From the NCBI GenBank assembly GCA_025963465.1, contig JAOQAP010000060.1:1-63410 (forward strand): a DNA stretch of 63,410 bases, read 5' to 3'. A model generated the notes under the pieces. The model ran no database searches, was not told where the DNA came from, and saw only the letters and a program-made list of their open reading frames with translations. Position numbers and translations under genes: made by a program. The stretch is from Flavipsychrobacter sp. GTDB taxonomy: Bacteria > Bacteroidota > Bacteroidia > Chitinophagales > Chitinophagaceae. This document shows positions 1 to 63,410 of this stretch, one piece after another. Positions within the stretch are counted from its first letter, which is position 1; each line of letters begins with the position of its first letter.

Positions 1-1
1 A

Positions 2-649
2 GTAAAGAAACTTTTGTTCCTGGGCAGCTCCTGCATTTATCCCAAGATGGCACCGCAGCCAATGAAGGAAGAATCGCTGCTTACCGGACTGTTGGAGGAA
101 ACAAATGAGCCATATGCAATAGCCAAGATAGCAGGTATAAAACTATGTGAAGCATACCGCGACCAATATGGCTGCAACTTTATCGCCGGTATGCCTACCA
201 ATCTATATGGTCAGGGAGATAATTATCACCCGACAAATTCGCATGTGATACCCGCATTGATCCGGAAGTTTCATGAAGCAAAGCAGAATGGGCATACACA
301 AGTAGAAGTATGGGGCAGTGGTACTCCGCTACGTGAGTTTATGTTTGTAGATGACCTGGCCGATGCCAGCCTGTTCCTTATGGACTCTTATAATGATAAG
401 TTGTTTTTAAATATAGGCTCCGGCGAAGAAGTGACGATCAGGCAGATTGCAGAAATAATAAAAGAGGTGACCGGCTTTGAAGGCGAGCTGAAGTTTGATG
501 CGACAAAGCCTGATGGCACACCACGCAAGCTAATGGATACTACCCGCCTGCATGAAATGGGCTGGAAGTATAAAACAACACTACTCGAAGGAATGAAGAA
601 AACCTATGGTTACTTCCTGGATGAGGTAAGTAAAACAGCGGTAAGCTAG
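2..649 (+). CDS. fcl: GDP-L-fucose synthase, C-terminal part (5' end outside window)
   Basis: This is the C-terminal part of an NADPH-dependent epimerase/reductase that makes GDP-L-fucose from GDP-4-keto-6-deoxymannose for surface polysaccharides. The reading frame is open from base 2, and the GSSCIYPK segment and the [11 protein letters not shown] motif (Tyr and Lys of the SDR YxxxK pair) are visible. The family is about 310 residues long, so roughly the first third, with the Rossmann glycine motif, lies upstream of the window. The TTG at 14 reported by the ORF track is not a start; residues VKKL precede it in frame. The stop overlaps the convergent FkbM gene by 4 bases. The neighbouring methyltransferase and glycosyltransferase suggest the end of a capsule or exopolysaccharide cluster. 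Confidence 0.93.
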
Positions 650-1398
650 TGGTAGATCTTGTTCAGAAGTTGTTCTTTTACAAACATTGCATCACCATAT
701 AGCGGCACTCTTATATTAGGATCTGCTACCTGGTCGGCAAAGCCAACGAACCTGTAACCATTACTTGTGAAATAATTATACGTTTCGTGAAACAGCCATT
801 GTCCTTCATATAGCGGCTGAAATGAAAACTCTATAATAACTATACTTGCTGCTTTTATAACATTTGGTCCTCCTGCTATTACCATATTCTCATAACCTTG
901 CACGTCTATTTTCAGTAAGATGTTGCCGGTCTTATCATTAAGCGGCACAACGTCATCCAGTCTTTTCAGCTGAATAGTTTCTTTGGTAATATAAGCCGAC
1001 TGCGGATAAGTACTTTTGTGCAGGTCTTCCATGTTCAGCAAAGAAGAGCTGACAGAATTTTTACTTATGTTGATCTCAGATGTTCCTTCTGCATCGCTAA
1101 GCGCGCAGTTATATGCGGTCACATCTATTCCCTGGGTGTTTTTTAACAGTGCTTCGTATACAGACTTAATAGGTTCGAATGCGATGATCTTCTTATTTGG
1201 TAAAAGCTGGTTGATACTTTGTATGAACTGGCCTTCGTTCGACCCAACATCAATAATGGTACTGATGTTCAATTTATTCACCCAGTTGCCTAAAGAGAGC
1301 CCGGTATTCAAACTCTTCAACCTGACGATCTCATACCCGAAAACATTTAGGAATTTACGAATGAGGCGATTAATGATCATGTTATTTACCAGGGACAT
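646..1398 (-). CDS. FkbM family methyltransferase
   Basis: This is a SAM-dependent methyltransferase of the FkbM (Methyltransf_21) family, which usually O-methylates sugars or polyketides; the acceptor here is probably a polysaccharide sugar. The SAM-binding motif [13 protein letters not shown] sits near residue 50 and the second family motif [10 protein letters not shown] near residue 163. At 250 residues the length is normal. No signal peptide is seen, so it is probably cytoplasmic. Two in-frame ATGs lie close together at the start ([11 protein letters not shown]), and the upstream one is used here. It is convergent with the fucose synthase gene and divergent from the glycosyltransferase. 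Confidence 0.85.
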
Positions 1399-1450
1399 TA
1401 GTTATTAAAGAAATAACCGTATCTCAATTTAGAAGGGTGTAAAATTTGAT

Positions 1451-1481
1451 TTTGACAATAGCAACAAAGATAATAGTTTTG
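1451..1481 (+). promoter_or_regulatory. Bacteroidota-type promoter for the GT2 gene
   Basis: TTTG at 1451-1454, a 19-base spacer, then TAgtTTTG at 1474-1481. This is an exact match to the Bacteroidota primary sigma factor consensus TTTG-N19-TAnnTTTG. It lies 20 bases before the ATG of the glycosyltransferase gene. Confidence 0.7.
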
Positions 1482-1501
1482 TTTTAAATAGTATTGATAA
1501 T

Positions 1502-2368
1502 ATGACCGGAGCCCTGCCCAAAATAAGCGTTATTACCCCTTCTTATAACCAGGGCGAATTTATAGAGGAAACTATATTATCAGTATTAGGCCAGGGCTAT
1601 GAGAATCTGGAATATATAATAATGGATGGCGGCAGTACCGATCAGACCGTTGAAGTTATTAAAAAATATGAGGACAGAATAGACTACTGGCAGAGCGAAA
1701 AAGATAACGGCCAGGGTGCCGCGATCAATGCAGGTTTTGCGAGGGCAACGGGTGATATCATCTGCTGGCTAAATTCAGACGACCTGTTCATGCCTGGCAC
1801 ATTACTGAAGATCGGCAACCTGTTCAGGAATGTAACGGTACCTACCATATTCTTTGGTAATTGCCTCCATTTTCACCAGACTAACCTGCGGGTAAGGGGT
1901 AGCGATGTGGCTACAGCTCAACAAACCTTAAAGCTGACCCTATTGAATTACATGATCCAACCTTCCGCATTCTGGAACAAGGCTGCATGGAAGGCTGCCG
2001 GTGAGATCAATGAAGACCTTTGCTACACATTCGACTGGGAGTGGTTCATCAGGGCTGAAAAGGCCGGGGTGAAGTTCATTCCTGTAAAGGACTATTTGTC
2101 CATGTTCAGACTGCATGAAGTGCATAAAAGCTCAGCTAAGGACAAAAGGGATGTAGAGCTGATAAAAGTATATGGTATGTACAGCACTGAAAAGATACAG
2201 AAAGCGTTTACCAGGTTGAAGAAGCTGACGGTCAACAACCAATTCATGCACAATGTTATTTATGCAGCTAACCATTACAAGATCACCCCGCTCAGGCACA
2301 TGTTACATATGTTGTTGCTTCCATCCATCAGCTTTGATGAGTATAACAATCTCAGCCGTATGATATAG
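1502..2368 (+). CDS. Glycosyltransferase family 2 protein
   Basis: This is a GT-A fold glycosyltransferase expected to transfer a sugar from a nucleotide donor during polysaccharide assembly. The N-terminus has the GT2 signature [21 protein letters not shown], followed by [11 protein letters not shown] near residue 40 and a DSD-like metal site (WLNSDDLF) near residue 93. A W-x-D/E-W segment ([10 protein letters not shown]) typical of the acceptor region is near residue 178. It has 288 residues and no clear transmembrane segment. It has its own well-matched promoter. Donor and acceptor cannot be told from sequence. Confidence 0.9.
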
Positions 2369-2379
2369 GTGAACTATAG

Positions 2380-5300
2380 TTACCTGATCAATGTAAGGTC
2401 GCCTTTCATAAACCCTTTCCTGCCATTCAGCGTATAGTTGATGTAATAATAATATACACCCAGGTCCTGTGGTACTCCTGTAAGAAGACCGTCCCAGCCT
2501 GCATAAACATCTGTTGTCATAAATACTTCCTGGCCAAAACGATTGAATATGGCCAGTGTGTAATCCCTTATCTTATCAAACGCGCCAATAGACCGTGCTA
2601 TATCATTTTTTCCATCGCCATTAGGAGTAAACGCATTAGGGAACCATATGTCGCATAATTCATATCGTACATTAATACTGTCGGTTACTATACCGCATGA
2701 ATTCGAGGTACTGACAGAATAAGTTCCTTCTTCCGACACCTTTATACTTTTCCCGATTGTCTTGTTGGACCATAGGGCATTGGGCGTATTATCGGCTACC
2801 TGTAACAATAGCAGCTCGCCAAAACAAAGTGTTGTATCGGGTCCCAGTGCTACTTCCGGCTTTTTTAGCGGTGTTATAGTTATTGAAGTATCTGCACTAC
2901 ACCCGTAGAGAGTTACGGTAAGTTTATAAACACCGGCAGCAGAAACATGAAGGGACGGGCCCGTACTGCCATCACTCCATAAATATTGTGCTACACCTGG
3001 TTGTGTGGGCGACAATGTAATTTCTTTTCCCTCGCACAAAGTAGTGTCCGGCCCAAGGTTTATAGTCGGGAAAGGTGTTATTCTTACGAGTGCTGTGTCC
3101 GAGACCGTACAGCCGTCAAAAGTAACAGCTAACCAATATGAATTGGTCGTGGAGACATCAATAGAAGAAGATGTTTTTCCTGTGTTCCATAGATAACTGG
3201 CATCTGTATATGTGGCCGATGGCTGAAGGGTTACTGTTTTATCTCCGCAAAATGACAAGTCTGGCCCGATATTTACTTTTATCGGTCCATCAGGTGTTAT
3301 TAGCTTAGCGTCAGCACCGGCACAACCCGTTAAGGTTGTATACTTTATTGTTGCATTGAACGGTCCTTTGCCATAATAGGTATGAGTTACAGGATTGGCG
3401 TTAGAAGTTACGCCATCTCCAAAATCCCAGGTGTAGGAAGTACCACTATCGGCTACGAACGAAAAAGTATTGCAATTTATCTTGGTATAGGTAAAAGGCG
3501 AACCTCCGCTATATGTTACCATCATAGAATCTTTGCCTTTACAACCAGACGAATTGGTGTAGGAGAGTACAACATTGAATGGTCCTGACCCTGCAAATGA
3601 GTGTGTAATTGGATTTGATGTGCCGGAATAACCGTCACCAAAGGTCCAGTTATAGATGCCTCCGGTAGGAGCCGAAAAAGAAGACTTATTACAACTGATC
3701 AGCGTTTCCGTGAAAGTAACTGCAATAGTCGGTACGGTTACTGTAAGGGAATCTTTGCTGATACAGCCCGATGAGCTGGTATAAGACAGTATTACCTTGA
3801 AGGTGCCCGGTACAGAATAAGAATGCGTAACATTCATTGCCGTGCTGTAAGTGCCATCACCAAAGCTCCAATTGTAGGAAGACCCTCCTGACGGTGAAGA
3901 AAAAGCAAAGGTGTTACAATTGATAGAAGAGTCTGTTATTGCTATTGGGCTGGGATATACCGTAACCGTAATGGAGTCTTTACTTAAGCATCCGTATGTA
4001 CTGGTAAAAGAAAGAACAACATTGAAAGGGCCTAAACCTGAATAGGCATGTGTTACAGGGTTTGCTGTGCCAAAAGTTCCGTCGCCAAAGCTCCAATTAT
4101 AGGAAGATCCGCCCGCAGGCGCAGAAAAGTTGAATGTACTACAGCTTACCAAAGTACCGGTAAGAGGAATACTTACAGGGCTTCCTACTACTACTTTCGC
4201 TGTCCCGAATATTCCTAATGAAGGTACTATACATAAAGCGCCTCCTGAAGGAATGATAGATGTGATGTAATATGTAGTAGTTATTGAGGGGCTAACGGGC
4301 AATGTGACAGGAGTGCCGCTGATAACTCCGGTTTTCGTAAACGTTGTAGTGCCGTCAGAGAACGTAATATCAAAAGGACCGGGGCCACCGGATGTAAAAA
4401 ACACGGTAAGATTTGCGGGCGAACCACTATTGCATATTGTATCACCAACTATATACCCGTTCAGCACCACGGCAGTATTCCAGGAATATTTGACCAGGTA
4501 TGCATCTGTACCTCCATTGCTGGTTAAAGGAAATGTACTTACTGACGGGTCAAAGTCTGTAGCAATACCTCCGAATTGGCCTGTGGCATACAGATATCCC
4601 GAGTCAAATGCCAGCCCATGATAACCAATATCGTCTATTGACGAACCAATGTTGAAGCCGCATACATAGTTACCATCCAAATCGTATTTCGTAATAAAAA
4701 TGTCATAACCACCATTGCTCACAAGGTTAGCTATTGGTGTTGCAGGGTCAAAATCTACGGTATTATGAAATTCGCCGGTAGCATAAAGACTTCCTGACTC
4801 AAGTGCCACTCCCCTGCAGAGGTCTTCACCAGCTGCGCCCATAACGTTAGCCCATCTGTACAATCCATTACTGTCGTATTTGGCTATGTAAGCATCATGG
4901 GTCCCACCTCCGCCCGGAGTGGTTACTGTAGATGTACCCGGAGATAATGGGTTGAATGTTATTGTAGGACTTGATGTCCATCCGCCAATGTAAATATTGG
5001 AGGTATCATCAAGCATAAGACTTCCAACGTCATCATCGGTGCCTGATCCTACTATAGGCGTAACCCATTTAAATGTTCCTGAAGTGTCATACTTTGCAAT
5101 GAAAGCATCATTATAACCGATAGACGTGTAAATGGCTGGCGGCCCCCACGGGTCAAAATTGCTGGTACCTGTAAAAAAGCCGCCTATATAAACACTACGA
5201 CCATGTACTGCTATAGTTCTTGTTTCACCATCCGGTCCTCCACCAAAGTTATGTGCCCAGATCACCGTTCCCGAAGGATTATATTTGATCAGGTAATTTT

Positions 5301-5934
5301 TCCCCGCTGCTCCTGCATTCAGTGTGATACTCGTGCTTACGAACATGGTATTATTAAATACACCACCAACATAAATGTTATTAACAGCATCTGTAGCTAT
5401 GCCCTGCGAATAGTCATACATAGTATTGCCGCCAAGGTCTTTTGCCCACATGAAAGCACCCGTTGATGAGTACTTGGCAATATAGCCGTCCCCGCCATAG
5501 GGTAATGTCGTGCAACACCCGCCTGCATCACTTACGAGGAAAGATCCGGGGCCGGGGTCAAAATCGATATTTGTTCCGTTGAACCAGCCGACAATTATTA
5601 TGTCGTTATTTTTATCTATCGCCATGCTGTATACGGCGTCCTGGCTGGTGCCGCCAACGCTGAACCCCCATATAAAGTTGCCGTTGGACGTATAACATGC
5701 CAGGAAAAGGTCTGCCTTGCCATTGCTGGTCACATTGAATACGCCGGGTCCGGGATCAAGGTCCATAGTACCGGTAAACTGCCCGCCCATTACGACATTG
5801 CCATTGGACCCTACTTTACATTCATAGCTGAAGTCATCAGTTGTACTACCAATGTTAAAAGCCCATTTGGGCTTTTGTGCATGTGAAGTACCGACAATAA
5901 GCAGGAATAAAATTGAGACAAAGTATTTATTCAT
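2380..5934 (-). CDS. Large T9SS-secreted SBBP-repeat/PKD surface protein with gliding-motility type B sorting domain
   Basis: This is a 1184-residue exported surface protein. A signal peptide (MNKYFVSILFLLIVGTSHAQ) is followed by about 480 residues of SBBP-type repeats, each carrying FDPxxP and SNGGxDxFxxKY elements, which probably form a beta-propeller. Next come four PKD-like modules with NWSFGDG and NPVTHxY motifs, then three modules of the LGPDTTLCxG type. The C-terminus is a CHU_C/type B T9SS sorting domain (WFPNAFTPNGDGKND ... GDLTLIR). The protein is probably cell-surface bound and adhesive, or a structural scaffold; no enzyme motif is seen. The paralogue downstream on the same strand has the same plan with a single PKD module. 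There are 119 bases between the two genes. Confidence 0.9.
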   Translation of the reverse strand: MNKYFVSILFLLIVGTSHAQKPKWAFNIGSTTDDFSYECKVGSNGNVVMGGQFTGTMDLDPGPGVFNVTSNGKADLFLACYTSNGNFIWGFSVGGTSQDAVYSMAIDKNNDIIIVGWFNGTNIDFDPGPGSFLVSDAGGCCTTLPYGGDGYIAKYSSTGAFMWAKDLGGNTMYDYSQGIATDAVNNIYVGGVFNNTMFVSTSITLNAGAAGKNYLIKYNPSGTVIWAHNFGGGPDGETRTIAVHGRSVYIGGFFTGTSNFDPWGPPAIYTSIGYNDAFIAKYDTSGTFKWVTPIVGSGTDDDVGSLMLDDTSNIYIGGWTSSPTITFNPLSPGTSTVTTPGGGGTHDAYIAKYDSNGLYRWANVMGAAGEDLCRGVALESGSLYATGEFHNTVDFDPATPIANLVSNGGYDIFITKYDLDGNYVCGFNIGSSIDDIGYHGLAFDSGYLYATGQFGGIATDFDPSVSTFPLTSNGGTDAYLVKYSWNTAVVLNGYIVGDTICNSGSPANLTVFFTSGGPGPFDITFSDGTTTFTKTGVISGTPVTLPVSPSITTTYYITSIIPSGGALCIVPSLGIFGTAKVVVGSPVSIPLTGTLVSCSTFNFSAPAGGSSYNWSFGDGTFGTANPVTHAYSGLGPFNVVLSFTSTYGCLSKDSITVTVYPSPIAITDSSINCNTFAFSSPSGGSSYNWSFGDGTYSTAMNVTHSYSVPGTFKVILSYTSSSGCISKDSLTVTVPTIAVTFTETLISCNKSSFSAPTGGIYNWTFGDGYSGTSNPITHSFAGSGPFNVVLSYTNSSGCKGKDSMMVTYSGGSPFTYTKINCNTFSFVADSGTSYTWDFGDGVTSNANPVTHTYYGKGPFNATIKYTTLTGCAGADAKLITPDGPIKVNIGPDLSFCGDKTVTLQPSATYTDASYLWNTGKTSSSIDVSTTNSYWLAVTFDGCTVSDTALVRITPFPTINLGPDTTLCEGKEITLSPTQPGVAQYLWSDGSTGPSLHVSAAGVYKLTVTLYGCSADTSITITPLKKPEVALGPDTTLCFGELLLLQVADNTPNALWSNKTIGKSIKVSEEGTYSVSTSNSCGIVTDSINVRYELCDIWFPNAFTPNGDGKNDIARSIGAFDKIRDYTLAIFNRFGQEVFMTTDVYAGWDGLLTGVPQDLGVYYYYINYTLNGRKGFMKGDLTLIR

Positions 5935-6053
5935 TTCTAGTGTAGGTTATCTTGTAAAATGCATGCTGATTAAGCAGACACATAATTGATAATGAACTTT
6001 AAAAGTAATAAAAACATTATTATCTATGCATATTTTATGACAATATATAATTA

Positions 6054-8949
6054 TTACCGTATCAGCGTAATATCTCCTTTCAACATCCCGTTCTTTCCAT
6101 TCAGGGTATAGACAATATAATAATAGTAAACGTCGATGTCCTGGGGCGTTCCGTTGTACATTCCATTCCAGCCAGCATATATATCTTGTGTATAAAATAG
6201 TTGCTGGCCTAAACGATTATATATAGAAAGAGAATAGTCCTGTAGCTTATCAAAGGTACCAAGTGCCCTGGCTATATCATTTTTGCCATCTCTATTAGGT
6301 GTAAACGCATTAGGGAACCATATGTTGCAGTGTTCGAACAGTATGTCTACAGTGTCACTTACCGCACCGCACTTATTGGACAACGAGGCCCAGTATCTGC
6401 CCGGTTCGTTTATTTGTACTGTTGGCCCCGGTGTGCCATTCGACCACACTACGGAATTATTTTTCACTTCAATGTTCAGCATCAGCTCCTCGCCAAAACA
6501 GAGCGTAGTATCCCTTCCGAAATTAATAACAGGCGGATTGATCTTTGTTATTACAATCGTATCTGACCTGTTGCAAATTGCCAGTGTAACCGTAAGTGCA
6601 TAAGTCCCTTCCTTTTTTACGGTTATTGCAGTGCCTGTACTGTCGTTGCTCCACAGGAAAATAGCGGTTGCAGGTTGCTCGCTTGTAAGGACTAACGATT
6701 CGCCGGGGCATATCTGTTTATTATTTCCCAGTTCCACAACCGGAACAGGGGCAGTTGTAATGAGAACAGTATCTGTAGCTACACAACCCCTTTCATCCAC
6801 CTTTAGCCAATACAGGTTTTCAGACGAAACGTTGATAGATGTGGCTGTACTCTCAGTACTCCATAAGTATGTAGCGGAAGAGGGGTAGGTTTTGTCGGAA
6901 CTTATCGTTACTGAATCGCCGCTGCAGATTGTTGTATCCTTCCCGATATGCACATCGGGCAAAGCCCTGGAGGTAATAACAACAGAGTCTGATACAGCAC
7001 AGCCATCTGCAGTAATACCTGTATACAATACTTTGTAAGCGCCTGCCGCTGTATAACTATGCGTGACCGGTACTATTGAAGAGGTTGTACTATCGCCAAA
7101 GAAAATGTTTCCTGAAATTGCATTACCGGTTGCATCAAAAGAAAAGACATTGCAATCGCCCGCAGATACTGTGAGCGTAGCAGCCCTTGGATAAACAACA
7201 ACTGTTGCGGTGCCAAATGCAGTGCCGGTAGGTATGGTGCATAATGCAGGTGTGGATGCATAGGCTGCGGTGATGGTGTATACAGTAGTAACCGTTGGAT
7301 TAGGAGAAATGGTAAAAGGTACACCGCTTATTGCGCCGGTCTTTGTAAACAGGGTAATGCCGTCTGTGAAGTTAACGTCAACCGGCCCGGATAAACCGGA
7401 TGTAATAAAGACCGAAAGGTATGCAGGATCATTTTCACAAATGGTATCACCAGTCACGTAGCCGGTGATAATACCATTGCTATAATCGTATTTGGCAAGG
7501 TACCCATCGTTATTGCCGTTACTCGTAAGCGGTAATACAATCCCCGAAGGATCAAAATCTACGGCTGTGCCACCAAATTCACCGCACGCATATAAATAAT
7601 TCGATGGGTCGTGGGAAAGTGCATAGCCTACATCATCCGTTGCAGCGTCACCTATACTGAAACCGCAAACATAATTACCGTCCAGGGTATACTTGGCAAT
7701 GAAAGCATCCGTACCTCCGTTGCTTACAAGGTTGGATGTTCCGGTTGAGGGGTCAAAATCAACAGTACCGGAAAAACTGCCTGTAAAGTAAACATTGCTA
7801 TTAATGACATTCACGCCCCAGCCCCAATCAGCAGTAATGCTACCCGGCACATTGCCCCATACGTACACGCCATTTTTATCATACTTTGCCATGAAAATAT
7901 CATAATTGCTGGTTCCACCTCCGGGTGTGGTAAATGAACTGGTAAGTGGAGAATAAGAATCAAAGATCAGTTTAGCGCTATTGGTAGTACCTGTAACATA
8001 TATATTATCAGCTGCGTCCAGGTCCAAACCCAAAACCTGTTCATGATAACCGGTTCCGCTGATCGCATTTGCAAACACACAGTTGCCGTTCACATCGTAC
8101 TTCGCAATGAACGCATCGTAATATCCCACAGAGCTAAGTGTATGGTGCACCCCCCATGGGTCAAAATCTGCATTGCCCTGGAAGACACCGGCAACGTAAA
8201 TATATCCGTTGCTTACCTTGATCGCGCCCGGTTCTGTATCTGTAAATGCACCACCCGGAAGCCCGAAATTATGGCCCCATACCACTGCACCTGCCGGTGT
8301 ATACTTTATCATATATCCCTGGCCGTCAGTTAGGCTATTTAATGTTGGCCCTCCGGGTATGACCATTGTATAGTCAAATTCACCTGCTAAATATATGTTG
8401 TTTGCGGTATCTGTTGCCAGTCCGTCCACATGGTCAAAAATGGCAAAGCCCCCTAGGCCGTAGGCCCATTGGTAAACCCCGGTCGATGAATATTTGGCCA
8501 CAAAACCATCTCCGTAATAAGTAAGGCCCGTGCCTCCGGCATATGGCAAGATGGCTACTCCTGCCTTGGGGTTGAAATCGATCCCACCACTTTGTATGTA
8601 TCCGCCAATGACCACATTACTTGCCGCATCTACAGTCATCGCCCGAAGTGCATCATATTCAGCCCCACCTAAACTAAAACCCCATAAAAAAACTACCGGA
8701 CGGAGCATAGCATGCCAGGTATATATCATCTTTTCCGTTACTTGTAATGTTGTAAGTGCCCGAACCCGGGTCAAGGTCCATAGTACCTGTAAATTTGCCG
8801 CCTGTATATATATTTCCATTAGGCGCCACCTTTGTAACATATGCCACATCTCCTGCATTACTACCGCTACCAAACGCCCATGTGGCTTTTTGAGCATATG
8901 AGGTTGGTGAACAGAACACGATAAATAAAAAACAAATGTATTTATTCAT
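6054..8949 (-). pseudogene. Frameshifted paralogue of the SBBP/PKD type B T9SS surface protein
   Basis: Two ORFs of the track form one gene. The 5' part (8674-8949) starts MNKYICFLFIVF with a signal peptide and runs through ACYAPSGSFFMGF to a stop. The 3' part (6054-about 8690) continues the homology as LWGFSLGGAEYD, to which the paralogue's IWGFSVGGTSQD aligns. The break falls in a run of seven A on the plus strand (8686-8692, seven T in the gene); six would restore one frame of about 964 codons. The 947-residue ORF of the track therefore has a false N-terminus. Domain order is SBBP repeats, one PKD-like module (IFFGDST), three LGxxxxxC modules and a type B sorting domain (WFPNAFTPNRDG). It could be a sequencing error, a true pseudogene, or slippage-controlled expression. 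Confidence 0.82.
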
Positions 8950-9179
8950 AGTACGGGCAAAAAACAAAGACGCATATTATCAGATATAAAAAATCTGCAT
9001 AGTCTTCTATGCCAGATCTTTGCTAATGTAGAGCAAATTGTATATGTTTCGAAAATTTCTTCCGATATGTCCATTAAGACATAACTATTCTCTTAAATGG
9101 TTGGTGAAACAAACCTTTACACAGCGGTAATATTAGCATATATGAAAATAAAATAATCTGCTTAATGTATTAAAAACAC

Positions 9180-9209
9180 TTGCAGTTTCGGTGCATAAAT
9201 GTAACTTTG
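9180..9209 (+). promoter_or_regulatory. Predicted nuo operon promoter
   Basis: TTG at 9180-9182, a 19-base spacer and TAacTTTG at 9202-9209 match the Bacteroidota consensus. It lies 38 bases upstream of the nuoA ATG, in the 298-base region between the divergent surface-protein gene and nuoA. No other promoter of this quality was seen in that region. Confidence 0.7.
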
Positions 9210-9247
9210 CTTATTCCATTTAACAAGCGTTTAAGTAAGGACACCAT

Positions 9248-9640
9248 ATGAATCTTTTATTATTGGCGGTGGAGCATAATACGCCTTATAATTATTTCCC
9301 CATAGCCTTACAATTGGTCGTTGCTATCGGCTTTGTGATAGTGATGATGGGTGCAACTCACCTGCTGGGACCAAAAAGAAGAACAAAAGACAAGCTCATC
9401 AACTTTGAAAGCGGTATCCCCTCTGTGGGTAATGCCCGTCAGCCTATGGGTATCAAGTATTTTCTTGTGGCCATCCTGTTCGTGCTTTTCGATGTTGAGG
9501 TGATCTTCTTTTACCCGTATGCGGTCAATTTCCGTTTCCTCGGCAAGGATGGATTTATGGAAGTAGTGTTATTCGTCGCTTTTTTCCTGTGCGGATTCAT
9601 ATACATTGTAAAGAAAGGAGCATTAGATTGGGAAGACTAA
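9248..9640 (+). CDS. nuoA: NADH-quinone oxidoreductase subunit A
   Basis: Small membrane subunit of complex I. The 130 residues contain three hydrophobic segments (about residues 15-37, 72-94 and 100-121). The conserved KLINFESGIPSVGNARQP loop and the acidic FLVAILFVLFDVEVIFFYPY helix are the family hallmarks. It lies at the head of the nuo operon behind the predicted promoter. The 121-base gap to nuoB holds a weak hairpin (CCCGG/CCGGG) and a T-rich stretch just before the nuoB start. Confidence 0.96.
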   Translation: MNLLLLAVEHNTPYNYFPIALQLVVAIGFVIVMMGATHLLGPKRRTKDKLINFESGIPSVGNARQPMGIKYFLVAILFVLFDVEVIFFYPYAVNFRFLGKDGFMEVVLFVAFFLCGFIYIVKKGALDWED

Positions 9641-9761
9641 TCCCCGCCCGGTAACCACCGGGACCAAACGATAAAAATAAGTAGAGATCAATAACAGTAA
9701 TGAGATAGTGTGAATGACAGGTGACCATTGATTTTTTAATTCTAATTTTTAATTTTTTTTT

Positions 9762-10325
9762 ATGCCACGTCCGGTTCAGTATAATACAAAAGTGAAGACG
9801 GTGGAGCTGCCTGAAGGCTACTCCGGTGAAGGATTTTATTCAACCTCGTTTGATAAGGTTATAGGGTTGGCGCGCAAAAACTCTTTGTGGCCGTTGCCGT
9901 TTGCTACATCATGCTGCGGTATTGAGTTCATGGCTACCATGGGTTCTAACTACGACCTCGGCCGTTTTGGCGCAGAGCGAATGGGCTTTACCCCCCGCCA
10001 GTGCGATATGCTACTGGTAGCGGGTACGATAGCTAAAAAAATGGGTCCGATATTGCGCCAGGTATACCTGCAGATGGCAGAGCCACGCTGGGTAATAGCG
10101 ATAGGCGCATGTGCATGTACAGGAGGTATTTTCGACTCCTACCCCGTACTGCAGGGTATAGACCAGGTAATACCGGTAGATGTGTATGTGCCGGGCTGCC
10201 CGCCAAGGCCGGAAGGCATAATAGATGGTATACTGAAGCTGCAGGATATAGTACAGAATGAAAGTGTGCGCAGAAGAAGCAGCGACCAGTACAAAAGCCT
10301 GATGGAAAGCTACGGCATTCAGTAA
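9762..10325 (+). CDS. nuoB: NADH-quinone oxidoreductase subunit B
   Basis: Peripheral subunit that carries the terminal N2 4Fe-4S cluster and passes electrons to quinone. The cluster ligands are all present: the tandem pair in SCCGIEFMA (C51, C52), C117 in GACACTGG and C146 in VPGCPPRPE. At 187 residues the length is normal. It follows nuoA in the usual order. A T-rich tract ending in nine T sits immediately before the ATG. Confidence 0.97.
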   Translation: MPRPVQYNTKVKTVELPEGYSGEGFYSTSFDKVIGLARKNSLWPLPFATSCCGIEFMATMGSNYDLGRFGAERMGFTPRQCDMLLVAGTIAKKMGPILRQVYLQMAEPRWVIAIGACACTGGIFDSYPVLQGIDQVIPVDVYVPGCPPRPEGIIDGILKLQDIVQNESVRRRSSDQYKSLMESYGIQ

Positions 10326-10414
10326 TTTAAGTCAGAATTTAAAAGTTATAACCTAAAAGTTCAAACCGGATTCTGATAATTTTCAAATAATAAGGTCTTA
10401 ATAAAAAGCAGCAG

Positions 10415-10445
10415 CTTTTGACTTTTGACTTTCGACTTTTGACTT
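10415..10445 (+). repeat. Heptanucleotide tandem repeat in the nuoB-nuoC spacer
   Basis: Four consecutive 7-base units of CTTTTGA (the third reads CTTTCGA) plus a partial CTT lie 4 bases upstream of the nuoC start. The unit is not a multiple of three but lies outside coding sequence. It sits where a ribosome would bind, so a change in copy number could alter nuoC translation; that is inference. Confidence 0.8.
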
Positions 10446-10448
10446 GAT

Positions 10449-10955
10449 ATGGCATTGACCAACGAAATAATACAACAAAGGCTTACAGATAAATTCGGCG
10501 AACAGCTTACCGAATGGGAGCAGCCTTATGGTTTGCTCACATTCAGGGCACCTGCTGAAATGAACCTGAAGGTAATGCAGTTCCTGTTCGATGATGAACA
10601 GCTGCGCTTTCGCTTTCTTACAGATCTTACAGGAGTTCATTTTCCTGAAAGAAAAGGAGAAGAGCTGAGCGTGGTATACCACCTGCATAACCTGTTTGAG
10701 AACATACGCCTGCGCATAAAAATATATGTGCCGGTAGAAAAACCGGATGTATACACGGCCACCAAACTGTTCTCAGGAGCTAACTGGATGGAGCGTGAAA
10801 CATACGACTTCTTTGGTATCAACTTCGTAGGCCATCCTAACCTGATACGTATACTGAATGTAGATGAAATGGATTACTTCCCTATGCGTAAAGAGTACGA
10901 AATGGAAGACCCTACAAGAAGGGACAAGGATGATGAAATGTTTGGCAGAGGGTAA
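10449..10955 (+). CDS. nuoC: NADH-quinone oxidoreductase subunit C
   Basis: Complex I 30-kDa-type peripheral subunit that docks with NuoD; it is a separate protein here, not a NuoCD fusion. The family signature is visible as ERETYDFFGINFVGHPNLIRIL near residues 118-139, followed by MRKEYEMEDP. It has 168 residues and no cofactor motif, as expected. The start is preceded by the heptad repeat. The 53-base spacer to nuoD contains a REP-like element. Confidence 0.95.
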   Translation: MALTNEIIQQRLTDKFGEQLTEWEQPYGLLTFRAPAEMNLKVMQFLFDDEQLRFRFLTDLTGVHFPERKGEELSVVYHLHNLFENIRLRIKIYVPVEKPDVYTATKLFSGANWMERETYDFFGINFVGHPNLIRILNVDEMDYFPMRKEYEMEDPTRRDKDDEMFGRG

Positions 10956-10977
10956 TAACTAAGCTATAATTTATAAC

Positions 10978-11008
10978 AAGGGAAAGTCCCTTCAGGGATT
11001 TAGGGTTT
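10978..11008 (+). repeat. REP-like palindromic element in the nuoC-nuoD spacer
   Basis: The spacer reads AAGGGAAAGTCCCTTCAGGG followed by ATTTAGGGTTT. It resembles the copies at 22826-22852 and 47306-47358 (GGAAAGCCC ... GGGGTTTGGGG). The CCCT-TC-AGGG core can fold into a small hairpin. Confidence 0.55.
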
Positions 11009-12259
11009 ATGGAACTACAACCACATCAACAGCACCATATAAAGCTTTCTGAAGAATCGCTTCAGAAGCAGACCACTACGCTCAACCTGGGTCCTACGCA
11101 CCCGGCTACGCATGGTGTGTTTCAGAACATAATGGAAATAGATGGTGAGCGTGTGCTGGAAACGGTACCTACTATTGGCTATATACACCGTGCATTTGAA
11201 AAAATAGCGGAGCGTCGCCCTTATTACCAGATCACACCACTTACCGACAGGCTTAACTATTGCTCGGCCCCCATCAATAATATGGGCTGGCATATGACCA
11301 TAGAAAAACTGCTGGGCCTGAAGCTGCCTAAGCGTGTGGAATATCTCCGTGTTATTATCATGGAGCTTTCACGTATTGCAGATCACCTGGTGTGCAACTC
11401 TGTAGTAGCGGTAGATACCGGTGCATTGAGCCCGTTCACTTATGTCTTCCAGCACAGGGAAAAAATATACGAGATATTTGAAGAGATATGCGGATCGCGC
11501 CTTACGACCAACATAGGACGTGTAGGTGGTTTTGAGCGCAACTTTACGCCGGCATCATTCTCCAAGCTGCACAGCTTTATGGAAACTTTTCCAAAGATGA
11601 TGAAGGAGTTTGAAGGACTGCTGAACCGTAACCGCGTATTCATGGATCGTTGCATAGGCGCTGGTCCTATCAGTGCAGAACGTGCGTTGAACTATGGCTT
11701 TACAGGCCCTAACCTGCGTGCGGCAGGCGTTGATTATGACGTACGTGTTGCAATGCCTTACTCATCTTACGAGGATTTCGATTTCAAGATACCTGTAGGT
11801 ACTGTGGGCGATGTTTACGATCGCTACATGGTACGCAATGGGGAGATATGGGAAAGCTACAGCATTATACAACAGGCAATAGAGAAAATAGCTAAAATAG
11901 AAGAGGAGTTCCCCGACCAGAAGAATGTATTCTATGCGCCTGAGGCGGACAGGTATCACATACCGCCCAAGGAAGATGTATATACAAAAATGGAAGCGTT
12001 GATCTACCATTTCAAAATGGTAATGGGAGAGATAGACGCGCCGGCAGGAGAAGTTTATCATTCGGTAGAGGGTGGTAACGGTGAGGTCGGATATTACCTG
12101 GTGAGCGATGGTGGCAGAACGCCATATCGTTTGCACTTCCGCAGGCCTTGCTTCATCTACTACCAGGCATACCCTGAGATGGTAGAAGGCGGACTGCTGA
12201 GCGATGCGGTAATAACACTGAGTAGTTTAAATGTGATAGCAGGAGAACTGGACGCATAA
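11009..12259 (+). CDS. nuoD: NADH-quinone oxidoreductase subunit D
   Basis: Complex I 49-kDa-type subunit, which with NuoB forms the quinone-reduction site. Recognisable segments are NLGPTHPATHGVFQNIMEIDGE (the loop with the quinone-binding histidine) near residue 27, YIHRAFEKIAE near residue 58, and the C-terminal RLHFRRPCFIYYQAYPEMVEGG. At 416 residues the length is normal. It is an unfused D subunit. Confidence 0.97.
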   Translation: MELQPHQQHHIKLSEESLQKQTTTLNLGPTHPATHGVFQNIMEIDGERVLETVPTIGYIHRAFEKIAERRPYYQITPLTDRLNYCSAPINNMGWHMTIEKLLGLKLPKRVEYLRVIIMELSRIADHLVCNSVVAVDTGALSPFTYVFQHREKIYEIFEEICGSRLTTNIGRVGGFERNFTPASFSKLHSFMETFPKMMKEFEGLLNRNRVFMDRCIGAGPISAERALNYGFTGPNLRAAGVDYDVRVAMPYSSYEDFDFKIPVGTVGDVYDRYMVRNGEIWESYSIIQQAIEKIAKIEEEFPDQKNVFYAPEADRYHIPPKEDVYTKMEALIYHFKMVMGEIDAPAGEVYHSVEGGNGEVGYYLVSDGGRTPYRLHFRRPCFIYYQAYPEMVEGGLLSDAVITLSSLNVIAGELDA

Positions 12260-12323
12260 AGCGTAGCAGGTAACAAATAAGAACAAAGTTCCCTGACCGG
12301 AATTTCTTAAAAGAATACAACAA

Positions 12324-12821
12324 ATGAAAATTCAGTTTTCAGAAGAAAAATTAAACTACGTAAAAGAGCTCGTTTCCCGCTATCCGGAAGGAAAGCAGAA
12401 AAGTGCACTGATACCATTATTACATGTTGCGCAGGACGAATTTGGCGGATGGCTGGATGTGCCGGTAATGGATTACGTAGCCGAGCTGTTGCATATCCTT
12501 CCTATCGAAGTGTATGAGGTGGCTACATTTTACAGCATGTTCAATACAAAGCCTGTAGGCAAGCACCTTTTGGAGGTGTGCCGTACCGGCCCGTGTATGC
12601 TGAACGGCAGTGATGAGATAATAGACTACATAAAAGAGAAGCTGGGAATTAGTGAGGGTGAAACAACAACTGACGGATTATTTACGCTGAAACCTGCAGA
12701 GTGCCTGGGTGCATGTGGTTATGCGCCTATGATGCAGCTGGGTAAAACATTCCGTGAACACCTGACAAAAGAAAAAGTAGATCAGCTGATAACAGAATTA
12801 AGGGGACAATCAAACAACTAA
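12324..12821 (+). CDS. nuoE: NADH-quinone oxidoreductase subunit E (24-kDa type)
   Basis: Thioredoxin-fold subunit carrying the 2Fe-2S cluster N1a in the NADH-oxidising module. The four ligands are in CRTGPC and ECLGACG. The YEVATFYSMFNTKPVGK segment is family-typical. It has 165 residues. NuoF would normally follow directly; here two unrelated genes lie between, the first starting only 2 bases after the nuoE stop. Confidence 0.96.
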   Translation: MKIQFSEEKLNYVKELVSRYPEGKQKSALIPLLHVAQDEFGGWLDVPVMDYVAELLHILPIEVYEVATFYSMFNTKPVGKHLLEVCRTGPCMLNGSDEIIDYIKEKLGISEGETTTDGLFTLKPAECLGACGYAPMMQLGKTFREHLTKEKVDQLITELRGQSNN

Positions 12822-12823
12822 TT

Positions 12824-13228
12824 ATGGCATTCGACCTGGAGCTTGAGTTTATATTATCGGGCAAGCCTAAGCGGGTGATGCAGTTGTTGACAGATCCGGT
12901 GCTGATAAGAAAATGGAGTGGCGGAGAAGCGGTATTTGAAAAAATGGTTGGCGGAAGATTTGAGATGTTTGACGGGTGGGTAACTGGCAAAGTGACCAAA
13001 GTAAGTGAAAATGAGCTGGCCTACACCTGGACGGCAGGAGACTGGGAGGATGGGACTCCTGCATCTGAAGTTCATTATTTATTGAAACCGGATGAAGCAG
13101 GTACAAAAGTAATAGTACACCATACAGGTTTCCCGAATGAGAAAGAAAGAGACAGCCATAAAACAGGCTGGACAGATTTTTTCTTCGACCCGATGGAAGA
13201 TTTTATTTTGATCATTGATAAAAGTTAG
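12824..13228 (+). CDS. AHSA1/SRPBCC (START-like) family protein
   Basis: A 134-residue protein of the SRPBCC superfamily with the AHSA1-like fold, a helix-grip cavity that binds hydrophobic ligands or client proteins. Visible elements are the LLTDPVLIRKWSGGEAVFEKMVGGRFEMFDGWVTGKV core and the C-terminal GWTDFFFDPMEDFI helix. No signal peptide is seen. It starts 2 bases after nuoE, so it is almost certainly co-transcribed with and possibly coupled to the complex I genes. A link to complex I assembly is only a guess from position. Confidence 0.8.
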   Translation: MAFDLELEFILSGKPKRVMQLLTDPVLIRKWSGGEAVFEKMVGGRFEMFDGWVTGKVTKVSENELAYTWTAGDWEDGTPASEVHYLLKPDEAGTKVIVHHTGFPNEKERDSHKTGWTDFFFDPMEDFILIIDKS

Positions 13229-13262
13229 ACCCCGACCCTAAAGGGAGGTGTTACGTAAACAG
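13229..13262 (+). repeat. REP-like element between the AHSA1-like and NTF2-like genes
   Basis: ACCCCGACCCTAAAGGGAGG followed by TGTTACGTAAA aligns with CCTCCGGCCCGAAAGAGGAGGTGGTGCGTAAA at 22757-22792. Both share CCC-x-AAAG, GAGGTG and CGTAAA. It occupies nearly the whole 39-base spacer. Confidence 0.5.
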
Positions 13263-13267
13263 AATAG

Positions 13268-13690
13268 ATGAAAGCTTTAGTAACCATATTATTCTTATTT
13301 GTAAGTGGCAGCTTATTTGCTCAGAAAGCAGATACTAAAGGGCTGGATAAGGCTATTGGCGACTTTGATAAAGCATTGATCGCAAGAGATTCTGTTGCGC
13401 TTAAACGCTTATTAAGCGACAACATTTTATACGGTCATTCTAACGGGTGGATAGAAACAAAAAAAGAGCTGATAGCTGATCTGTACAATGGTAAGTTGAC
13501 CTACACGTCAATAACACCTAAAATAGACAGTAAAACAACAGAAGGAAATACAGTAGCAGTAAGGTCATATGCAGAGATAGATTGTGTGATGGACGGCAAA
13601 CCACTTTCTTTTAAACTGAAAGTGCTGCAGGTGTGGGCAAAGAAGAATGGTAACTGGGAGTTGTTTGCAAGGCAGAGTGTGAAAATGTAA
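13268..13690 (+). CDS. Exported NTF2-like (DUF4440-type) protein
   Basis: A 140-residue protein with a signal peptide (MKALVTILFLFVSGSLFAQ) and an NTF2-like cone fold: the IGDFDKALIARDSVALKRLLSDNILYGHSNG start and the LQVWAKKNGNWELFARQSVKM end are typical of the DUF4440/SnoaL-like group. Such domains act as small enzymes or ligand binders, and no specific activity can be assigned. It is probably periplasmic, which makes its location between nuoE and nuoF odd, because both encode cytoplasmic subunits. Confidence 0.78.
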   Translation: MKALVTILFLFVSGSLFAQKADTKGLDKAIGDFDKALIARDSVALKRLLSDNILYGHSNGWIETKKELIADLYNGKLTYTSITPKIDSKTTEGNTVAVRSYAEIDCVMDGKPLSFKLKVLQVWAKKNGNWELFARQSVKM

Positions 13691-13739
13691 AAATTAAGCA
13701 TAACCAAATAAATAAGTTTCGCCAAAAGCGGATTGGGGT

Positions 13740-13844
13740 ATGGGAGTAAAATTATTATTAGAGAACGATCACATAGAGGGTATCCGTTATTACGATACCT
13801 ACCGCAAGAACTGTGGCTACCGCGCTGCGGAGAAGTCGTTTTAA
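13740..13844 (+). other. N-terminal fragment of nuoF, cut by an in-frame TAA
   Basis: ATG at 13740 opens 34 codons (MGVKLLLENDHIEGIRYYDTYR ...) and ends in TAA at 13842-13844. These residues look like the normal NuoF N-terminus, where the sequence runs on as (E)K-x-x-K-M into EVKKSGLRGRGG. The stop replaces what is probably a lysine codon (AAA to TAA), and the next codon is ATG in the same frame. It is reported separately because translation of the rest must restart or read through. Confidence 0.8.
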
Positions 13845-15095
13845 ATGGGCACCGCTGAAATAGTGGATGAAGTGAAGAAGAGCGGCCTTCGTGGTCGTGG
13901 TGGTGCAGGCTTTCCTACTGGTATGAAGTGGAGCTTCCTGGCCAAGCCGGATGGCGTGCCGCGTCACCTGGTGTGCAATGCCGATGAATCAGAGCCAGGT
14001 ACTTTCAAAGACCGTTACCTGATGGAGTTCCACCCGCACCTGTTCATTGAGGGTCTGCTCATCAGCAGCTTTGCGCTGGGCAGCAATCATACTTATGTAT
14101 ACATACGTGGTGAATATGCATGGATACCGGAGATACTGGAGCAGGCAATAGCAGAGGCTAAGAACAACGGCTGGCTGGGCAAGAATATCTTAGGTTCAGG
14201 ATTTGATTGTGAGATATATGTTCATCGTGGCGCAGGCGCTTATATATGCGGAGAAGAAACAGCATTGATAGAATCACTGGAAGGCAAACGTGGTAATCCG
14301 CGTATGAAACCACCATTCCCTGCGATACAGGGTGTATGGATGCGCCCGACGGTGGTGAACAATGTAGAAACCCTTGCGGCTGTAGTGCCTATCATAAACA
14401 TGGGCGGAGAAGAATATGCCAAAATAGGTGTAGGTAAATCTACAGGTACCAAGCTGTTATCTGTTTGCGGTAATATCAACAAGCCAGGTGTGTATGAAAT
14501 AGACATGACCTGCTCTGTAGAAGAATTTATATACAGCGATGAATATTGTGGTGGTATACCAAAAGGGAAGAAGCTGAAGGCTTGCATACCCGGCGGGTCA
14601 TCGGTGCCGATAATACCTGCTAACCTGCTGCTGAAAACAGCAAAAGGTGAAACACGTTACATGAACTACGAAAGCCTTTCAGATGGCGGTTTTGCTACCG
14701 GCAGTATGATGGGTTCCGGTGGTTTCATTGTGCTGGATGACAGCCAGTGTGTGGTTCGCCATACCATGACACTTGCCCGCTTCTATAATCATGAAAGCTG
14801 CGGACAGTGCAGCCCATGCCGTGAAGGTACAGGCTGGATGTATAAGATACTTAAGAATATAGAATACGGAAAGGGTAAGATGAGCGATATAGACCTGCTT
14901 TGGGACATACAGCGAAAGATAGAAGGTAATACCATCTGTCCGCTGGGTGATGCAGCAGCATGGCCTATAGCCGCAGCCATCCGCCACTTCCGCGATGAAT
15001 TTGAATGGCATGTAAAGAACCCCGATGAATCGCAGACACGTAATTATGGCCTGGCACATTATGCCGATCCTATTCATGTACCTGCTTCAGCATAA
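13845..15095 (+). CDS. nuoF: NADH-quinone oxidoreductase subunit F (NADH-binding), N-terminus separated by a stop codon
   Basis: NADH- and FMN-binding subunit of complex I. The FMN/NADH motifs GRGGAGFPTGMKW and GAYICGEETALIESLEGKRG are intact. The N3 4Fe-4S ligands are ESCGQCSPCREG and NTICPLGDA. This ORF has 416 residues; adding the upstream 34 codons and the stop position gives about 451, a typical NuoF length. The missing segment is the N-terminal leader before the GRGG loop, so the catalytic core is complete. Translation may re-initiate at the ATG abutting the stop, the stop may be read through, or the stop may be a sequencing error. Confidence 0.93.
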   Translation: MGTAEIVDEVKKSGLRGRGGAGFPTGMKWSFLAKPDGVPRHLVCNADESEPGTFKDRYLMEFHPHLFIEGLLISSFALGSNHTYVYIRGEYAWIPEILEQAIAEAKNNGWLGKNILGSGFDCEIYVHRGAGAYICGEETALIESLEGKRGNPRMKPPFPAIQGVWMRPTVVNNVETLAAVVPIINMGGEEYAKIGVGKSTGTKLLSVCGNINKPGVYEIDMTCSVEEFIYSDEYCGGIPKGKKLKACIPGGSSVPIIPANLLLKTAKGETRYMNYESLSDGGFATGSMMGSGGFIVLDDSQCVVRHTMTLARFYNHESCGQCSPCREGTGWMYKILKNIEYGKGKMSDIDLLWDIQRKIEGNTICPLGDAAAWPIAAAIRHFRDEFEWHVKNPDESQTRNYGLAHYADPIHVPASA

Positions 15096-15113
15096 AAAAT
15101 TAATTTTTGACTT

Positions 15114-16208
15114 ATGTCAGAACAACCACAATTTAAAGTAACCATTGATAATATCACTATAGATGTACCTGCGGGAACCACTATATTGAATGCTGCACGT
15201 ATGATAGGTGGAGATGTAACTCCCCCTGCTATGTGCTACTACAGCAAGCTGAAGGATAGTGGTGGTAAGTGCCGTACCTGCCTGGTAGAAGTGAGCAAGG
15301 GTTCTGAAAAAGATCCGCGCCCTATGCCAAAGCTGGTGGCTAGTTGCCGTACTACTGTAATGGATGGTATGGAAGTAAAGAACATTACTTCTGAAAAAGT
15401 GCTGGACGCCCGTAAAGGTGTAGTGGAATTCCTGTTGCTTAATCATCCGCTGGATTGCCCCGTATGTGACCAGGCCGGTGAGTGCGACCTTCAGAACCTG
15501 AGCTATGAGCATGGGTCTGAAGTAACAAGGTATGAATTCAAGCGCCGTACATTCGAAAAAGAAGACATCGGCCCGTTCATATCATTGCACATGACACGTT
15601 GTATCATGTGTTTCCGTTGCGTGTACACTGCTGAGCAGCTTACAGAACGTCGTGAACATGGCATCCTGGAAAGAGGTGATCATGCACAGATAAGCACACT
15701 TCTCGGCAAATCGTTGGATAACGACTTTATAGGTAATGTAATAGATGTATGCCCTGTAGGTGCGCTTACAGATAAAACATTCCGCTTTAAGAACCGCGTA
15801 TGGTTTACCAAACCGGTAGATGCACATCGCGACTGTAACCATGAGAAATGCAATGGTAAGGTTCGCTTGTGGATGCGCGGAGAAGAGGTGTTCCGCGTAA
15901 CTGCACGTAAAGATCAGTGGGGCGAGGTGGAAGAGTTCATCTGTAATGAATGCCGTTTCCATAAAAAAGAAGCAAAAGACTGGGTGATAGAAGGGCCATC
16001 TGTGATAAAGCGCAGCAGCGTAATAGCGCAGGGGCACTATGTGGGCACCATGAAGCCACCGGTATTAATAGATAAGGTAATAGGTAAACAGCCTAAATTC
16101 CTGATGGAGATACATAATGTAAGTGATGTGAATAAACCGGAAATAGAGCTGTCGAAGATAGATGGCCCGGCGCATTCTGATGATTTTGTACAGGGATCGA
16201 AGAAATAA
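15114..16208 (+). CDS. nuoG: NADH-quinone oxidoreductase subunit G, short form
   Basis: Iron-sulfur subunit of the NADH module. The N-terminal 2Fe-2S ferredoxin domain (CYYSKLKDSGGKCRTC ... SCRTT) is followed by the His-ligated N4-type motif HPLDCPVCDQAGEC, a second 4Fe-4S motif (CIMCFRC ... DVCPVGA), and a further Cys set (CNHEKC, CNEC). The protein ends at 364 residues and lacks the large molybdopterin-oxidoreductase domain of 700-900-residue NuoG proteins. Short NuoG is known from other Bacteroidota, so this is probably natural and not a truncation. Confidence 0.93.
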   Translation: MSEQPQFKVTIDNITIDVPAGTTILNAARMIGGDVTPPAMCYYSKLKDSGGKCRTCLVEVSKGSEKDPRPMPKLVASCRTTVMDGMEVKNITSEKVLDARKGVVEFLLLNHPLDCPVCDQAGECDLQNLSYEHGSEVTRYEFKRRTFEKEDIGPFISLHMTRCIMCFRCVYTAEQLTERREHGILERGDHAQISTLLGKSLDNDFIGNVIDVCPVGALTDKTFRFKNRVWFTKPVDAHRDCNHEKCNGKVRLWMRGEEVFRVTARKDQWGEVEEFICNECRFHKKEAKDWVIEGPSVIKRSSVIAQGHYVGTMKPPVLIDKVIGKQPKFLMEIHNVSDVNKPEIELSKIDGPAHSDDFVQGSKK

Positions 16209-16270
16209 GCAGGCATTGTATAGTGCAATAAATGTTGCATAAAAACAATAAGATTTTTAACTAACTAAAC

Positions 16271-16278
16271 TACTTTTG
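16271..16278 (+). promoter_or_regulatory. Possible internal promoter (-7 element) before nuoH
   Basis: TActTTTG fits the Bacteroidota -7 consensus and ends 7 bases before the nuoH ATG. No TTG at the ideal 19-21-base distance was found, so it is weaker than the nuoA promoter. It could give separate transcription of nuoHIJKLMN and the MNT/HEPN pair. Confidence 0.4.
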
Positions 16279-16285
16279 CGCCATT

Positions 16286-17359
16286 ATGCTGTTACTGCAA
16301 ATTGATACAGCGCTTATCATAGAAAAGCTCATCCTCATCACAGTTATACTGATGGGGTCTCTTGGTATTGCTATGTACGCCACATGGGGTGAGCGTAAGG
16401 TCTCTGCTATCATGCAGGACCGTGTTGGCCCTAACAGGGCAGGGCCATTTGGTCTGCTGCTGCCATTGGCCGATGGATTAAAACTGTTCTTCAAAGAAGA
16501 GATCATCCCTGACCGCTCAACAAGGCTCATATTTATACTTGGCCCATGCCTGGCCATGCTTACCGCTACCATGACGAGTGCGGTATTGCCGTGGGGCCCG
16601 GACTATGTAACTGCTAGCGGTCATGTGGTGTCATTACAGGTCGCAGATATCAATATAGGTATCCTGTTCGTATTTGGTGTAGTAAGCCTTGGCGTGTATG
16701 GCGTGATGCTGGGTGGCTGGGCGTCAAATAATAAATTCTCCCTGTTGAGCAGTATACGTGCAGCGTCGCAGGCCATCTCTTACGAGTTGGCTATGGGTAT
16801 CAGCCTTATCGCATTATTAATGATGACCGGTTCGCTCAGCCTGCGTGAGATAGTAGCTCAACAACATGGCTTCTGGAGCGATGGTTATTTTAGCTGGAAC
16901 TTCTTTAAGCAGCCTTTAGGGTTTATTATATTCTTCACCTGCTCTTGTGCAGAGTTGAGTCGTGCGCCGTTCGATCTTCCAGAGTGTGATAGTGAATTGA
17001 ACATGGGTTATCACCAGGAATATTCATCTATGAAACTTGGTTTCTACCTGTTCGCAGAGTATATCAACCTGTTCGTTAGCTCGGCTATTATGATCACCCT
17101 GTTCTTTGGCGGTTATAACTTCCCGTTCATGGACCAGGTTGCAGCGGCGGTTAACCCGATGTTGTTTACTGCTATTTGTGTAATGGTATTATTAACTAAA
17201 GTGATTGGTATGATCCTGTTCTTCATGTTCATCAGGTGGACGCTTCCGCGTTTCCGCTTTGATCAGCTCATGAAACTGGGATGGCGCTCACTGATACCAC
17301 TGGCATTGGTCAACATGCTGGTGACAGGAGTTGTGATATTGTGGGTGTTGAAAAAATAG
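16286..17359 (+). CDS. nuoH: NADH-quinone oxidoreductase subunit H
   Basis: Membrane subunit that joins the quinone site to the proton-pumping arm. The 357 residues contain about eight hydrophobic helices. The conserved DRVGPNRAGPFGLLLPLADGLKLFFKE loop is near residue 47, and the quinone-side loop SRAPFDLPECDSELNMGYHQEYSSM is near residue 230. The next gene starts 10 bases downstream but belongs to a toxin-antitoxin pair; nuoI follows that pair. Confidence 0.96.
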   Translation: MLLLQIDTALIIEKLILITVILMGSLGIAMYATWGERKVSAIMQDRVGPNRAGPFGLLLPLADGLKLFFKEEIIPDRSTRLIFILGPCLAMLTATMTSAVLPWGPDYVTASGHVVSLQVADINIGILFVFGVVSLGVYGVMLGGWASNNKFSLLSSIRAASQAISYELAMGISLIALLMMTGSLSLREIVAQQHGFWSDGYFSWNFFKQPLGFIIFFTCSCAELSRAPFDLPECDSELNMGYHQEYSSMKLGFYLFAEYINLFVSSAIMITLFFGGYNFPFMDQVAAAVNPMLFTAICVMVLLTKVIGMILFFMFIRWTLPRFRFDQLMKLGWRSLIPLALVNMLVTGVVILWVLKK

Positions 17360-17369
17360 GAGCAAGCAT

Positions 17370-17666
17370 ATGCTGACCGTGCAACAAATAAAAGATACTG
17401 TTACCGACTATTTTAAAGATAAGCCGGTCAGGAGCGTATATTTGTTCGGGTCGTATGCAAGAGGTGAAGCGCAGGAAAATAGTGATATAGATATTTTGTT
17501 TTCATTAAAAGAAGATACCCGGATAAGTTATTTTGGGATAGCAAAATATCTTGTTGATCTTGAAGAGAAACTTGCTAACAAAGTAGATCTTGTAGAAGAG
17601 GCGTTGATATATCCAAGAGTAAAAAAGTATATTGATGCAGATAAGATTCTTTTATTTTCTAAATAA
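17370..17666 (+). CDS. MntA-like minimal nucleotidyltransferase (antitoxin)
   Basis: A 98-residue minimal nucleotidyltransferase with the diagnostic GSx10DxD motif: G27-S28 in LFGSYARGEA and D39-I-D41, plus a third acidic residue in NKVDLVEE. In MntA-HepT systems this protein neutralises the HEPN toxin by AMPylating a tyrosine of the toxin. It ends by overlapping the ATG of the HEPN gene (AATAATGA), the standard arrangement. It lies 10 bases after nuoH inside the nuo operon. Codons and base composition look more AT-rich than those of the flanking nuo genes, which hints at acquisition; this was judged by eye only. Confidence 0.9.
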   Translation: MLTVQQIKDTVTDYFKDKPVRSVYLFGSYARGEAQENSDIDILFSLKEDTRISYFGIAKYLVDLEEKLANKVDLVEEALIYPRVKKYIDADKILLFSK

Positions 17667-18037
17667 TGAAGCAGAAGAAAGATGACATAGTGTATCTGGA
17701 ACTGATCAATAAAGGGATCGAAAGGATACTTGGATATATAGGTGATGCAGATGAAGAAGTTTTCTTAAGGGATAATATGATGAAAGATGCATGTTTAATG
17801 CAGCTTGTAGTAATAGGTGAAAGTGGTGGTAAGGTATCTGAAGAGAACAAGAACAGGTTTAAAGAGGTTGAGTGGCAGTTAATGAAAGCGGCAAGAAATT
17901 TTTTTGCACACGCTTATGAGCATACAGACTGGGTGAGGGTATATGATACAATTAAAACCATATTGCCTGATTTGAAACCCAGGATTGAACACATTATAGA
18001 GGTATTGGAAAAAGAGAACAATGGAAAAATTAACTAA
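17666..18037 (+). CDS. HepT-like HEPN domain toxin (DUF86)
   Basis: A 123-residue HEPN-domain protein of the HepT/DUF86 type. The RNase signature Rx4HxY is exact: R77, H82 and Y84 in AARNFFAHAYEH. In characterised pairs the arginine and histidine are needed for RNA cleavage and the tyrosine is the AMPylation target of MntA. It overlaps the antitoxin gene at its start, and its last 17 bases overlap the start of nuoI, so toxin and complex I translation are physically linked. Because all key residues are present, it is probably active. Confidence 0.9.
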   Translation: MKQKKDDIVYLELINKGIERILGYIGDADEEVFLRDNMMKDACLMQLVVIGESGGKVSEENKNRFKEVEWQLMKAARNFFAHAYEHTDWVRVYDTIKTILPDLKPRIEHIIEVLEKENNGKIN

Positions 18038-18530
18038 CAGAGCCCTGCAGATAGATCGCAGCCCAATGACACTGGGTGAGCGCGTATACCTGCCTGCCCT
18101 GGCCAAAGGCCTGAGCATAACACTGGGCCATATATTCAAAAAAACGGCAACCACCCGTTATCCTGAAGAAAAGCGCCCGTTCAGCCCGGTATTCCGTGGG
18201 CTGCATGTGCTCAACAGGGACGAGGAAGGCGCTGAGCGTTGCACGGCTTGTGGCTTGTGTGCGCTTGCCTGCCCTGCAGAAGCCATAACTATGGAAGCTG
18301 CTGAGCGTAAACCGGGTGAAGAGCATCTGTACAAAGAAGAGAAGTATGCGGCTAAATATGAAATAAATATGCTCCGCTGTATCTTCTGTGGTTTCTGCGA
18401 AGATGCCTGCCCTAAAGATGCTATTTACCTTACAGAAACGGTAATGCCTTCCAACTACAACCGCCAGAGCTTTATATATAAGAAAGACGACCTGCTGATT
18501 CCTCACCCTAAAAACACGGATAGCAAATAG
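18021..18530 (+). CDS. nuoI: NADH-quinone oxidoreductase subunit I
   Basis: Ferredoxin-like subunit with two 4Fe-4S clusters (N6a and N6b) that carry electrons towards NuoB. Both ligand sets are present: CTACGLCALACP (C74-C84) and CIFCGFCEDACP (C120-C130). It has 169 residues. The ATG at 18021 lies inside the end of the HEPN toxin gene in another frame, and no later in-frame ATG would keep the normal N-terminus. It ends one base before nuoJ. Confidence 0.95.
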   Translation: MEKLTNRALQIDRSPMTLGERVYLPALAKGLSITLGHIFKKTATTRYPEEKRPFSPVFRGLHVLNRDEEGAERCTACGLCALACPAEAITMEAAERKPGEEHLYKEEKYAAKYEINMLRCIFCGFCEDACPKDAIYLTETVMPSNYNRQSFIYKKDDLLIPHPKNTDSK

Positions 18531-18531
18531 T

Positions 18532-19053
18532 ATGGACATCTACGATATATTATTTTGGGTATTGTCTGTTATTGCTGTTGGTTGTGCCCTTGGGGTTATA
18601 CTGAGTCGTAACCCGGTGAACAGCGTCATGTTCCTGATACTTACTTTCTTCTCTATTTCCGGCCACTATATATTAATGAATGCCCAGTTCCTGGCTATCG
18701 TAAATATAATAGTATATGCAGGGGCCATTATGGTACTGTTTCTCTTTGTGATCATGCTTATGAACCTGAATGCAGACGTAGAGCCGCAAAAAGGACAACT
18801 GGTACAATTGGTTGGGGTCATATCCGGGGGCTTATTGTTCCTGGTGGTGCTTGCTGCTATCAAATCGGCACAGCCGCAGGTGGTAGAAAAGACACCTATT
18901 GATATAGGGCTGATCACTAACCTGGGTAAGGTATTGTTCACAAAGTATGTTTTGCCTTTTGAGATAAGCAGTGTGTTGTTCCTGAGTGCTATGATAGGTG
19001 CTGTGGTGATAGGAAAGAAAGAAGATACACATGGCCTGCAGAAGGGCGAGTAA
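18532..19053 (+). CDS. nuoJ: NADH-quinone oxidoreductase subunit J
   Basis: Membrane subunit of the pumping arm, 173 residues with five hydrophobic helices. The segment NIIVYAGAIMVLFLFVIMLMNL is the family hallmark with its helix-breaking glycine. It starts one base after the nuoI stop, so translation is probably coupled. A 27-base spacer leads to nuoK. Confidence 0.95.
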   Translation: MDIYDILFWVLSVIAVGCALGVILSRNPVNSVMFLILTFFSISGHYILMNAQFLAIVNIIVYAGAIMVLFLFVIMLMNLNADVEPQKGQLVQLVGVISGGLLFLVVLAAIKSAQPQVVEKTPIDIGLITNLGKVLFTKYVLPFEISSVLFLSAMIGAVVIGKKEDTHGLQKGE

Positions 19054-19080
19054 GATTTAAAATTTTATATAAATAATTAT

Positions 19081-19386
19081 ATGCCGGTCAATTCAACACA
19101 TTATCTGTTCCTCAGCCTGCTCCTGTTCTCCATCGGGATCATGGGTACGCTGATGCGCCGCAATGCCATTATCATATTCATGTGCATAGAGCTTATGCTC
19201 AATTCTGTGAACTTACTACTGGTGTCTTTTTCAAAGATATACGGCGATGCGGACGCTCAGTTATTTGTATTCTTTATAATGGTGGTAGCGGCGGCAGAGG
19301 TGGCGGTGGGCCTGGCAATCATTGTAATGATGTATCGTAAGGTACACTCCGTAGATATTAATATTCTAAACAGGTTGAAACACTAA
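19081..19386 (+). CDS. nuoK: NADH-quinone oxidoreductase subunit K
   Basis: MrpC-like membrane subunit, 101 residues with three helices. The conserved glutamates are visible in MCIELMLNSVNLLLV and in VAAAEVAVGLAIIV. Length and order in the operon are normal. Confidence 0.96.
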   Translation: MPVNSTHYLFLSLLLFSIGIMGTLMRRNAIIIFMCIELMLNSVNLLLVSFSKIYGDADAQLFVFFIMVVAAAEVAVGLAIIVMMYRKVHSVDINILNRLKH

Positions 19387-19404
19387 AATAATTCAATAAT
19401 AAAA

Positions 19405-21303
19405 ATGGGGAATTTTTCTCAACTCGTCTATTTAGTGCCACTATTTCCGCTGATCGGTTTCCTGATCAATGGTATCATGTGGAAGAAAATGCCAAAGACA
19501 CTAGGCGGTATCATTGGCACCGTAGCAATACTTGCTTCATTTTGTGTTTCATTAGGTATCTTTTTCGAGGTTAAGGCTCCCGGCTTCCAGGGGCCGGTTG
19601 TCGTTCACCTGTTCGATTTCATACAGTCAGGCCGGTTGGTGATACCATTCTCTTTCCAGGTCGATGCATTGTCTTCCCTGTTCCTGCTCATCATTACCGG
19701 TGTTGGTTTCCTGATACATGTATACTCTACATCTTATATGCATGAGGACGAAGGAATGGTAAAGTACTTTGCTTACCTGAACCTGTTCGTCTTCTCTATG
19801 CTGCTGCTGGTACTGGGGGCTAACTATCTTATTATGTTCATTGGCTGGGAAGGTGTGGGCCTTTGCTCTTACCTGCTCATTGGTTTCTGGTTCAAGAACA
19901 GGGATTATACCAATGCCGCTAAAAAAGCATTTGTAATGAACCGTATCGGCGACCTCGGCTTCCTTGTAGGTATGCTGCTGATACTCGTCAATTTCGGTAC
20001 ACTTGGTTACCAGGAGTTTTTCGGACAGATACACAGCGGGCAGGTTGCAGTTACCAATTCTACTTACAACTGGATCGCGCTTTGCCTGTTCATAGGCGCT
20101 ACCGGTAAGAGTGCGCAGCTGCCATTGTATACATGGCTGCCTGATGCGATGGCAGGCCCTACCCCCGTATCGGCGCTCATACATGCGGCTACCATGGTTA
20201 CCGCGGGTATCTATATGATTGCCCGTACCGGTGCTCTTTATAGTCTTACACCTATGATACTGCATGTGGTGGGTATAGTAGGCCTGGCTACAGCAATAGT
20301 AGCAGCTACAATAGCCATCAAACAATACGATATTAAAAAAGTACTGGCATACTCTACAGTGAGCCAGCTTGGGTTCATGTTCCTGGCGCTTGGCGTGGGT
20401 GCATATACTACAGCTGTGTTCCATGTTATGACGCATGCGTTCTTCAAGGCCTTGTTGTTCCTCGGTTCAGGTAGTGTTATTCATGCTATGGGTGGCGAGC
20501 AGGACATTCGCAAGATGGGTGGCCTTGGTAAAAAGATGCGTATCACACAGATCACGTTCCTTATTGGTTGCCTGGCTATCTCGGGTATCCCTGGTTTTGC
20601 AGGCTTCTTCTCTAAAGACGAGATTCTCGCCAATGTATTTTCGCACGATCCGGTAATGTATGCTCTGGGTATAGTTGCGGCTATGATGACGGCTTTCTAT
20701 ATGTTCCGTTTGTACTTCCTTACGTTCAATGGTAGCTTCCGCGGCACTCACGACCAGGAGCATCACCTGCACGAAAGTCCTGCGGCTATGACCATACCGT
20801 TGATAGTATTGGCTATATTATCGATAGTGGGTGGTTATGTAGGCCTGCCTGAGGTAATGAGCGAGCATCATGCACTGGCATCGTTCCTTGCCCCGGTCGT
20901 TACTAACCTCGGCGAACATCATATGGCTGCAGGTACTGAATGGTTGCTGATGGGCATATCTGTTGCAGCAGCAGTGGTAATGATCATATTTGCATGGACC
21001 ATAAACAGCAAACCGGAATTTAAAGAAAATACCGGCCTTGCAAAGGTGCTGGAGAACAAATGGTACCTGGATGAGATATATGATGCTATTATAGTTAAGC
21101 CTATAGAAGCGCTCTCTAATGTACTGGACAAATTTGCAGAAAGAAAAGGTATTGATGGCTTGGTGAACGGTGTGGGTAAAACAGTAAGATGGGGTGGCGA
21201 CCGCCTCCGTTTATTGCAGAGTGGCCAGGTGGGTTTCTATATATTCATCATGGTGATGGGTATGGTGGTGCTGTTTGCACTTAGCTTTTTTCAGGTAAAA
21301 TAA
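19405..21303 (+). CDS. nuoL: NADH-quinone oxidoreductase subunit L
   Basis: Antiporter-like proton-pumping subunit at the distal end of the membrane arm. It has 632 residues. Visible motifs are FIGWEGVGLCSYLLIGFW (with the channel glutamate), the ATGKSAQLPLYTWLPDAMAGPTPVSALIHAATMVTAG core, and HAFFKALLFLGSGSVIHAMGGEQDIRKMGGL. The C-terminal portion after about residue 520 supplies the long lateral helix and final membrane helix (FYIFIMVMGMVVLFALSFF). Confidence 0.97.
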   Translation: MGNFSQLVYLVPLFPLIGFLINGIMWKKMPKTLGGIIGTVAILASFCVSLGIFFEVKAPGFQGPVVVHLFDFIQSGRLVIPFSFQVDALSSLFLLIITGVGFLIHVYSTSYMHEDEGMVKYFAYLNLFVFSMLLLVLGANYLIMFIGWEGVGLCSYLLIGFWFKNRDYTNAAKKAFVMNRIGDLGFLVGMLLILVNFGTLGYQEFFGQIHSGQVAVTNSTYNWIALCLFIGATGKSAQLPLYTWLPDAMAGPTPVSALIHAATMVTAGIYMIARTGALYSLTPMILHVVGIVGLATAIVAATIAIKQYDIKKVLAYSTVSQLGFMFLALGVGAYTTAVFHVMTHAFFKALLFLGSGSVIHAMGGEQDIRKMGGLGKKMRITQITFLIGCLAISGIPGFAGFFSKDEILANVFSHDPVMYALGIVAAMMTAFYMFRLYFLTFNGSFRGTHDQEHHLHESPAAMTIPLIVLAILSIVGGYVGLPEVMSEHHALASFLAPVVTNLGEHHMAAGTEWLLMGISVAAAVVMIIFAWTINSKPEFKENTGLAKVLENKWYLDEIYDAIIVKPIEALSNVLDKFAERKGIDGLVNGVGKTVRWGGDRLRLLQSGQVGFYIFIMVMGMVVLFALSFFQVK

Positions 21304-21324
21304 TAATAATAGCACATTCAGAAT

Positions 21325-22755
21325 ATGATTTTAGTACTTCTTATACTCATTCCATTATTGTCAGGCATACTGTCATTTACCGTAAAAGGTGATGGTGCTA
21401 AGACGCTTGCCCTGGTAAGTGCGGCGCTTTCTATGGCGCTATCTGCCTATGTGAGTGGTGCAAATTTTTCTGCACCTATTACATTTACCCAGCCATGGAT
21501 ACCAATACTCGGTACCCAGTTCAGCCTTGCGGCTGATGGTATGAGCAGCATGCTGTGCCTGCTTACAGGTATTGTATCGCTGGTGGTAATGATAGTGACG
21601 CTGAACAAAGACGTAGAAAAGCCCGGTGCATTTTATGGTTTCCTCTTATTGTCGCAGGCAGGCCTTATGGGCGTATTCCTTGCTTACGATGCGCTTGTGT
21701 TCTATGTGTTCTGGGAATTAGCGCTGATACCTGTTTACTTCCTGTGCTCGCGCTGGGGTGGTGAAAAAAGGATCGCTGTTACTTTCAAGTTCTTTATTTA
21801 CACTTTCGTAGGTAGCCTTATGATGCTGGCAGGTCTTATATACCTGTCTATGCAAACGCCGGGTATGAGCAGCTACTCATGGAATGACATAGTACGTGCA
21901 GGCTCGGCATTACCTCCGGCTACACAGCAATGGTTGTTCTGGCTCATCTTCATTGCCTTCGCTATCAAGATGCCGATATTCCCGTTCCATACATGGCAGC
22001 CCGATACTTATGAGCAGTCGCCTACACCGGTAACAATAATACTGAGCGCACTGATGGTGAAGATGGGATTGTACGCTGTACTGCGCTGGTTATTACCGGT
22101 ATTACCTGCGGGTGTTGCTTACTGGTCAGATACGGTTATTATTCTGTCGGTAATAGGTATCGTATATGCATCATGCATAGCTATCGTGCAGACAGACCTG
22201 AAACGTCTTATCGCTTATTCTTCTATTGCGCATATGGGGCTGATGAGCGCAGTTGCCTTTTCTCATTCCCAGGTAGGTATGCATGGTATCCTGGTGCAGA
22301 TGTTCAATCATGGTATCAATATAACCGGTATGTGGCTTATGGTGAGCATGGTAGAGAACCGCTGGGGCACCCGCGATATGACAAAGCTGGGTGGTATGGC
22401 TAGTGTGGCGCCAAGAATGGCAATAGCGCTGGTGATCATATCTCTTGCAAATATTGCTTTACCACTTACCAATGGTTTCGTGGGTGAGTTCATGCTGTTC
22501 AATGGCTTATTCGGCGGTCATATGATAGTAATGGTGATAGCCGGCCTCGGCATAATACTGGGTGCTGTGTATACACTGAATATGATACAAAAAACTGCTT
22601 ATGGCAATGTTACCACTATGGTGATAGCAAAAGATCTGAGCATTAATGAATATATAGGACTGGCTATTATTATCAGCCTGATCATTTTCCTCGGGGTATA
22701 TCCAAAGCCCCTGCTGGATCTGACATCAGGTATCGCAGGTATGATAGTGAGATAA
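21325..22755 (+). CDS. nuoM: NADH-quinone oxidoreductase subunit M
   Basis: Second antiporter-like proton-pumping subunit, 476 residues and about fourteen helices. Typical segments are YVFWELALIPVYFLCSRWGG, KMPIFPFHTWQPDTYEQSPTPVTIILSALMVKMG and MFNHGINITGMWLMV. Twenty-one bases separate it from nuoL. The 97-base spacer to nuoN is filled by REP-like sequence. Confidence 0.97.
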   Translation: MILVLLILIPLLSGILSFTVKGDGAKTLALVSAALSMALSAYVSGANFSAPITFTQPWIPILGTQFSLAADGMSSMLCLLTGIVSLVVMIVTLNKDVEKPGAFYGFLLLSQAGLMGVFLAYDALVFYVFWELALIPVYFLCSRWGGEKRIAVTFKFFIYTFVGSLMMLAGLIYLSMQTPGMSSYSWNDIVRAGSALPPATQQWLFWLIFIAFAIKMPIFPFHTWQPDTYEQSPTPVTIILSALMVKMGLYAVLRWLLPVLPAGVAYWSDTVIILSVIGIVYASCIAIVQTDLKRLIAYSSIAHMGLMSAVAFSHSQVGMHGILVQMFNHGINITGMWLMVSMVENRWGTRDMTKLGGMASVAPRMAIALVIISLANIALPLTNGFVGEFMLFNGLFGGHMIVMVIAGLGIILGAVYTLNMIQKTAYGNVTTMVIAKDLSINEYIGLAIIISLIIFLGVYPKPLLDLTSGIAGMIVR

Positions 22756-22756
22756 A

Positions 22757-22852
22757 ACCTCCGGCCCGAAAGAGGAGGTGGTGCGTAAAAATATTATTTA
22801 ACAATGCCAGGTCCGTTGGGTCTGGGGTAAAGCCCTCCGGGGTTTGGGGTAT
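22757..22852 (+). repeat. REP-like repeat pair filling the nuoM-nuoN spacer
   Basis: The left part (22757-22792, CCTCCGGCCCGAAAGAGGAGG then TGGTGCGTAAA) matches the element at 13229. The right part (about 22826-22852, AAAGCCCTCCGGGGTTTGGGG) matches those at 10978 and 47306. Both can form short GC-rich hairpins. No gene fits in the spacer. Confidence 0.5.
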
Positions 22853-24235
22853 ATGAAGGCAATTATTGCTACAACCGTTTTTGGAATTATAATGATGTTC
22901 GCCGGGCTTATGGTGAACAATAAGAAAAGTATTGTTGCAATCGCAACAGCGCTTTTCGTCATACTGCTTGGCGTCAACATTTACGACCTGGCTACTACAA
23001 GTGCCAATGCGCCGCAGCTCATGTTCAGCAATCTGCTGCGCATAGAGCATTATTCTTTATGGTTCAATACCCTCATGACCGGCTGTACCGTGCTGTATAT
23101 TTTCCTGATGGGGAACGAGATAATGAAAGTGGGCATGCACGTGGCAGAATACTTCTCCCTTATCTTCTTCATTCTTTGCGGGCTATATATTCTTTCTACG
23201 TACAACAACATGCTGATGCTGTTCCTGGGTATCGAGATACTATCTATACCCCAGTACATACTCGCCGGCAGCGACAAGCGCAACCTGAAGAGCAGTGAAG
23301 CATCGTTAAAATACTTCCTGATGGGCGCATTCTCTACAGGTATATTGCTGATGGGTATCACGTTACTATATGGCGCTGCCCGCACGTTCAACATCATGGA
23401 GATGGCAGCAATGCTGCATAGCGATGCGCTGAATCCACTGGCGCTGGCCGGGATCATGTTCATCATGATCGCATTATCTTTCAAAGTATCTGCAGCACCT
23501 ATGCACATGTGGACACCGGATGTGTATGACGGCTCACCAACGCCTTTCACTGCCTACATGGCAACAATAGTTAAGGCAAGTGCATTTTTTGCATTCCTTC
23601 GCCTGTTCCAGGTGTCTTTCAATACACTGAGCGCTCACTGGACCATGATCCTAGCCGTGATAACTGCTGCTACATTGCTTGTCGGTAACGTCACTGCTGT
23701 GTTCCAGCAGAGTGTAAAACGTATGCTCGCTTACTCTTCTATAGCGCAGGCAGGCTTTATGCTGTTCGCTATACTGGCGGTTAATGCTATTGCGTGGCAG
23801 GGTATCATTATCTATGCTGTTGCTTATTCTGTTGCATCTATCGGCATATTCTCTGTGCTCGTAAAGCTGAAAGACTATACTTATGATGGCTTTAATGGCC
23901 TGGCGCAAAAAGAGCCATTACTTGCCTTTGCCACTACCATATTCCTGTTCTCACTTGCAGGCATACCGCTTACCGGTGGCTTTATGGCAAAGTATTATGT
24001 ATTGCTTGCGGTAGTGCAGCAGGGCCAACTCATGTGGCTGGTTATATTCGCACTGCTTATGGCGGCAATAAGTGTGTACTACTACTTCCGCGTTATCATA
24101 GCTATGTACTTCAAGCAAGGCACACCCGAGCTGAACTCTGAAGTAACTGCCGGTGATAAGCTGTTGCTCATCATCACCTGCATCATAGTATTGCTCATTG
24201 GCATCTGCCCGCAGCTGGTCCTGAATAGTTTTTAA
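22853..24235 (+). CDS. nuoN: NADH-quinone oxidoreductase subunit N
   Basis: Third antiporter-like pumping subunit and last gene of the operon. About 460 residues and fourteen helices are predicted. Family segments are GIEILSIPQYILAGSDKRNLKSSEASLKYFLMGAFSTG and KVSAAPMHMWTPDVYDGSPTPFTAYMATIVKAS. The ORF track begins at TTG 22844, but ATG 22853 (MKAIIATTVFGIIMMF) is preferred because it begins directly at the first hydrophobic helix and lies after the repeat-derived spacer. No clear terminator was seen downstream. Confidence 0.95.
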   Translation: MKAIIATTVFGIIMMFAGLMVNNKKSIVAIATALFVILLGVNIYDLATTSANAPQLMFSNLLRIEHYSLWFNTLMTGCTVLYIFLMGNEIMKVGMHVAEYFSLIFFILCGLYILSTYNNMLMLFLGIEILSIPQYILAGSDKRNLKSSEASLKYFLMGAFSTGILLMGITLLYGAARTFNIMEMAAMLHSDALNPLALAGIMFIMIALSFKVSAAPMHMWTPDVYDGSPTPFTAYMATIVKASAFFAFLRLFQVSFNTLSAHWTMILAVITAATLLVGNVTAVFQQSVKRMLAYSSIAQAGFMLFAILAVNAIAWQGIIIYAVAYSVASIGIFSVLVKLKDYTYDGFNGLAQKEPLLAFATTIFLFSLAGIPLTGGFMAKYYVLLAVVQQGQLMWLVIFALLMAAISVYYYFRVIIAMYFKQGTPELNSEVTAGDKLLLIITCIIVLLIGICPQLVLNSF

Positions 24236-24343
24236 TAAGCAAACTATAGTGTTGATAACAGGGGGTTTGCGTCTCTGCGGTTAAAAGGTATCAATTTCAT
24301 TTATGACATCTTTTCCGGAATCGCTTATAGTGGTTATTGTGGA

Positions 24344-25285
24344 TTATTTTGTGCTGCTTTGCCACCCATATAAATTGCCAACTTCATATTTTATAGTTCC
24401 TTTTTCTGCATTATAAAATTCCTTGCACAGGATTGGATGTGACATCTTGATCTTAGGTTGTTCGGGATTATTTGGATTATGATTTGTTGACACGGCTAAC
24501 GGTAATATTTTTTCTCCATTTAACCGAACATTTTTAACGATTATTGACGATTTCGGCAGATCCGCATAATTGATAACGGTATATCTGCAATCTGGCGTGG
24601 TCTTTGCAAAATTAATTGCTGCGTCATATTGCTCAAGGAAAATAGCAACCCAGGAACTTATCCGTAGATGCTTCCCCGGAAATGCAAGAGAACCAATAAT
24701 TGCATACTCACGTGTCTCTAGGTTCTCCACCTCCATAGTGACCCAGCTATGTTCATATTCACTCCATGTGAAGGCGAGGTTCTGTTCTGTATATTTTTCA
24801 GGGATTGTTTTACCTTTCACATATCCTGATTTATAAAGCTGTATTCTATACCTCCCTTTATTCCATGTAAATTTATTTCTTACGCTGATAAGATCACCTT
24901 CATCATCACTACTTATTATATGGCCGGTTGTTTTTGCTGCATTTTTATTACGCTCCTGCCATCTTGAAAATATGCCACCTCTGCCTATGCTGTTACCAAC
25001 TATATTTACCTGCGTTTGAATACCGCAATAAAAAGGAATCTTATTAAAACTTCCATTAAATATGGATATGTAGAAACTATAATTATCGGGAATGTCAGTT
25101 TTTACTTCGACATCTGCGGTGATGCTTTCGAATACAACATCGGTATTATCCAATGATATATAAGTTGTAGAAAAAGTTAACGGTGGCTGTAGCAAGCTAT
25201 CAGGCCAAATACTTCTCTCACTCTGCGCCATTGCAGATACACAGCTTGATAGAATTACAAAAACAAGGTAAAATAGTTTCCTCAT
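24344..25285 (-). CDS. Exported protein of unknown function, possibly DUF3472-like
   Basis: A 313-residue protein with a signal peptide ending at SAMAQ. The middle portion (FYCGIQTQV near residue 80, GGIFSRWQER near residue 98, DDEGDLISVRNKFTWNKGRYR near residue 125) resembles the layout of DUF3472 domains in secreted Bacteroidota proteins, but this is a weak match from memory. The rest looks like beta-sandwich sequence. No catalytic motif or sorting domain was recognised. It shares a strand with purN, whose stop lies 58 bases upstream of this start. Confidence 0.6.
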   Translation of the reverse strand: MRKLFYLVFVILSSCVSAMAQSERSIWPDSLLQPPLTFSTTYISLDNTDVVFESITADVEVKTDIPDNYSFYISIFNGSFNKIPFYCGIQTQVNIVGNSIGRGGIFSRWQERNKNAAKTTGHIISSDDEGDLISVRNKFTWNKGRYRIQLYKSGYVKGKTIPEKYTEQNLAFTWSEYEHSWVTMEVENLETREYAIIGSLAFPGKHLRISSWVAIFLEQYDAAINFAKTTPDCRYTVINYADLPKSSIIVKNVRLNGEKILPLAVSTNHNPNNPEQPKIKMSHPILCKEFYNAEKGTIKYEVGNLYGWQSSTK

Positions 25286-25343
25286 AAAATTAAATTAAAG
25301 AGGGTCAGAGTATTTTCCATTGGCTTTCAACGGCAAAGAGGAA

Positions 25344-25907
25344 TCACCCTTCCAGCAAAAACTCAATAGCCCTCGGAAAATAGAAATGCTCCAGCTTATG
25401 GATGTTCTTTGCGAGTTCTGCAGGAGTATCATTGGCGGCTATCGTGCACCTTGCCTGTAGTATAGTATTGCCCTCATCATAATGTTCATTCACATAATGT
25501 ATGGTAATGCCACTCTCCGCATCCTTTGCTGCTATTACAGCATCATGCACATAATGGCCATACATGCCTTTACCGCCATAGCTTGGCAGTAGTGCAGGAT
25601 GGATATTAATGATCTTACCGGGGAAGGCATGTATCAGCGTTTCAGGTATCTTCCACAGGAAACCCGCAAGTATGATGAGTGATGGCTTGTGGTCGTTGAT
25701 CTGCTCAATGAGCATGGTTTCTCCAAATGTCTTCCTGTCTATGATCAGGAAAGGTATTTCCTCACGCTTTGCTATGTCCAGGACACCGGCTTCGGCTTTG
25801 TTGCTCACTATCAGTGATACGCGGGCCTTACCGTTCTTCTTGAAATGGTCAATGATCGCCGCAGCATTAGAGCCGGCACCGGAAGCAAAAACTACAAGTG
25901 AGTGCAT
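25344..25907 (-). CDS. purN: Phosphoribosylglycinamide formyltransferase
   Basis: Transfers a formyl group from 10-formyl-THF to GAR in de novo purine synthesis. The 187 residues show the N-terminal FASGAGSNAAAI phosphate loop, the catalytic INIHPALLPSYGGKGMYG (Asn and His) near residue 95-112, and the late aspartate segment DAESGITIHYVNEHYDEG. It is cytoplasmic. No other pur genes are in the window. Confidence 0.95.
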   Translation of the reverse strand: MHSLVVFASGAGSNAAAIIDHFKKNGKARVSLIVSNKAEAGVLDIAKREEIPFLIIDRKTFGETMLIEQINDHKPSLIILAGFLWKIPETLIHAFPGKIINIHPALLPSYGGKGMYGHYVHDAVIAAKDAESGITIHYVNEHYDEGNTILQARCTIAANDTPAELAKNIHKLEHFYFPRAIEFLLEG

Positions 25908-25988
25908 AAAGAATAATGAACAGCAAAATTAGTGAATAAGCAGGGATTCGAACATAATTCTTAAGTTTGTCCCACACACAGGCGCATT

Positions 25989-26582
25989 ATGAATAAATCA
26001 AGGCTTGAAGCATTCAGCGACGGCGTTTTTGCTATTATCATTACCATAATGATTCTGGAACTGAAGATACCTGACGGAACCAGCTGGGAGGTAATACACC
26101 CGTTATTGCCTAAGTTCCTTAGTTATGTGCTCAGCTTTGTATACATAGCCATCTATTGGAACAATCATCACCACCTGATGCACACGGTGCACAAGATAAA
26201 TGCCGGGATGATGTGGGCCAATATGCACCTGCTTTTCTGGTTGTCCCTCGTTCCTTTTGCCACCGGCTGGATGGGTGAAACGAATTTCGATAAGGTAACG
26301 GTGGCGGTGTATGGAGGTTTACTGTTGCTTAGTGGTCTTGCATACACTACGCTCAGCTATACCATTCGCGGCACCTATAAAGAGGAAACACCACTCACCA
26401 AAGCGCTTGCCAGTAGTGATATCAAAGGAATGGCTTCCATTGCATGCTATACTGCAGGTATATTACTTGCCTTATTTGTACACCCGCTTATCTCGGCATT
26501 TTTGTACACAGCTGTAGCCATTATGTGGGTGGTGCCCAGTAAAAGAATTGAAAAAGCATTGGAAGAAGAGCATAAACACTAG
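25989..26582 (+). CDS. TMEM175-family (DUF1211) membrane protein, putative potassium channel
   Basis: A 197-residue membrane protein with about six hydrophobic helices. The N-terminus RLEAFSDGVFAIIITIMILEL contains the FSDG motif that lines the pore in TMEM175 proteins, and YWNNHHHLMH is another typical segment. Bacterial members conduct potassium as tetramers. Its last four bases overlap the convergent DUF5946 gene. Confidence 0.85.
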   Translation: MNKSRLEAFSDGVFAIIITIMILELKIPDGTSWEVIHPLLPKFLSYVLSFVYIAIYWNNHHHLMHTVHKINAGMMWANMHLLFWLSLVPFATGWMGETNFDKVTVAVYGGLLLLSGLAYTTLSYTIRGTYKEETPLTKALASSDIKGMASIACYTAGILLALFVHPLISAFLYTAVAIMWVVPSKRIEKALEEEHKH

Positions 26583-27088
26583 ATAGATAATACATCGCTG
26601 CATACAGCAGACACAAGCTTTATATCCTTTTGCCAGGCCAGCCACGTACTTGCAGCCCATTGTTCTATAAGTGCATCTTTCCTGCTATCATCGGCCGCTA
26701 TCACATCGGCGATGGTTAGCCATTCTTTTTGTGCCGGTGGTACAAGTGATGGCCATTTGTAGCACTTGTGTTGTGCCATATCCACATGCGCTTGTCTTGC
26801 CTGTTTACCTGTCTTGCCTCTTTCCAGGTGCAGGTATAGGCCGGCTATTGCAAAGAATATTGTCATGTCGCTGGTGCCTGTTCCGCCATGTTGCGCCCCA
26901 TAGGTATCTACTATCACTTCATGAATGAAGTCAGTATCACCCTTCGCAAGTGTATAGTAGCTAAGCTGGTGGTACAGTTCCCTGCATTCACCGCTTGCAT
27001 TGTACTGGTCACTTGAGGGCAACTGCTTATCGGGCAATTGTAACCCGCATCCGGGGCAGGTGATGTATGTTGTTGCAAGATCAGCCAT
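26579..27088 (-). CDS. DUF5946 family protein
   Basis: A 169-residue cytoplasmic protein. The CPGCGLQLP zinc-ribbon-like start, the EVIVDTYGAQHGG segment near residue 62 and the later HVDMAQHKCYKWP region match the DUF5946 pattern. Function is unknown for the family. Its -7 element (TAtaTTTG on the minus strand) ends four bases before the ATG, implying a leaderless or nearly leaderless transcript. Confidence 0.7.
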   Translation of the reverse strand: MADLATTYITCPGCGLQLPDKQLPSSDQYNASGECRELYHQLSYYTLAKGDTDFIHEVIVDTYGAQHGGTGTSDMTIFFAIAGLYLHLERGKTGKQARQAHVDMAQHKCYKWPSLVPPAQKEWLTIADVIAADDSRKDALIEQWAASTWLAWQKDIKLVSAVCSDVLSI

Positions 27089-27092
27089 GGTA

Positions 27093-27100
27093 CAAATATA
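27093..27100 (-). promoter_or_regulatory. -7 promoter element abutting the DUF5946 start codon
   Basis: The minus strand reads TAtaTTTG then TACC then ATG. The match to TAnnTTTG is exact, and the distance leaves almost no 5' untranslated region. Confidence 0.55.
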
Positions 27101-27154
27101 AACAGAACAGGCACAGCATATGCCGTGCCTGTTACTCTGTTTATACCCCCTTGT

Positions 27155-27841
27155 TTATTCCTTATGGCTGTCTGCTACTCCTTCCAATATAGCGTGGCAT
27201 AGCGCATTCAGCTTTGTATCGTCAGTAAGTTGTTTCATCTGCTCTTTGTTCTTTATGTCTCCTATCTCTATCAGCACGCTCGGGGCATTATTGCTGCGCA
27301 GCACATACAGGCTTTTTTCACTTGGTGCTTTGCATTGCGTCCATTCCGTACTGGCAAGATGCTGGTATATGGCCACGGCCAGGTCTTCGCTTTTCTTTGC
27401 CTGTGCATTTTTATTGTTGATGGCAATATCAAATGTTCCTTTACCTGCGTCCTGTCCCGGCTGGTTGTCTATATGCACCGAAATGAAATCATCGGCTTTC
27501 CATTTATTAGAGCGTTCTACCCGCTCAGTCAATGACACTGTTTCATTCCCGGTTCTGGTCAGGTGCACTTCAATATTGTGCTCCGGTGCTAGCTCACCCA
27601 GGCGCTTTGCAACCTTCAGGTTCAGATCCTTTTCTATCAGCGACCCTGAACTGGTACCATGATCTGTACCGCCGTGTCCGGCATCTACTACCAGTACTAT
27701 TTTCTTTGTAGTAGCTATGGGCGCATGTTTATGTTCTTTCCGTGGAGTGAATGAAAAAATAAACACACTACCTATAACCAGCGGCAATACTCCTGCCTTT
27801 CTCAAAAAGGACATGCTTGTTTTATTGTTTGTTTGTAGCAT
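27155..27841 (-). CDS. N-acetylmuramoyl-L-alanine amidase (Amidase_3)
   Basis: Zinc amidase that cleaves the bond between N-acetylmuramic acid and the peptide stem of peptidoglycan. The 228 residues begin with a membrane anchor or signal segment (VLPLVIGSVFIFSF). Zinc ligands are visible in VVDAGHGG, the SLIEKDLNLKVA glutamate and ISVHIDN, and the catalytic glutamate is in VLIEIGDIKNKEQ. A tandem operator resembling BlaI/MecI sites lies at its promoter, suggesting control by cell-wall or beta-lactam stress; the regulator is not in the window. Confidence 0.9.
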   Translation of the reverse strand: MLQTNNKTSMSFLRKAGVLPLVIGSVFIFSFTPRKEHKHAPIATTKKIVLVVDAGHGGTDHGTSSGSLIEKDLNLKVAKRLGELAPEHNIEVHLTRTGNETVSLTERVERSNKWKADDFISVHIDNQPGQDAGKGTFDIAINNKNAQAKKSEDLAVAIYQHLASTEWTQCKAPSEKSLYVLRSNNAPSVLIEIGDIKNKEQMKQLTDDTKLNALCHAILEGVADSHKE

Positions 27842-27886
27842 AGTCGATCTGCATTTTATGAGTGAAGAAATGAATTAAATACTTAA

Positions 27887-27938
27887 AACTACATTTATAG
27901 TTCAAATGTAAAACTATATTTTTAGTTTTACAAAATTA
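27887..27938 (-). promoter_or_regulatory. Amidase promoter with tandem BlaI-like operator dyads
   Basis: Two dyads of the same form AACTA-N6-TAGTT lie 25 bases apart centre to centre. The upstream one on the minus strand (27908-27931) is a perfect 9-base repeat, GTAAAACTA/TAGTTTTAC. The other is at 27887-27902. A -7 element TAatTTTG (27938-27931 on the minus strand) abuts the perfect dyad, so a bound repressor would cover the transcription start. The shape resembles BlaI/MecI operators (ACTACA/TGTAGT), but the regulator is inferred. Confidence 0.6.
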
Positions 27939-27989
27939 TTTAAGAAATTTTTTTTGGCAGACAGTGCATTTGTGATCAAAAAAATAAAA

Positions 27990-28019
27990 GGAGTGCAAGT
28001 ATTACAATACTTACACTCC
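27990..28019 (-). terminator. Intrinsic terminator after the sigma-factor operon
   Basis: GGAGTG-c-AAGTATT-ac-AATACTT-a-CACTCC forms a near-perfect 30-base hairpin. On the minus strand it is followed by CTTTTATTTTTTT. It lies 24 bases past the stop of the membrane protein gene. Confidence 0.8.
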
Positions 28020-28043
28020 CTTGAAAACTTTACTGGGTAATGC

Positions 28044-28649
28044 TTACAGGTCTTTTCTAAAAGCTTCCGTTTCTTTCAGGTTCTCTAGTATATTATTCAG
28101 GTTGTTAAGGTACAGCCTGCGGTACAACACAACAGAAAAGATAATGCCCAATATAAGGGAGACGACAAGTTTTGCGAGATGGTCGGCTGCACTCTCATGC
28201 CTCACCCACCTGTAGACGAGTATATAGGCCGCTGGAGCAACGAGGAACAACGAAAGAAGCCCTATAAACCGTTCCCTGAGGATAAACAGCTTAAAGCGTT
28301 GGGTCTTGTTCGCAGTATCTGTAATATTCCCTGCGCTGATGTCTATGCCAGACAGCCACCTCAGCTTGTATATGCCCCATACCAGTGTGGCGATAAATGC
28401 CACCATAACGATGATGTAGGACACGATCATTTCCGGCCGGCCTCCCAACTGGTTGATCATAAGTACAAAGATCGCAAAGGCCAATAGTGTGACTGAACCT
28501 CCCAGGTACTCCGCGTTCTTTATCTTTTCCAGAGCACTGTTCGATTTATCTTTTAATATGCGGCTAACAAGCTGTTCATTCAGTGTGCTCATTTTTTTTA
28601 GTTCTTTTTCGTGTGCCTGCCACAGGCTTTTCATTGATTCCAGTTCCAT
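28044..28649 (-). CDS. Membrane protein downstream of an ECF sigma factor (possible anti-sigma factor)
   Basis: A 201-residue protein with a soluble helical N-terminus (ESMKSLWQAHEKELKKM) and four hydrophobic segments near residues 50-66, 75-95, 128-145 and 160-175. It begins 13 bases after the sigma-factor gene on the same strand and is followed by a terminator, so the two form an operon. In Bacteroidota such partners often act as membrane-bound anti-sigma factors, but no zinc-binding anti-sigma motif is present, so that role is inferred. Confidence 0.7.
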   Translation of the reverse strand: MELESMKSLWQAHEKELKKMSTLNEQLVSRILKDKSNSALEKIKNAEYLGGSVTLLAFAIFVLMINQLGGRPEMIVSYIIVMVAFIATLVWGIYKLRWLSGIDISAGNITDTANKTQRFKLFILRERFIGLLSLFLVAPAAYILVYRWVRHESAADHLAKLVVSLILGIIFSVVLYRRLYLNNLNNILENLKETEAFRKDL

Positions 28650-28662
28650 ATAGTTGTCTGCT

Positions 28663-29169
28663 TTATTGTTGTATTGTTTGTGCCTGCTTTTTTAGTTTCT
28701 CTTTTATCCTGCCCAGCCGAGTGCCGGTGTTAGTAACTGTAAGCCCCATTATAGCAGCTATCTCTTCGTAACTATTGTCTTCCAGGTACAGCAGTATCAG
28801 TGCTTTCTCCAGTTGCGGTAACTGGCGTATCAGTTGCCACAGCAGCAGGTACTCATCATCGGCGCTGTCTTTCCCGTCAGCTACCTGCGCCAGGTCAGCA
28901 TCGAACGGAACGGCTGATATCTTCCTGCTGCCACTGCGTTTATGGCTGATGGCTGTATTCAGTGCTATACGGTAAAGCCATGTGCTTACTTTAGCGTCAT
29001 GCTTAAACTTTGGGAATGCGGTCCATGTTTGCAGTATTATTTCCTGGTACAGGTCTTTGTAGTCTTCCGGGTTATTTATTATATACAGGTTGCACACCTT
29101 ATGAATGATTCGTTCATGCTGCTTTATCAGTTCTGTAAAATCATGAGTTAGCTGTGCTGTAGGCTTCAT
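28663..29169 (-). CDS. ECF-type sigma-70 family RNA polymerase sigma factor
   Basis: A 168-residue ECF sigma factor. Region 2 is visible as YKDLYQEIILQTWTAFPKF ... VSTWLYRIALNTAISHKR, and region 4 as LPQLEKALILLYLEDNSYEEIAAIMGLTVTNTGTRLGRIKEKLKK with its helix-turn-helix. It directs RNA polymerase to a specific regulon, which is unknown here. The membrane protein encoded immediately downstream is its likely partner. Confidence 0.92.
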   Translation of the reverse strand: MKPTAQLTHDFTELIKQHERIIHKVCNLYIINNPEDYKDLYQEIILQTWTAFPKFKHDAKVSTWLYRIALNTAISHKRSGSRKISAVPFDADLAQVADGKDSADDEYLLLWQLIRQLPQLEKALILLYLEDNSYEEIAAIMGLTVTNTGTRLGRIKEKLKKQAQTIQQ

Positions 29170-29471
29170 TCGTTTTGTATATGCTTTATTAGTCGCAGGA
29201 GTACATGAAAAATCACATGCAGGCGCAAAATTCTTTGGGTGACCGGCTATTTTCTTTGTATCGTTTCATTCTTCAACAGACATACGAATTAAACTAAAAG
29301 GCGACAGTTATTATTGTATTGGAGCTACAAATGATTACCGACATTAAATATATATCCCTGTTACTAACATTTTTAGTTAATAATCCGTCTTTACATTACC
29401 GACAAAATAAAAGGTCGGTATCATTAAAGCAATATTGCAATAAAATCATTTATTTAACCAAAATCCACCAT
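29170..29471. other. Intergenic region between divergent genes
   Basis: This region of about 300 bases holds no convincing gene. It contains an inverted repeat TACCGAC/GTCGGTA (29397-29403 and 29414-29420) with a 10-base A-rich loop and no T tail, which could form a 5' leader structure for the downstream T9SS gene. The in-frame TTG at 29319 used by the ORF track is not a credible start. Confidence 0.4.
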
Positions 29472-30638
29472 ATGTACATGAAACAACTACTCATTTGTTT
29501 AGGGCTGCTGGCTGGCAGCAACCTGTCATCACAGGCCCAAAGCTTTGTTCCGCCAAATCTTGACTTTGAACTAGGTACGACCGCGAACTGGAACTTCTAC
29601 AAAGGAACGGTAAGCACAGGCTTTATCTATAGTCTGTCAAGTACATCGGCCACTATCGGTTTACATACCCTCACGTCAGGCTCTGGCGTTGATTACTATG
29701 GTGGTTTTCCTGAAGTGGGAACCGGGTCATATTCGCTGAAACTGGCTCACGACACGGCGAACTATAATGCTGATGCCGCAACCTATAACATTGCGTTACC
29801 ATCTACCAGCACTTATAGACTTATATATCAGTATGCCGCTGTTCTTGAGGACCCATCTCATATGTCAACGCATCAACCAGTATTCCGGGTACAGGCGATC
29901 GACTCGGCTGTCGGAACGGTATTTTTTGATTCCATTATTTATGACCCAACTCCAGGCTTTATACATTCAACTGTTGCTCCAAACCCATGGTATAAAGCCT
30001 GGACTAATGTAAGCGTTGACCTGAGTGCTTATGCGGGCAAAACGGTTACAATGAAGTTTAGTGCTGCCGCCTGCAGCGACGGTGGGCATTTCGGGTATGC
30101 TTACATAGACGTAGACGCTCTTTTTGAAAATTCTACTATGTTGCCGCTTCACGCTCCAAGCGTAACTCTTACAGCGCCTTCAGGCTATAGCGCTTATAAG
30201 TGGACAGATGCTTTAACGTTTACTTCGTCTTATGGTACCACTGCGAGTGTAACATTGCCTGCGCCATTGGCAAAAAAGAAATATGCATTGATCCTTACTC
30301 CAGCTGCCGGACATGGTACTGTGGATACGCTTTATAAGACGGTGGATATTACACCTACACTGGGTTCCGGTACTATGAACGTAAACACTGGATTTAACGT
30401 GTATCCTAACCCTACATCAGGTACTATGAACATTCAATGGACCAACCAGCAGACAGGCACTGCAACCGTGCGGGTGACAGATGTAGCAGGCAGGGTAGTT
30501 ATGCAGTCAGTGATGAAACTGGAAGCAGCTTCAGGCCAGCAGCAGATCGACCTGGGTAAAGTAGCCAATGGAATTTATTCTGTCTCTGTCAAGTCCGACA
30601 ATATTAACTATACAAGTAAAATAACAGTTCAGAAATAA
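29472..30638 (+). CDS. T9SS-secreted protein with type A sorting domain
   Basis: About 389 residues. A signal peptide (MKQLLICLGLLAGSNLSSQAQ) follows a short MY start, so ATG 29472 or 29478 is preferred over the track's TTG. The middle portion (LDFELGTTANWNFYKG ... AYAGKTVTMKFSAAACSDGGHFGYAYIDVDALF) looks like a jelly-roll or carbohydrate-binding beta-sandwich. The C-terminus FNVYPNPTSGTMNIQW ... GIYSVSVKSDNINYTSKITVQK is a T9SS type A sorting domain. It is a surface or secreted cargo protein of unknown ligand. Confidence 0.85.
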   Translation: MYMKQLLICLGLLAGSNLSSQAQSFVPPNLDFELGTTANWNFYKGTVSTGFIYSLSSTSATIGLHTLTSGSGVDYYGGFPEVGTGSYSLKLAHDTANYNADAATYNIALPSTSTYRLIYQYAAVLEDPSHMSTHQPVFRVQAIDSAVGTVFFDSIIYDPTPGFIHSTVAPNPWYKAWTNVSVDLSAYAGKTVTMKFSAAACSDGGHFGYAYIDVDALFENSTMLPLHAPSVTLTAPSGYSAYKWTDALTFTSSYGTTASVTLPAPLAKKKYALILTPAAGHGTVDTLYKTVDITPTLGSGTMNVNTGFNVYPNPTSGTMNIQWTNQQTGTATVRVTDVAGRVVMQSVMKLEAASGQQQIDLGKVANGIYSVSVKSDNINYTSKITVQK

Positions 30639-30660
30639 AATAAGGAACTAGTGAAATTGA

Positions 30661-30692
30661 AAAAGGGTGTCTTAAACGGACACCCTTTTTTT
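30661..30692. terminator. Bidirectional intrinsic terminator
   Basis: AAAA-GGGTGTC-ttaaacg-GACACCC-TTTTTTT lies between the convergent T9SS gene and the SRPBCC gene. The run of T on one side and A on the other allows termination from both directions. Confidence 0.85.
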
Positions 30693-30699
30693 ATGCATG

Positions 30700-31149
30700 T
30701 TATGTAGTTTCAGCAAGTTCTCTTAACCTGGTCAATGCCTTGGGCCATATCTTGCTGAAGTAATCTACAAACTGCGGCGATATACCTTTTACGCTCATGT
30801 CTACTGTAAGCTCTGTTCCCCCCTCTACATCTTGTAGTGTATAATTTTCCATGGCGCCGGCCCACTTGGCGCTTTCTTTACTATCCAGCTCTTCGACGCC
30901 ATTCTTTATTATGCCCAGGTGCCTTATAGACATGAATTCATTCGGTACATTATCTGCTATCATAGATACCATTCCCGATTTTTCGGCATTCACGAATAGC
31001 ACCTTGCTCCCGTTTTCCCAGTCGGTCTCTGCGCGCGAGCCGGGTGAAAATACTGCGGTCCATTCCTGGTAAGTAGTATCGTTCCACAGCGTATTCCACA
31101 CCTTTTCCTTAGGTGCATCTATTGTTATTTTAAATTGCAGTCGTTCCAT
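30700..31149 (-). CDS. SRPBCC family protein
   Basis: A 149-residue START-like/SRPBCC protein. The start LQFKITIDAPKEKVWNTLWNDTTYQEWTAVFSPGS is typical of the polyketide-cyclase/AHSA1 group, and the C-terminal helix (FVDYFSKIWPKALTRLREL) closes the cavity. No signal peptide is present. It starts 11 bases after the stop of a second SRPBCC gene on the same strand, and the pair is probably co-transcribed. Confidence 0.82.
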   Translation of the reverse strand: MERLQFKITIDAPKEKVWNTLWNDTTYQEWTAVFSPGSRAETDWENGSKVLFVNAEKSGMVSMIADNVPNEFMSIRHLGIIKNGVEELDSKESAKWAGAMENYTLQDVEGGTELTVDMSVKGISPQFVDYFSKIWPKALTRLRELAETT

Positions 31150-31160
31150 GACACACTAAT

Positions 31161-31607
31161 TTAAGAATTATTATCCTGCTCTATAAACTTTTTTAATAGC
31201 TCTAGTGTAACATTCCAGTAGAACACAAGGTGCCTGTATATGGCCTCTGTAGGAAAGTTAGTAATGGTGAGTGTAAGATTGGTCCCATCTTCTACAGGTG
31301 TAAGCCGGAACTCAAAAACAGAATAGCTGCCGGGAACATCGGGAAGGTTTGACAGGGAGCTGCTGTGGCTATAAGCAAGCACACATTCAGTACTGTACTG
31401 CAGCACTTTTCCTGTATTCTCAAACGGTATACCATGCAGGTCTCCGTTAATAATGAACGACCCGCCCACTTTCCAGTCTGTAATAATATTTATTCCTGGT
31501 TCAGACATCCACTGCTTCATCAATAATGGCTGTGTCAATGCCGCCCACACTTGTGATGCAGTGGTATTAATAACGACCGTCTTGTTGAATGTGCTGTGTT
31601 CTGACAT
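31161..31607 (-). CDS. AHSA1-like SRPBCC family protein
   Basis: A 148-residue protein with the AHSA1-like pattern FNKTVVINTTASQVWAALTQPLLMKQWMSEPG at the start and VFYWNVTLELLKKFIEQ at the end. It is the first gene of a two-gene SRPBCC operon. A -7 element TAaaTTTG on the minus strand (31639-31632) lies 24 bases upstream of its ATG. Ligand or client is unknown. Confidence 0.82.
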   Translation of the reverse strand: MSEHSTFNKTVVINTTASQVWAALTQPLLMKQWMSEPGINIITDWKVGGSFIINGDLHGIPFENTGKVLQYSTECVLAYSHSSSLSNLPDVPGSYSVFEFRLTPVEDGTNLTLTITNFPTEAIYRHLVFYWNVTLELLKKFIEQDNNS

Positions 31608-31777
31608 TGCGAACCATTTGGTTCTATGTTACAAATTTAGGATTGTCGGGTGATAATTGTTCAGGAAACCAATATGCTTACCAGGCCTTTTTTATGCCCC
31701 GCAAGCAGATGCCTTCGCCTATAATCGATAGTCCATGCGAGGTTGTCATAGTTAGAATAAATTAAGTATCTTGTGCC

Positions 31778-32203
31778 ATGAATAAATCCGGTCCAATCAT
31801 TGTAATTGAAGATGACGTAGATGATCAGGAAATATTAGTCGATATTTTCCTGAAATTGGGATACAAAAATGAGATCATCTACTTTTTTGATGGCAATGAT
31901 GCATTGGAATACCTCAATAAAACAGATGTTCAGCCGTTTCTCATCTTATCGGATATAAACATGCCGAAAATAAACGGCTTTGAGTTGAGAAGTAAGATAT
32001 TTACAAATGAGCAGCTACAGACTAAATGCATACCGTATTTATTCTTTACAACGAGTGCCACAAAGAAATCAGTTATAGATGCCTATGCACTATCTGTCCA
32101 GGGTTTTTTCACGAAACCAACTTCTATGCAGAGCCTGGAAAATACCATACGGAAAATAGTAGAATACTGGCAGGAATGCATCGCACCAAGCCAATTCGAT
32201 TAG
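31778..32203 (+). CDS. Stand-alone response regulator receiver protein
   Basis: A 141-residue CheY-like receiver with no output domain. The acidic pocket is IVIEDDVDDQE, the phospho-acceptor aspartate is in LILSDINMPKINGFEL near residue 60, and the switch and lysine positions are in FFTTSATKK and GFFTKPTS. The DDxDD start is typical of the Rcp1-like receivers common in Bacteroidota. No kinase lies next to it, so the partner is unknown. Confidence 0.9.
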   Translation: MNKSGPIIVIEDDVDDQEILVDIFLKLGYKNEIIYFFDGNDALEYLNKTDVQPFLILSDINMPKINGFELRSKIFTNEQLQTKCIPYLFFTTSATKKSVIDAYALSVQGFFTKPTSMQSLENTIRKIVEYWQECIAPSQFD

Positions 32204-32534
32204 AAGCATAAACAGTTCATTGCCTCGTATGGCGATCTTGCTTTCTTTCAATCTATCGCGCTTGTTTTTTTAAATAAAACTTATCTGTTTTTATAGTCAT
32301 TATTTATAGCGGTTAGGTATAGTATACTTATGCTTTAGAAATAAGCAATGTTCGTACAAACATTTACACTTAATGAGCACACGCAGGCATCTGCCATGGC
32401 TTGTGGCATAGTTATTACAAGTGAATGATGCATGAATAACCCCGTATACAACTTCGCGATTTTAAACGTTTGTCATCCTTTTTTGATAGCAAGGCCTTTT
32501 CAAATGGAAGGTACACGCCGCAATTTTGAAAAGT
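32204..32534. other. Intergenic region, nothing recognised
   Basis: This stretch of about 330 bases is AT-rich and carries only short random ORFs. A small imperfect inverted repeat (AATGTT/AAACATT near 32347-32364) was noted. No terminator, RNA gene or repeat family member was identified. Confidence 0.4.
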
Positions 32535-32924
32535 ATGAAAACAAACACCAGGTACGTTCTTTTGGCTGATGATGATATAGATGACCAAATGCTATTTGCA
32601 GAGATTTTTTACCAGGTCAGCCGGGAGTTAAACCTGACGATAGTTTCCGGCAGCAATGAGCTTTTTTCCCACCTTAACGCCTGCAAAGACATATACCCCT
32701 GCCTGATTATCCTTGATTATAATATTCCTCTTGTTACCGGGTTGGAAGTCATAAAAGAATTGAAAAAAGATTCCCGTTTTTCCGGCATCCCTGTTATTGT
32801 TTTCAGCACCGCGGAAAGCATAGGCAAGCAATGCCTTGACGCAGGTGCTGTTAGTTGCTTTATCAAGCCTGCCCGTATTTCTGGTTTTATCGAGGTGATG
32901 CAACAAATGCTTGTATGCATCTGA
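32535..32924 (+). CDS. Stand-alone response regulator receiver protein
   Basis: A second orphan CheY-like receiver, about 129 residues from ATG 32535 (MKTNTRYVLLADDDIDDQ). The track's TTG start adds three unlikely residues. The phospho-acceptor is in CLIILDYNIPLVTGLEV and the lysine in CFIKPARISGF. It shares the DDxDD start with the receiver 330 bases upstream but is clearly diverged from it. No output domain or kinase is adjacent. Confidence 0.9.
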   Translation: MKTNTRYVLLADDDIDDQMLFAEIFYQVSRELNLTIVSGSNELFSHLNACKDIYPCLIILDYNIPLVTGLEVIKELKKDSRFSGIPVIVFSTAESIGKQCLDAGAVSCFIKPARISGFIEVMQQMLVCI

Positions 32925-33089
32925 CTAAGCCTGTCTTGCTCGTAGGGACGTTTAATTTGGAATATTACAGCGCTACTGTCATTGGCTTGTAAAATGTACG
33001 CAAATGATACATACTTATTTTGCCTGAATGGTTTTTATTAATAATGTTGCAGTTCGAAAAACGACAAGATTGTCTGACTGATTGAACCT

Positions 33090-33335
33090 GTGAACATGAA
33101 TAATTTTGACACGGTTTTTAAGACCGTGAAAGAGCATTGTGGAGAAGTGGGCGTTTTGCATGAAACATGTTATGACCACATTGTTAAAGCATTGCAAACT
33201 AACAATACACTCTTGTCGATAGATACCTATTTAGAAATTTTACAGGACTTAGGACTGATTAAGTTCTGTAAGTATACTAACGGAATCCTCATTACTGAAA
33301 AAGGTATGGCCACCGACAAGCTATTCCGTGTATAA
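33090..33335 (+). CDS. Small hypothetical protein, possibly winged-helix
   Basis: About 79-81 residues, from GTG 33090 or ATG 33096 (MNNFDTVFKTVKEHCG). The pattern of three helices followed by LQDLGLIKFCKYTNGILITEKGMATDKLF could be a small winged helix in which the last part forms the wing. No family was recognised. A palindromic repeat and the carbamoyltransferase gene follow. Confidence 0.5.
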   Translation: MNMNNFDTVFKTVKEHCGEVGVLHETCYDHIVKALQTNNTLLSIDTYLEILQDLGLIKFCKYTNGILITEKGMATDKLFRV

Positions 33336-33440
33336 AACGCGTACAGCAGCAATATAATAAGGAAATGTTTTTTCAGCCATGCTGATGTGCATTCCAGAAC
33401 CAAATTGTTGTGGATTTGTAATCCACATAAATCGTCACTT

Positions 33441-33496
33441 ACTGGTCGAAGAAGATGCTTCGTTTTCAAATGCTGAAGCGCATCTCTTCTGCATAA
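33441..33496. repeat. Dispersed palindromic repeat, family ACTGGTCGAAGC, copy 1
   Basis: ACTGGTCGAAGAAGATGCTTCG then TTTTCAAATGCTGAAGCGCATCTCTTCTGCATAAA. It shares the ACTGGTCGAAG start, the CTTCG and the ATGCxGAAGCG block with copies at 35282 and 52103. GAAGC/GCTTC pairs allow two small hairpins. Confidence 0.65.
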
Positions 33497-33527
33497 ACAT
33501 TTAAACGGTAACTATAGGCTGCTTTTC

Positions 33528-33535
33528 TATCTTTG
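33528..33535 (+). promoter_or_regulatory. -7 promoter element of the carbamoyltransferase gene
   Basis: TAtcTTTG lies 28 bases before the ATG and immediately after the palindromic repeat. No good -33 element is present at the standard spacing. Confidence 0.45.
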
Positions 33536-33563
33536 ACCCTTAGTAGTCAACCCCGCTGTATTT

Positions 33564-35267
33564 ATGTCGAAACCAACGTATGTTCTGGGCACAGGTCTTT
33601 CACATGATGGATCATCATGCCTGATGAAAGATGGTAAGATATTGGTCGCTATTGAGAAGGAACGGCTCACGCGCAAAAAACATGATGGCGGGAACGACCT
33701 GCTTACAGTGCAGTACTGTCTTGATGCCGCAGGTATTACTGTATCAGATCTTGCCCTTGTAGTTCAGGCTGCCAATTTCGAGAAAGATGCGATCCTGAAG
33801 GAATCCTATTCAGGTCCCAGGTACTTTGCCGGATATGATGTGCCAATGATAAGTATATCTCATCACCTGGCTCACGCATACAGTGCTGTTGCTGCTGCAC
33901 CATTTAGCGCTTGCGGTGTGCTCGTTATAGATGGTTGTGGCAGCCCGTATGATCAGTGTGATGATCTGCAGGATTGCTTTATCCCGCCGGCCGGTAATAC
34001 AGTTAATGGATTATACTGTGAAAAAGACAGCTTCTATTCTTTCGATGGCGCGTTGCTCTCCCCTCTGTATAAAGACTTCTCCTCATTTACTGCTGCGCAT
34101 CATAGTGGTTTCAGGCTACCTACCATCATGCATTCTATAGGGGGCATGTATAGTGCCGGCAGTAATTATTGCTTTGGTAATATGGATGATGCCGGTAAGC
34201 TCATGGGCCTGGCGCCATATGGTAAAGCAACAGGCAAGCCACCAATTTTTATATTGGAAGACGACAGATGCTTTGTTGATTACAACAGCTTTGCAGATGT
34301 GTTTGTACAGCCGCGCAGTTCGTATGCACAATTCAAAGATAATTTCCAGTACTACGCAGATATCGCCTGGTGGGTGCAGCAGGAAACCGGTAGAGCAGTG
34401 CGCTACCTGGTAAAGCAGCGTATGCGGTTATTGCCCGGGTGTGACTCGCTTGCACTTGCGGGTGGCGTGGGGCTTAATGCAGTAACTAACGCAAGCCTTC
34501 TTCAACAGCACATTGTGCGCAATTTATACATACAGCCCGCGGCAGGCGATAATGGGCTTGCTTTAGGGTGTGCATATTTTGGCTGGATGAAGCATTTGGA
34601 CAGGGAGAAGCCTGTTCCGCAACGCTCAGTTTTTTTTGGACGTGCTTATGGTGATGATACCGTAATGGCAGCCATACAAGAACATGATGGCTCAGGTGAT
34701 ATACAGCTTCACGTTACAATGGTAGAAGATATAGCTGCCGCAGCCGCGGCTTCACTTGAGGCTGGTAAGATCATTGGGTGGTACCAGGGTGGCGCAGAGT
34801 TTGGTCCGCGTGCCTTGGGACACCGCAGTATACTTGCAGATCCGCGCATAGACCAGGTACAGCTGATCATCAACAGGGATGTGAAAAACCGGGAAGATTT
34901 CAGACCATTTGCACCCTCTGTACCCCTGGAGCATATAGACCGGTATTTTGTGCACAGTTACGAAAGTCCGTATATGATCCTTACCGATCAGTTGTTGGAT
35001 AAATGGAAGGACAGCCTGTGCGGTATAGTGCATGTAGATGGTAGCTGCAGGGTACAAACAGTAACTGCCGACTGGAATGCTTTATATTACAACCTGTTGA
35101 TGGAGTTTGATCGTGTCACCGGTATCAGTGTACTGCTCAACACTTCTTTTAACACACGCGGCATGCCTATAGTGGAAACGCCGACGCAAGCTATCGCCAT
35201 GTTTTGCTCCTCAGCACTGGATGAACTGTATATAAACAACTATAAAATAGCAAAGCAAGTAAGGTAG
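33564..35267 (+). CDS. NodU/CmcH family carbamoyltransferase
   Basis: A 567-residue enzyme expected to move a carbamoyl group from carbamoyl phosphate, via carbamoyl-AMP, to a hydroxyl of a small molecule or sugar. The N-terminal ASKHA-like domain shows GTGLSHDGSSCLM, IEKERLTRKKHDGG and the metal-binding ISHHLAHAYSAV near residue 93. The C-terminal YrdC-like domain shows WYQGGAEFGPRALGHRSILADPR and VLLNTSFNTRGMPIVETP. It stands alone, with no biosynthetic gene cluster beside it, so the acceptor is unknown. Confidence 0.93.
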   Translation: MSKPTYVLGTGLSHDGSSCLMKDGKILVAIEKERLTRKKHDGGNDLLTVQYCLDAAGITVSDLALVVQAANFEKDAILKESYSGPRYFAGYDVPMISISHHLAHAYSAVAAAPFSACGVLVIDGCGSPYDQCDDLQDCFIPPAGNTVNGLYCEKDSFYSFDGALLSPLYKDFSSFTAAHHSGFRLPTIMHSIGGMYSAGSNYCFGNMDDAGKLMGLAPYGKATGKPPIFILEDDRCFVDYNSFADVFVQPRSSYAQFKDNFQYYADIAWWVQQETGRAVRYLVKQRMRLLPGCDSLALAGGVGLNAVTNASLLQQHIVRNLYIQPAAGDNGLALGCAYFGWMKHLDREKPVPQRSVFFGRAYGDDTVMAAIQEHDGSGDIQLHVTMVEDIAAAAAASLEAGKIIGWYQGGAEFGPRALGHRSILADPRIDQVQLIINRDVKNREDFRPFAPSVPLEHIDRYFVHSYESPYMILTDQLLDKWKDSLCGIVHVDGSCRVQTVTADWNALYYNLLMEFDRVTGISVLLNTSFNTRGMPIVETPTQAIAMFCSSALDELYINNYKIAKQVR

Positions 35268-35281
35268 TCGACCGCTGTACC

Positions 35282-35334
35282 ACTGGTCGAAGCATCCGCT
35301 TCGTCCTCACATGCAGAAGCGTCTCGCTTCTGAA
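35282..35334. repeat. Dispersed palindromic repeat, family ACTGGTCGAAGC, copy 2
   Basis: ACTGGTCGAAGCATCCGCTTCG then TCCTCACATGCAGAAGCGTCTCGCTTCTGAA. It is nearly identical to the copy at 52103 over about 50 bases and lies 15 bases after the carbamoyltransferase stop. Confidence 0.75.
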
Positions 35335-35405
35335 CTATCTTATACATCATTCAGCAATTAAGAACAGCGCTCTCCCGCTCCCTTTCTCCGCGCTCCTTCT
35401 TTTGC

Positions 35406-35993
35406 CTAATGAAATTTCTCGCCCTTAGACAGCATTTCCATTATAATGTTCATTCGCTTTTCGCGGGTCTCCGGTTTTTTGGCCGTCTGAAGCCGCCAGG
35501 TGATCGCATATTTATTGGTTTTGTTCAGTGAGTCGAAAAAAGCCTTCGCCTTTTTGTTTTTTTCAAGGAGTTGGAGAAAATCGTCCGGGGGTGTGGAATT
35601 GGAAGGCGAGTCATACGCAGCATCCAGTCGCCCGTCTTTCTTTGCATCTTCAAAAGCTTTCAGTCCTGCAGCTTTCATTCTCTTTTCGTTCGTAAGCCGT
35701 TCAATATGTTCGATGTTTCGTTTCGACCAGATACTTCGTGCCCTGCGTGGCGTGAATTTCTGGATCCAGGAATCATCGTCAAATTTCTTCTTTTGTCCGT
35801 CTATCCAGCCATAACAGAGTGCTTCATCGAGCGCCTCAGCATAGGTAACGGTTTTTTCACCCGACTCTTTCTTGAAAATACGCAGCCAGATACCATCTGA
35901 CTTTGCATGATTGGCAGCAAGCCATTTCCCCCACACACCTGCAGACGCAAATGATTTTGTAGGAACATCCTTCTTGTTTTCTATAGTACTCAT
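35406..35993 (-). CDS. YdeI/OmpD-associated family protein
   Basis: A 195-residue protein. The segment VWGKWLAANHAKSDGIWLRIFKK, the EALDEALCYGWIDGQKK motif near residue 55 and FTPRRARSIWSKRNIEHIERL near residue 80 are characteristic of the YdeI family (linked to antimicrobial-peptide resistance in enterics). The C-terminal PPDDFLQLLEKNKKAKAFFDSL part is also standard. It is cytoplasmic; its molecular activity is unknown. Confidence 0.87.
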   Translation of the reverse strand: MSTIENKKDVPTKSFASAGVWGKWLAANHAKSDGIWLRIFKKESGEKTVTYAEALDEALCYGWIDGQKKKFDDDSWIQKFTPRRARSIWSKRNIEHIERLTNEKRMKAAGLKAFEDAKKDGRLDAAYDSPSNSTPPDDFLQLLEKNKKAKAFFDSLNKTNKYAITWRLQTAKKPETREKRMNIIMEMLSKGEKFH

Positions 35994-36193
35994 TCAGCCT
36001 CTGTCCATTTAAAGCAAGACAGCCGATACTAACTTACGAAATGTTTTTAAAATCAGGCTTCAAAAAAAGACAGCATTTAACAAGACTACGTGACATTGGA
36101 TAGCCGGGAGCGAGCAATGTCGGTCGGAAAATAAGACCAATATAGGCGGAATAGAAACACAATGGATTGAAAACTCTTGTTTCATTATCTGAT

Positions 36194-37267
36194 ATGCAGA
36201 CGAAAAGCAATAATTTAGCAACCTGTTACTATATGCATACCGACAAGATCAATTACCTGAATATTGGACTGATGGTGCTTTCCTGTATCATTGCTTTTAT
36301 CATTCCGTTTGAGCTTTTTGTCTTTTCATATGCGCTCCTGGGGCCGTTACATTATCTTACAGAAATATCCTGGTTGCATAAGCGGCAATACTTCAGTCCA
36401 GGTAAGAAGGATTTCATTATACTTGGGCTGCTGGTACTACTAATTTCGCTCGCCGATTTACTGCCTTATTTCTATAACTTTTCAGGGCCGAAAGATACCA
36501 CAGGCCGTGTCATCATCAGCCAGCGGGCGAATGATGTAATGATGTTTATGTTCAATTCTATTTCTGCGCTTATTTTTGCCGCATTTGCATGCGCTGCACT
36601 GATGGTATTCACGCATAACCGCACCAAGAGAATCATTGGCTTCGCATTTATCGCTTTGGTAGGCTATCTGTTACACCAGCAGAAATTCTTGTTCATCATA
36701 TTCTCTATCCTTTTGCCTACACTGGTTCATGTGTTCGTGTTCACCGGAGCATTCCTTTTGCTAGGGGCGTTACGTAGTCGTCGCTTTTCGGGAATTCTTT
36801 CTGTATTGGTGTTCCTGGGATGCGCCATAAGCCCGCTCATCCTGTTCCGAGATACTATTACTGCACCTATGGCCTATACGCTTCCAAAATACGAGGCTAC
36901 TATTTATCTTCTTGATCAACAACTTTTTGAGTTTTTTACTGGTAAATCAGGAAGTCCTGAAGCCATATATCATTCCAGCTTCGGAACAAGACTCGCGCGT
37001 TTTATTGGATTCGCTTACACTTACCATTACCTGAATTGGTTTAGCAAGACATCTGTCATCAAGTGGCACAAAATGCCGCGCAAGTCACTCCTCATAACAC
37101 TGACGATATGGGTATTATCTGTGTTGCTGTATTTCATGGACAATATACCAGGGCTTATACTGCTCGGCATCCTCAGCGATGTACATGTGATTTTTGAGCT
37201 ACCGCTCAACATCCGTTCTTTCCGGGAAATCGGCACGGAGCTGATGCTCAGGATGCCTGGCAAATGA
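36194..37267 (+). CDS. Multi-pass membrane protein of unknown function
   Basis: About 357 residues from ATG 36194 (MQTKSNNLATC); the track's TTG at 36167 is less likely and ATG near residue 23 (MHTDKINYLNIG) is another option. About nine hydrophobic helices are seen. Conserved-looking polar spots inside or next to helices are LLGPLHYLTEISWLHKRQY near the start and FAYTYHYLNWFSKTSVIKWHKM near the end. These paired histidines recall membrane di-iron enzymes such as the Brp/Blh carotene dioxygenases, but the similarity is too weak to assign a function. Confidence 0.6.
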   Translation: MQTKSNNLATCYYMHTDKINYLNIGLMVLSCIIAFIIPFELFVFSYALLGPLHYLTEISWLHKRQYFSPGKKDFIILGLLVLLISLADLLPYFYNFSGPKDTTGRVIISQRANDVMMFMFNSISALIFAAFACAALMVFTHNRTKRIIGFAFIALVGYLLHQQKFLFIIFSILLPTLVHVFVFTGAFLLLGALRSRRFSGILSVLVFLGCAISPLILFRDTITAPMAYTLPKYEATIYLLDQQLFEFFTGKSGSPEAIYHSSFGTRLARFIGFAYTYHYLNWFSKTSVIKWHKMPRKSLLITLTIWVLSVLLYFMDNIPGLILLGILSDVHVIFELPLNIRSFREIGTELMLRMPGK

Positions 37268-37345
37268 AAGCCATACAATGCCATTACCCTAAGTAATGCA
37301 TTTTTGGTAACAAATAGTATTATGTTTGTATTTAAATCAGAAAAA

Positions 37346-37561
37346 ATGAAAAAGATCATCACGCTGGCAGTCGCTTTTCTATTTATTAGTTCTTTAAGTT
37401 TTGCACAACGTGTGAAACCAGGAGGAGGAGGAGATGGTGGAGGCAGATCTTTTGCTCCACCCCCACCTGCAAAACAACCAACTCCCCCTAACCCGCCGGC
37501 TGAAAAGAAAAGTCCTGCTAAGGATTCTACTTCACCAAAGCCCAAGGCATCTGGAAGCTAA
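37346..37561 (+). CDS. Small exported Gly/Pro-rich protein
   Basis: From ATG 37346 the product is 71 residues: a signal peptide (MKKIITLAVAFLFISSLSFAQ) followed by a low-complexity Gly, Pro, Ala and Lys-rich tail (GGGGDGGG, PPPPAKQP). The track start at 37304 would place a polar extension before the signal. A terminator follows 50 bases later, which supports a real transcription unit. Function is unknown. Confidence 0.65.
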   Translation: MKKIITLAVAFLFISSLSFAQRVKPGGGGDGGGRSFAPPPPAKQPTPPNPPAEKKSPAKDSTSPKPKASGS

Positions 37562-37610
37562 AGATCTTCGTATGGTTTGAATACAAGGATATACTTCTTT
37601 GAAAAAAATA

Positions 37611-37638
37611 AAAAAGCATTGCTTCCGCAACGCTTTTT
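37611..37638 (+). terminator. Intrinsic terminator
   Basis: AAAAAGC-a-TTGC-ttcc-GCAA-c-GCTTTTTT, a hairpin with flanking A and T runs, 50 bases after the small exported protein gene. Confidence 0.75.
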
Positions 37639-37656
37639 TATTTTCGGCGTATTTAA

Positions 37657-37697
37657 GAGCAACGCTCACGCGTCCTATATGCAGAGGCGTCCCGCTT
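37657..37697. repeat. Degenerate member of the ACTGGTCGAAGC repeat family
   Basis: GAGCAACGCTCACGCGTCCT then ATATGCAGAGGCGTCCCGCTTA. The second half (ATGCAGxxGCGTCxCGCTT) matches copies at 35282 and 52103, while the first half is diverged. Confidence 0.45.
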
Positions 37698-37747
37698 AAA
37701 ACTCTATATCCTTACACAACAATCCTAATTCCAAATCCCACATAAAA

Positions 37748-39289
37748 CTACCCCGCCCACCCCTCTCTATCCAAACTCCGATATTGTATCGCCTCTGCAA
37801 GATGCTCCGGCCGTATGTCTTCACTGTCTGCAAGGTCGGCAATGGTGCGGCTTACTTTCAGTATGCGGTCATAGGCGCGTGCAGAAAGGTTGAGTCGGTC
37901 CATTGCTGTCTTTAGTAAGTTCTGTCCTACAGTATTGATCACGCATATTTCTTTCAGCAGCTTACTGCCCATCTGTGCATTGCAGTAAACACCTTCCTTT
38001 CCTTCAAATCTTTTGGCTTGTATATCCCTCGCTTTCAGCACACGCTCACGCACACTACTGCTTGGCTCTGTCATGTGTGCAGATGATAGCTCGCTGAATG
38101 GTACAGGTGTTACTTCTACATGCAGGTCTATACGGTCCAGCAGCGGGCCGCTTATTTTGTTCAGATATTTCTGCACCATCACAGGCGAGCAGGTACATTC
38201 CTTTTCGGGATGATTAAAATAACCGCATGGGCAAGGGTTCATAGATGCGATCAACATAAAGCTCGCCGGGAAATCTATGCTTACTTTTGCGCGCGATATA
38301 CACACCTTCCGTTCCTCCATTGGTTGCCGCATTACCTCCAGTGCAGATCGTTTAAATTCCGGCAGCTCATCCAGGAACAGCACGCCATTATGCGCCAGCG
38401 ATATTTCTCCCGGTTGTGGTATGCCACCACCACCTACCAGTGCAGCATCACTTATAGTATGGTGCGGGCTGCGGAATGGCCGCTGTGCTATCAGCGATGT
38501 ATTCACAGGCAGCTTGCCTGCTACACTATGTATCTTGGTCGTTTCTAAAGCTTCGTGCAGTGATAAAGGAGGCAGTATGGTAGGCAGCCTTTTTGCCAGC
38601 ATGGTTTTGCCTGCGCCGGGCGGACCTATAAGTATGGCATTATGTCCGCCTGCTGCTGCTATCTCCAGTGCGCGCTTCACATTCTCCTGCCCCTTTACAT
38701 CATTGAAGTCTATATCATAGCTGCTTTGCGCATCAAAGAATTCTTCCCGCGTGTTCACTACTGTTGGCTTCAGTGTTTGTGTCTTGTTGAAAAAGCCTAT
38801 TACATCGGCTATGCTTTCCACACCATACACGTCCAGGTTATTTACCATGCCTGCTTCACGCGCATTTGCTTTGGGTACTATCAGTCCTTTATATTTTTCG
38901 GTGCGTGCCTGTATGGCTATAGGCAGTGCGCCCTTCACCGGCTGCACAGATCCATCCAGCGACAGCTCACCCATTATTATGTATTCGCCCAGCTCTTCTG
39001 CAGGTATTTGCCCTGTAGCGGCCAGCATACCTATGGCTATAGGCAGGTCGTAGGCAGATCCGGCTTTCTTTACATCTGCCGGTGCCATATTTACCACCAC
39101 CTTGGTGCGTGGCCGTTCAAATCCCGTATTTTTTATTGCAGAGAGTATGCGCTCTATACTTTCCTTCACTGCATTGTCCGGCAGGCCTACTATAAAATAA
39201 CCCGTAGTGCCCTGTGCCAGGTCTACTTCTATGGTTATTGTCATTGCTTCCACTCCATATACCGCGCTGCCATATACTTTTACCAACAT
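37748..39289 (-). CDS. YifB/ComM family Mg-chelatase-like AAA+ ATPase
   Basis: A 513-residue AAA+ protein. The N-terminal Lon-protease-like fold ([27 protein letters not shown]) precedes the ATPase core with Walker [15 protein letters not shown] near residue 220, Walker [12 protein letters not shown] near residue 305, and a zinc-ribbon-like [16 protein letters not shown]. The C-terminal lid ([21 protein letters not shown]) completes the family. ComM, the studied member, is a helicase that helps integrate incoming DNA during transformation. It is monocistronic as far as can be seen. Confidence 0.93.
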
Positions 39290-39628
39290 ACTTATTGCTA
39301 TTTACTAATTCATTTTTATTGGAAAGTAAAAGTAAGTGAAGATGACAAATAAACCCCTTCCTATTGGATAAAACAGTTGGAATAAAAAAATATTCTTACC
39401 CCTTACTAACATTTTCTCTCCGGCATACGCCTATATATGTATGGAGTGGTTTACTGCTTCATATACCGAAACCTTATCAATTTACCGGATAGTACCTCAT
39501 AGACCTTATTTTTACGATTTAACCGTAAAACCTATCAATCATAGACCCTTGGTTTTGTTTCCACTGGACCTAAAATACTGGCCTCGATCATTCGGGGCTA
39601 TTATTTTGTCCATACCTCACTTAAAATG
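39290..39628. other. Intergenic region between two minus-strand genes
   Basis: This stretch of about 340 bases is AT-rich. It contains one ORF of 62 codons (39441-39629, plus strand) with no recognisable features that runs into the terminator, so it is not accepted as a gene. No repeat or RNA was identified. Confidence 0.4.
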
Positions 39629-39661
39629 AAAAGCCCCGGTTGCATAGCAGCCGGGGCTTTT
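39629..39661. terminator. Strong intrinsic terminator hairpin
   Basis: AAAAGCCCCGG-ttgcatagcag-CCGGGGCTTTT, an 11-base perfect stem with A and T tails, 25 bases past the stop of the aldehyde dehydrogenase gene. It can act in both directions. Confidence 0.88.
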
Positions 39662-39685
39662 TCAGTTATTATTGTTTTATTATGC

Positions 39686-41143
39686 CTATAATTCTATGCA
39701 TACGTTTTTTGGCTCGGTAAAGAAGCGCAGGGCGTCCCAGCCACCTTCCCGGCCTACGCCACTGTTCTTAAATCCGCCAAATGGCGTACGCAGGTCGCGC
39801 AGCAGCCAGCAATTCACCCATATTATGCCACTATGCACTTTACCGGCTACCCGGTTTGCGCGGCTCACATCCTGTGTCCATATAGTTGCGCTCAGGCCGT
39901 AGTCGCTGGTATTGGCTAGTTGCAGTGCTTCATCTTCCGTCTTGAATGACTGTATCGTCACCACCGGGCCAAATATTTCTTCCATATTGGTACGGCAATT
40001 AGGTCCCAGCCCTTCTATTATTGTTGGCTCTATGAACAAGCCGTCTTCGCAACGTCCCGTTAGCTTCACCACATTGCCTCCGGCCAGTACGGTACCGCCT
40101 TCTTCTTTGGCAAGCGCTATGCAGCCCAGCACTTTATCAAAGTGCAGTTTGCTCACTATTGCGCCCTGCCTGCTGGTATCGTCCAGCGGGTCGCCCACGG
40201 TCAGCTTTTTAGCACGGGTCACAAATTCAGCCTTAAATTTTTCATAGATGCTTTCTTCTACCAGTATGCGGCTGCCGCACAGGCATATCTGGCCCTGGTT
40301 GCTGAAAGATGATTGCAGCGTGGTGCGCATCATCTTGTCCCAGTCGCAGTCGGCAAATATGATGTTTGGGTTCTTGCCGCCCAGCTCCAGCGATACTTTT
40401 TTGAACATCGGCGCAGCTATAGATGCTATATCCCTGCCCGCACGTGTGCTGCCGGTAAATGATATGGCTTTTATATCGGGGTGGCTCACTATCGCTGATC
40501 CGCAGTTGGGTCCACCGCCATGCAGTATATTCAGTACGCCCGCCGGCAATCCTGCTTTCATGCAGATGATGCTAAGCAGGTATGCGGTCATCGGTGTTAC
40601 TTCACTTGGTTTTGCTATCACGCAGTTGCCAGCAGCCAGCGCAGGCGCTATCTTCCAGGTAAACAGGTACAGCGGCAGGTTCCATGGCGATATACAGCCC
40701 ACTACACCTATCGGTTGGCGAATGGTATAGTTGATGGCCTTGTTTTCCATGTTGTGGCTTTCTGTGCTGAAGTGCATGATGCCCGTAGCAAAGAACCTGA
40801 AATTGCTGGATGCCCGTGGTATGTCTACCATTTTGCTCAGCCACAGCGGCTTGCCGTTGTCATTGGTCTCAGCCATGGCCAGCACGTTCAGGTTGTCATC
40901 TATCAGCTGTGCTATTTTATTCAGTATACTGAAACGTTCTTCAGCCGGAGTTGTGCTCCATGTCGGGAATGCAGCTTTAGCAGCGCCTACGGCCTCTTCT
41001 ACATCTTTCATGTCACTGTCCGGTGTCTGGCTATATACCTTGCCCGTAGCGGGATTGATGTTGTCCATATACTTTCCGCCTATGGGGGCTTGCAATGATC
41101 CGCCTATATAGTTGGCTATAGTTGCCGGTGCTGTAAGATTCAT
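39686..41143 (-). CDS. Aldehyde dehydrogenase, ALDH8 / 2-aminomuconate-semialdehyde dehydrogenase type
   Basis: NAD-dependent oxidation of an aldehyde to an acid. The 485 residues carry ISPWNLPLYLFTWKIAPALAAGNCVIAKPSE, FTGSTRAGRDIA, the catalytic glutamate in SLELGGKNP and the catalytic cysteine in NQGQICLCGSR. The GQICLC and WVNCWLLRDLRTPFGGFKNSGVGREGG segments resemble ALDH8A1-type enzymes that act on 2-aminomuconate semialdehyde in kynurenine breakdown. No other kynurenine gene is in the window, so the substrate is a family-based guess. Confidence 0.88.
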   Translation of the reverse strand: MNLTAPATIANYIGGSLQAPIGGKYMDNINPATGKVYSQTPDSDMKDVEEAVGAAKAAFPTWSTTPAEERFSILNKIAQLIDDNLNVLAMAETNDNGKPLWLSKMVDIPRASSNFRFFATGIMHFSTESHNMENKAINYTIRQPIGVVGCISPWNLPLYLFTWKIAPALAAGNCVIAKPSEVTPMTAYLLSIICMKAGLPAGVLNILHGGGPNCGSAIVSHPDIKAISFTGSTRAGRDIASIAAPMFKKVSLELGGKNPNIIFADCDWDKMMRTTLQSSFSNQGQICLCGSRILVEESIYEKFKAEFVTRAKKLTVGDPLDDTSRQGAIVSKLHFDKVLGCIALAKEEGGTVLAGGNVVKLTGRCEDGLFIEPTIIEGLGPNCRTNMEEIFGPVVTIQSFKTEDEALQLANTSDYGLSATIWTQDVSRANRVAGKVHSGIIWVNCWLLRDLRTPFGGFKNSGVGREGGWDALRFFTEPKNVCIEL

Positions 41144-41504
41144 GGGGCTAAATTAAGCATTTGCAGGTAATGTGTATTGATGACGCTATCAGTACTTTGA
41201 TACAATATGTAGAAAGATGTAGCAACATATAAAAGAGTGTTTAGGCACTGGCAAATTGTTAATGAATTGTTGTTTGATGTTTTTTCGTACCGTCTTTTAA
41301 CGGTATTATGACACTAAATTATAATGTTATTTGCGCGCTGGATAAAAATATTTTTCCACAATCGACGGCTGAAACCCTTAACTGGTGCGGGCCTACAAAG
41401 ATTTAATAAACACATAAAACAATGGGGTGATAATGAGCTTTTTATATCATTTCCTAATCGGTACTTTAGTCTTAAATTTTCCTAACCCAAAAAACGTGTA
41501 AAAG
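41144..41504. other. Intergenic region between divergent genes
   Basis: About 360 bases separate the aldehyde dehydrogenase gene from the signalling operon. A small inverted repeat (TACCGTC/ACGGTA near 41290) was seen. No ORF, RNA or repeat-family copy was recognised. Promoters for both sides must lie here, but none matches the consensus well. Confidence 0.4.
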
Positions 41505-42092
41505 ATGAATGTTAATGGTTTAAATGCTGACATAGCGAAAACGCTGATAAAGAATTATACTGATAATCACCTGGCAGTAATTAATAGCAGTACAGCGCTT
41601 ACAGCGCTCCGTCAGCCGGACTCTCCGAGCGACTCAAGATGTGTATGGTACAGCCTTGATACGTTAAAAAGATTCATAAGTGAAATTGAAAGCAACACTT
41701 ATGTAAAATGCAACGATATTTCCGGAGATCTGGGTATCCGCTTCTATTATGGAGAATATCCGGCGCCCGACAGCGAACTCTGGGGTACACCAAGTATGCC
41801 CGTAGAGTATGAGCCATATGCAGGCATGCATACACTGATGCTTACACCTACATACAATGATGGTACAAAGAACGTAGACTTCGACCCGACTTTCGCGCAT
41901 ATGAACGGAACTCCGGTACCTATTACAGAAGTGTTTACTATGGTAGGCCCTGCTCCTTTACCGTCAACAAATGTGTTAATGATGAATCATGGACACCTTA
42001 CACCTCCGCCATTTCCAACAACAGGGATTTATGGGCCAACAACAGGCGCTTATATGCTGGATATCGCTAATGCACCAATACACACACCGTAA
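41505..42092 (+). CDS. Soluble protein of unknown function, first gene of a signalling operon
   Basis: A 195-residue protein without signal peptide or membrane segment. It looks like a family known only as hypothetical in Bacteroidota: helical start (NADIAKTLIKNYTDNHL), then VWYSLDTLKRFISEIESNTYVKC, LGIRFYYGEYP and a beta-rich segment MHTLMLTPTYNDGTKNVDFDP, then a Pro/Gly-rich tail. No catalytic motif was recognised. The next gene begins 3 bases after its stop, and the kinase and regulator follow by overlap, so it may be a sensor accessory or an output of the same pathway. Confidence 0.65.
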   Translation: MNVNGLNADIAKTLIKNYTDNHLAVINSSTALTALRQPDSPSDSRCVWYSLDTLKRFISEIESNTYVKCNDISGDLGIRFYYGEYPAPDSELWGTPSMPVEYEPYAGMHTLMLTPTYNDGTKNVDFDPTFAHMNGTPVPITEVFTMVGPAPLPSTNVLMMNHGHLTPPPFPTTGIYGPTTGAYMLDIANAPIHTP

Positions 42093-42095
42093 TAA

Positions 42096-42755
42096 TTGGA
42101 AACACTCGCAAATATTCTTTTAATTTTTGAGGTAATTGCATGCCTGGTAGGTCTTTTTAAATTGAATAAATTAAAAAAGACCTACTGGGTATACTTTCCA
42201 TTTTATCTTTTATTTATTATTGTTTGTGAGTTGATCGGTTGGTATCTCAGTGAGAGTAACATGCTCTTAGAGAACGGAAAATTCTTTAATTATTTTGAGA
42301 TACCGATAGAATTTGGATTTATGTTTTGGTTATTTCACCAGACATTTAAAAACAGCAAGTTTAACAAGTTGGCAGTAATCTGTGCTGCTATTTATTTTGT
42401 TTGCTGGATAGTTGACGGAATACTTTTGAATATTTGGCATACTTTCTTTTATTCGTTTTCTTATACCGTTGCTAATCTTGTACTCCTTATTTTATTGCTA
42501 ACATACTTTATCAGGCTAGTATTTAGTGATGCTATCCTTACTTTCCGTAAGGATATGATGTTTTGGGTGAGTTTGGGTATGTTGATGTACTATATGGGAA
42601 GTTTCCCTTACTACGGTTTAAGAAATACACTCGCTCGCGATTATTATTCACTGTATGTAAAATATAGTTACCTCGAATACATACTCAATTGCACAATGTA
42701 CTTAATGTTCACATTTAGTTTTATATGGGGGAAACCGAATACCAGATCTTTATAG
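42096..42755 (+). CDS. Multi-pass membrane protein, putative sensor partner of the adjacent kinase (TTG start)
   Basis: A 219-residue protein with six or seven hydrophobic helices and short loops. The start is probably TTG 42096, three bases after the preceding stop, because no ATG or GTG occurs before the first helix. Its 3' end overlaps the kinase gene by 31 bases. As the kinase has only one membrane helix and no sensing domain, this protein is a reasonable candidate for the sensing part; that is inferred from position. Confidence 0.65.
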   Translation: METLANILLIFEVIACLVGLFKLNKLKKTYWVYFPFYLLFIIVCELIGWYLSESNMLLENGKFFNYFEIPIEFGFMFWLFHQTFKNSKFNKLAVICAAIYFVCWIVDGILLNIWHTFFYSFSYTVANLVLLILLLTYFIRLVFSDAILTFRKDMMFWVSLGMLMYYMGSFPYYGLRNTLARDYYSLYVKYSYLEYILNCTMYLMFTFSFIWGKPNTRSL

Positions 42756-43534
42756 TACTAGCTACGCTTATAATGCTCATCTTTATAGGTGGCATCATTG
42801 TGTTCATTACGCAATACCACAAAAAGAAATTGCAGGATGCAAAGGACAGGATTAAAACAGAGCAGGAGCATGCGCAGGAAGTGCTGCACATAAAACTGGA
42901 GATACAGCAGGAAACAATGAAGGACATAAGCCGTGAGATACATGACAACATAGGGCAGCAGTTAGTACTCGCCACGTTTTACTCCAATCAATTACTGGCT
43001 AAGCATCATACCCCCGACGTAGAGGAACCTGCAACCGCTATAGGCGATATTCTCAGTAGTTCGCTTGCCGATCTCAGAAGCCTGTCTAAAAGCTTGCTGA
43101 ATCACAACCGCGATATCGGCTACCTCGATGATCTTGTAAAAGACCAATGCACAAAGATCAACGCAGTTGGTGTTTGCAAGGCAGTATGTACATTCCATGG
43201 CGAAGAAATAGATCCGTCAGGCAATGTAAAGAACTTTATCTTGCGCATTATACAGGAGTTCATGCAGAACAGTTTGAAACATTCCGGCTGTAAGAATATT
43301 CTTATTGATTTTGATTACAGGAAGGATGGGCTGAAGATCAGTATCAGCGACGATGGTGATGGCTTTGATATGACTGAAGCAATAGAAAGCAAGAAGGGCA
43401 TAGGCCTCATGAATATGAAGAAACGCGGGGAAATGATTGGCGCCGAATTTACGTTTAACAGTACTGTAGGAAAGGGCACACAACTTGGTTTATTTATCCC
43501 TCTTGCTAAATTGAATGCCCATGACCACGTATAA
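42725..43534 (+). CDS. Sensor histidine kinase (HisKA_3, NarX/DesK type)
   Basis: A 269-residue kinase with one N-terminal membrane helix, a coiled coil (QYHKKKLQDAKDRIKTEQEH), the phospho-acceptor H-box ISREIHDNIGQQL near residue 75, an N-box IIQEFMQNSLKHSG and ATP-lid motifs DDGDGFDM and GIGLMNMKKRGEMIGA. It lacks any periplasmic or PAS sensing domain. It overlaps the membrane protein gene before it and the response regulator gene after it, showing that these proteins are made together. Confidence 0.9.
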   Translation: MGETEYQIFIVLATLIMLIFIGGIIVFITQYHKKKLQDAKDRIKTEQEHAQEVLHIKLEIQQETMKDISREIHDNIGQQLVLATFYSNQLLAKHHTPDVEEPATAIGDILSSSLADLRSLSKSLLNHNRDIGYLDDLVKDQCTKINAVGVCKAVCTFHGEEIDPSGNVKNFILRIIQEFMQNSLKHSGCKNILIDFDYRKDGLKISISDDGDGFDMTEAIESKKGIGLMNMKKRGEMIGAEFTFNSTVGKGTQLGLFIPLAKLNAHDHV

Positions 43535-44174
43535 CATTGTGCTCGTAGACGACCACCTGCTTATTGCCAAGGCAATAGCAAATGTCATCAGTGAGTTCCC
43601 TAACTATAAAGTGCTATACGAGGCAGAGCATGGCAAGGCCCTGATGGAAAAATTCAATAATCCAAAAAATATTCCTCATATAGTACTGCTGGATATCTCC
43701 ATGCCGGTAATGGATGGTTTTGCAACGGCCGAATGGCTGCAGAAAAACCACCCTAAGGTGCATGTACTCGTACTTTCTATGCAGGACGATGAATATTCCT
43801 TGATCAGGATGCTGAAGTATGGCGTGAAAGGGTACCTGCTTAAAAATATACATCCATGGGAGCTGCAGGTAGCGCTTGATACGCTGATCGACAAAGGACA
43901 CTTTTATTCAGAATGGCTTACCAGCAAGATAATGCTGAGCACATCAGGAGATCCTTTTGTAAAAGGAACAAATGAATTTGCCTTAACGGATAGGGAGCTT
44001 GACTTCCTTAAACTCTGCTGCAGTGAGCTCACCTATAAAGAGATCAGCGAAAAAATGAATTGCAGTGCCAGGACCGTAGAAGGGTACAGGGATACGTTAT
44101 TTAAAAAGCTGGACCTTAAAACAAGGGTCGGCTTAGTAATGTACGCCATTAAAAGCGGTAAATGCACGTTTTAA
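43515..44174 (+). CDS. NarL/LuxR-family response regulator
   Basis: A 219-residue regulator. The receiver domain shows LVDDHLLIAKAIANV, the phospho-acceptor in HIVLLDISMPVMDGFATAEW near residue 58 and the lysine in VKGYLLKNIHPWEL. The C-terminal LuxR helix-turn-helix is LTDRELDFLKLCCSELTYKEISEKMNCSARTVEGYRDTLFKKL. It overlaps the kinase gene by 20 bases and is the last gene of the four-gene operon. Confidence 0.93.
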   Translation: MPMTTYNIVLVDDHLLIAKAIANVISEFPNYKVLYEAEHGKALMEKFNNPKNIPHIVLLDISMPVMDGFATAEWLQKNHPKVHVLVLSMQDDEYSLIRMLKYGVKGYLLKNIHPWELQVALDTLIDKGHFYSEWLTSKIMLSTSGDPFVKGTNEFALTDRELDFLKLCCSELTYKEISEKMNCSARTVEGYRDTLFKKLDLKTRVGLVMYAIKSGKCTF

Positions 44175-44223
44175 GTTAGTTCCCTCCTGCATATTTTAAC
44201 GCTTTCTTATTTCCGGCTCATTG

Positions 44224-44231
44224 TACCTTTG
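44224..44231 (+). promoter_or_regulatory. -7 promoter element of the rhomboid gene
   Basis: TAccTTTG, with a TTT about 18 bases upstream as a poor -33 element. It overlaps the TTG at 44229 that the ORF track uses as a start, which argues that the true start is further downstream (TTG 44250). Confidence 0.5.
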
Positions 44232-45272
44232 CATGGTAAACACATACCATTGCCCGAAGACATACCACTATCACCAATTGTTCCAGGCGAACAGGAAACG
44301 CAGCCCATAATACTGCGGCCCGGTTTGTTCATAAAAGAGCTGTCAACAGGATACCTTACCCCCACGCAATACTTATCAACGGCGATACAGGCTATTAAAA
44401 ATACAGGCTGGCAGATAGTATCGCTGTCAGACAATACAATGATCTGCCATACACGCGGTATAGGTAATTCATTAGGAGAATCTGTGACCATTACTTTAGC
44501 AAATGGTGCTGCGATATTCACCAGCCGCTCCATGAATGAATATTATCTGCTCAACAACCAGAACGAAGAAAACTATGTACGGTACATGACTGCTTTTACC
44601 GGAATATTGACGGGGAGAAAGACACCCGTAAATAAATTCAACCCGCAGCCACAGGAACCATATGGCGCACTGGTTCCTTCTAAAACATACCTGGTAACAC
44701 CGCTGCTTATTTATACTAACGCCGCCATTTTCATTTGCATGGTATTGGCGGGGCTGTCGCCTTTTTCTCCTGCAGCAGCTTCCCTGTTTACGTGGGGTGG
44801 TAATTTCCGCCCGGCAGTATTGCAGGGCGACTGGTGGCGGCTGATCACGCATATGTTCCTGCATGGCGGCATCATGCACTTACTGATGAACATGTTTTCC
44901 TTGCTCTACATAGGTATGTACCTGGAGCCGTTGCTGGGCAAATTTCGTTTCACAACAGCTTATATAATAACAGGCATTTGCGGCGGCTTGCTCAGTTTAG
45001 TGTTTCATGCCAATTCTGTAGGTGTAGGTGCTTCGGGCGCTATCTTCGGAATGTATGGCGTTTTCCTGGCTATTCTTACCACTGGGCATATTCAGAAAAC
45101 CATGAGAAAGACCATGCTGAGGAGTATCCTGTTTTTTGTGGTATATAACCTCGGCATGGGCATGCAGGGAAATATCGATAATGCCGCGCATATCGGCGGC
45201 CTGCTCAGCGGCCTGATTATCGGCTATGTGTACTATCCGTATCTGAAAAGGATGAAAAAAGAATCACTTTAA
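44229..45272 (+). CDS. Rhomboid family intramembrane serine protease
   Basis: Up to 347 residues. A soluble N-terminal part of about 150 residues precedes six or seven helices. The catalytic serine is in GVGASGAIFGMYG and the catalytic histidine in DNAAHIGGLLSGLIIG, with the HGGIMHLLMNMFSLLYIG loop also conserved. It cuts membrane proteins within the bilayer. Start choice is uncertain: TTG 44229 overlaps the promoter element, so TTG 44250 (LPEDIPLSP) may be the true start; the only nearby ATG (44233) is out of frame. Confidence 0.88.
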   Translation: MHGKHIPLPEDIPLSPIVPGEQETQPIILRPGLFIKELSTGYLTPTQYLSTAIQAIKNTGWQIVSLSDNTMICHTRGIGNSLGESVTITLANGAAIFTSRSMNEYYLLNNQNEENYVRYMTAFTGILTGRKTPVNKFNPQPQEPYGALVPSKTYLVTPLLIYTNAAIFICMVLAGLSPFSPAAASLFTWGGNFRPAVLQGDWWRLITHMFLHGGIMHLLMNMFSLLYIGMYLEPLLGKFRFTTAYIITGICGGLLSLVFHANSVGVGASGAIFGMYGVFLAILTTGHIQKTMRKTMLRSILFFVVYNLGMGMQGNIDNAAHIGGLLSGLIIGYVYYPYLKRMKKESL

Positions 45273-45340
45273 TACATTCTGCCAACCTGTTTTTGCCTCG
45301 CCGGCCTTATCTTTACCCAATTAATAAATTTTTTGTTCCT

Positions 45341-47206
45341 GTGCCTGACGTAATACAATTATTATCAGATCATATTGCCAACCAGATAGCTGCCGGTGAG
45401 GTGATACAACGCCCGGCATCTGCGGTTAAGGAGTTGCTCGAAAATGCTCTTGACGCAGGAGCTTCCGAGATACAACTGGTGGTAAAGGACGCTGGTAAAG
45501 AACTGATACAGGTAACAGACAATGGCAAGGGCATGAGCCCTACCGATGCCCGCATGAGCTTTGAGCGTCATGCCACATCCAAGATAAAAAGCATAGAAGA
45601 TCTCTTTACCATACGCACCATGGGTTTCCGTGGTGAGGCACTCGCATCTATTGCTGCCGTAACGCAGGTAGAACTAAAGACGCGCCAGGCAGCAAATGAT
45701 GCAGGTACACGAATAATAATAGAAGGTACAGATGTAAAGCTACAGGAACCGTGCGCGGTAAATCCCGGTACCACCATTATGGTGAAGAACCTGTTTTACA
45801 ATGTACCCGCCCGCAGGCATTTCTTAAAGAGTGCAACTACAGAGCTACGCCATATACTGGACGAGTTTACACGTGTTGCACTGGCAAGTCCTGCGGTTGG
45901 CTTCCGCTTCTGGAACAATGGTGTAGAGCAATATCACATGGAGCCGGGTAGCCTCAAAGCGCGCATAGTAGCATTGTTAGGCAATGCTTACGAGAAGAAC
46001 CTCGTACCCGTAGAAGAGAAGACAGATCTGCTGAATATATATGGCTTCATAGGCAAGCCGGAAGCTGCTACCCGAACTCGTGGTATGCAGTTCTTCTTTA
46101 TCAATGGCCGCTTTATTCGTAATGCGTACCTCAACCATGCCGTGATACAGGCATATGAAGGACTGATCGAAAAAGACTCATTCCCATTCTACGTATTGTT
46201 CCTCGAGATAGATCCTTCACGTGTCGATGTGAACGTGCACCCTACCAAGCAGGAAGTAAAGTTTGAAGATGATCGCCTGATGTATTCTTACCTCAATGCT
46301 GCGGTAAAACATTCGTTGGCACGCTACAACATTGCGCCGTCGCTCGACTTTACGCTAAATGCAGATATACAGCAGCTCAGCTCTGTGCAGCAGCCTGCTA
46401 CATGGCAGCAAAAAGAAGCAACGCAAAAGGGTTATCTATACAACACATTCAGTGATAAAGACCAGGCGCACATGATAGAGCGCAAGGACAGCTTGCGCCG
46501 CTGGAAAGATCTGTATGAGATAGCACAGTCGCCACTACCTGCTGCGCCATCCACAGATAATCTGCAGTCGGCTGTTGGTATAAACTACACCGATACACCT
46601 ATGCAGGGTTCCCTGCTTTCAGGCAGTGAGCCGGAAAGCAAGGGCGCAAATAACATGATGCTGCTACATGGTTCTCTGCTGGCTACTACCGTGAAGTCGG
46701 GCATGATGCTCATTCATATTTTACGTGCCCAGGAGCGCATATGGTATGAGCGCCTGCTTACAGACTGGAACAGCCAGGAAACACCATCGCAGCGTGTGCT
46801 GTTCCCTATATCTTACGAAGCATCACCACAGGACGCGTTGCTGCTTACAGAAGTACTGCCCGATCTTGCAAGGATCGGCTTTGATATAGCCCCTTTCGGC
46901 CAGAACACATTTGCCGTGCAGGGTATACCGGCAGGACTTACATCCGGCGAGGAAAAGTATGTACTGGACGAAGTAATAGAACACCTGAAGCATGAAGCCG
47001 CCGATGCGGTAAGCAAGCGCACCGAATTATTGCTCGCACACATGGCCCGCCGTCTCTCCCGCAACAAACATGCCATTATGCAGCCCGAAGGCCAGCAGGC
47101 ACTCATAGACGAGCTCTTCGCCTGCTCACAGCCTGAGTATGCCCCTGACGGTAAGAAGGTGTTTGTGATGATAAAGAAGGATGAGTTGGAAGGGATGCTG
47201 GGGTAA
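45341..47206 (+). CDS. mutL: DNA mismatch repair protein MutL (GTG start)
   Basis: Mismatch-repair ATPase that couples MutS recognition to strand removal. GTG 45341 is preferred because it gives MPDVIQLLSDHIANQIAAGEVIQRPA, the normal MutL start; the track start at 45293 adds 16 residues. ATPase motifs are KELLENALDAGAS, VTDNGKGM and TMGFRGEALASI. The product has 621 residues. In the C-terminal dimerisation domain the endonuclease motif DQHAxxE is degenerate (LIHILRAQERIWYE) and no CPHGRP is seen, so it is probably not an endonuclease. A variant -7 element (TAtcTTTA) lies at 45308. Confidence 0.93.
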   Translation: MPDVIQLLSDHIANQIAAGEVIQRPASAVKELLENALDAGASEIQLVVKDAGKELIQVTDNGKGMSPTDARMSFERHATSKIKSIEDLFTIRTMGFRGEALASIAAVTQVELKTRQAANDAGTRIIIEGTDVKLQEPCAVNPGTTIMVKNLFYNVPARRHFLKSATTELRHILDEFTRVALASPAVGFRFWNNGVEQYHMEPGSLKARIVALLGNAYEKNLVPVEEKTDLLNIYGFIGKPEAATRTRGMQFFFINGRFIRNAYLNHAVIQAYEGLIEKDSFPFYVLFLEIDPSRVDVNVHPTKQEVKFEDDRLMYSYLNAAVKHSLARYNIAPSLDFTLNADIQQLSSVQQPATWQQKEATQKGYLYNTFSDKDQAHMIERKDSLRRWKDLYEIAQSPLPAAPSTDNLQSAVGINYTDTPMQGSLLSGSEPESKGANNMMLLHGSLLATTVKSGMMLIHILRAQERIWYERLLTDWNSQETPSQRVLFPISYEASPQDALLLTEVLPDLARIGFDIAPFGQNTFAVQGIPAGLTSGEEKYVLDEVIEHLKHEAADAVSKRTELLLAHMARRLSRNKHAIMQPEGQQALIDELFACSQPEYAPDGKKVFVMIKKDELEGMLG

Positions 47207-47208
47207 GC

Positions 47209-47358
47209 AACCCCAAACCCCTAAAGGGGCTTCCCCTCATATTGCAAATAGATTTTGAATATATTTTTATCACATTGAATGTTGTCTTCGACATTTAAAT
47301 AACATGGGAAAGCCCCCCGGAACATGGTCCCGCTTTTCAGCGGGAGGGGTTTGGGGGT
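47209..47358. repeat. 150-base nested inverted-repeat element between mutL and the paaE-like gene
   Basis: CCCCAAACCCCT at 47211-47222 is repeated inverted at 47345-47356, a perfect 12-base match. Inside these, GGGGCTTCCC (47227-47236) pairs imperfectly with GGGAAAGCCCC (47306-47316). An AT-rich core of about 70 bases separates the halves. Each half contains its own small hairpin (CCCCTAAAGGGG; CCCGCTTTTCAGCGGG). The layout is like a pair of REP sequences in opposite orientation or a small MITE. Confidence 0.65.
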
Positions 47359-47386
47359 TAGAGGTGAGGCTTTGGGGTTGTTTTCT

Positions 47387-47394
47387 TATCTTTG
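47387..47394 (+). promoter_or_regulatory. -7 element close to the paaE-like start codon
   Basis: TAtcTTTG, 8 bases before ATG 47403. The short distance implies a leaderless or very short leader transcript and supports the start at 47403 over the track's 47304. Confidence 0.5.
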
Positions 47395-47402
47395 CACCCC
47401 AT

Positions 47403-48491
47403 ATGTCAGTACTGAAATTCTACCCGCTTAAAGTTGTTGATGTGCGCCCTGAAACGGCTGATTGTGTATCTGTATCTCTCGAGGTTCCTGCTGAGCTTAG
47501 TGAGGCATTCCGTTTTGCTCCGGGCCAGTACCTTACTTTCCGCAGGCATTTTGGTGATGCAGAGGTACGCCGTTCTTATTCCATATGCTCCAGTCCCAAT
47601 GAAGGTGAGCTGCGTGTGGCAATAAAGAAAGTGGAAGAAGGCAAATTCTCCGGCTATGCACATAGCGAGCTGGAAGCAGGAGAAGTGCTGGAAGTAATGC
47701 CCCCTATGGGCAAGTTCACCCCAAAGGTAACCGGCAAGACACACAAAGAATACCTGGCATTTGCAGCAGGTAGCGGTATTACGCCTATTATGAGCATCAT
47801 GAAGCATGTGCTGGAAACAGAACCAAACAGCAGCTTCACACTTATATATGGCAACAAAGGCAAGAACAGCATCATCTTCCGTGAGGCTATAGAAGCGCTG
47901 AAGAATAAATACATGCTGCGTGTGCGCATATACCACGTGCTCAGCCGCGAGTATATGGACATACCATTGTTCAGTGGTCGAATAGATGCTGCCAAGTGTG
48001 CAGAGTTCTGCAAGTCGCTTGTAGATGTAAGTGCTGTCGATGAGGCATTTATCTGTGGCCCTGAGGATATGATATTGTCAGTTCGCCAGCAGTTGGTAGA
48101 TCTCGGTATGCCAACTGAAAGTGTACACATTGAATTATTCACCTCTCCCGATCAGCCAAAAGCAAGCCACGAAAAATGGGCTGCTAAGCACGATGCAAGC
48201 GAAGGCCCTATGTGCAAAGTAAGTGTCACGCTGGATGGTAATACATTTGAGATAGAGCTGGGCTTTAATGGCGAAAGTATACTGGATGCTGCACTGAAAA
48301 GCGGTGCCGACCTGCCATATGCCTGCAAGGGCGGGGTATGCTGCACATGCCGCGCACTGGTAAGGGAAGGAGAAACGGAAATGGAAGTGAACTACGCACT
48401 TGACCAGCACGAGATACAGCAGGGCTATATACTTACCTGCCAGGCCCACCCACGTACCGAAAGGGTGGTAGTGGATTTTGATGCTAGGTAA
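47403..48491 (+). CDS. PaaE-like ferredoxin-NAD(P)H oxidoreductase (2Fe-2S flavoprotein)
   Basis: A 362-residue electron-transfer protein from ATG 47403 (MSVLKFYPLKVVDVRPET). The FAD domain shows RRSYSICSSPNEGELRVAIKKVEEG, the NAD(P)H domain shows FAAGSGITPIMSIMKHVL and EAFICGPEDM, and the C-terminal ferredoxin carries the 2Fe-2S ligands CKGGVCCTC ... LTCQAHP. The order FNR then ferredoxin matches the reductase of phenylacetyl-CoA epoxidase (PaaE/PaaK). The paaABCD oxygenase genes are not in the window, so it may serve another oxygenase or desaturase. Confidence 0.85.
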   Translation: MSVLKFYPLKVVDVRPETADCVSVSLEVPAELSEAFRFAPGQYLTFRRHFGDAEVRRSYSICSSPNEGELRVAIKKVEEGKFSGYAHSELEAGEVLEVMPPMGKFTPKVTGKTHKEYLAFAAGSGITPIMSIMKHVLETEPNSSFTLIYGNKGKNSIIFREAIEALKNKYMLRVRIYHVLSREYMDIPLFSGRIDAAKCAEFCKSLVDVSAVDEAFICGPEDMILSVRQQLVDLGMPTESVHIELFTSPDQPKASHEKWAAKHDASEGPMCKVSVTLDGNTFEIELGFNGESILDAALKSGADLPYACKGGVCCTCRALVREGETEMEVNYALDQHEIQQGYILTCQAHPRTERVVVDFDAR

Positions 48492-48537
48492 GCGGCGCTC
48501 ACGACAATGTACTTTAATGATATTCAAAAATAATCAG

Positions 48538-48596
48538 TAGCCCCACCCTTCAGGGTGGGGTTTATAATAACAAACAAACAGGCTTTAGCCGAAATA
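48538..48596. repeat. REP-like element, GGCTTTAGCC family, copy 1
   Basis: TAGCCCCACCCTTCAGGGTG then GGGTTTATAATAACAAACAAACAGGCTTTAGCCGAAAT. Two hairpins are visible: CCCCACCC/GGGTGGGG and GGCT/AGCC. It matches the copy at 55128 over its whole length, with compensating changes in the first stem. Confidence 0.8.
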
Positions 48597-48647
48597 CTAA
48601 CGGAGGATACTTTACCTCCTTTTTACCCATTATTTATCCGAATAAGT

Positions 48648-48655
48648 TATTTTTG
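48648..48655 (+). promoter_or_regulatory. -7 element just before the GH3/serine hydrolase gene
   Basis: TAttTTTG ends 4 bases before ATG 48660, which supports that start and suggests a leaderless message. Confidence 0.45.
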
Positions 48656-48659
48656 TTTC

Positions 48660-51600
48660 ATGAGTTCATTTCCCCGCCTGCTATGGGCTACGCTTCTTAT
48701 ATTGTTTGTTGCCGCTACAGTTGTTGCACAGCCTAAAGGCAAGCCGAAAGACCTGGAGCTGATGGCTGCCCGTAACTACTGGATAGATAGCATCTACAAT
48801 CATCTCAGTGAAGAAGAGCGCATTGGGCAGTTGTTCATGGTATCAGCTTATTCCGGCGGTAAGAACTATAATGAAGAACAAATAACAAAACTCATTGCAG
48901 CCCACCAGGTAGGTGGTCTTATATTCATGCAGGGCAATGCGCCGCACCAGGCCACACTTACCAATCGTTACCAGCATATGGCACAAACACCACTGCTGCT
49001 GGCAATGGATGCAGAGTGGGGTATAGGTATGAGGCTGGACAGTGTGCGTAGCTTTCCCCGACAGATGATGTTGGGCGCTACCAATGATTCAGATCTTGCA
49101 TACCGCATGGGTATGGGCATAGGTGCACAGTGCAACCGTCTTGGAGTGCATATGGATTTCGCACCTGATATGGATGTGAACAACAATGCCGCAAACCCCG
49201 TTATCAACTCCCGTTCATTTGGTGAGGACAAGACCAAGGTAGCGCGCTTGGGCATGGCATACATGCACGGGCTGCAGAAGAGAGGTGTTATTGCATGTGC
49301 CAAACACTTCCCCGGCCATGGTGATACCAACACCGACTCCCATAGCGATCTGCCACTCATACCTGCATCATTACCACATTTAGACAGCCTTGAGTTCTAT
49401 CCGTTCAAGCAGGCAATAAAGACAGGTATCAAAAGCATCATGATCGCCCACCTCGAAGTGCCTGCTCTGGAAACAGGAGCTCATGTACCTACTACACTTT
49501 CACGTAACACGGTTACCAACACATTGAAGAATAAGTTGGGCTTCAATGGCCTCGTAGTTACGGATGCGCTGAACATGACAGCTCTTACAAAATACTTTCC
49601 GTCAGGAGAGGCAGAGTTAAGAGCATTTGCAGCAGGCAATGATATATTGCTCATGTCGCAGGATGTGCCCGTGGCGCTCGCAAGAATAAAGAATGCGCTC
49701 GATAGTGGTATCATACCCATGGCCGCACTGGAGCAGAGTGTGAAAAAGATACTGGGCGCAAAGTACGATGCGGGCCTGAAGTCATTTACTGATATTGATA
49801 CCACGAATATCACCAACGATCTTAACCAGCATGTAGATATCCTCAGGCTACAGATAGCAAGGGCGGCCATCACTATAGTAAAAGACGATAACCAGTTGCT
49901 GCGAAAGCTGAACGAGAACATGCGTATAGCATATGTGGGTATCAATGCCAGCGCAAAGACACCATTATATAACAAGCTGCAGGAAGAGTTCATCGTGATA
50001 AAAGATCACTGGTTGCCAAAAGGCACATCGGCAGACAGTTCCGCAAAAATACTGCAGTGCCTGCCTAAGTATGATGCGACAATAATAGCGGTGCACAACC
50101 TCAACTTCACTCCCGGTGGCAGGTATGGTATGAGCGAAGATGCTGTCAATTTTTTACAACAGGCAAGTTGCAAACCCAATGTGATGGTCGTGCTGCTTGG
50201 TAATGCCTATGCTATGCAATACTTCTGCGGGGCTAACTCTGTGATGGTAGGCTACGAAGATGATAGCCTTGTGGAAACCGCTGCTGCAGAGGTGCTGCTT
50301 AAAAAGATAAAGGCGAAGGGTAAGTTACCCGTTACGGCATGTATCAATGGCAACAGTGTTTGCCCTATGCCGGCTAAGTTGCCGCCACCTGCTTCTAAGG
50401 CGTTGACGAGTGAGTTGAAGAATACATTGTATCCTGTTGATGCAGGTGTTACTGATCAAAGTGCGCTCAACAGGCTGGATATGTTCATGGCGCGCAATAT
50501 AGCAGACCAGGTATTCCCCGGCTGCAGGGTGCTTGCTGCAAGGAACGGAAAGGTGTTCTACGATAAGGCGTTCGGCTACATGACCTATGAGAAGAAACAA
50601 AAGGTAGATACCGGAACCATATATGATATGGCATCATGTACCAAGGTGCTGGCTACTACTATATCTGTTATGCGTCTCTATGAGCAGGGCAAGCTGGACC
50701 TTGATAAGACACTTGGCGACTACCTGCCCAAGGCAAAAGGCACTAATAAAGCCAACCTGCGCATAAGAGACGTATTACTGCACCAGGCGGGACTCAAGGG
50801 CTGGATACCATTCTATAAAGAGGTGGATGAGGATAACGGCAAAATGAAAACAAGCCTTTATCGTACCACGCCGCAGCCGGGCTTCAATGTGCAGGTAGCG
50901 CGCGGTATATACCTGAAGGATGACTACATAGATACTATGTGGAGCCGCATATACAGCAGCAATCTAGATAATGCAGGCAAGATGGTGTACAGCGATCTCG
51001 ACTTCTATTTCATGGCCGCTATAGTGCAGCAGATCACCGGTAAGAGCATAGATAAATACGCAGAAGACGAATTTTACAAACCAATGGGTTTAAAGCACAT
51101 TACCTATAATCCGCTGAAGAAATTCGACTCATCAATAATAGCGCCTACAGAATCCGAGACCTCTTTCCGGGCACAGGTATTGCGCGGTTATGTGCACGAT
51201 CCCGGTGCGGCATTGATGGGCGGCGTAGCAGGTCATGCCGGCATCTTTGCTACAGCGCACGACGTTGCAGCCATCTTCCAGATGCTGATGAACAAAGGTG
51301 CCTATGGCAGCAAGCGTTATTTCAAAGAGGAAACCGTGGAGCTTTTTACAGCATACAACAGCCGCATCAGCCATCGTGGCCTGGGCTTTGACAAGCCACT
51401 GCCGGAAGAAGATAACGGCGGCCCTGCCGGCGATCGCTGCAGCGGTGAGGCTTTTGGTCACCAGGGCTTTACGGGTACCTGTGTATGGGCAGACCCTGCT
51501 ACTGGTATCGTATTCACATTCCTGTCCAATCGTGTGAACCCCGGTACAATAAATACAAAGATCAATAAGCTCAATGTGCGCACCGTAGCACAGGATCTTA

Positions 51601-51674
51601 TTTATGAATCGTTCGGTATCCCAGTATACCACGATCGCCCGGCTGATTATAAAATGGATTTGATTTTGAAGTAA
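48660..51674 (+). CDS. Glycoside hydrolase family 3 - serine hydrolase (class C beta-lactamase-like) fusion
   Basis: About 1004 residues from ATG 48660, which starts a signal peptide (FPRLLWATLLILFVAATVVAQ). The N-terminal half is a NagZ-like GH3 domain with CAKHFPGHGDTNTDSHSDLP (catalytic Asp-His pair) and VVTDALNMTAL. A linker domain of about 230 residues follows. The C-terminal half is a class C beta-lactamase/DD-peptidase-like domain with the SxxK motif in MASCTKVLATT and a YSD segment. The fusion is common in Bacteroidota and probably acts on peptidoglycan fragments in the periplasm. The REP-like element and a -7 site lie just upstream. Confidence 0.9.
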   Translation: MSSFPRLLWATLLILFVAATVVAQPKGKPKDLELMAARNYWIDSIYNHLSEEERIGQLFMVSAYSGGKNYNEEQITKLIAAHQVGGLIFMQGNAPHQATLTNRYQHMAQTPLLLAMDAEWGIGMRLDSVRSFPRQMMLGATNDSDLAYRMGMGIGAQCNRLGVHMDFAPDMDVNNNAANPVINSRSFGEDKTKVARLGMAYMHGLQKRGVIACAKHFPGHGDTNTDSHSDLPLIPASLPHLDSLEFYPFKQAIKTGIKSIMIAHLEVPALETGAHVPTTLSRNTVTNTLKNKLGFNGLVVTDALNMTALTKYFPSGEAELRAFAAGNDILLMSQDVPVALARIKNALDSGIIPMAALEQSVKKILGAKYDAGLKSFTDIDTTNITNDLNQHVDILRLQIARAAITIVKDDNQLLRKLNENMRIAYVGINASAKTPLYNKLQEEFIVIKDHWLPKGTSADSSAKILQCLPKYDATIIAVHNLNFTPGGRYGMSEDAVNFLQQASCKPNVMVVLLGNAYAMQYFCGANSVMVGYEDDSLVETAAAEVLLKKIKAKGKLPVTACINGNSVCPMPAKLPPPASKALTSELKNTLYPVDAGVTDQSALNRLDMFMARNIADQVFPGCRVLAARNGKVFYDKAFGYMTYEKKQKVDTGTIYDMASCTKVLATTISVMRLYEQGKLDLDKTLGDYLPKAKGTNKANLRIRDVLLHQAGLKGWIPFYKEVDEDNGKMKTSLYRTTPQPGFNVQVARGIYLKDDYIDTMWSRIYSSNLDNAGKMVYSDLDFYFMAAIVQQITGKSIDKYAEDEFYKPMGLKHITYNPLKKFDSSIIAPTESETSFRAQVLRGYVHDPGAALMGGVAGHAGIFATAHDVAAIFQMLMNKGAYGSKRYFKEETVELFTAYNSRISHRGLGFDKPLPEEDNGGPAGDRCSGEAFGHQGFTGTCVWADPATGIVFTFLSNRVNPGTINTKINKLNVRTVAQDLIYESFGIPVYHDRPADYKMDLILK

Positions 51675-51681
51675 TTTAGCT

Positions 51682-51984
51682 ATGATCTACGAAGCAGGCG
51701 ATAAACGCAGACTATATTATTTAATTGATTTGTATAGTCAAGGGAAAATAAATGAACCGGTTTTTTCCCGGGAATTTTGTCAGCTATTTGATCACGAAAT
51801 AGAGTATGAAGTCCTTACCCCGCTGGAAGAAACAGTTTTTGACCATTTGAGCAATGTTGCGAGCAGGTATTCCTCGTTTGAAAAGGACCATATATTATAC
51901 CCGGGCGTTTTTTATACCGTGGCTGAGCTAAAGGAAGCGATAGTAAACGCAAAGGAAGAATTGAGAGGCCAATGGTTGATATAG
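51682..51984 (+). CDS. Small hypothetical protein
   Basis: A 100-residue cytoplasmic protein starting 7 bases after the GH3 fusion gene. The sequence LYYLIDLYSQGKINEPVFSREFCQLFD and the C-terminal helix YTVAELKEAIVNAKEELRG loosely resemble small colicin-immunity-like proteins, but the match is not firm. No partner toxin is nearby. Co-transcription with the GH3 gene is likely from spacing. Confidence 0.55.
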   Translation: MIYEAGDKRRLYYLIDLYSQGKINEPVFSREFCQLFDHEIEYEVLTPLEETVFDHLSNVASRYSSFEKDHILYPGVFYTVAELKEAIVNAKEELRGQWLI

Positions 51985-52102
51985 AATAGATATTGCAGTA
52001 GTTTGTCCCATTCGGGTCTTCTCCTTCAGAGACCCGAATGCATGCCGTCAGGCAATATGTCAAAATGCAACCAAACACACTCACTGATCAAGGTCGGCTC
52101 AC

Positions 52103-52155
52103 ACTGGTCGAAGCGTCCGCTTCGTCCTCCCATGCCGAAGCGTCCCGCTTCCGTA
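52103..52155. repeat. Dispersed palindromic repeat, family ACTGGTCGAAGC, copy 3
   Basis: ACTGGTCGAAGCGTCCGCTTCG then TCCTCCCATGCCGAAGCGTCCCGCTTCC. It is nearly identical to the copy at 35282. It falls inside the false N-terminal extension that the ORF track gives to polA. Confidence 0.78.
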
Positions 52156-52195
52156 AAATGTATAAGAACAAATACCTCCCATAGGTGCTTTGGTG

Positions 52196-52226
52196 TTTGC
52201 CATAACCACACATTGGCTTACCTTAG
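52196..52226 (+). promoter_or_regulatory. polA promoter
   Basis: TTTG at 52196-52199, a 19-base spacer and TAccTTAG at 52219-52226. One mismatch to TAnnTTTG. It lies 4 bases before ATG 52231, fixing the polA start there rather than at 52003. Confidence 0.6.
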
Positions 52227-52230
52227 CATC

Positions 52231-55089
52231 ATGCCTGAAAAGAAACTATTTCTCCTCGATGCGATGGCGCTCATCTATCGTGCGTATTATGCACTCATAC
52301 GCAGCCCACGTATCACCAGCAGGGGAAAAAACACCAATGCGCAATTTGGATTTACTACCACATTGCTCGATCTTATTAATAAAGAAAAACCAACGCACCT
52401 TGCCGTAGTGTTCGATACGTCCGCACCCACAGAGCGTCATACTGATTTTGCGGCCTACAAGGCCAATCGCCAGGAAACACCGGAAGATCTGTCCATTTCC
52501 ATTCCCGACATCAAGCGAATTGTAAAAGGCTTCAATCTTCCCTGCCTGGAACTGGATGGCTATGAGGCAGATGATATCATTGGCTCCCTTGCACTCGAAG
52601 CAGCCGCGCTCGACTACACCGTGTACATGGTAACACCCGATAAGGATTATGGCCAGATAGTTCGTGAAAAAGTATTCATTTATAAACCTCCTTTCCAGGG
52701 GGGAAGTGTAGAGATATATGGCCCGGCAGAAGTTTGTGCCAAGTGGGGTATCAAGCGTGTAGACCAGGTAATAGATATCCTCGGCCTTATGGGCGATGCG
52801 GTAGATAACATACCGGGCATACCCGGCGTAGGAGAAAAGACCGCAGCTAAGCTATTGGCAGAGTATGACAACATAGAGAACATACTCGCCAATGCCGACA
52901 AGATAAAAGGTGCGCTGGGCGAAAAGGTGCGTAATGGCAAAGACCTTGCCATTATGTCAAAAAAACTGGCGACTATTATCACTGATGTTCCCGTTCCTTT
53001 TCATGAGGAAGAATTCCGCATCAAGGAAAAGAATGTGGAAGTACTTACAGAGATATTTAATGAACTGGAATTCCGTGCGCTCAGCAAGCGTGTGCTGGGT
53101 ACCGTAGTCGTAGAGCAGGATATATGGAATGGCCAGCAGGCACCGGCAGGCCCTGTGTCTACAGATCTGTTCGGCAATGCCATACAGCAGAAAAGAAGTA
53201 GCGCACCTGCAGCAGCCCCTACTGAGCAGCCTGCGGAAACAGAAGAAACAGAAACGCTTCCTGCTAATCTCACAACCATCGACCAGGTACCACATGCGTA
53301 CCACTTGGTACAGACAGATGCGGAGATCGATGATCTGGTAGCATTGTTGTCTACGCAGAAAGAAATTGCGTTCGATACAGAAACGACCAATATAGATGCC
53401 AACCTTGCAGATCTTGTAGGTTTAAGTTTCAGCTTTGCAAAAGGCACGGGTTACTACGTTACAGTGCCTGAAGAAAGGGACGCAGTTATAAAGATACTGG
53501 AACGCCTGAAGCCCCTGTTTGATAAGACAGATATACTTTGGATAGGGCAGAATATCAAGTACGATATGACGATGCTCAAATGGTATGGCTTTGCGCTCAA
53601 AGGAAACATCTACGATACCATGCTGGCCAACTATGTGATAGACCCTGATGGCAAGCGCAGTATGGATATATTGAGCGCCAGGTATCTCAATTATCAACCA
53701 GTATCTATAGAAACGCTGATCGGCAAGAAAGGAAAGGGCCAGCAGTCTATGCGCGATGCACCACTGGAACAGGTGAAGGAGTATGCCGCAGAAGATGCCG
53801 ATGTAACCTTCCAGCTAAAAACAGTATTCGATCCCCTGCTTAGAGATCGTGAGGTGAAAAGAGTGTTCGATGAGGTAGAGAATCCTCTTGTTCCTGTGCT
53901 CATAGAAATGGAGTATGACGGCGTGGGTCTTGATGTGAATTTCCTGAATGAATACTCTAAGGAACTGGAGCTGGACATCCGCAAAGCAGAAGAAAATGTA
54001 TATCGCCATGCAGGCGTTAATTTCAACATTGGTTCACCAAAACAATTGGGTGAGGTGCTCTTCGAGGTAATGAAGATAGATGCAGGGCAGAAAAAGACCA
54101 AGACCGGCCAGTACGCCACAGGTGAGGATATACTCCAGAAGCTGCGGCACAAGCACCAGATCGTGGAAGACATACTTGCCTATCGCGAGCTGACAAAACT
54201 AAAGAGTACTTATGTAGACGCATTACCTACACTGATCAATCCTCGCACAGGCAGGCTGCATACCAGCTACAATCAGGCGGTAGCCGTTACCGGCAGGCTC
54301 AGCAGCAACAACCCGAACCTCCAGAATATACCTATACGCACAGAGCGTGGTCGTGAGATTCGTAAAGCGTTCATCTCCCGTGGCCCTGACTACCGCCTCA
54401 TCTCTGCCGATTATTCGCAGATAGAACTGCGCATAGTAGCAGCTATCAGCGGCGATGAAAATATGATCACGGCATTCAAAGAAGATAAGGACATACATAC
54501 TGCCACCGCAGCCAAGGTCTACGGTGTAGCTGAGAGCGAGGTAACAAAAGATATGCGTCGTGCTGCCAAGGCCGTCAACTTCGGAATCATATACGGGCAG
54601 TCAGCTTTCGGACTGGCGGAGAATATAGGTGTGAGCCGAACAGAGGCCAAGACCATCATCGATAATTACTTTATACAGTATCCGTCCATCAAGCGCTACA
54701 TGGATACGTCTATCAACTTTGCCAAGGAGCATGGTTATGTAGAAACAGTTATGGGCCGCAAGCGCTGGTTAAAAGATATTTATTCCAATAACTTTACCGT
54801 GCGTGGCTATGCAGAGCGAAATGCTATAAACATGCCGATACAGGGCACTGCGGCAGATATGATAAAGCTGGCCATGATAGCCATACACCGGGAGCTTACT
54901 AAGCAGAACCTGCGTACAAGAATGATCCTGCAGGTACATGATGAGCTTGTATTTGATGTGCCGGTGGAGGAAGTGGAGGCTGCACGGCTGCTCATAAAAA
55001 CAGCCATGGAAGCCGCTATGAAACTACCACACGATGTACCTGTAAACGTAGAAACAGGAGTGGGCAACAGCTGGCTGGAAGCACATTAA
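52231..55089 (+). CDS. polA: DNA polymerase I
   Basis: Repair and Okazaki-fragment-processing polymerase, about 952 residues from ATG 52231 (MPEKKLFLLDAMALIYRAYYAL). The 5' nuclease domain includes LELDGYEADDIIGSLA and the helix-hairpin-helix IPGIPGVGEKTAAKLL. The 3'-5' exonuclease has its metal motif in AFDTETTNID near residue 377, so proofreading should be active. Polymerase motif A is SADYSQIELRI, motif B KDMRRAAKAVNFGIIYG and motif C LQVHDELVFDVP. A Glu/Ala/Pro-rich linker (PAAAPTEQPAETEETE) joins the nuclease and exonuclease parts. Confidence 0.97.
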   Translation: MPEKKLFLLDAMALIYRAYYALIRSPRITSRGKNTNAQFGFTTTLLDLINKEKPTHLAVVFDTSAPTERHTDFAAYKANRQETPEDLSISIPDIKRIVKGFNLPCLELDGYEADDIIGSLALEAAALDYTVYMVTPDKDYGQIVREKVFIYKPPFQGGSVEIYGPAEVCAKWGIKRVDQVIDILGLMGDAVDNIPGIPGVGEKTAAKLLAEYDNIENILANADKIKGALGEKVRNGKDLAIMSKKLATIITDVPVPFHEEEFRIKEKNVEVLTEIFNELEFRALSKRVLGTVVVEQDIWNGQQAPAGPVSTDLFGNAIQQKRSSAPAAAPTEQPAETEETETLPANLTTIDQVPHAYHLVQTDAEIDDLVALLSTQKEIAFDTETTNIDANLADLVGLSFSFAKGTGYYVTVPEERDAVIKILERLKPLFDKTDILWIGQNIKYDMTMLKWYGFALKGNIYDTMLANYVIDPDGKRSMDILSARYLNYQPVSIETLIGKKGKGQQSMRDAPLEQVKEYAAEDADVTFQLKTVFDPLLRDREVKRVFDEVENPLVPVLIEMEYDGVGLDVNFLNEYSKELELDIRKAEENVYRHAGVNFNIGSPKQLGEVLFEVMKIDAGQKKTKTGQYATGEDILQKLRHKHQIVEDILAYRELTKLKSTYVDALPTLINPRTGRLHTSYNQAVAVTGRLSSNNPNLQNIPIRTERGREIRKAFISRGPDYRLISADYSQIELRIVAAISGDENMITAFKEDKDIHTATAAKVYGVAESEVTKDMRRAAKAVNFGIIYGQSAFGLAENIGVSRTEAKTIIDNYFIQYPSIKRYMDTSINFAKEHGYVETVMGRKRWLKDIYSNNFTVRGYAERNAINMPIQGTAADMIKLAMIAIHRELTKQNLRTRMILQVHDELVFDVPVEEVEAARLLIKTAMEAAMKLPHDVPVNVETGVGNSWLEAH

Positions 55090-55127
55090 TAGAAATTAGA
55101 ATAGCTTACAAATATTTACTCGTCACA

Positions 55128-55186
55128 ATAGCCCCGACCTTTAGGTCGGGGATTAATGCAAACAATGGACGGCTTCAGCCAAAATT
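55128..55186. repeat. REP-like element, GGCTTTAGCC family, copy 2
   Basis: TAGCCCCGACCTTTAGGTCG then GGGATTAATGCAAACAATGGACGGCTTCAGCCAAAAT. Same two-hairpin layout as at 48538: CCCCGACC/GGTCGGGG and GGCT/AGCC, with paired changes that keep the stems. It lies just after polA. Confidence 0.8.
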
Positions 55187-55232
55187 ACGCTCAGTGTACA
55201 TTTTATTAGTATAAACACTACCTGATATTGAT

Positions 55233-55272
55233 AAAAAGAGAAAAGCTGCGATATCGCAGCTTTTCTCTTTTT
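55233..55272. terminator. Perfect 40-base palindrome acting as a bidirectional terminator
   Basis: AAAAAGAGAAAAGCTGCGAT followed by its exact complement ATCGCAGCTTTTCTCTTTTT, with no unpaired loop bases. It lies between the convergent polA and RelA/SpoT-like genes and ends in T on both strands. Confidence 0.85.
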
Positions 55273-55289
55273 TATGTTTTATGTAACTA

Positions 55290-57365
55290 TTATGGTCGCA
55301 ATGTAAGATGAGCGAAGCTCGTAGACACATCAGCTGAATTCCTGATGGAATTGTAAGTAGGGATAATGTAGCGCGCGCTATAGTCATTATCAGAGATGAA
55401 CTTCACTACATACTCTATTGCGAATGCAGGATCGTTCTTCTTGCCTACCAGCAAATACTCCAGGTAGAACAGGCTGATACCTGAATCGAAAGAACCACCA
55501 TTGTCCTTGCCTATCCATTTTTCAGCAAATGCTACTATATCATTCTTATTGTCTGTAAGCCTGTCGTGCAGCTGCTTCAGTGTAAACACCTTCAGGAAGC
55601 GCAGACGTTCTACATCACCTTCTATATCTATTTCAGAATTGATCTTCGCACCGGCACGTTCTGCTATGCGCATGTCCACTTCTTTCAGCAGTTTGCTGTT
55701 GATCACATATTCCCTCAGTGATGAGTCGGTCATAGGAGCGTTCTCATCAAGCGCTACTACCCTGTTCACGATAGGTTTAGGCTGCGCATCTTCAAAGAAA
55801 GGAACTGCGTTCACTACAGGCTGTGCCTGCTCACGAACAACTTCAGATACTTTCGCTGCTATGTTATTTGTTTCTGCTGCTACGTTAGGTATTACCTGCT
55901 CTGCTGCCTTAGCTATAGTTACTTCAGGTACTACTGCCGATACCATATTGGCAATAGGCGCTATTGTTTCAGGTATTGCTATTGGCTGCGGCACTTCTAT
56001 AGGCGCTGTAGCAAAGCTCGCTATTGTGTGCTGTGCTTCTTCTATAGCAGGTACAGTAGGTATTTGCTGTTCTACAAGAGGGCCTATGTTAGTAATGTCA
56101 GCTATATGCTCTTCGATGATATTCTTTGGAGTTACCGGTGTATTTTCTATTGCCAGTGTTCCGTTCCTGTCCACGTTCATTTCTGCCATAGGTGCTTCTG
56201 CAGACAAAGTAACACGCTGTGGTACTATGCCCAGTGCAGGTGCTGCAGGTTTTGGTGTTTCCATTACTGCTGCCTTTGGCACTATTGATGCTACATATGC
56301 AGCTACCAGCGGATGCAATACTTCTTCCTGCTTAGGAGCTACCGGTGGCACTACAGCCTGTGGCTGTTCCTGTACCGGAGCTACGTATACCGGTTCAGGC
56401 TGTGCTACGGGTTGTGGCTGTTCCTGTACTGGTGCTACATATACAGGTTCCGGTTGTGCTACTATATTGTTTACTACTGTTTGTGGTTGTTCCTGCACCG
56501 GTGGTGCTACATACACAACCGGTTCCGGCTGTGGTGCTGCAATCGGTGTCACTACTACCTGGCTTACTACCGCCTGCGGCGCTTCCTGTACCGGTGCAGC
56601 AGGTGCCGGTGTTGGTTCAGGTTGTGCAGCCACTGGTTGTGCCACTACATTATGCACTACTACCTGTGGTTGTGCAGGTACTTCATGCACTACCGCCTGC
56701 AGGTGCTCAGCAAAAGTAGTAGCAGGTGCTACCGGCTCAGCTTGCGGCACATATGATGCAGTATGGTGTTGTGCTACTGTATGATGTGTTACGGGTGCTT
56801 CTTTTTGTTCGTTGCGTTTGCCGTTCTCGGTCCTCATTTTCAGGAACTCGATATCGGCCATTTCAAGCAGTGCGCCTACTCTGTAGAAGTCTCTCTTCGA
56901 CTCGTCAGGGAATGCAGCTGTATCATAGCCCAGCTCTTTTTCTATACCGGACCATGCGTCCTGCAGCATAGAGCAAAGCTGTATCTCGAATTTCTTATCA
57001 CCACACCTTTTGTATTCGGTCAGGTCACGGCGGTTCGCCTTAAGGCTGCCTATGTACTGTATGTGTTTATAAGAAAAGCTATCCAGCCTGTTCTTCTTTT
57101 TATCTATCGACTTACCTTTTATGATATCAAATTCGCTCTGCAGTATATCTGCTACTTTGCTTACTGTATCTTCAAAATAAGTTATGATCCTGATAACGGG
57201 CATGTACACATCTTCCGCGCTCATATGCGGGTGATGCTCCATCTGTGACTCGATCCTGTAATAAGGAATGCTGTTTTGAATAGCGATTTCTCTTACAAGG
57301 TCTTCAATTTTTGCCATGAACGCCGTACTGGTTTCAATAGCAGATTGATACTTTTTTGACAGCAT
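55290..57365 (-). CDS. Degenerate RelA/SpoT-like synthetase domain fused to a Pro/Gln/Val repeat region
   Basis: A 691-residue cytoplasmic-looking protein. Residues about 1-170 resemble a (p)ppGpp synthetase: VIRIITYFEDTVSKVADIL, FSYKHIQYIGSL and FEIQLCSMLQDAWSGIEKELGYD line up with the DIxGIR, GYRSxH and EIQxRT ... W..IEH blocks. The metal-binding Asp position is Tyr and the SxH histidine is Gln, while the EIQ glutamate is kept, so normal synthesis is doubtful. Residues about 180-550 are low complexity, with 18-residue units such as VYVAPVQEQPQPVAQPEP. A unique C-terminal region of about 130 residues (NSKLLKEVDMRIAERAG ...) follows. Function is unknown. Confidence 0.7.
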   Translation of the reverse strand: MLSKKYQSAIETSTAFMAKIEDLVREIAIQNSIPYYRIESQMEHHPHMSAEDVYMPVIRIITYFEDTVSKVADILQSEFDIIKGKSIDKKKNRLDSFSYKHIQYIGSLKANRRDLTEYKRCGDKKFEIQLCSMLQDAWSGIEKELGYDTAAFPDESKRDFYRVGALLEMADIEFLKMRTENGKRNEQKEAPVTHHTVAQHHTASYVPQAEPVAPATTFAEHLQAVVHEVPAQPQVVVHNVVAQPVAAQPEPTPAPAAPVQEAPQAVVSQVVVTPIAAPQPEPVVYVAPPVQEQPQTVVNNIVAQPEPVYVAPVQEQPQPVAQPEPVYVAPVQEQPQAVVPPVAPKQEEVLHPLVAAYVASIVPKAAVMETPKPAAPALGIVPQRVTLSAEAPMAEMNVDRNGTLAIENTPVTPKNIIEEHIADITNIGPLVEQQIPTVPAIEEAQHTIASFATAPIEVPQPIAIPETIAPIANMVSAVVPEVTIAKAAEQVIPNVAAETNNIAAKVSEVVREQAQPVVNAVPFFEDAQPKPIVNRVVALDENAPMTDSSLREYVINSKLLKEVDMRIAERAGAKINSEIDIEGDVERLRFLKVFTLKQLHDRLTDNKNDIVAFAEKWIGKDNGGSFDSGISLFYLEYLLVGKKNDPAFAIEYVVKFISDNDYSARYIIPTYNSIRNSADVSTSFAHLTLRP
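56345..56470 (-). repeat. 54-base tandem coding repeat within the RelA/SpoT-like gene
   Basis: On the plus strand TGTGGCTGTTCCTGTACCGG recurs 54 bases later as TGTGGCTGTTCCTGTACTGG, corresponding to 18-residue units with QEQPQ, QPEP and VYVAP. Further diverged units extend on both sides. The unit length keeps the frame, so copy number can vary without breaking the gene. Confidence 0.65.
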
Positions 57366-57496
57366 AATCCAATTAATTAGTCTACAAGTTTACGAATTTT
57401 TTTAATTAACCATAGATTTACATGCTTTATTAACCAATGGTTAGGAAAAGATTAACCGTCAGTTTAGGGCAACAAATGTAAAAAATAGCAAATCAA

Positions 57497-58228
57497 TTAT
57501 GATGCTGGAGCTTCATCACTCTCTGTTGGAGGTGGGGTTTTCTTCCCCGGTGGCTTCCATAATAGCTTCCATTCCTGTGGGCTAAGAGCATCTTGTACAT
57601 CAAAATTGCCTATTTTGGTACGCCTCAGTTCCTGCAGGTAAGCACCACAGCCCAGTAGCTGTCCAAAGTCGTTAGCTATAGAGCGGATATAGGTACCAGT
57701 GCTGCATACCACCCTGAAATGTACCTCCGGCAGGGCTATCTTAGTCAGCTCGAACTCGCTGATTATCACTGGCCTTGCCTGCAAAATGACCTCTACGCCG
57801 GCACGTGCCAGGTCGTAAGAGCGCTTGCCGTCTTTTTTGATGGCAGAGTGTATGGGTGGCACCTGCATCACCTCGCCGGTCAGTTTTGCAGCAGCGTCCA
57901 ATAGCTGTTGTTCTGTTATATGGTCAAAAGGTAGTATGTTTTGTGGTTCACTTTCCTTGTCATAGGTTTCCGTGGTGGCCCCAAGGTGAAAAATGCCCGT
58001 ATACTCTTTTGGTAATTGCTGGTACTGCGATATCTGTTTGGTCATTTCTCCCGTGCAGCAGATGAGCAGGCCTGTGGCCAGCGGGTCCAGCGTACCGCAA
58101 TGCCCTATTTTGGCGCGCAGGGATATTTTTACGTGGTTGATGGCGTCAAAAGACGTCCACTTATATGGCTTATCCAGTAATATTACACCGCCCTTTTTCA
58201 GTTCGGCAGGCATGGGTCTTTTTTCCAT
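57497..58228 (-). CDS. truB: tRNA pseudouridine(55) synthase
   Basis: Makes pseudouridine 55 in the T loop of tRNAs. The 243 residues show GVILLDKPYKWTSFDAIN, the catalytic aspartate segment KIGHCGTLDPLATGLLICCTGEMTK near residue 60, and VVCSTGTYIRSIANDFGQLLGCGAYLQELRRTKIG. The TACCTTTG promoter element ends 5 bases before its ATG. Confidence 0.96.
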   Translation of the reverse strand: MEKRPMPAELKKGGVILLDKPYKWTSFDAINHVKISLRAKIGHCGTLDPLATGLLICCTGEMTKQISQYQQLPKEYTGIFHLGATTETYDKESEPQNILPFDHITEQQLLDAAAKLTGEVMQVPPIHSAIKKDGKRSYDLARAGVEVILQARPVIISEFELTKIALPEVHFRVVCSTGTYIRSIANDFGQLLGCGAYLQELRRTKIGNFDVQDALSPQEWKLLWKPPGKKTPPPTESDEAPAS

Positions 58229-58233
58229 TGGTG

Positions 58234-58241
58234 CAAAGGTA
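58234..58241 (-). promoter_or_regulatory. -7 element abutting the truB start
   Basis: Minus strand TAccTTTG then CACCA then ATG. Exact consensus with only 5 bases to the start codon, implying a leaderless message. Confidence 0.5.
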
Positions 58242-58387
58242 GGTATTTGATTAATCAGGTAATGTGGTAATAGAAATGGGACGATCGGGGTAACAATACA
58301 AAAACATAATGTCCCTTTTAACCAATTAATATTTTAACTACTTCCCCTTTTTTCCTACCTTGTATATTCACCATAAAAAAACATACT

Positions 58388-58888
58388 ATGGCACTTAACG
58401 CATACCTGACCCTTAAGGGCCAGAAAACAGGACAGATAAAAGGCTCTGTAACGCAGAAGGGCAGGGAAAATACCATAGCTGTAATAGCTGTATCGCACGA
58501 GATCGTTTCTCCGCGCGATCCCCAGAGCGGGTTGCCTACAGGGCAGCGCATGCACAAGCCATTTGTGATCACAAAAGAGCTGGACAAAAGCTCCCCCTTG
58601 CTGCATAATGCGCTGACTAATAATGAGAATATAACGGAGTTCACCCTTCGCTTTTATACACCGCAGATAGGGGCGGCAACTGGTGTGGGTGCTGAAGTGC
58701 AGCACTACACTGTAAAACTAACCAATGCCAGCATCGCATCTATTAGCTTCCGTATGCTGAACAATAAGAACCCGGAGCTGGTAAGATTTGCAGAGTATGA
58801 GGAGATAGCATTTACCTACCAGAAAATAGAATGGACCTGGAACGACGGTGGCATAACTGCCCAGGACGACTGGGAAGCGAGGGTATAA
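58388..58888 (+). CDS. Hcp/TssD-family type VI secretion tube protein (orphan)
   Basis: A 166-residue protein matching the Hcp family: GSVTQKGRENTIAVIAVSHEIVSPRD, SGLPTGQRMHKPFVITKELDKSSPLLHNALTNNE, YTVKLTNASIASI and FTYQKIEWTWNDGG near the end. Hcp forms the hexameric inner tube of type VI secretion and related contractile systems. No sheath, baseplate, VgrG or ATPase gene is in the window, and a terminator follows at once, so it is a single-gene unit here. It may work with a system elsewhere in the genome or have another role. Confidence 0.87.
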   Translation: MALNAYLTLKGQKTGQIKGSVTQKGRENTIAVIAVSHEIVSPRDPQSGLPTGQRMHKPFVITKELDKSSPLLHNALTNNENITEFTLRFYTPQIGAATGVGAEVQHYTVKLTNASIASISFRMLNNKNPELVRFAEYEEIAFTYQKIEWTWNDGGITAQDDWEARV

Positions 58889-58911
58889 TAAAGTCATTTT
58901 TAATATTGTTT

Positions 58912-58945
58912 ACCACGCCACCGCTAACCGGTGGCGTGGTTTTTT
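58912..58945 (+). terminator. Intrinsic terminator after the hcp-like gene
   Basis: ACCACGCCACCG-ctaac-CGGTGGCGTGGT-TTTTT, a 12-base perfect stem followed by T, 24 bases past the hcp-like stop. Confidence 0.9.
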
Positions 58946-59028
58946 GTGTAGGTAACATTTTGGACGAGCGTATGAATTGCAGCATAAGCGTATAATTTCT
59001 AATAAAAGATCAATTAACTCCTTTGATA

Positions 59029-59421
59029 ATGGTTATAGAAGCGAAAGACAAGCTGGAACAATTGCATAAAAGAATGATAGAAGAAGTACAGGACTATGCA
59101 ATTATTCTCCTTGATGTGGACGGTACGATACTGACGTGGAACGCAGGTGTGGAAAAAATAAAAGGTTACAAACCCAATGAGATCATAGGTCAGAACTTCA
59201 ATATTTTTTATCTCCCCCAGGACCGCCAGGCCAAACTACCCCAGAGCCTGCTGGACCTTGCCGTAAGAGAAGGCCGTGCCAGGCATATAGGCAGGCGTGT
59301 GCGCAGGGATGGTACCATATTCTGGGGCAGTATACTCATCACCGCTATTCACGATGAGGCTGGTAATGTAATAGGCTTTACCAAACTGACCCGCGAGCTG
59401 CGCGATAACGAGATAGACTAA
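59029..59421 (+). CDS. Single PAS-domain protein
   Basis: About 130 residues from ATG 59029 (MVIEAKDKLEQLHKRM). One PAS domain is recognisable: DYAIILLDVDGTILTWNAGVEKIKGYKPNEIIGQNFNIFYLPQD, then RRVRRDGTIFWGSILITAIHDEAGNVIGFTKLTRELRDN, which resembles the PAS modules of hybrid histidine kinases. Here the gene ends after the PAS domain with no kinase or output part, so it is either a small stand-alone sensor or a relic of a larger protein. Confidence 0.87.
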   Translation: MVIEAKDKLEQLHKRMIEEVQDYAIILLDVDGTILTWNAGVEKIKGYKPNEIIGQNFNIFYLPQDRQAKLPQSLLDLAVREGRARHIGRRVRRDGTIFWGSILITAIHDEAGNVIGFTKLTRELRDNEID

Positions 59422-59431
59422 GCGAGACCAT

Positions 59432-60106
59432 CTACGACCTGGTAAACCTGTACCTCATCCCTATAGTAATGGGAAAGGAAAGCTGTTTCCAGCCCAGTAT
59501 TCCTGTTTGAGATTGACTGGTCCCTTTCTCAAGTGTTGCATCGGTATACCTTACCCCTGTCTCGAGGTTGATACGGGTGCGGTCGCCAACAACAATGGCA
59601 TATCCTGACTGGCCGCCGTAATACAACCCCTTACATGCTGGGTAGATGATCTCCGTAGGATAATTGGTGACAAGTGTCCTTGAGTTCATATTGAATAGCT
59701 GCCCGAATGTGCCGCCAACATAGATATAGCTGTTGGGCAGGTAGAACTTATAATTGACAAATACATTGGGGCATACTGCAGGCTGGGTAACGATGGCCGT
59801 GCTTGCTACCGATATCTCTTTTACCGACCCGCCGACCAGGTAAAACTGTGTCACCTTTTGCGAGTACTCCACACCAAACACATCTGCAGCTATACCAAAC
59901 TGTATCCTCCTGATGTTCATAGACAAGCGTACCGAACAAAAACCTTTCATCACAGGCTTAACATCAGATACATGCACAGAAGATGCGGGATCCGCAACTA
60001 CCTTCGGCCTTGCGCCCGGAATCAATCCTAAATTCGCACTCACTTCTGCATATTGCGCGTGGCATATGACCGGGACCAGCAATAAGAGCAAAAACAGTTT
60101 TTTCAT
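59432..60106 (-). CDS. Exported beta-barrel-like protein of unknown function
   Basis: A 224-residue protein with a signal peptide (MKKLFLLLLLVPVICHAQ). Alternating hydrophobic strands with aromatic ends (FGIAADVFGVEYSQ, VFVNYKFYLPNSYIYVGGTFGQLF, FPITIGMRYRFTRS) and a C-terminal aromatic residue near the end suggest a small outer-membrane beta-barrel. It starts 6 bases after the stop of the cyclophilin gene on the same strand, so the two are co-transcribed. Confidence 0.7.
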   Translation of the reverse strand: MKKLFLLLLLVPVICHAQYAEVSANLGLIPGARPKVVADPASSVHVSDVKPVMKGFCSVRLSMNIRRIQFGIAADVFGVEYSQKVTQFYLVGGSVKEISVASTAIVTQPAVCPNVFVNYKFYLPNSYIYVGGTFGQLFNMNSRTLVTNYPTEIIYPACKGLYYGGQSGYAIVVGDRTRINLETGVRYTDATLEKGTSQSQTGILGWKQLSFPITIGMRYRFTRS

Positions 60107-60112
60107 ACAACT

Positions 60113-60895
60113 TTACTGTACCACCAGTTTAGTTTCCGATCTTCCGTTCACACTGGTCAGGCGCACAATGTATAATCCTGCACGCTGGTCACGAAGGTCT
60201 ACCTGCAGCGGCCCTGTTGCCTCAGTAGTATATAACACACGGCCAGGTATATTCAGCACCTCCACCTTTGTGGCAACATGTTCTATATCAATAGTGAACA
60301 CACCACCGGTAGGGTTTGGATAGATAGCAGGGGCTGCATTATCGTTTATATTACTTACCACTGATGGTGCCGGTTTCATGATACGGATACTATCAATAAC
60401 TACTTCCGTCAGCGGCTTATCGGTAGTGTCAGTTGCTACAAGGCCTATGCTTTGTACCACTGCAAAATTAGTAGTGACCATACCAAACACCGTATAATGA
60501 TTGTTGAGGTACGCATTGTTTACAAGGTTGATATAAAACTGGGAGCCATTAGTGTTGGGGCCTGAATTGGCCATGGCCAGTGCGCCCGGCACATTCTTCA
60601 ACTTTGGGCTGAACTCATCAGGGGTCATATAGCCCGGCCCGCCCGTACCGTTACCCAGCGGGTCGCCGCCCTGTATCATAAAGTTTTTTATAACCCGGTG
60701 AAATATAAGCCCGTCATAAAATTTATTGTTTACCCTTACTATAAAGCTATCCGTTGTTATTGGAGTGATTGTATCAGTAAGTGCCACAGTAAAGCTACCC
60801 ATGCTGGTATAAAAGGTCGTTTCTGTTTGTGCACCGACACGGCAACAGGCAATAATACTCAACATCAACAGGCATATTGTTATACAGTTTTTCAT
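60113..60895 (-). CDS. Secreted cyclophilin-type peptidyl-prolyl isomerase with T9SS type A sorting domain
   Basis: About 260 residues from ATG 60895, which begins the signal peptide MKNCITICLLMLSIIACC. The track's start at 61057 would hide it. The cyclophilin domain shows YDGLIFHRVIKNFMIQGGDP, the GTGGPGYMTPDEF segment, ALAMANSGPNTNGSQFYINL and HYTVFGMV. The last 80 residues (AAPAIYPNPTGGVFTIDI ... GLYIVRLTSVNGRSETKLVVQ) are a T9SS type A sorting domain. It probably folds proteins at the cell surface or outside the cell. Confidence 0.88.
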   Translation of the reverse strand: MKNCITICLLMLSIIACCRVGAQTETTFYTSMGSFTVALTDTITPITTDSFIVRVNNKFYDGLIFHRVIKNFMIQGGDPLGNGTGGPGYMTPDEFSPKLKNVPGALAMANSGPNTNGSQFYINLVNNAYLNNHYTVFGMVTTNFAVVQSIGLVATDTTDKPLTEVVIDSIRIMKPAPSVVSNINDNAAPAIYPNPTGGVFTIDIEHVATKVEVLNIPGRVLYTTEATGPLQVDLRDQRAGLYIVRLTSVNGRSETKLVVQ

Positions 60896-60986
60896 GTGTG
60901 TGCTGTTTGTGCGAATTGGTAAGATAGTGAAATAATACAAAAGGGTAGCCAGATTTGCACGCGACGGCTTGTACCAAATAAAATTA

Positions 60987-62858
60987 CTACCTGCCGCGCT
61001 TTCCAACGCTTTTGAAAAAAGCCTTGAACACACCCTTTTTTTTATGTTTCCGTCCATCGGACATTGTTGCTATATTCTCTGCCAATTCCTGGTCTTTGAC
61101 CACGGTTTTGTCCACACATTCGCGGAGATTCGTAAAAATAAGCCCAAAAAAAGAACGCATCCGATTTCGGGAGACCTGGGATGTGCCGGTACGCAGCTTG
61201 CCTCCCGGCATCGGGTTATCAGTATAGAGATATACATGATTTGCCATGACCGTGCCAACACGTCTTGGTTTCATTTCGTCCTTTTTTGTCATTTTGTCAA
61301 GCCCTACCTTCAGGTGGTCATACTGCATAGTAAGAGAACCACGTGATGACCATTGGTTTGCCCGGACTGATAGATCAAGCCTGCTGATATGCACCGATTT
61401 AATGTCCGTGAGACTGAGTGCCTGAGCGTCTTTGCTGATCTGGTCTGCGTCCAGCCCTGTAAGCTGACCGGAGAATGTGAACGACCCGTCGGTATCGTTA
61501 AGCATAAAATCGAAGTTTGCATTTACCGGGCTTTTGCCATTGTATTTTCCGCCGAGTCGCGCTATGCAGTGCGGCCTGGCTTGCCGTACACTTGCTATGT
61601 TAGTTATATTTTCAATGGTGCCGTTGATGTCATTAAATGTGGCACCCCCCGCTCTGTGGGTCATTTTGTTCATTTCTGTATAGGTTACATTAGCATTCCG
61701 GATGTTCACCACCGGAATATTCACTTGTGTTTTAAGATGATACAATATCTGCTGCGGAAATCGTTCCACCTTGCTTTGTGTGTCAGGTGGAGGGGTGCGT
61801 CGTAGAAATGTCTGCTCCCCGAGCTCCGTCAGGGTAGCTGAAGATGCAGCAAAAACATGATCTTCGGCGAGCCTGCGCCAGCTGAAATTGTGTAACACCG
61901 CTTCCTTAAGTTGAACCGCATACTGCACCTTATCCATTCCCAACTTCCGGTCATAGGCGCTGTTGTCTTCAATAGAACTTATCGTCAGATTTTTGATGAT
62001 GGTATTGTCACCCCTAGAGGCAAACTCAAACGATGGGGCATTTGTAATATAGGTTTCACCAGGCTCTGATGATGTTATTCTGCGCAATTTGATAACACCG
62101 CTTTCTGCAAAGAACAAGCCCGGCGGATCGCCATCAACAACGGGCATCTTCATATTATTTAGCAGAATGTACTCACCCTCTATATATGACTGTGAGTTAT
62201 GGACGGGGCATATAACGGTGATATTGAGCCCGCTGATCAATACATGCCCTATCAAACATTTTTTTAGACGCTCGCTTCCAAAAGGATCGTTTTTTGTGTC
62301 TTTTCCCGCTGCATTATCAGTGTATTTCGTGAACTTTTCCTGCGGATTGAGTACAACAAGGCTGTCACATACCAGTATATGATTAGTAACAAGGGAAGAG
62401 AAAATTACGCCGGTCAGCCGGACTTTGGGCAGCGTAATGGAGGCTATGGAGCACGGCAGATTGTGTCGGGCTTTCAGTTCGTTTATTTTCTGCTCATCAG
62501 GCCAAACTGCAACGCCGGCCAGGCTGATTTCACCTGCGGGGTCAACCTTAATGTCTTCGATAGAAATGTTGTACAGCCCTCCGCTGGAATGACTCACAAA
62601 CTCCCGTATGTACTTCCCGATCAGCGAGGAGTCTATCGGCTCTTTGACCTCCGTAGTGTCCAGAACAGCTTTAGCGCCACCATTTCCATAAGCCTTCCGG
62701 CTGGTAATCACCGTTTTGTGGGGTCTGTGAAAGATGTACAATAACGACAGCAAAGCAAACGCAGCCAACGCTAAAAAGGCTTTGGCCAGTACCTTGAAAA
62801 TATTTGTCGCATTCGAACGCACGAATGCAGGAAAGACCAAAACCATGCCCGGACTCAT
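60987..62858 (-). CDS. AsmA-like membrane-anchored protein of unknown function
   Basis: About 623 residues from ATG 62858 (MSPGMVLVFPAFVRSN); 62846 is an alternative and the track start at 62981 adds a basic extension without support. One N-terminal membrane helix (VLAKAFLALAAFALLSLLYIF) is followed by a long beta-rich periplasmic region with LYNISIEDIKVDPAGEISLAGVAVW, VNIPVVNIRNANVTYTEMNK and FDFMLNDTDGSFTFSGQLTGLDADQI, as in AsmA/DUF748 proteins thought to bridge inner and outer membranes. The C-terminus is basic (KHKKKGVFKAFFKSVGKRGR). Confidence 0.68.
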   Translation of the reverse strand: MSPGMVLVFPAFVRSNATNIFKVLAKAFLALAAFALLSLLYIFHRPHKTVITSRKAYGNGGAKAVLDTTEVKEPIDSSLIGKYIREFVSHSSGGLYNISIEDIKVDPAGEISLAGVAVWPDEQKINELKARHNLPCSIASITLPKVRLTGVIFSSLVTNHILVCDSLVVLNPQEKFTKYTDNAAGKDTKNDPFGSERLKKCLIGHVLISGLNITVICPVHNSQSYIEGEYILLNNMKMPVVDGDPPGLFFAESGVIKLRRITSSEPGETYITNAPSFEFASRGDNTIIKNLTISSIEDNSAYDRKLGMDKVQYAVQLKEAVLHNFSWRRLAEDHVFAASSATLTELGEQTFLRRTPPPDTQSKVERFPQQILYHLKTQVNIPVVNIRNANVTYTEMNKMTHRAGGATFNDINGTIENITNIASVRQARPHCIARLGGKYNGKSPVNANFDFMLNDTDGSFTFSGQLTGLDADQISKDAQALSLTDIKSVHISRLDLSVRANQWSSRGSLTMQYDHLKVGLDKMTKKDEMKPRRVGTVMANHVYLYTDNPMPGGKLRTGTSQVSRNRMRSFFGLIFTNLRECVDKTVVKDQELAENIATMSDGRKHKKKGVFKAFFKSVGKRGR

Positions 62859-62981
62859 TAAAACAAAAAATCGCCTGAAGGCAGTAAAGCAAGCGAACAC
62901 TACAGGAGCATTTCTAGCTTTTGTCCAGATCGACCTCTTATAACGTCTATTTAGCACCCTGCGAAAGCAGGATCCATACAA

Positions 62982-62989
62982 TACATTTG
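62982..62989 (+). promoter_or_regulatory. -7 element before the DinB-like gene
   Basis: TAcaTTTG, 20 bases before ATG 63010, in the short divergent region between the AsmA-like and DinB-like genes. Confidence 0.45.
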
Positions 62990-63009
62990 TATAAAATAAT
63001 CGTTTCTAT

Positions 63010-63410
63010 ATGGCAACAACTAACTTAATGGTAAAATTGGTGTTCGACAGGTGGAACGCATCGGTAAAAAATTTCGATACCCTACTGAACACACTTACCG
63101 ACGAACAATTAGAAAAAGAAATAGCACCCGGTAAAAACAGGGGTATTTATTTATTTGGCCATCTTATTGCCGTGCATGATGACATGCTTATCCTTTTAGG
63201 CATGGGCGATAAATTATATCCCGGACTGGCTGAACCCTTTCTGACATCCGCCGATAAAGTGGTAACCCGGATCCCGTCTGCAACTGAATTGCGCGGCTAC
63301 TGGACCAAGCAATGCGACGTGATGAAACAACAATTCGATCGTTTAGATCCTGAAGATTGGTTTGAAAAACACACTGCTGTCTCTGCAGAAGATTTCAGTA
63401 AAGAACCACA
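63010..63410 (+). CDS. DinB-family protein, N-terminal part (continues past the window)
   Basis: Not in the ORF track because it runs off the end. ATG 63010 opens MATTNLMVKLVFDRWNASVKNFDTLLNTLTDEQLEKEIAPGKNRGIYLFGHLIAVHDDML and stays open to base 63410 (at least 133 residues). The four-helix DinB/DfsB pattern is seen in the LLNTLTDEQL and GHLIAVHDDM segments, where the histidine would be a metal ligand. The family contains metal-dependent thiol transferases and proteins of unknown role. Confidence 0.75.
   Translation, partial: MATTNLMVKLVFDRWNASVKNFDTLLNTLTDEQLEKEIAPGKNRGIYLFGHLIAVHDDMLILLGMGDKLYPGLAEPFLTSADKVVTRIPSATELRGYWTKQCDVMKQQFDRLDPEDWFEKHTAVSAEDFSKEP

Follow-up and report, generated by a model that had tools for sequence, protein, structure and literature searches.

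Two small genes of the window, by which we mean the whole stretch of 63,410 nucleotides from a Flavipsychrobacter species (Chitinophagaceae) analysed in this work, lie between the genes for two subunits of respiratory complex I. The upstream host gene is nuoH (16286..17359; PF00146, E = 3e-111) and the downstream host gene is nuoI (18021..18530; TIGR01971, E = 1e-40); all four genes are on the + strand. The first inserted gene (17370..17666) encodes a MntA-like minimal nucleotidyltransferase (MNT) of 98 amino acids, a putative antitoxin, and the second (17666..18037) encodes a HepT-like HEPN RNase of 123 amino acids, the putative toxin. MNT carries the catalytic motif GSx10DxD (17448..17492) as G27-S28-x10-D39-x-D41, which is invariant in alignment A2. 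HEPN carries the Rx4HxY motif (17894..17917) as R77-x4-H82-x-Y84, comprising the RNase site and a tyrosine, Y84, predicted to undergo AMPylation; residues R77, N78, H82 and Y84 are invariant in alignment A3.

The genes are tightly packed, and the antitoxin gene comes first. Ten bp separate the nuoH stop from the MNT start, MNT and HEPN overlap by one base (TAATG), and HEPN overlaps nuoI by 17 bases (18021..18037), where the last codons and the stop of hepT fall within the conserved nuoI start (codons for MEKLTN). This arrangement, the two exact motifs and the nesting of the pair within the nuo operon had been proposed in a preliminary description of the locus, and our analysis reproduced them, the layout to the base. 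No promoter of the pair scored above chance with a sigma-70 pattern on the pair's strand, and the Bacteroidetes pattern (TTTG/TAnnTTTG) was not found within the pair. As neither pattern supports a dedicated promoter, this possibility was rejected. No terminator was found on the pair's own strand, and the gene spacing makes co-transcription of the pair with nuo likely. The G+C content of the pair is around 0.33, compared with 0.42-0.53 across most of the flanking nuo sequence. An assembly artefact was discarded because the same gene order is found in independently assembled genomes, including that of the isolate Flavipsychrobacter stenotrophus RB1R16. Other HepT-like genes were not found in the genome to which the window belongs.

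The family assignment of both proteins was examined at the levels of profile, motif and predicted fold. Matches to Pfam families NTP_transf_2 (PF01909, E = 4e-15, MNT) and HepT-like (PF01934, E = 3e-17, HEPN) are far above chance. MNT also matches the NCBIfam model MntA_antitoxin with E = 2e-13, yet under the cut-off of the model. The NCBIfam equivalog cut-offs (NF047752, NF047751) are missed, at 50/60 bits and 22/60 bits; such cut-offs are a naming standard and lie outside the published class definition. By that standard both proteins would be divergent, non-equivalog members of HepT/MntA. A profile search of the PDB with HEPN retrieved Shewanella HepT (6m6u/5yep), and the AF2 model of HEPN (pLDDT 89) had HepT as its best Foldseek match (TM 0.66, probability 1.00), though at an E of no better than 0.007. 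The AF2 model of MNT (pLDDT 95) matched MntA best (7bxo; TM 0.80, E 2e-7). A class I HepT/MntA pair is, by definition, a PF01934 or PF08780 protein with RX4HXY adjoining a PF01909 protein with GSX10DXD (PMC7641770). The pair has these families, motifs and adjacency, together with the MNT-first order on one strand and the predicted folds of the class, and on the published sequence definition we classify it as class I HepT/MntA (type VII). The MntA/HepT-type assignment of the preliminary description is thus borne out by motif, family and predicted fold. By homology, the pair is presumed to be enzymatically active and its HEPN protein toxic.

The nuoH-nuoI junction was compared in the 33 Flavipsychrobacter genomes that have nuoH and nuoI on one contig. 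A MNT-HEPN pair is found at this site in eight of them including the window, and one (G031) has an extra MNT behind its pair. In all eight, both reading frames are open at this site and no catalytic residue is lost. The nuoH-MNT-HEPN-nuoI order is therefore present in relatives, and the nearest named relative that shows it is F. stenotrophus RB1R16. In that isolate (L104:3945-6370), HEPN of the nuoH-nuoI unit is frameshifted and MNT is open, and a second pair with both motifs is found at nuoG-nuoH. The HEPN stop lies inside the conserved first nuoI codons in 7/8 of the pair-bearing genomes of the genus. HEPN ends ahead of nuoI at four embedded pairs (L111, L112, L130 and L284), so that the notion that every embedded pair overlaps nuoI was rejected; the 17-base overlap is typical of the genus, not invariant.

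Many nuoH-nuoI gaps that look empty retain traces of the cassette. In a test based on 200 dinucleotide shuffles (with a floor of p = 0.005) and applied to about 30 sites, eleven such gaps matched the cassette at p<=0.01 (G001, G004, G005, G007, G010, G013, G014, G017, G018, G020 and G028). Because an outgroup genome (G038) likewise gave p = 0.01, single weak relics prove little. Two more gaps (G021/G034), which are candidate relics, match another part of the cassette. The clearest relic, in G017, consists of 80 bases from the beginning of MNT and the 25 terminal HEPN codons, with everything between them gone. A 3' relic by itself could be an old nuoI leader into which HEPN was extended; hence, the firm cases are those with a 5' relic of MNT (G017, G010, G007 and G014). 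The relics at empty sites indicate that the pair is probably old at nuoH-nuoI in the genus, and that internal deletions have removed it several times.

Replacement of the cassette was also detected. In the sister genomes G022 and G024, the NuoI proteins are identical (dN 0, dS 0.48) while their pairs differ widely (dN 0.45 for MNT and 0.43 for HEPN). Along the alignment, identity is around 0.8-0.9 as far as codon 25 or so of MNT, falls to mostly 0.4-0.6 in the core of the pair, and returns to 0.9-1.0 over roughly the final twelve HEPN codons and on into nuoI. The simplest reading is that the core was replaced by recombination through the conserved ends. Since even sister genomes can differ in which cassette they have, or in having one at all, the cassette appears to be dispensable for complex I.

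Intact copies bear marks of selection. Their dN/dS is roughly 0.07-0.35, compared with roughly 0.01-0.06 for nuo genes, with the caveat that the ratios are rough because they were obtained only where dS could be estimated and many dS values are saturated. Synonymous changes outnumber non-synonymous ones, which points to purifying selection on the intact pairs. Broken copies, in turn, show a one-sided pattern: at about 6-7 nuo sites, counted both within the genus and outside it, MNT is open where HEPN is disrupted or absent. These are found in G004, G007 and G020, at nuoH-nuoI in L104, at nuoG-nuoH in L117 and in the second unit of G031, and probably in G005 as well. An intact HEPN without MNT was not found at any nuo site in the genus and beyond. 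In these cases, which are few, HEPN has decayed ahead of MNT, as a toxic HEPN predicts; they bear on toxicity indirectly.

Insertions of this kind extend to other junctions of the nuo operon. An inserted ORF on the same strand was found at 46/350 nuo junctions in the 33 genomes of the genus, in a count that leaves out nuoE-nuoF. In four control operons, counted in around 20 of the 33 genomes, inserts were found at 0/711 junctions (S10-spc 0/340, ACIII-cox 0/109, dcw 0/222, atp 0/40). Fisher's test gives 9e-24 for the difference, a value that overstates significance as junctions that share an insert by descent are non-independent; about a dozen distinct pairings of insert type with junction nevertheless occur, and they point to that many separate insertion events. 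An apparent insert in the atp operon (the g2-g3 gap) was rejected, as it is atpE itself. The dcw operon replaced the histidine operon as a control because the genus lacks hisD: the gene was not found in the 23 genomes of the genus searched, and the same model matches 13/14 control genomes. Histidine auxotrophy of the genus is likely. There are few controls, their expression probably exceeds that of nuo or they are probably more essential, and the difference might reflect a tolerance effect. With these reservations, the nuo operon behaves as a recurrent insertion hotspot when compared with conserved operons of the same genomes, and the pair of the window is one instance of it.

Inserts occupy the A-B, C-D, D-E, F-G, G-H, H-I and L-M junctions, plus the gaps around two genes found at nuoE-nuoF. 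They include distinct lineages of MNT-HEPN, HicBA, Uma2, AAA_15/AAA_21 ATPases, PDDEXK_3, 23S_rRNA_IVP, aspartyl-protease-like ORFs and DUF2204, and are mostly toxin-antitoxin or defence-like. No recombinase was found among the representatives of nuo junction inserts scanned with Pfam. About 13 intact HEPN genes of the roughly 71 in the genus lie inside the 15-kb nuo operon, which makes up about 0.34% of the genome, an enrichment of around 54-fold over the expectation by length.

Several of these inserts deserve description. Positions 12824-13690 of the window, between nuoE and nuoF, contain an AHSA1-family gene and a DUF4440 gene. One or both are present in most genomes of the genus, and they look like older inserts. 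At nuoF-nuoG, a 338-358 aa AAA_15/AAA_21 ATPase is followed by a protein of 175-190 aa in six loci (L063, L074, L079, L080, L082 and L089); the partner found in G001 has no Pfam match, and the two genes are a candidate defence system. Four-helix proteins of the 23S_rRNA_IVP family, familiar from rRNA intervening sequences, are found at nuoA-nuoB and nuoL-nuoM (L085, L070 and others).

Pairs inside nuo are not confined to the genus. They were detected at K-L (L108), H-I (L117, Ferruginibacter) and E-F (L148) outside Flavipsychrobacter, and an order-wide draw of 199 genomes yielded further pairs at H-I (G189), F-G (G200, G112), L-M (G101) and E-F (G067). Altogether, Chitinophagales have MNT-HEPN pairs at at least six different nuo junctions. 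In a HEPN tree with 23 nuo rows and 71 from elsewhere (37 of them from the genus), limited by its 124 columns and by near-copies, the nuo rows need 4 label changes compared with 20.6 after shuffling. A single clade with support 99 unites ten rows that come from the H-I and K-L junctions of different genera. A second recurrent place is the site between miaB and a sigma-54 regulator, occupied in eight genomes of the genus (L269, L272-L278); where checked, MNT overlaps the end of miaB there. Other MNT-HEPN lineages are found at miaB and gltX sites, and nuo is not the sole recurrent place.

More than one explanation can be put forward for these patterns. One is that the pair is a now inert passenger that chance left stranded in the operon, where it decays. 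Deleted or broken copies in many relatives and a G+C content that differs from that of the host genes are as expected. The idea is, however, improbable: frames and catalytic residues are kept at nuoH-nuoI in the window and seven other genomes, synonymous changes predominate, and decay is one-sided, with the toxin ahead of the antitoxin. Less probable still, in our opinion, is that the nucleotidyltransferase pair took on the modification of a nuo subunit, or of some other protein of the host, instead of acting as a toxin-antitoxin system. Survival of MNT without HEPN at several nuo sites might be viewed in this light; however, toxin-first decay accounts for it too, every intact HEPN retains its motif, and swaps of the cassette core are independent of nuo.

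A functional tie between the pair and nuo has more in its favour, although we consider it unlikely. Transcription of nuo would supply a labile or ATP-dependent antitoxin, and failure of respiration, a drop in ATP or shut-off of transcription by a phage would leave HepT without AMPylation, leading to dormancy or death. Neutralisation consumes ATP (PMC7641770), the antitoxin comes first in a tightly overlapping arrangement, nuo is markedly preferred over four control operons (one of them respiratory too), and nuo HEPNs form nuo-specific clades, the clade of ten mentioned above spanning genera and junctions. The preference and the clades keep this explanation alive, and make a link of the pair to the state of the respiratory chain or to phage shut-off possible. 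A speculation with equally modest prospects is that some MNT-HEPN lineages have specialised in nuo: they would move between junctions and genera, sense nuo transcription or ATP, and release the RNase upon respiratory or transcriptional shut-down, for instance by a phage. Against a functional tie stand the repeated loss and decay of the pair with nuo intact, the presence of unrelated cassettes in the same operon, and the lineages at miaB and gltX. In its strict form, protection of the operon from deletion, as raised in the preliminary description, is contradicted by the many relatives that lack the pair or have relics of it and keep every nuo gene. Strict protection was rejected given that both clean and relic-bearing empty sites exist; as relatives deleted the pair yet kept nuo, the pair secures neither its own retention nor that of the operon.

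Repeated loss without harm to nuo leads us to favour a different interpretation, which we judge probable: the pair is a functional class I HepT/MntA module residing as a guest in the nuo operon, and the operon is a recurrent landing site where cassettes turn over rapidly. We infer that the guest is expressed by read-through, riding on nuo transcription and probably on the flow of nuo translation. The antitoxin would be made first, and MntA, using ATP, would transfer AMP onto Y84 of HepT and keep the RNase off, as judged by homology. Should MntA synthesis stop or fail, unmodified HepT would cleave RNA and growth would halt. Small toxin-antitoxin or defence-like cassettes enter nuo in line and recurrently, both in Flavipsychrobacter and in other Chitinophagales; between their conserved ends one allele gives way to another, inactivation strikes the toxin before the antitoxin, and deletion leaves nuo unbroken. 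The identity of the pair, the hotspot, the turnover and the order of decay can be read directly from the sequences, and enzymatic activity, toxicity, read-through and the benefit behind persistence are inferences. Persistence might be explained by addiction or by a selfish or defence benefit until the pair is replaced or lost. Complex I genes are kept in every genome that lost the cassette; hence, addiction does not hold it firmly, and its repeated loss from operons that are otherwise whole speaks against an essential role in respiration. The preference for nuo over other operons goes beyond what residence as a simple guest accounts for.

Toxin-antitoxin pairs are usually portrayed as stand-alone modules or as island cargo. 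A literature search, conducted largely outside the subscription journals, found no earlier report of such pairs inside nuo or other core operons, and a large survey of HEPN proteins does not mention nuo (PMC3710099). In the present case, a single core metabolic operon recurrently takes up pairs with known motifs, in line with its own genes and in a large number of species, and there the pairs are exchanged or disappear again. The genus thus offers, ready-made, sites that are occupied, swapped, partly decayed or empty, and the long debate on whether a chromosomal toxin-antitoxin pair is selfish or serves defence or regulation becomes testable at one fixed place. Why nuo, and not ribosomal, cell-wall or cox operons, becomes directly testable too.

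Comparison with known systems places the pair closest to HepT/MntA. Haemophilus influenzae HI0073/HI0074 (PDB 1no5/1jog) likewise combines two proteins, an MNT and a HEPN, that share these folds, and matches the pair more weakly than HepT/MntA does. In PADLOC, MNT matches five PDC-S09 models at E<1e-10, whereas HEPN has no match, and PDC-S09 is itself a candidate system. Shewanella oneidensis HepT/MntA (SO_3166/SO_3165; PDB 5yep, 6m6u, 7bxo; PMC7641770) shares with the pair the antitoxin-toxin order, both motifs, PF01909 and the predicted folds. Shewanella MntA transfers three AMPs onto the RX4HXY tyrosine in an ATP-consuming reaction that reduces RNase activity (PMC7641770), and Y84 of the window's HEPN stands for Y104 of Shewanella HepT. 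In contrast with the Shewanella system, the pair described here (around 14-22% identity in the structural matches) is embedded in nuo and overlaps nuoI at its 3' end. As in defence islands and integration hotspots, toxin-antitoxin and defence-like cassettes turn over at conserved places; unlike in those, the cassettes are spread over several junctions of a single housekeeping operon, in line with its genes, and no mobile element or tRNA site was seen.

Follow-up and report, generated by a model that had tools for sequence, protein, structure and literature searches.

In the 63,410-nucleotide stretch of Flavipsychrobacter DNA analysed here (referred to below as the window), we find a pair of tandem dyads that is a putative BlaI-type repressor operator, located at the promoter of a gene encoding a free-standing amidase of the Amidase_3 family. 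The locus probably derives from an operon of the blaI-blaR type. With blaI and all but a remnant of the M56 protease domain gone, the promoter and operator of that operon would now drive a periplasmic amidase. To judge from its sequence relationships, the amidase seems to have begun as the ectodomain of a receptor, to have become detached from it, and to remain under the operon's own switch. The features on which this reading rests are collected in Table 1.

Table 1. Features of the amidase locus in the window, in order of position
Feature	Position	Strand	Remarks
Free-standing amidase of the Amidase_3 family (228 aa) bearing an N-terminal membrane/signal segment	27155..27841	-	Pfam PF01520, E 9.5e-40
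M56-tail fossil in the 5' leader, FISSLIKCRST, versus FFSSPIKRRLT in receptors	27842..27874	-	Shares the reading frame of the amidase and directly abuts its ATG
Proposed deletion junction (TAA with a few AT-rich bases) separating operator and M56 fossil	27875..27886	-	Receptor coding homology ends and operator homology begins
Promoter-proximal operator dyad (putative), AACTA-N6-TAGTT	27887..27902	.	Overlaps predicted transcription start (~27898)
Predicted -7 element TACATTTG, between the dyads	27903..27910	-	TAnnTTTG kept in nearly all homologous promoters compared
Upstream operator dyad (putative), 10-base arms	27907..27932 (core 27912-27927)	.	Sits between -33 and -7
Predicted -33 element TTTG, 20 nt from the -7 element	27931..27934	-	Most homologous promoters keep TTTG immediately 5' of the first dyad

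The initial annotation had described two AACTA-N6-TAGTT dyads 25 bases apart, one of them a perfect 9-base inverted repeat. Both dyads are exact (AACTACATTTATAGTT for the promoter-proximal and AACTATATTTTTAGTT for the upstream copy) and their centres are 25.0 bp apart; the inverted repeat is indeed perfect, although its arms (TGTAAAACTA-N6-TAGTTTTACA) run over 10 bases, one more than was claimed. A lone exact dyad is not rare, with nine occurrences genome-wide versus 14 for the reversed control pattern, and was therefore dropped as a means of searching for a regulon; one-mismatch dyads proved useless for this purpose (115 versus 349 in the control). A site on contig C105, a lone dyad within a reading frame that has no partner dyad, was counted as chance. 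Only the tandem arrangement is informative: four copies are present in the 4.18-Mb genome (a draft assembly of 277 contigs, 97.5% complete with 2.5% contamination) versus none for the control, and the tandem appears in 0 of 300 first-order simulations of the window. Searching with the core pattern TAGTTTTANNTTTGAACTA returned exact matches in the window and on contig C142 only, the copy on contig C133 with two mismatches, and a flat background at three mismatches; this pattern misses the copy on contig C174, whose spacer is shorter by one base.

The window amidase promoter is one of these four loci. On C142 the tandem stops three bases before the start of the surviving blaI gene (P0003, L014:8513-8872; Penicillinase_R, PF03965, E 1.2e-28), and the second gene there (P0001) encodes an M56 domain followed by a C-terminal Amidase_3 domain. 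On C174 the tandem is found immediately 5' of a gene encoding a Reg_prop beta-propeller. Propeller-type genes are located directly 3' of the class-1 receptor gene in the relatives G091, G213, G210, G224 and G229, which suggests that the C174 gene once belonged to such an operon and left it, taking a copy of the operator along. On C133 the tandem lies approximately 126 bases 5' of a gene for a 926-aa outer-membrane beta-barrel, which is followed by a gene of the Porph_ging family (GLPGLI-type). G219 alone among the relatives compared has barrel and Porph_ging genes beside the receptor, and a convincing tandem was found in 0 of 24 loci with orthologous outer-membrane barrel genes in other genomes; the barrel part of the regulon is not conserved across genomes. 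We rejected the possibility that C142, C174 and C133 are foreign contigs, as their GC and tetranucleotide profiles agree with those of the window (correlation 0.90-0.94, versus 0.75-0.82 for the relatives' loci). C142 also carries, near the blaI operon (L014:246-5307), a row of genes encoding an nSTAND ATPase, a caspase-domain protein and a patatin phospholipase, possibly an anti-phage or cell-death module.

The predicted promoter elements occupy a consistent position relative to the dyads. The promoter consensus of the phylum Bacteroidetes is TTTG at -33 and TANNTTTG at -7 (PMC6847099), and the window promoter reads TTTG-N20-TACATTTG, matching the primary-sigma pattern of -33 TTTG and -7 TAnnTTTG spaced by about 19-20 nt. 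When homologous loci are aligned along the direction of transcription, TTTG precedes the first dyad and TAnnTTTG falls between the dyads, 19-20 nt apart; a few loci match more weakly (e.g. C133, which has TTGG, and G174). The first dyad would accordingly be placed between -33 and -7 and the second over the predicted start. The string TAatTTTG, previously taken as an exact -7 element, is present (minus strand, 27938-27931) but is not the -7; it is better read as the -33 element, because some 20 homologous promoters keep its TTTG and not the leading TA. Further upstream, between the end of the gene at 28044-28649 and the amidase promoter, a 17-nt inverted repeat with a 2-nt loop (27987-28022) is probably the terminator of the upstream gene.

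The tandem is called a BlaI operator because it is conserved at the starts of blaI genes. Among the receptor operons of the genus plus G091 that have readable DNA 5' of blaI, it is found at the blaI start in 19 of 19 (C142 and 18 relatives), and the inverted repeat ACTA-N6-TAGT of BlaI/MecI operators is present at blaI's own promoter. A pattern search across the family found the tandem in 31 of 200 genomes, in a sample where the reversed control pattern also matches about 20 times, and the argument is thus carried by position and promoter elements and not by the raw count: in 27 of the 30 family loci fetched, genes for BlaI and an M56 protein lie directly 3' of the tandem. The earlier proposal that the dyads are operators of the BlaI/MecI type is borne out in this respect, and they are also kept 5' of operons encoding the orthologous amidase domain, where their conservation was to be sought.

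Pairs of blaI and M56 genes, which the initial annotation expected elsewhere in the genome, are indeed encoded, and the pair on C142 bears the same tandem at its blaI start. The genome holds four BlaI homologs, of which that on C142 belongs to class 1 and those on C277, C31 and C239 are more distant from it. At C142 the repressor gene is located beside that of a membrane protease of 535 aa (PF05569, E 2.7e-16) with the HEXXH motif HELIH, an arrangement characteristic of BlaI/BlaR1 systems; its ectodomain is not a penicillin-binding domain but Amidase_3 (PF01520). The M56 plus Amidase_3 architecture is observed in 29 of 29 family receptors scanned, with HEXXH and the three zinc ligands invariant throughout, and the receptor query has whole or partial matches in 197 of 200 family genomes. 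The catalytic Glu of the amidase domain is kept in 26 of the 29 receptors, one of the remaining three being without that stretch. In class-1 receptors, including that of C142 (I480), a non-acidic residue replaces this Glu, which is retained in G091, the earliest branch of the class; it has also been lost in G221, a class-2 representative. Some variation in arrangement was noted among these systems. About a dozen family receptors (L056-L085) add TonB_C and/or TonB-receptor Plug domains, which is odd for an inner-membrane receptor, and on C277 several close AACTA/TAGTT-type dyads in another arrangement (L016:6280-6355) lie 5' of a blaI gene whose M56 partner bears TonB_C. In G205 the receptor gene is followed by a further gene that encodes a stand-alone amidase of 215 aa, so that amidase domain and receptor adjoin (L120:6111-8305), and in G210 the receptor gene is in two overlapping frames (L115:6132-7762), through a genuine frameshift or a fault in the assembly.

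The zinc of Amidase_3 enzymes is coordinated by two His residues and a Glu; a second Glu either acts in catalysis or contacts the metal through a water molecule (PMC3852659, PMC8496864). Alignment with the solved amidases 4rn7 and 5emi predicts H56, E70 and H123 as zinc ligands and E192 as the catalytic residue of the window protein, whose active site would therefore be complete, and the earlier identification of the gene as encoding a peptidoglycan amidase holds on the strength of its Pfam match (Table 1). No cell-wall-binding domain was found in the protein by Pfam.

Several observations suggest that this amidase descends from a receptor. It shares 35% identity with the C-terminal half of the C142 receptor. 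In the tree it is sister to the receptor ectodomains of G212 and G219 (support 97/95), nested within a class-2 receptor clade whose other members are all receptors (that of G221 is cut by a contig end). Its origin as a recent duplicate of the C142 ectodomain is ruled out by the tree, in which grouping with C142_rec has a p-AU of 8e-74, and the other free amidases of the genus (G208 and G209) are more distant and without the operator. A tblastn search with the C142 receptor gave a match in the window that begins at residue 249 and continues through the amidase ATG up to 27877, with one TAA. Where receptors continue from FFSSPIKRRLT into MLQ, the window has the fossil stretch directly before its ATG. 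The stretch is short (33 nt), yet 7 of 12 residues match, a level that shuffled sequences reach in 9 (identity) or 27 (score) of 200,000 trials (P approximately 5e-5 to 1.4e-4), and 25 of its 33 nt are identical to four receptors (G219, G202, G214 and Flavipsychrobacter). Since the amidase nests among receptors and has an in-frame M56-tail fossil beside the operator, we read it as the ectodomain of a second receptor. If some 1.1 kb, comprising blaI and the greater part of M56, were lost, the autoregulated promoter would be fused to the amidase domain, with operator, M56 tail and amidase left in the order observed. No class-2 blaI is left in this draft assembly of 277 contigs, which at 97.5% completeness could miss one. 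The flanking genes of the window differ from those of class-2 receptors, and synteny gave no case for an in-place deletion: the only close match to the neighbourhood, in G200, has an apparent signal peptidase I gene after the sigma-hypothetical pair and no amidase. Partial duplication or transfer together with the operator is equally possible.

If the dyads are BlaI operators, the amidase gene might nevertheless be what is left of a defunct receptor operon, itself in decay and under regulation that serves no function. This would be compatible with an origin by truncation and with the leader, in which a stop codon in frame and the degraded end of the receptor persist; it would also be compatible with the lack, among the other genomes sampled, of any orthologous free amidase that has the operator. 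We consider decay unlikely, however, as the amidase frame is open and its four active-site residues are kept at 56% identity to the nearest relatives, and as both dyads, the -33 and the -7 are intact although drift would have eroded them. The choice of repressor is a separate matter. The dyads could be bound by another member of the BlaI family (from C277, C31 or C239) or by a dyad-binding protein outside that family, given that there are four BlaI homologs, that one exact AACTA-N6-TAGTT occurs upstream of the C277 gene, and that half-sites are alike across the BlaI family (PMC7253601). Against this, C142 alone among the blaI genes of this genome has the tandem with the TAnnTTTG spacer, and the class-2 BlaI proteins of relatives are 74-80% identical to that of C142, versus 46% for C277 BlaI and 30% for C31 BlaI, making a different repressor very improbable.

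The initial annotation tied the amidase to a BlaR1/BlaI-like system, in a version where a beta-lactam-responsive system induces it. The tie itself is supported by the tandem shared with the C142 blaI-M56 pair; the anatomy of a beta-lactam receptor is lacking. BlaI and M56 homologs do occur in the genome, and BlaI systems elsewhere respond to beta-lactams (PMC7593790), but the receptor that shares the operator has an Amidase_3 ectodomain, and penicillin-binding, transpeptidase and beta-lactamase domains are absent from all four M56 proteins scanned against Pfam, out of five in the genome (the fifth is C31:13356). As judged from these domains the beta-lactam link is unsupported, and we regard induction of this kind as quite improbable; beta-lactams could act indirectly through damage to the cell wall.

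We favour instead regulation of the window amidase by the C142 system. Considering the position and conservation of the dyads, C142 BlaI would occupy both in the resting cell and block RNA polymerase. The amidase-fold ectodomain points to peptidoglycan as the thing sensed, and the receptor may meet a peptidoglycan-derived signal with this domain in the periplasm; a dipeptide from peptidoglycan can also be a direct ligand of BlaI and MecI (PMC3305447). On the model of its homolog BlaR1 (PMC7593790), the M56 domain, which has an intact HEXXH motif, would then likely inactivate and remove BlaI. The four promoters share the operator and may open together, inducing the blaI-receptor operon, the window amidase, the C174 beta-propeller, and the C133 barrel with its Porph_ging (GLPGLI-type) neighbour. 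The free amidase would cleave peptidoglycan and could thereby feed back, with either sign, on the signal of the receptor. More tentatively, and with a probability we place a little short of even, the BlaR1-type family of the Chitinophagaceae may sense by means of an amidase fold that is split here between a dead-amidase sensor and a free enzyme, the two being joined into a cell-wall feedback loop by the BlaI operator they have in common.

As far as the open literature shows, the component parts are known, and the receptor architecture and the conversion of an ectodomain to an enzyme are new: neither an M56-amidase fusion nor a receptor ectodomain turned enzyme under its old operator was found in the open literature searched, though reports may exist elsewhere. 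An amidase-fold ectodomain would offer a concrete answer to what BlaI-M56 systems sense outside beta-lactam resistance, namely peptidoglycan or its fragments. The window locus suggests that a single event may suffice to add a target to a regulon: once the regulator and protease are lost, the autoregulated promoter stays joined to the sensor domain. The C142 receptor, with a predicted dead site, and the free enzyme, with a predicted live one, form a natural pair for separating sensing from catalysis.

The C142 system resembles BlaI/BlaR1 and MecI/MecR1 of Staphylococcus and Bacillus licheniformis in having a PF03965 repressor with a PDB match to MecI, an M56 HEXXH membrane protease encoded just after blaI, and paired dyads over the promoter, with predicted autoregulation of blaI. 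It differs from BlaR1 and MecR1 in that the ectodomain is Amidase_3 and not a class-D beta-lactamase-like penicillin sensor, and from BlaI/MecI systems in that no beta-lactamase or PBP2a target was seen and the operator is also found at amidase, propeller and barrel genes. In Clostridium thermocellum, the portions consulted of a DAP-seq and EMSA study of BlaI_0696 and BlaI_1845 (PMC8457756) report experimentally mapped GTCTAT/GACTAT inverted repeats, two pairs per target, and make no mention of an amidase-domain receptor. From those portions, the two systems are alike in having inverted-repeat half-sites, two pairs per promoter, and regulons of very few targets, the operon of the repressor among them (predicted in the present case), and they differ in phylum and promoter type. 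With the Amidase_3 N-acetylmuramoyl-L-alanine amidases CwlV, AmiC, Rv3717 and CwlD the window protein shares the H/E/H ligands and the catalytic Glu; unlike these enzymes, it appears to be receptor-derived, its leader corresponding to what was probably the last membrane segment of the receptor.
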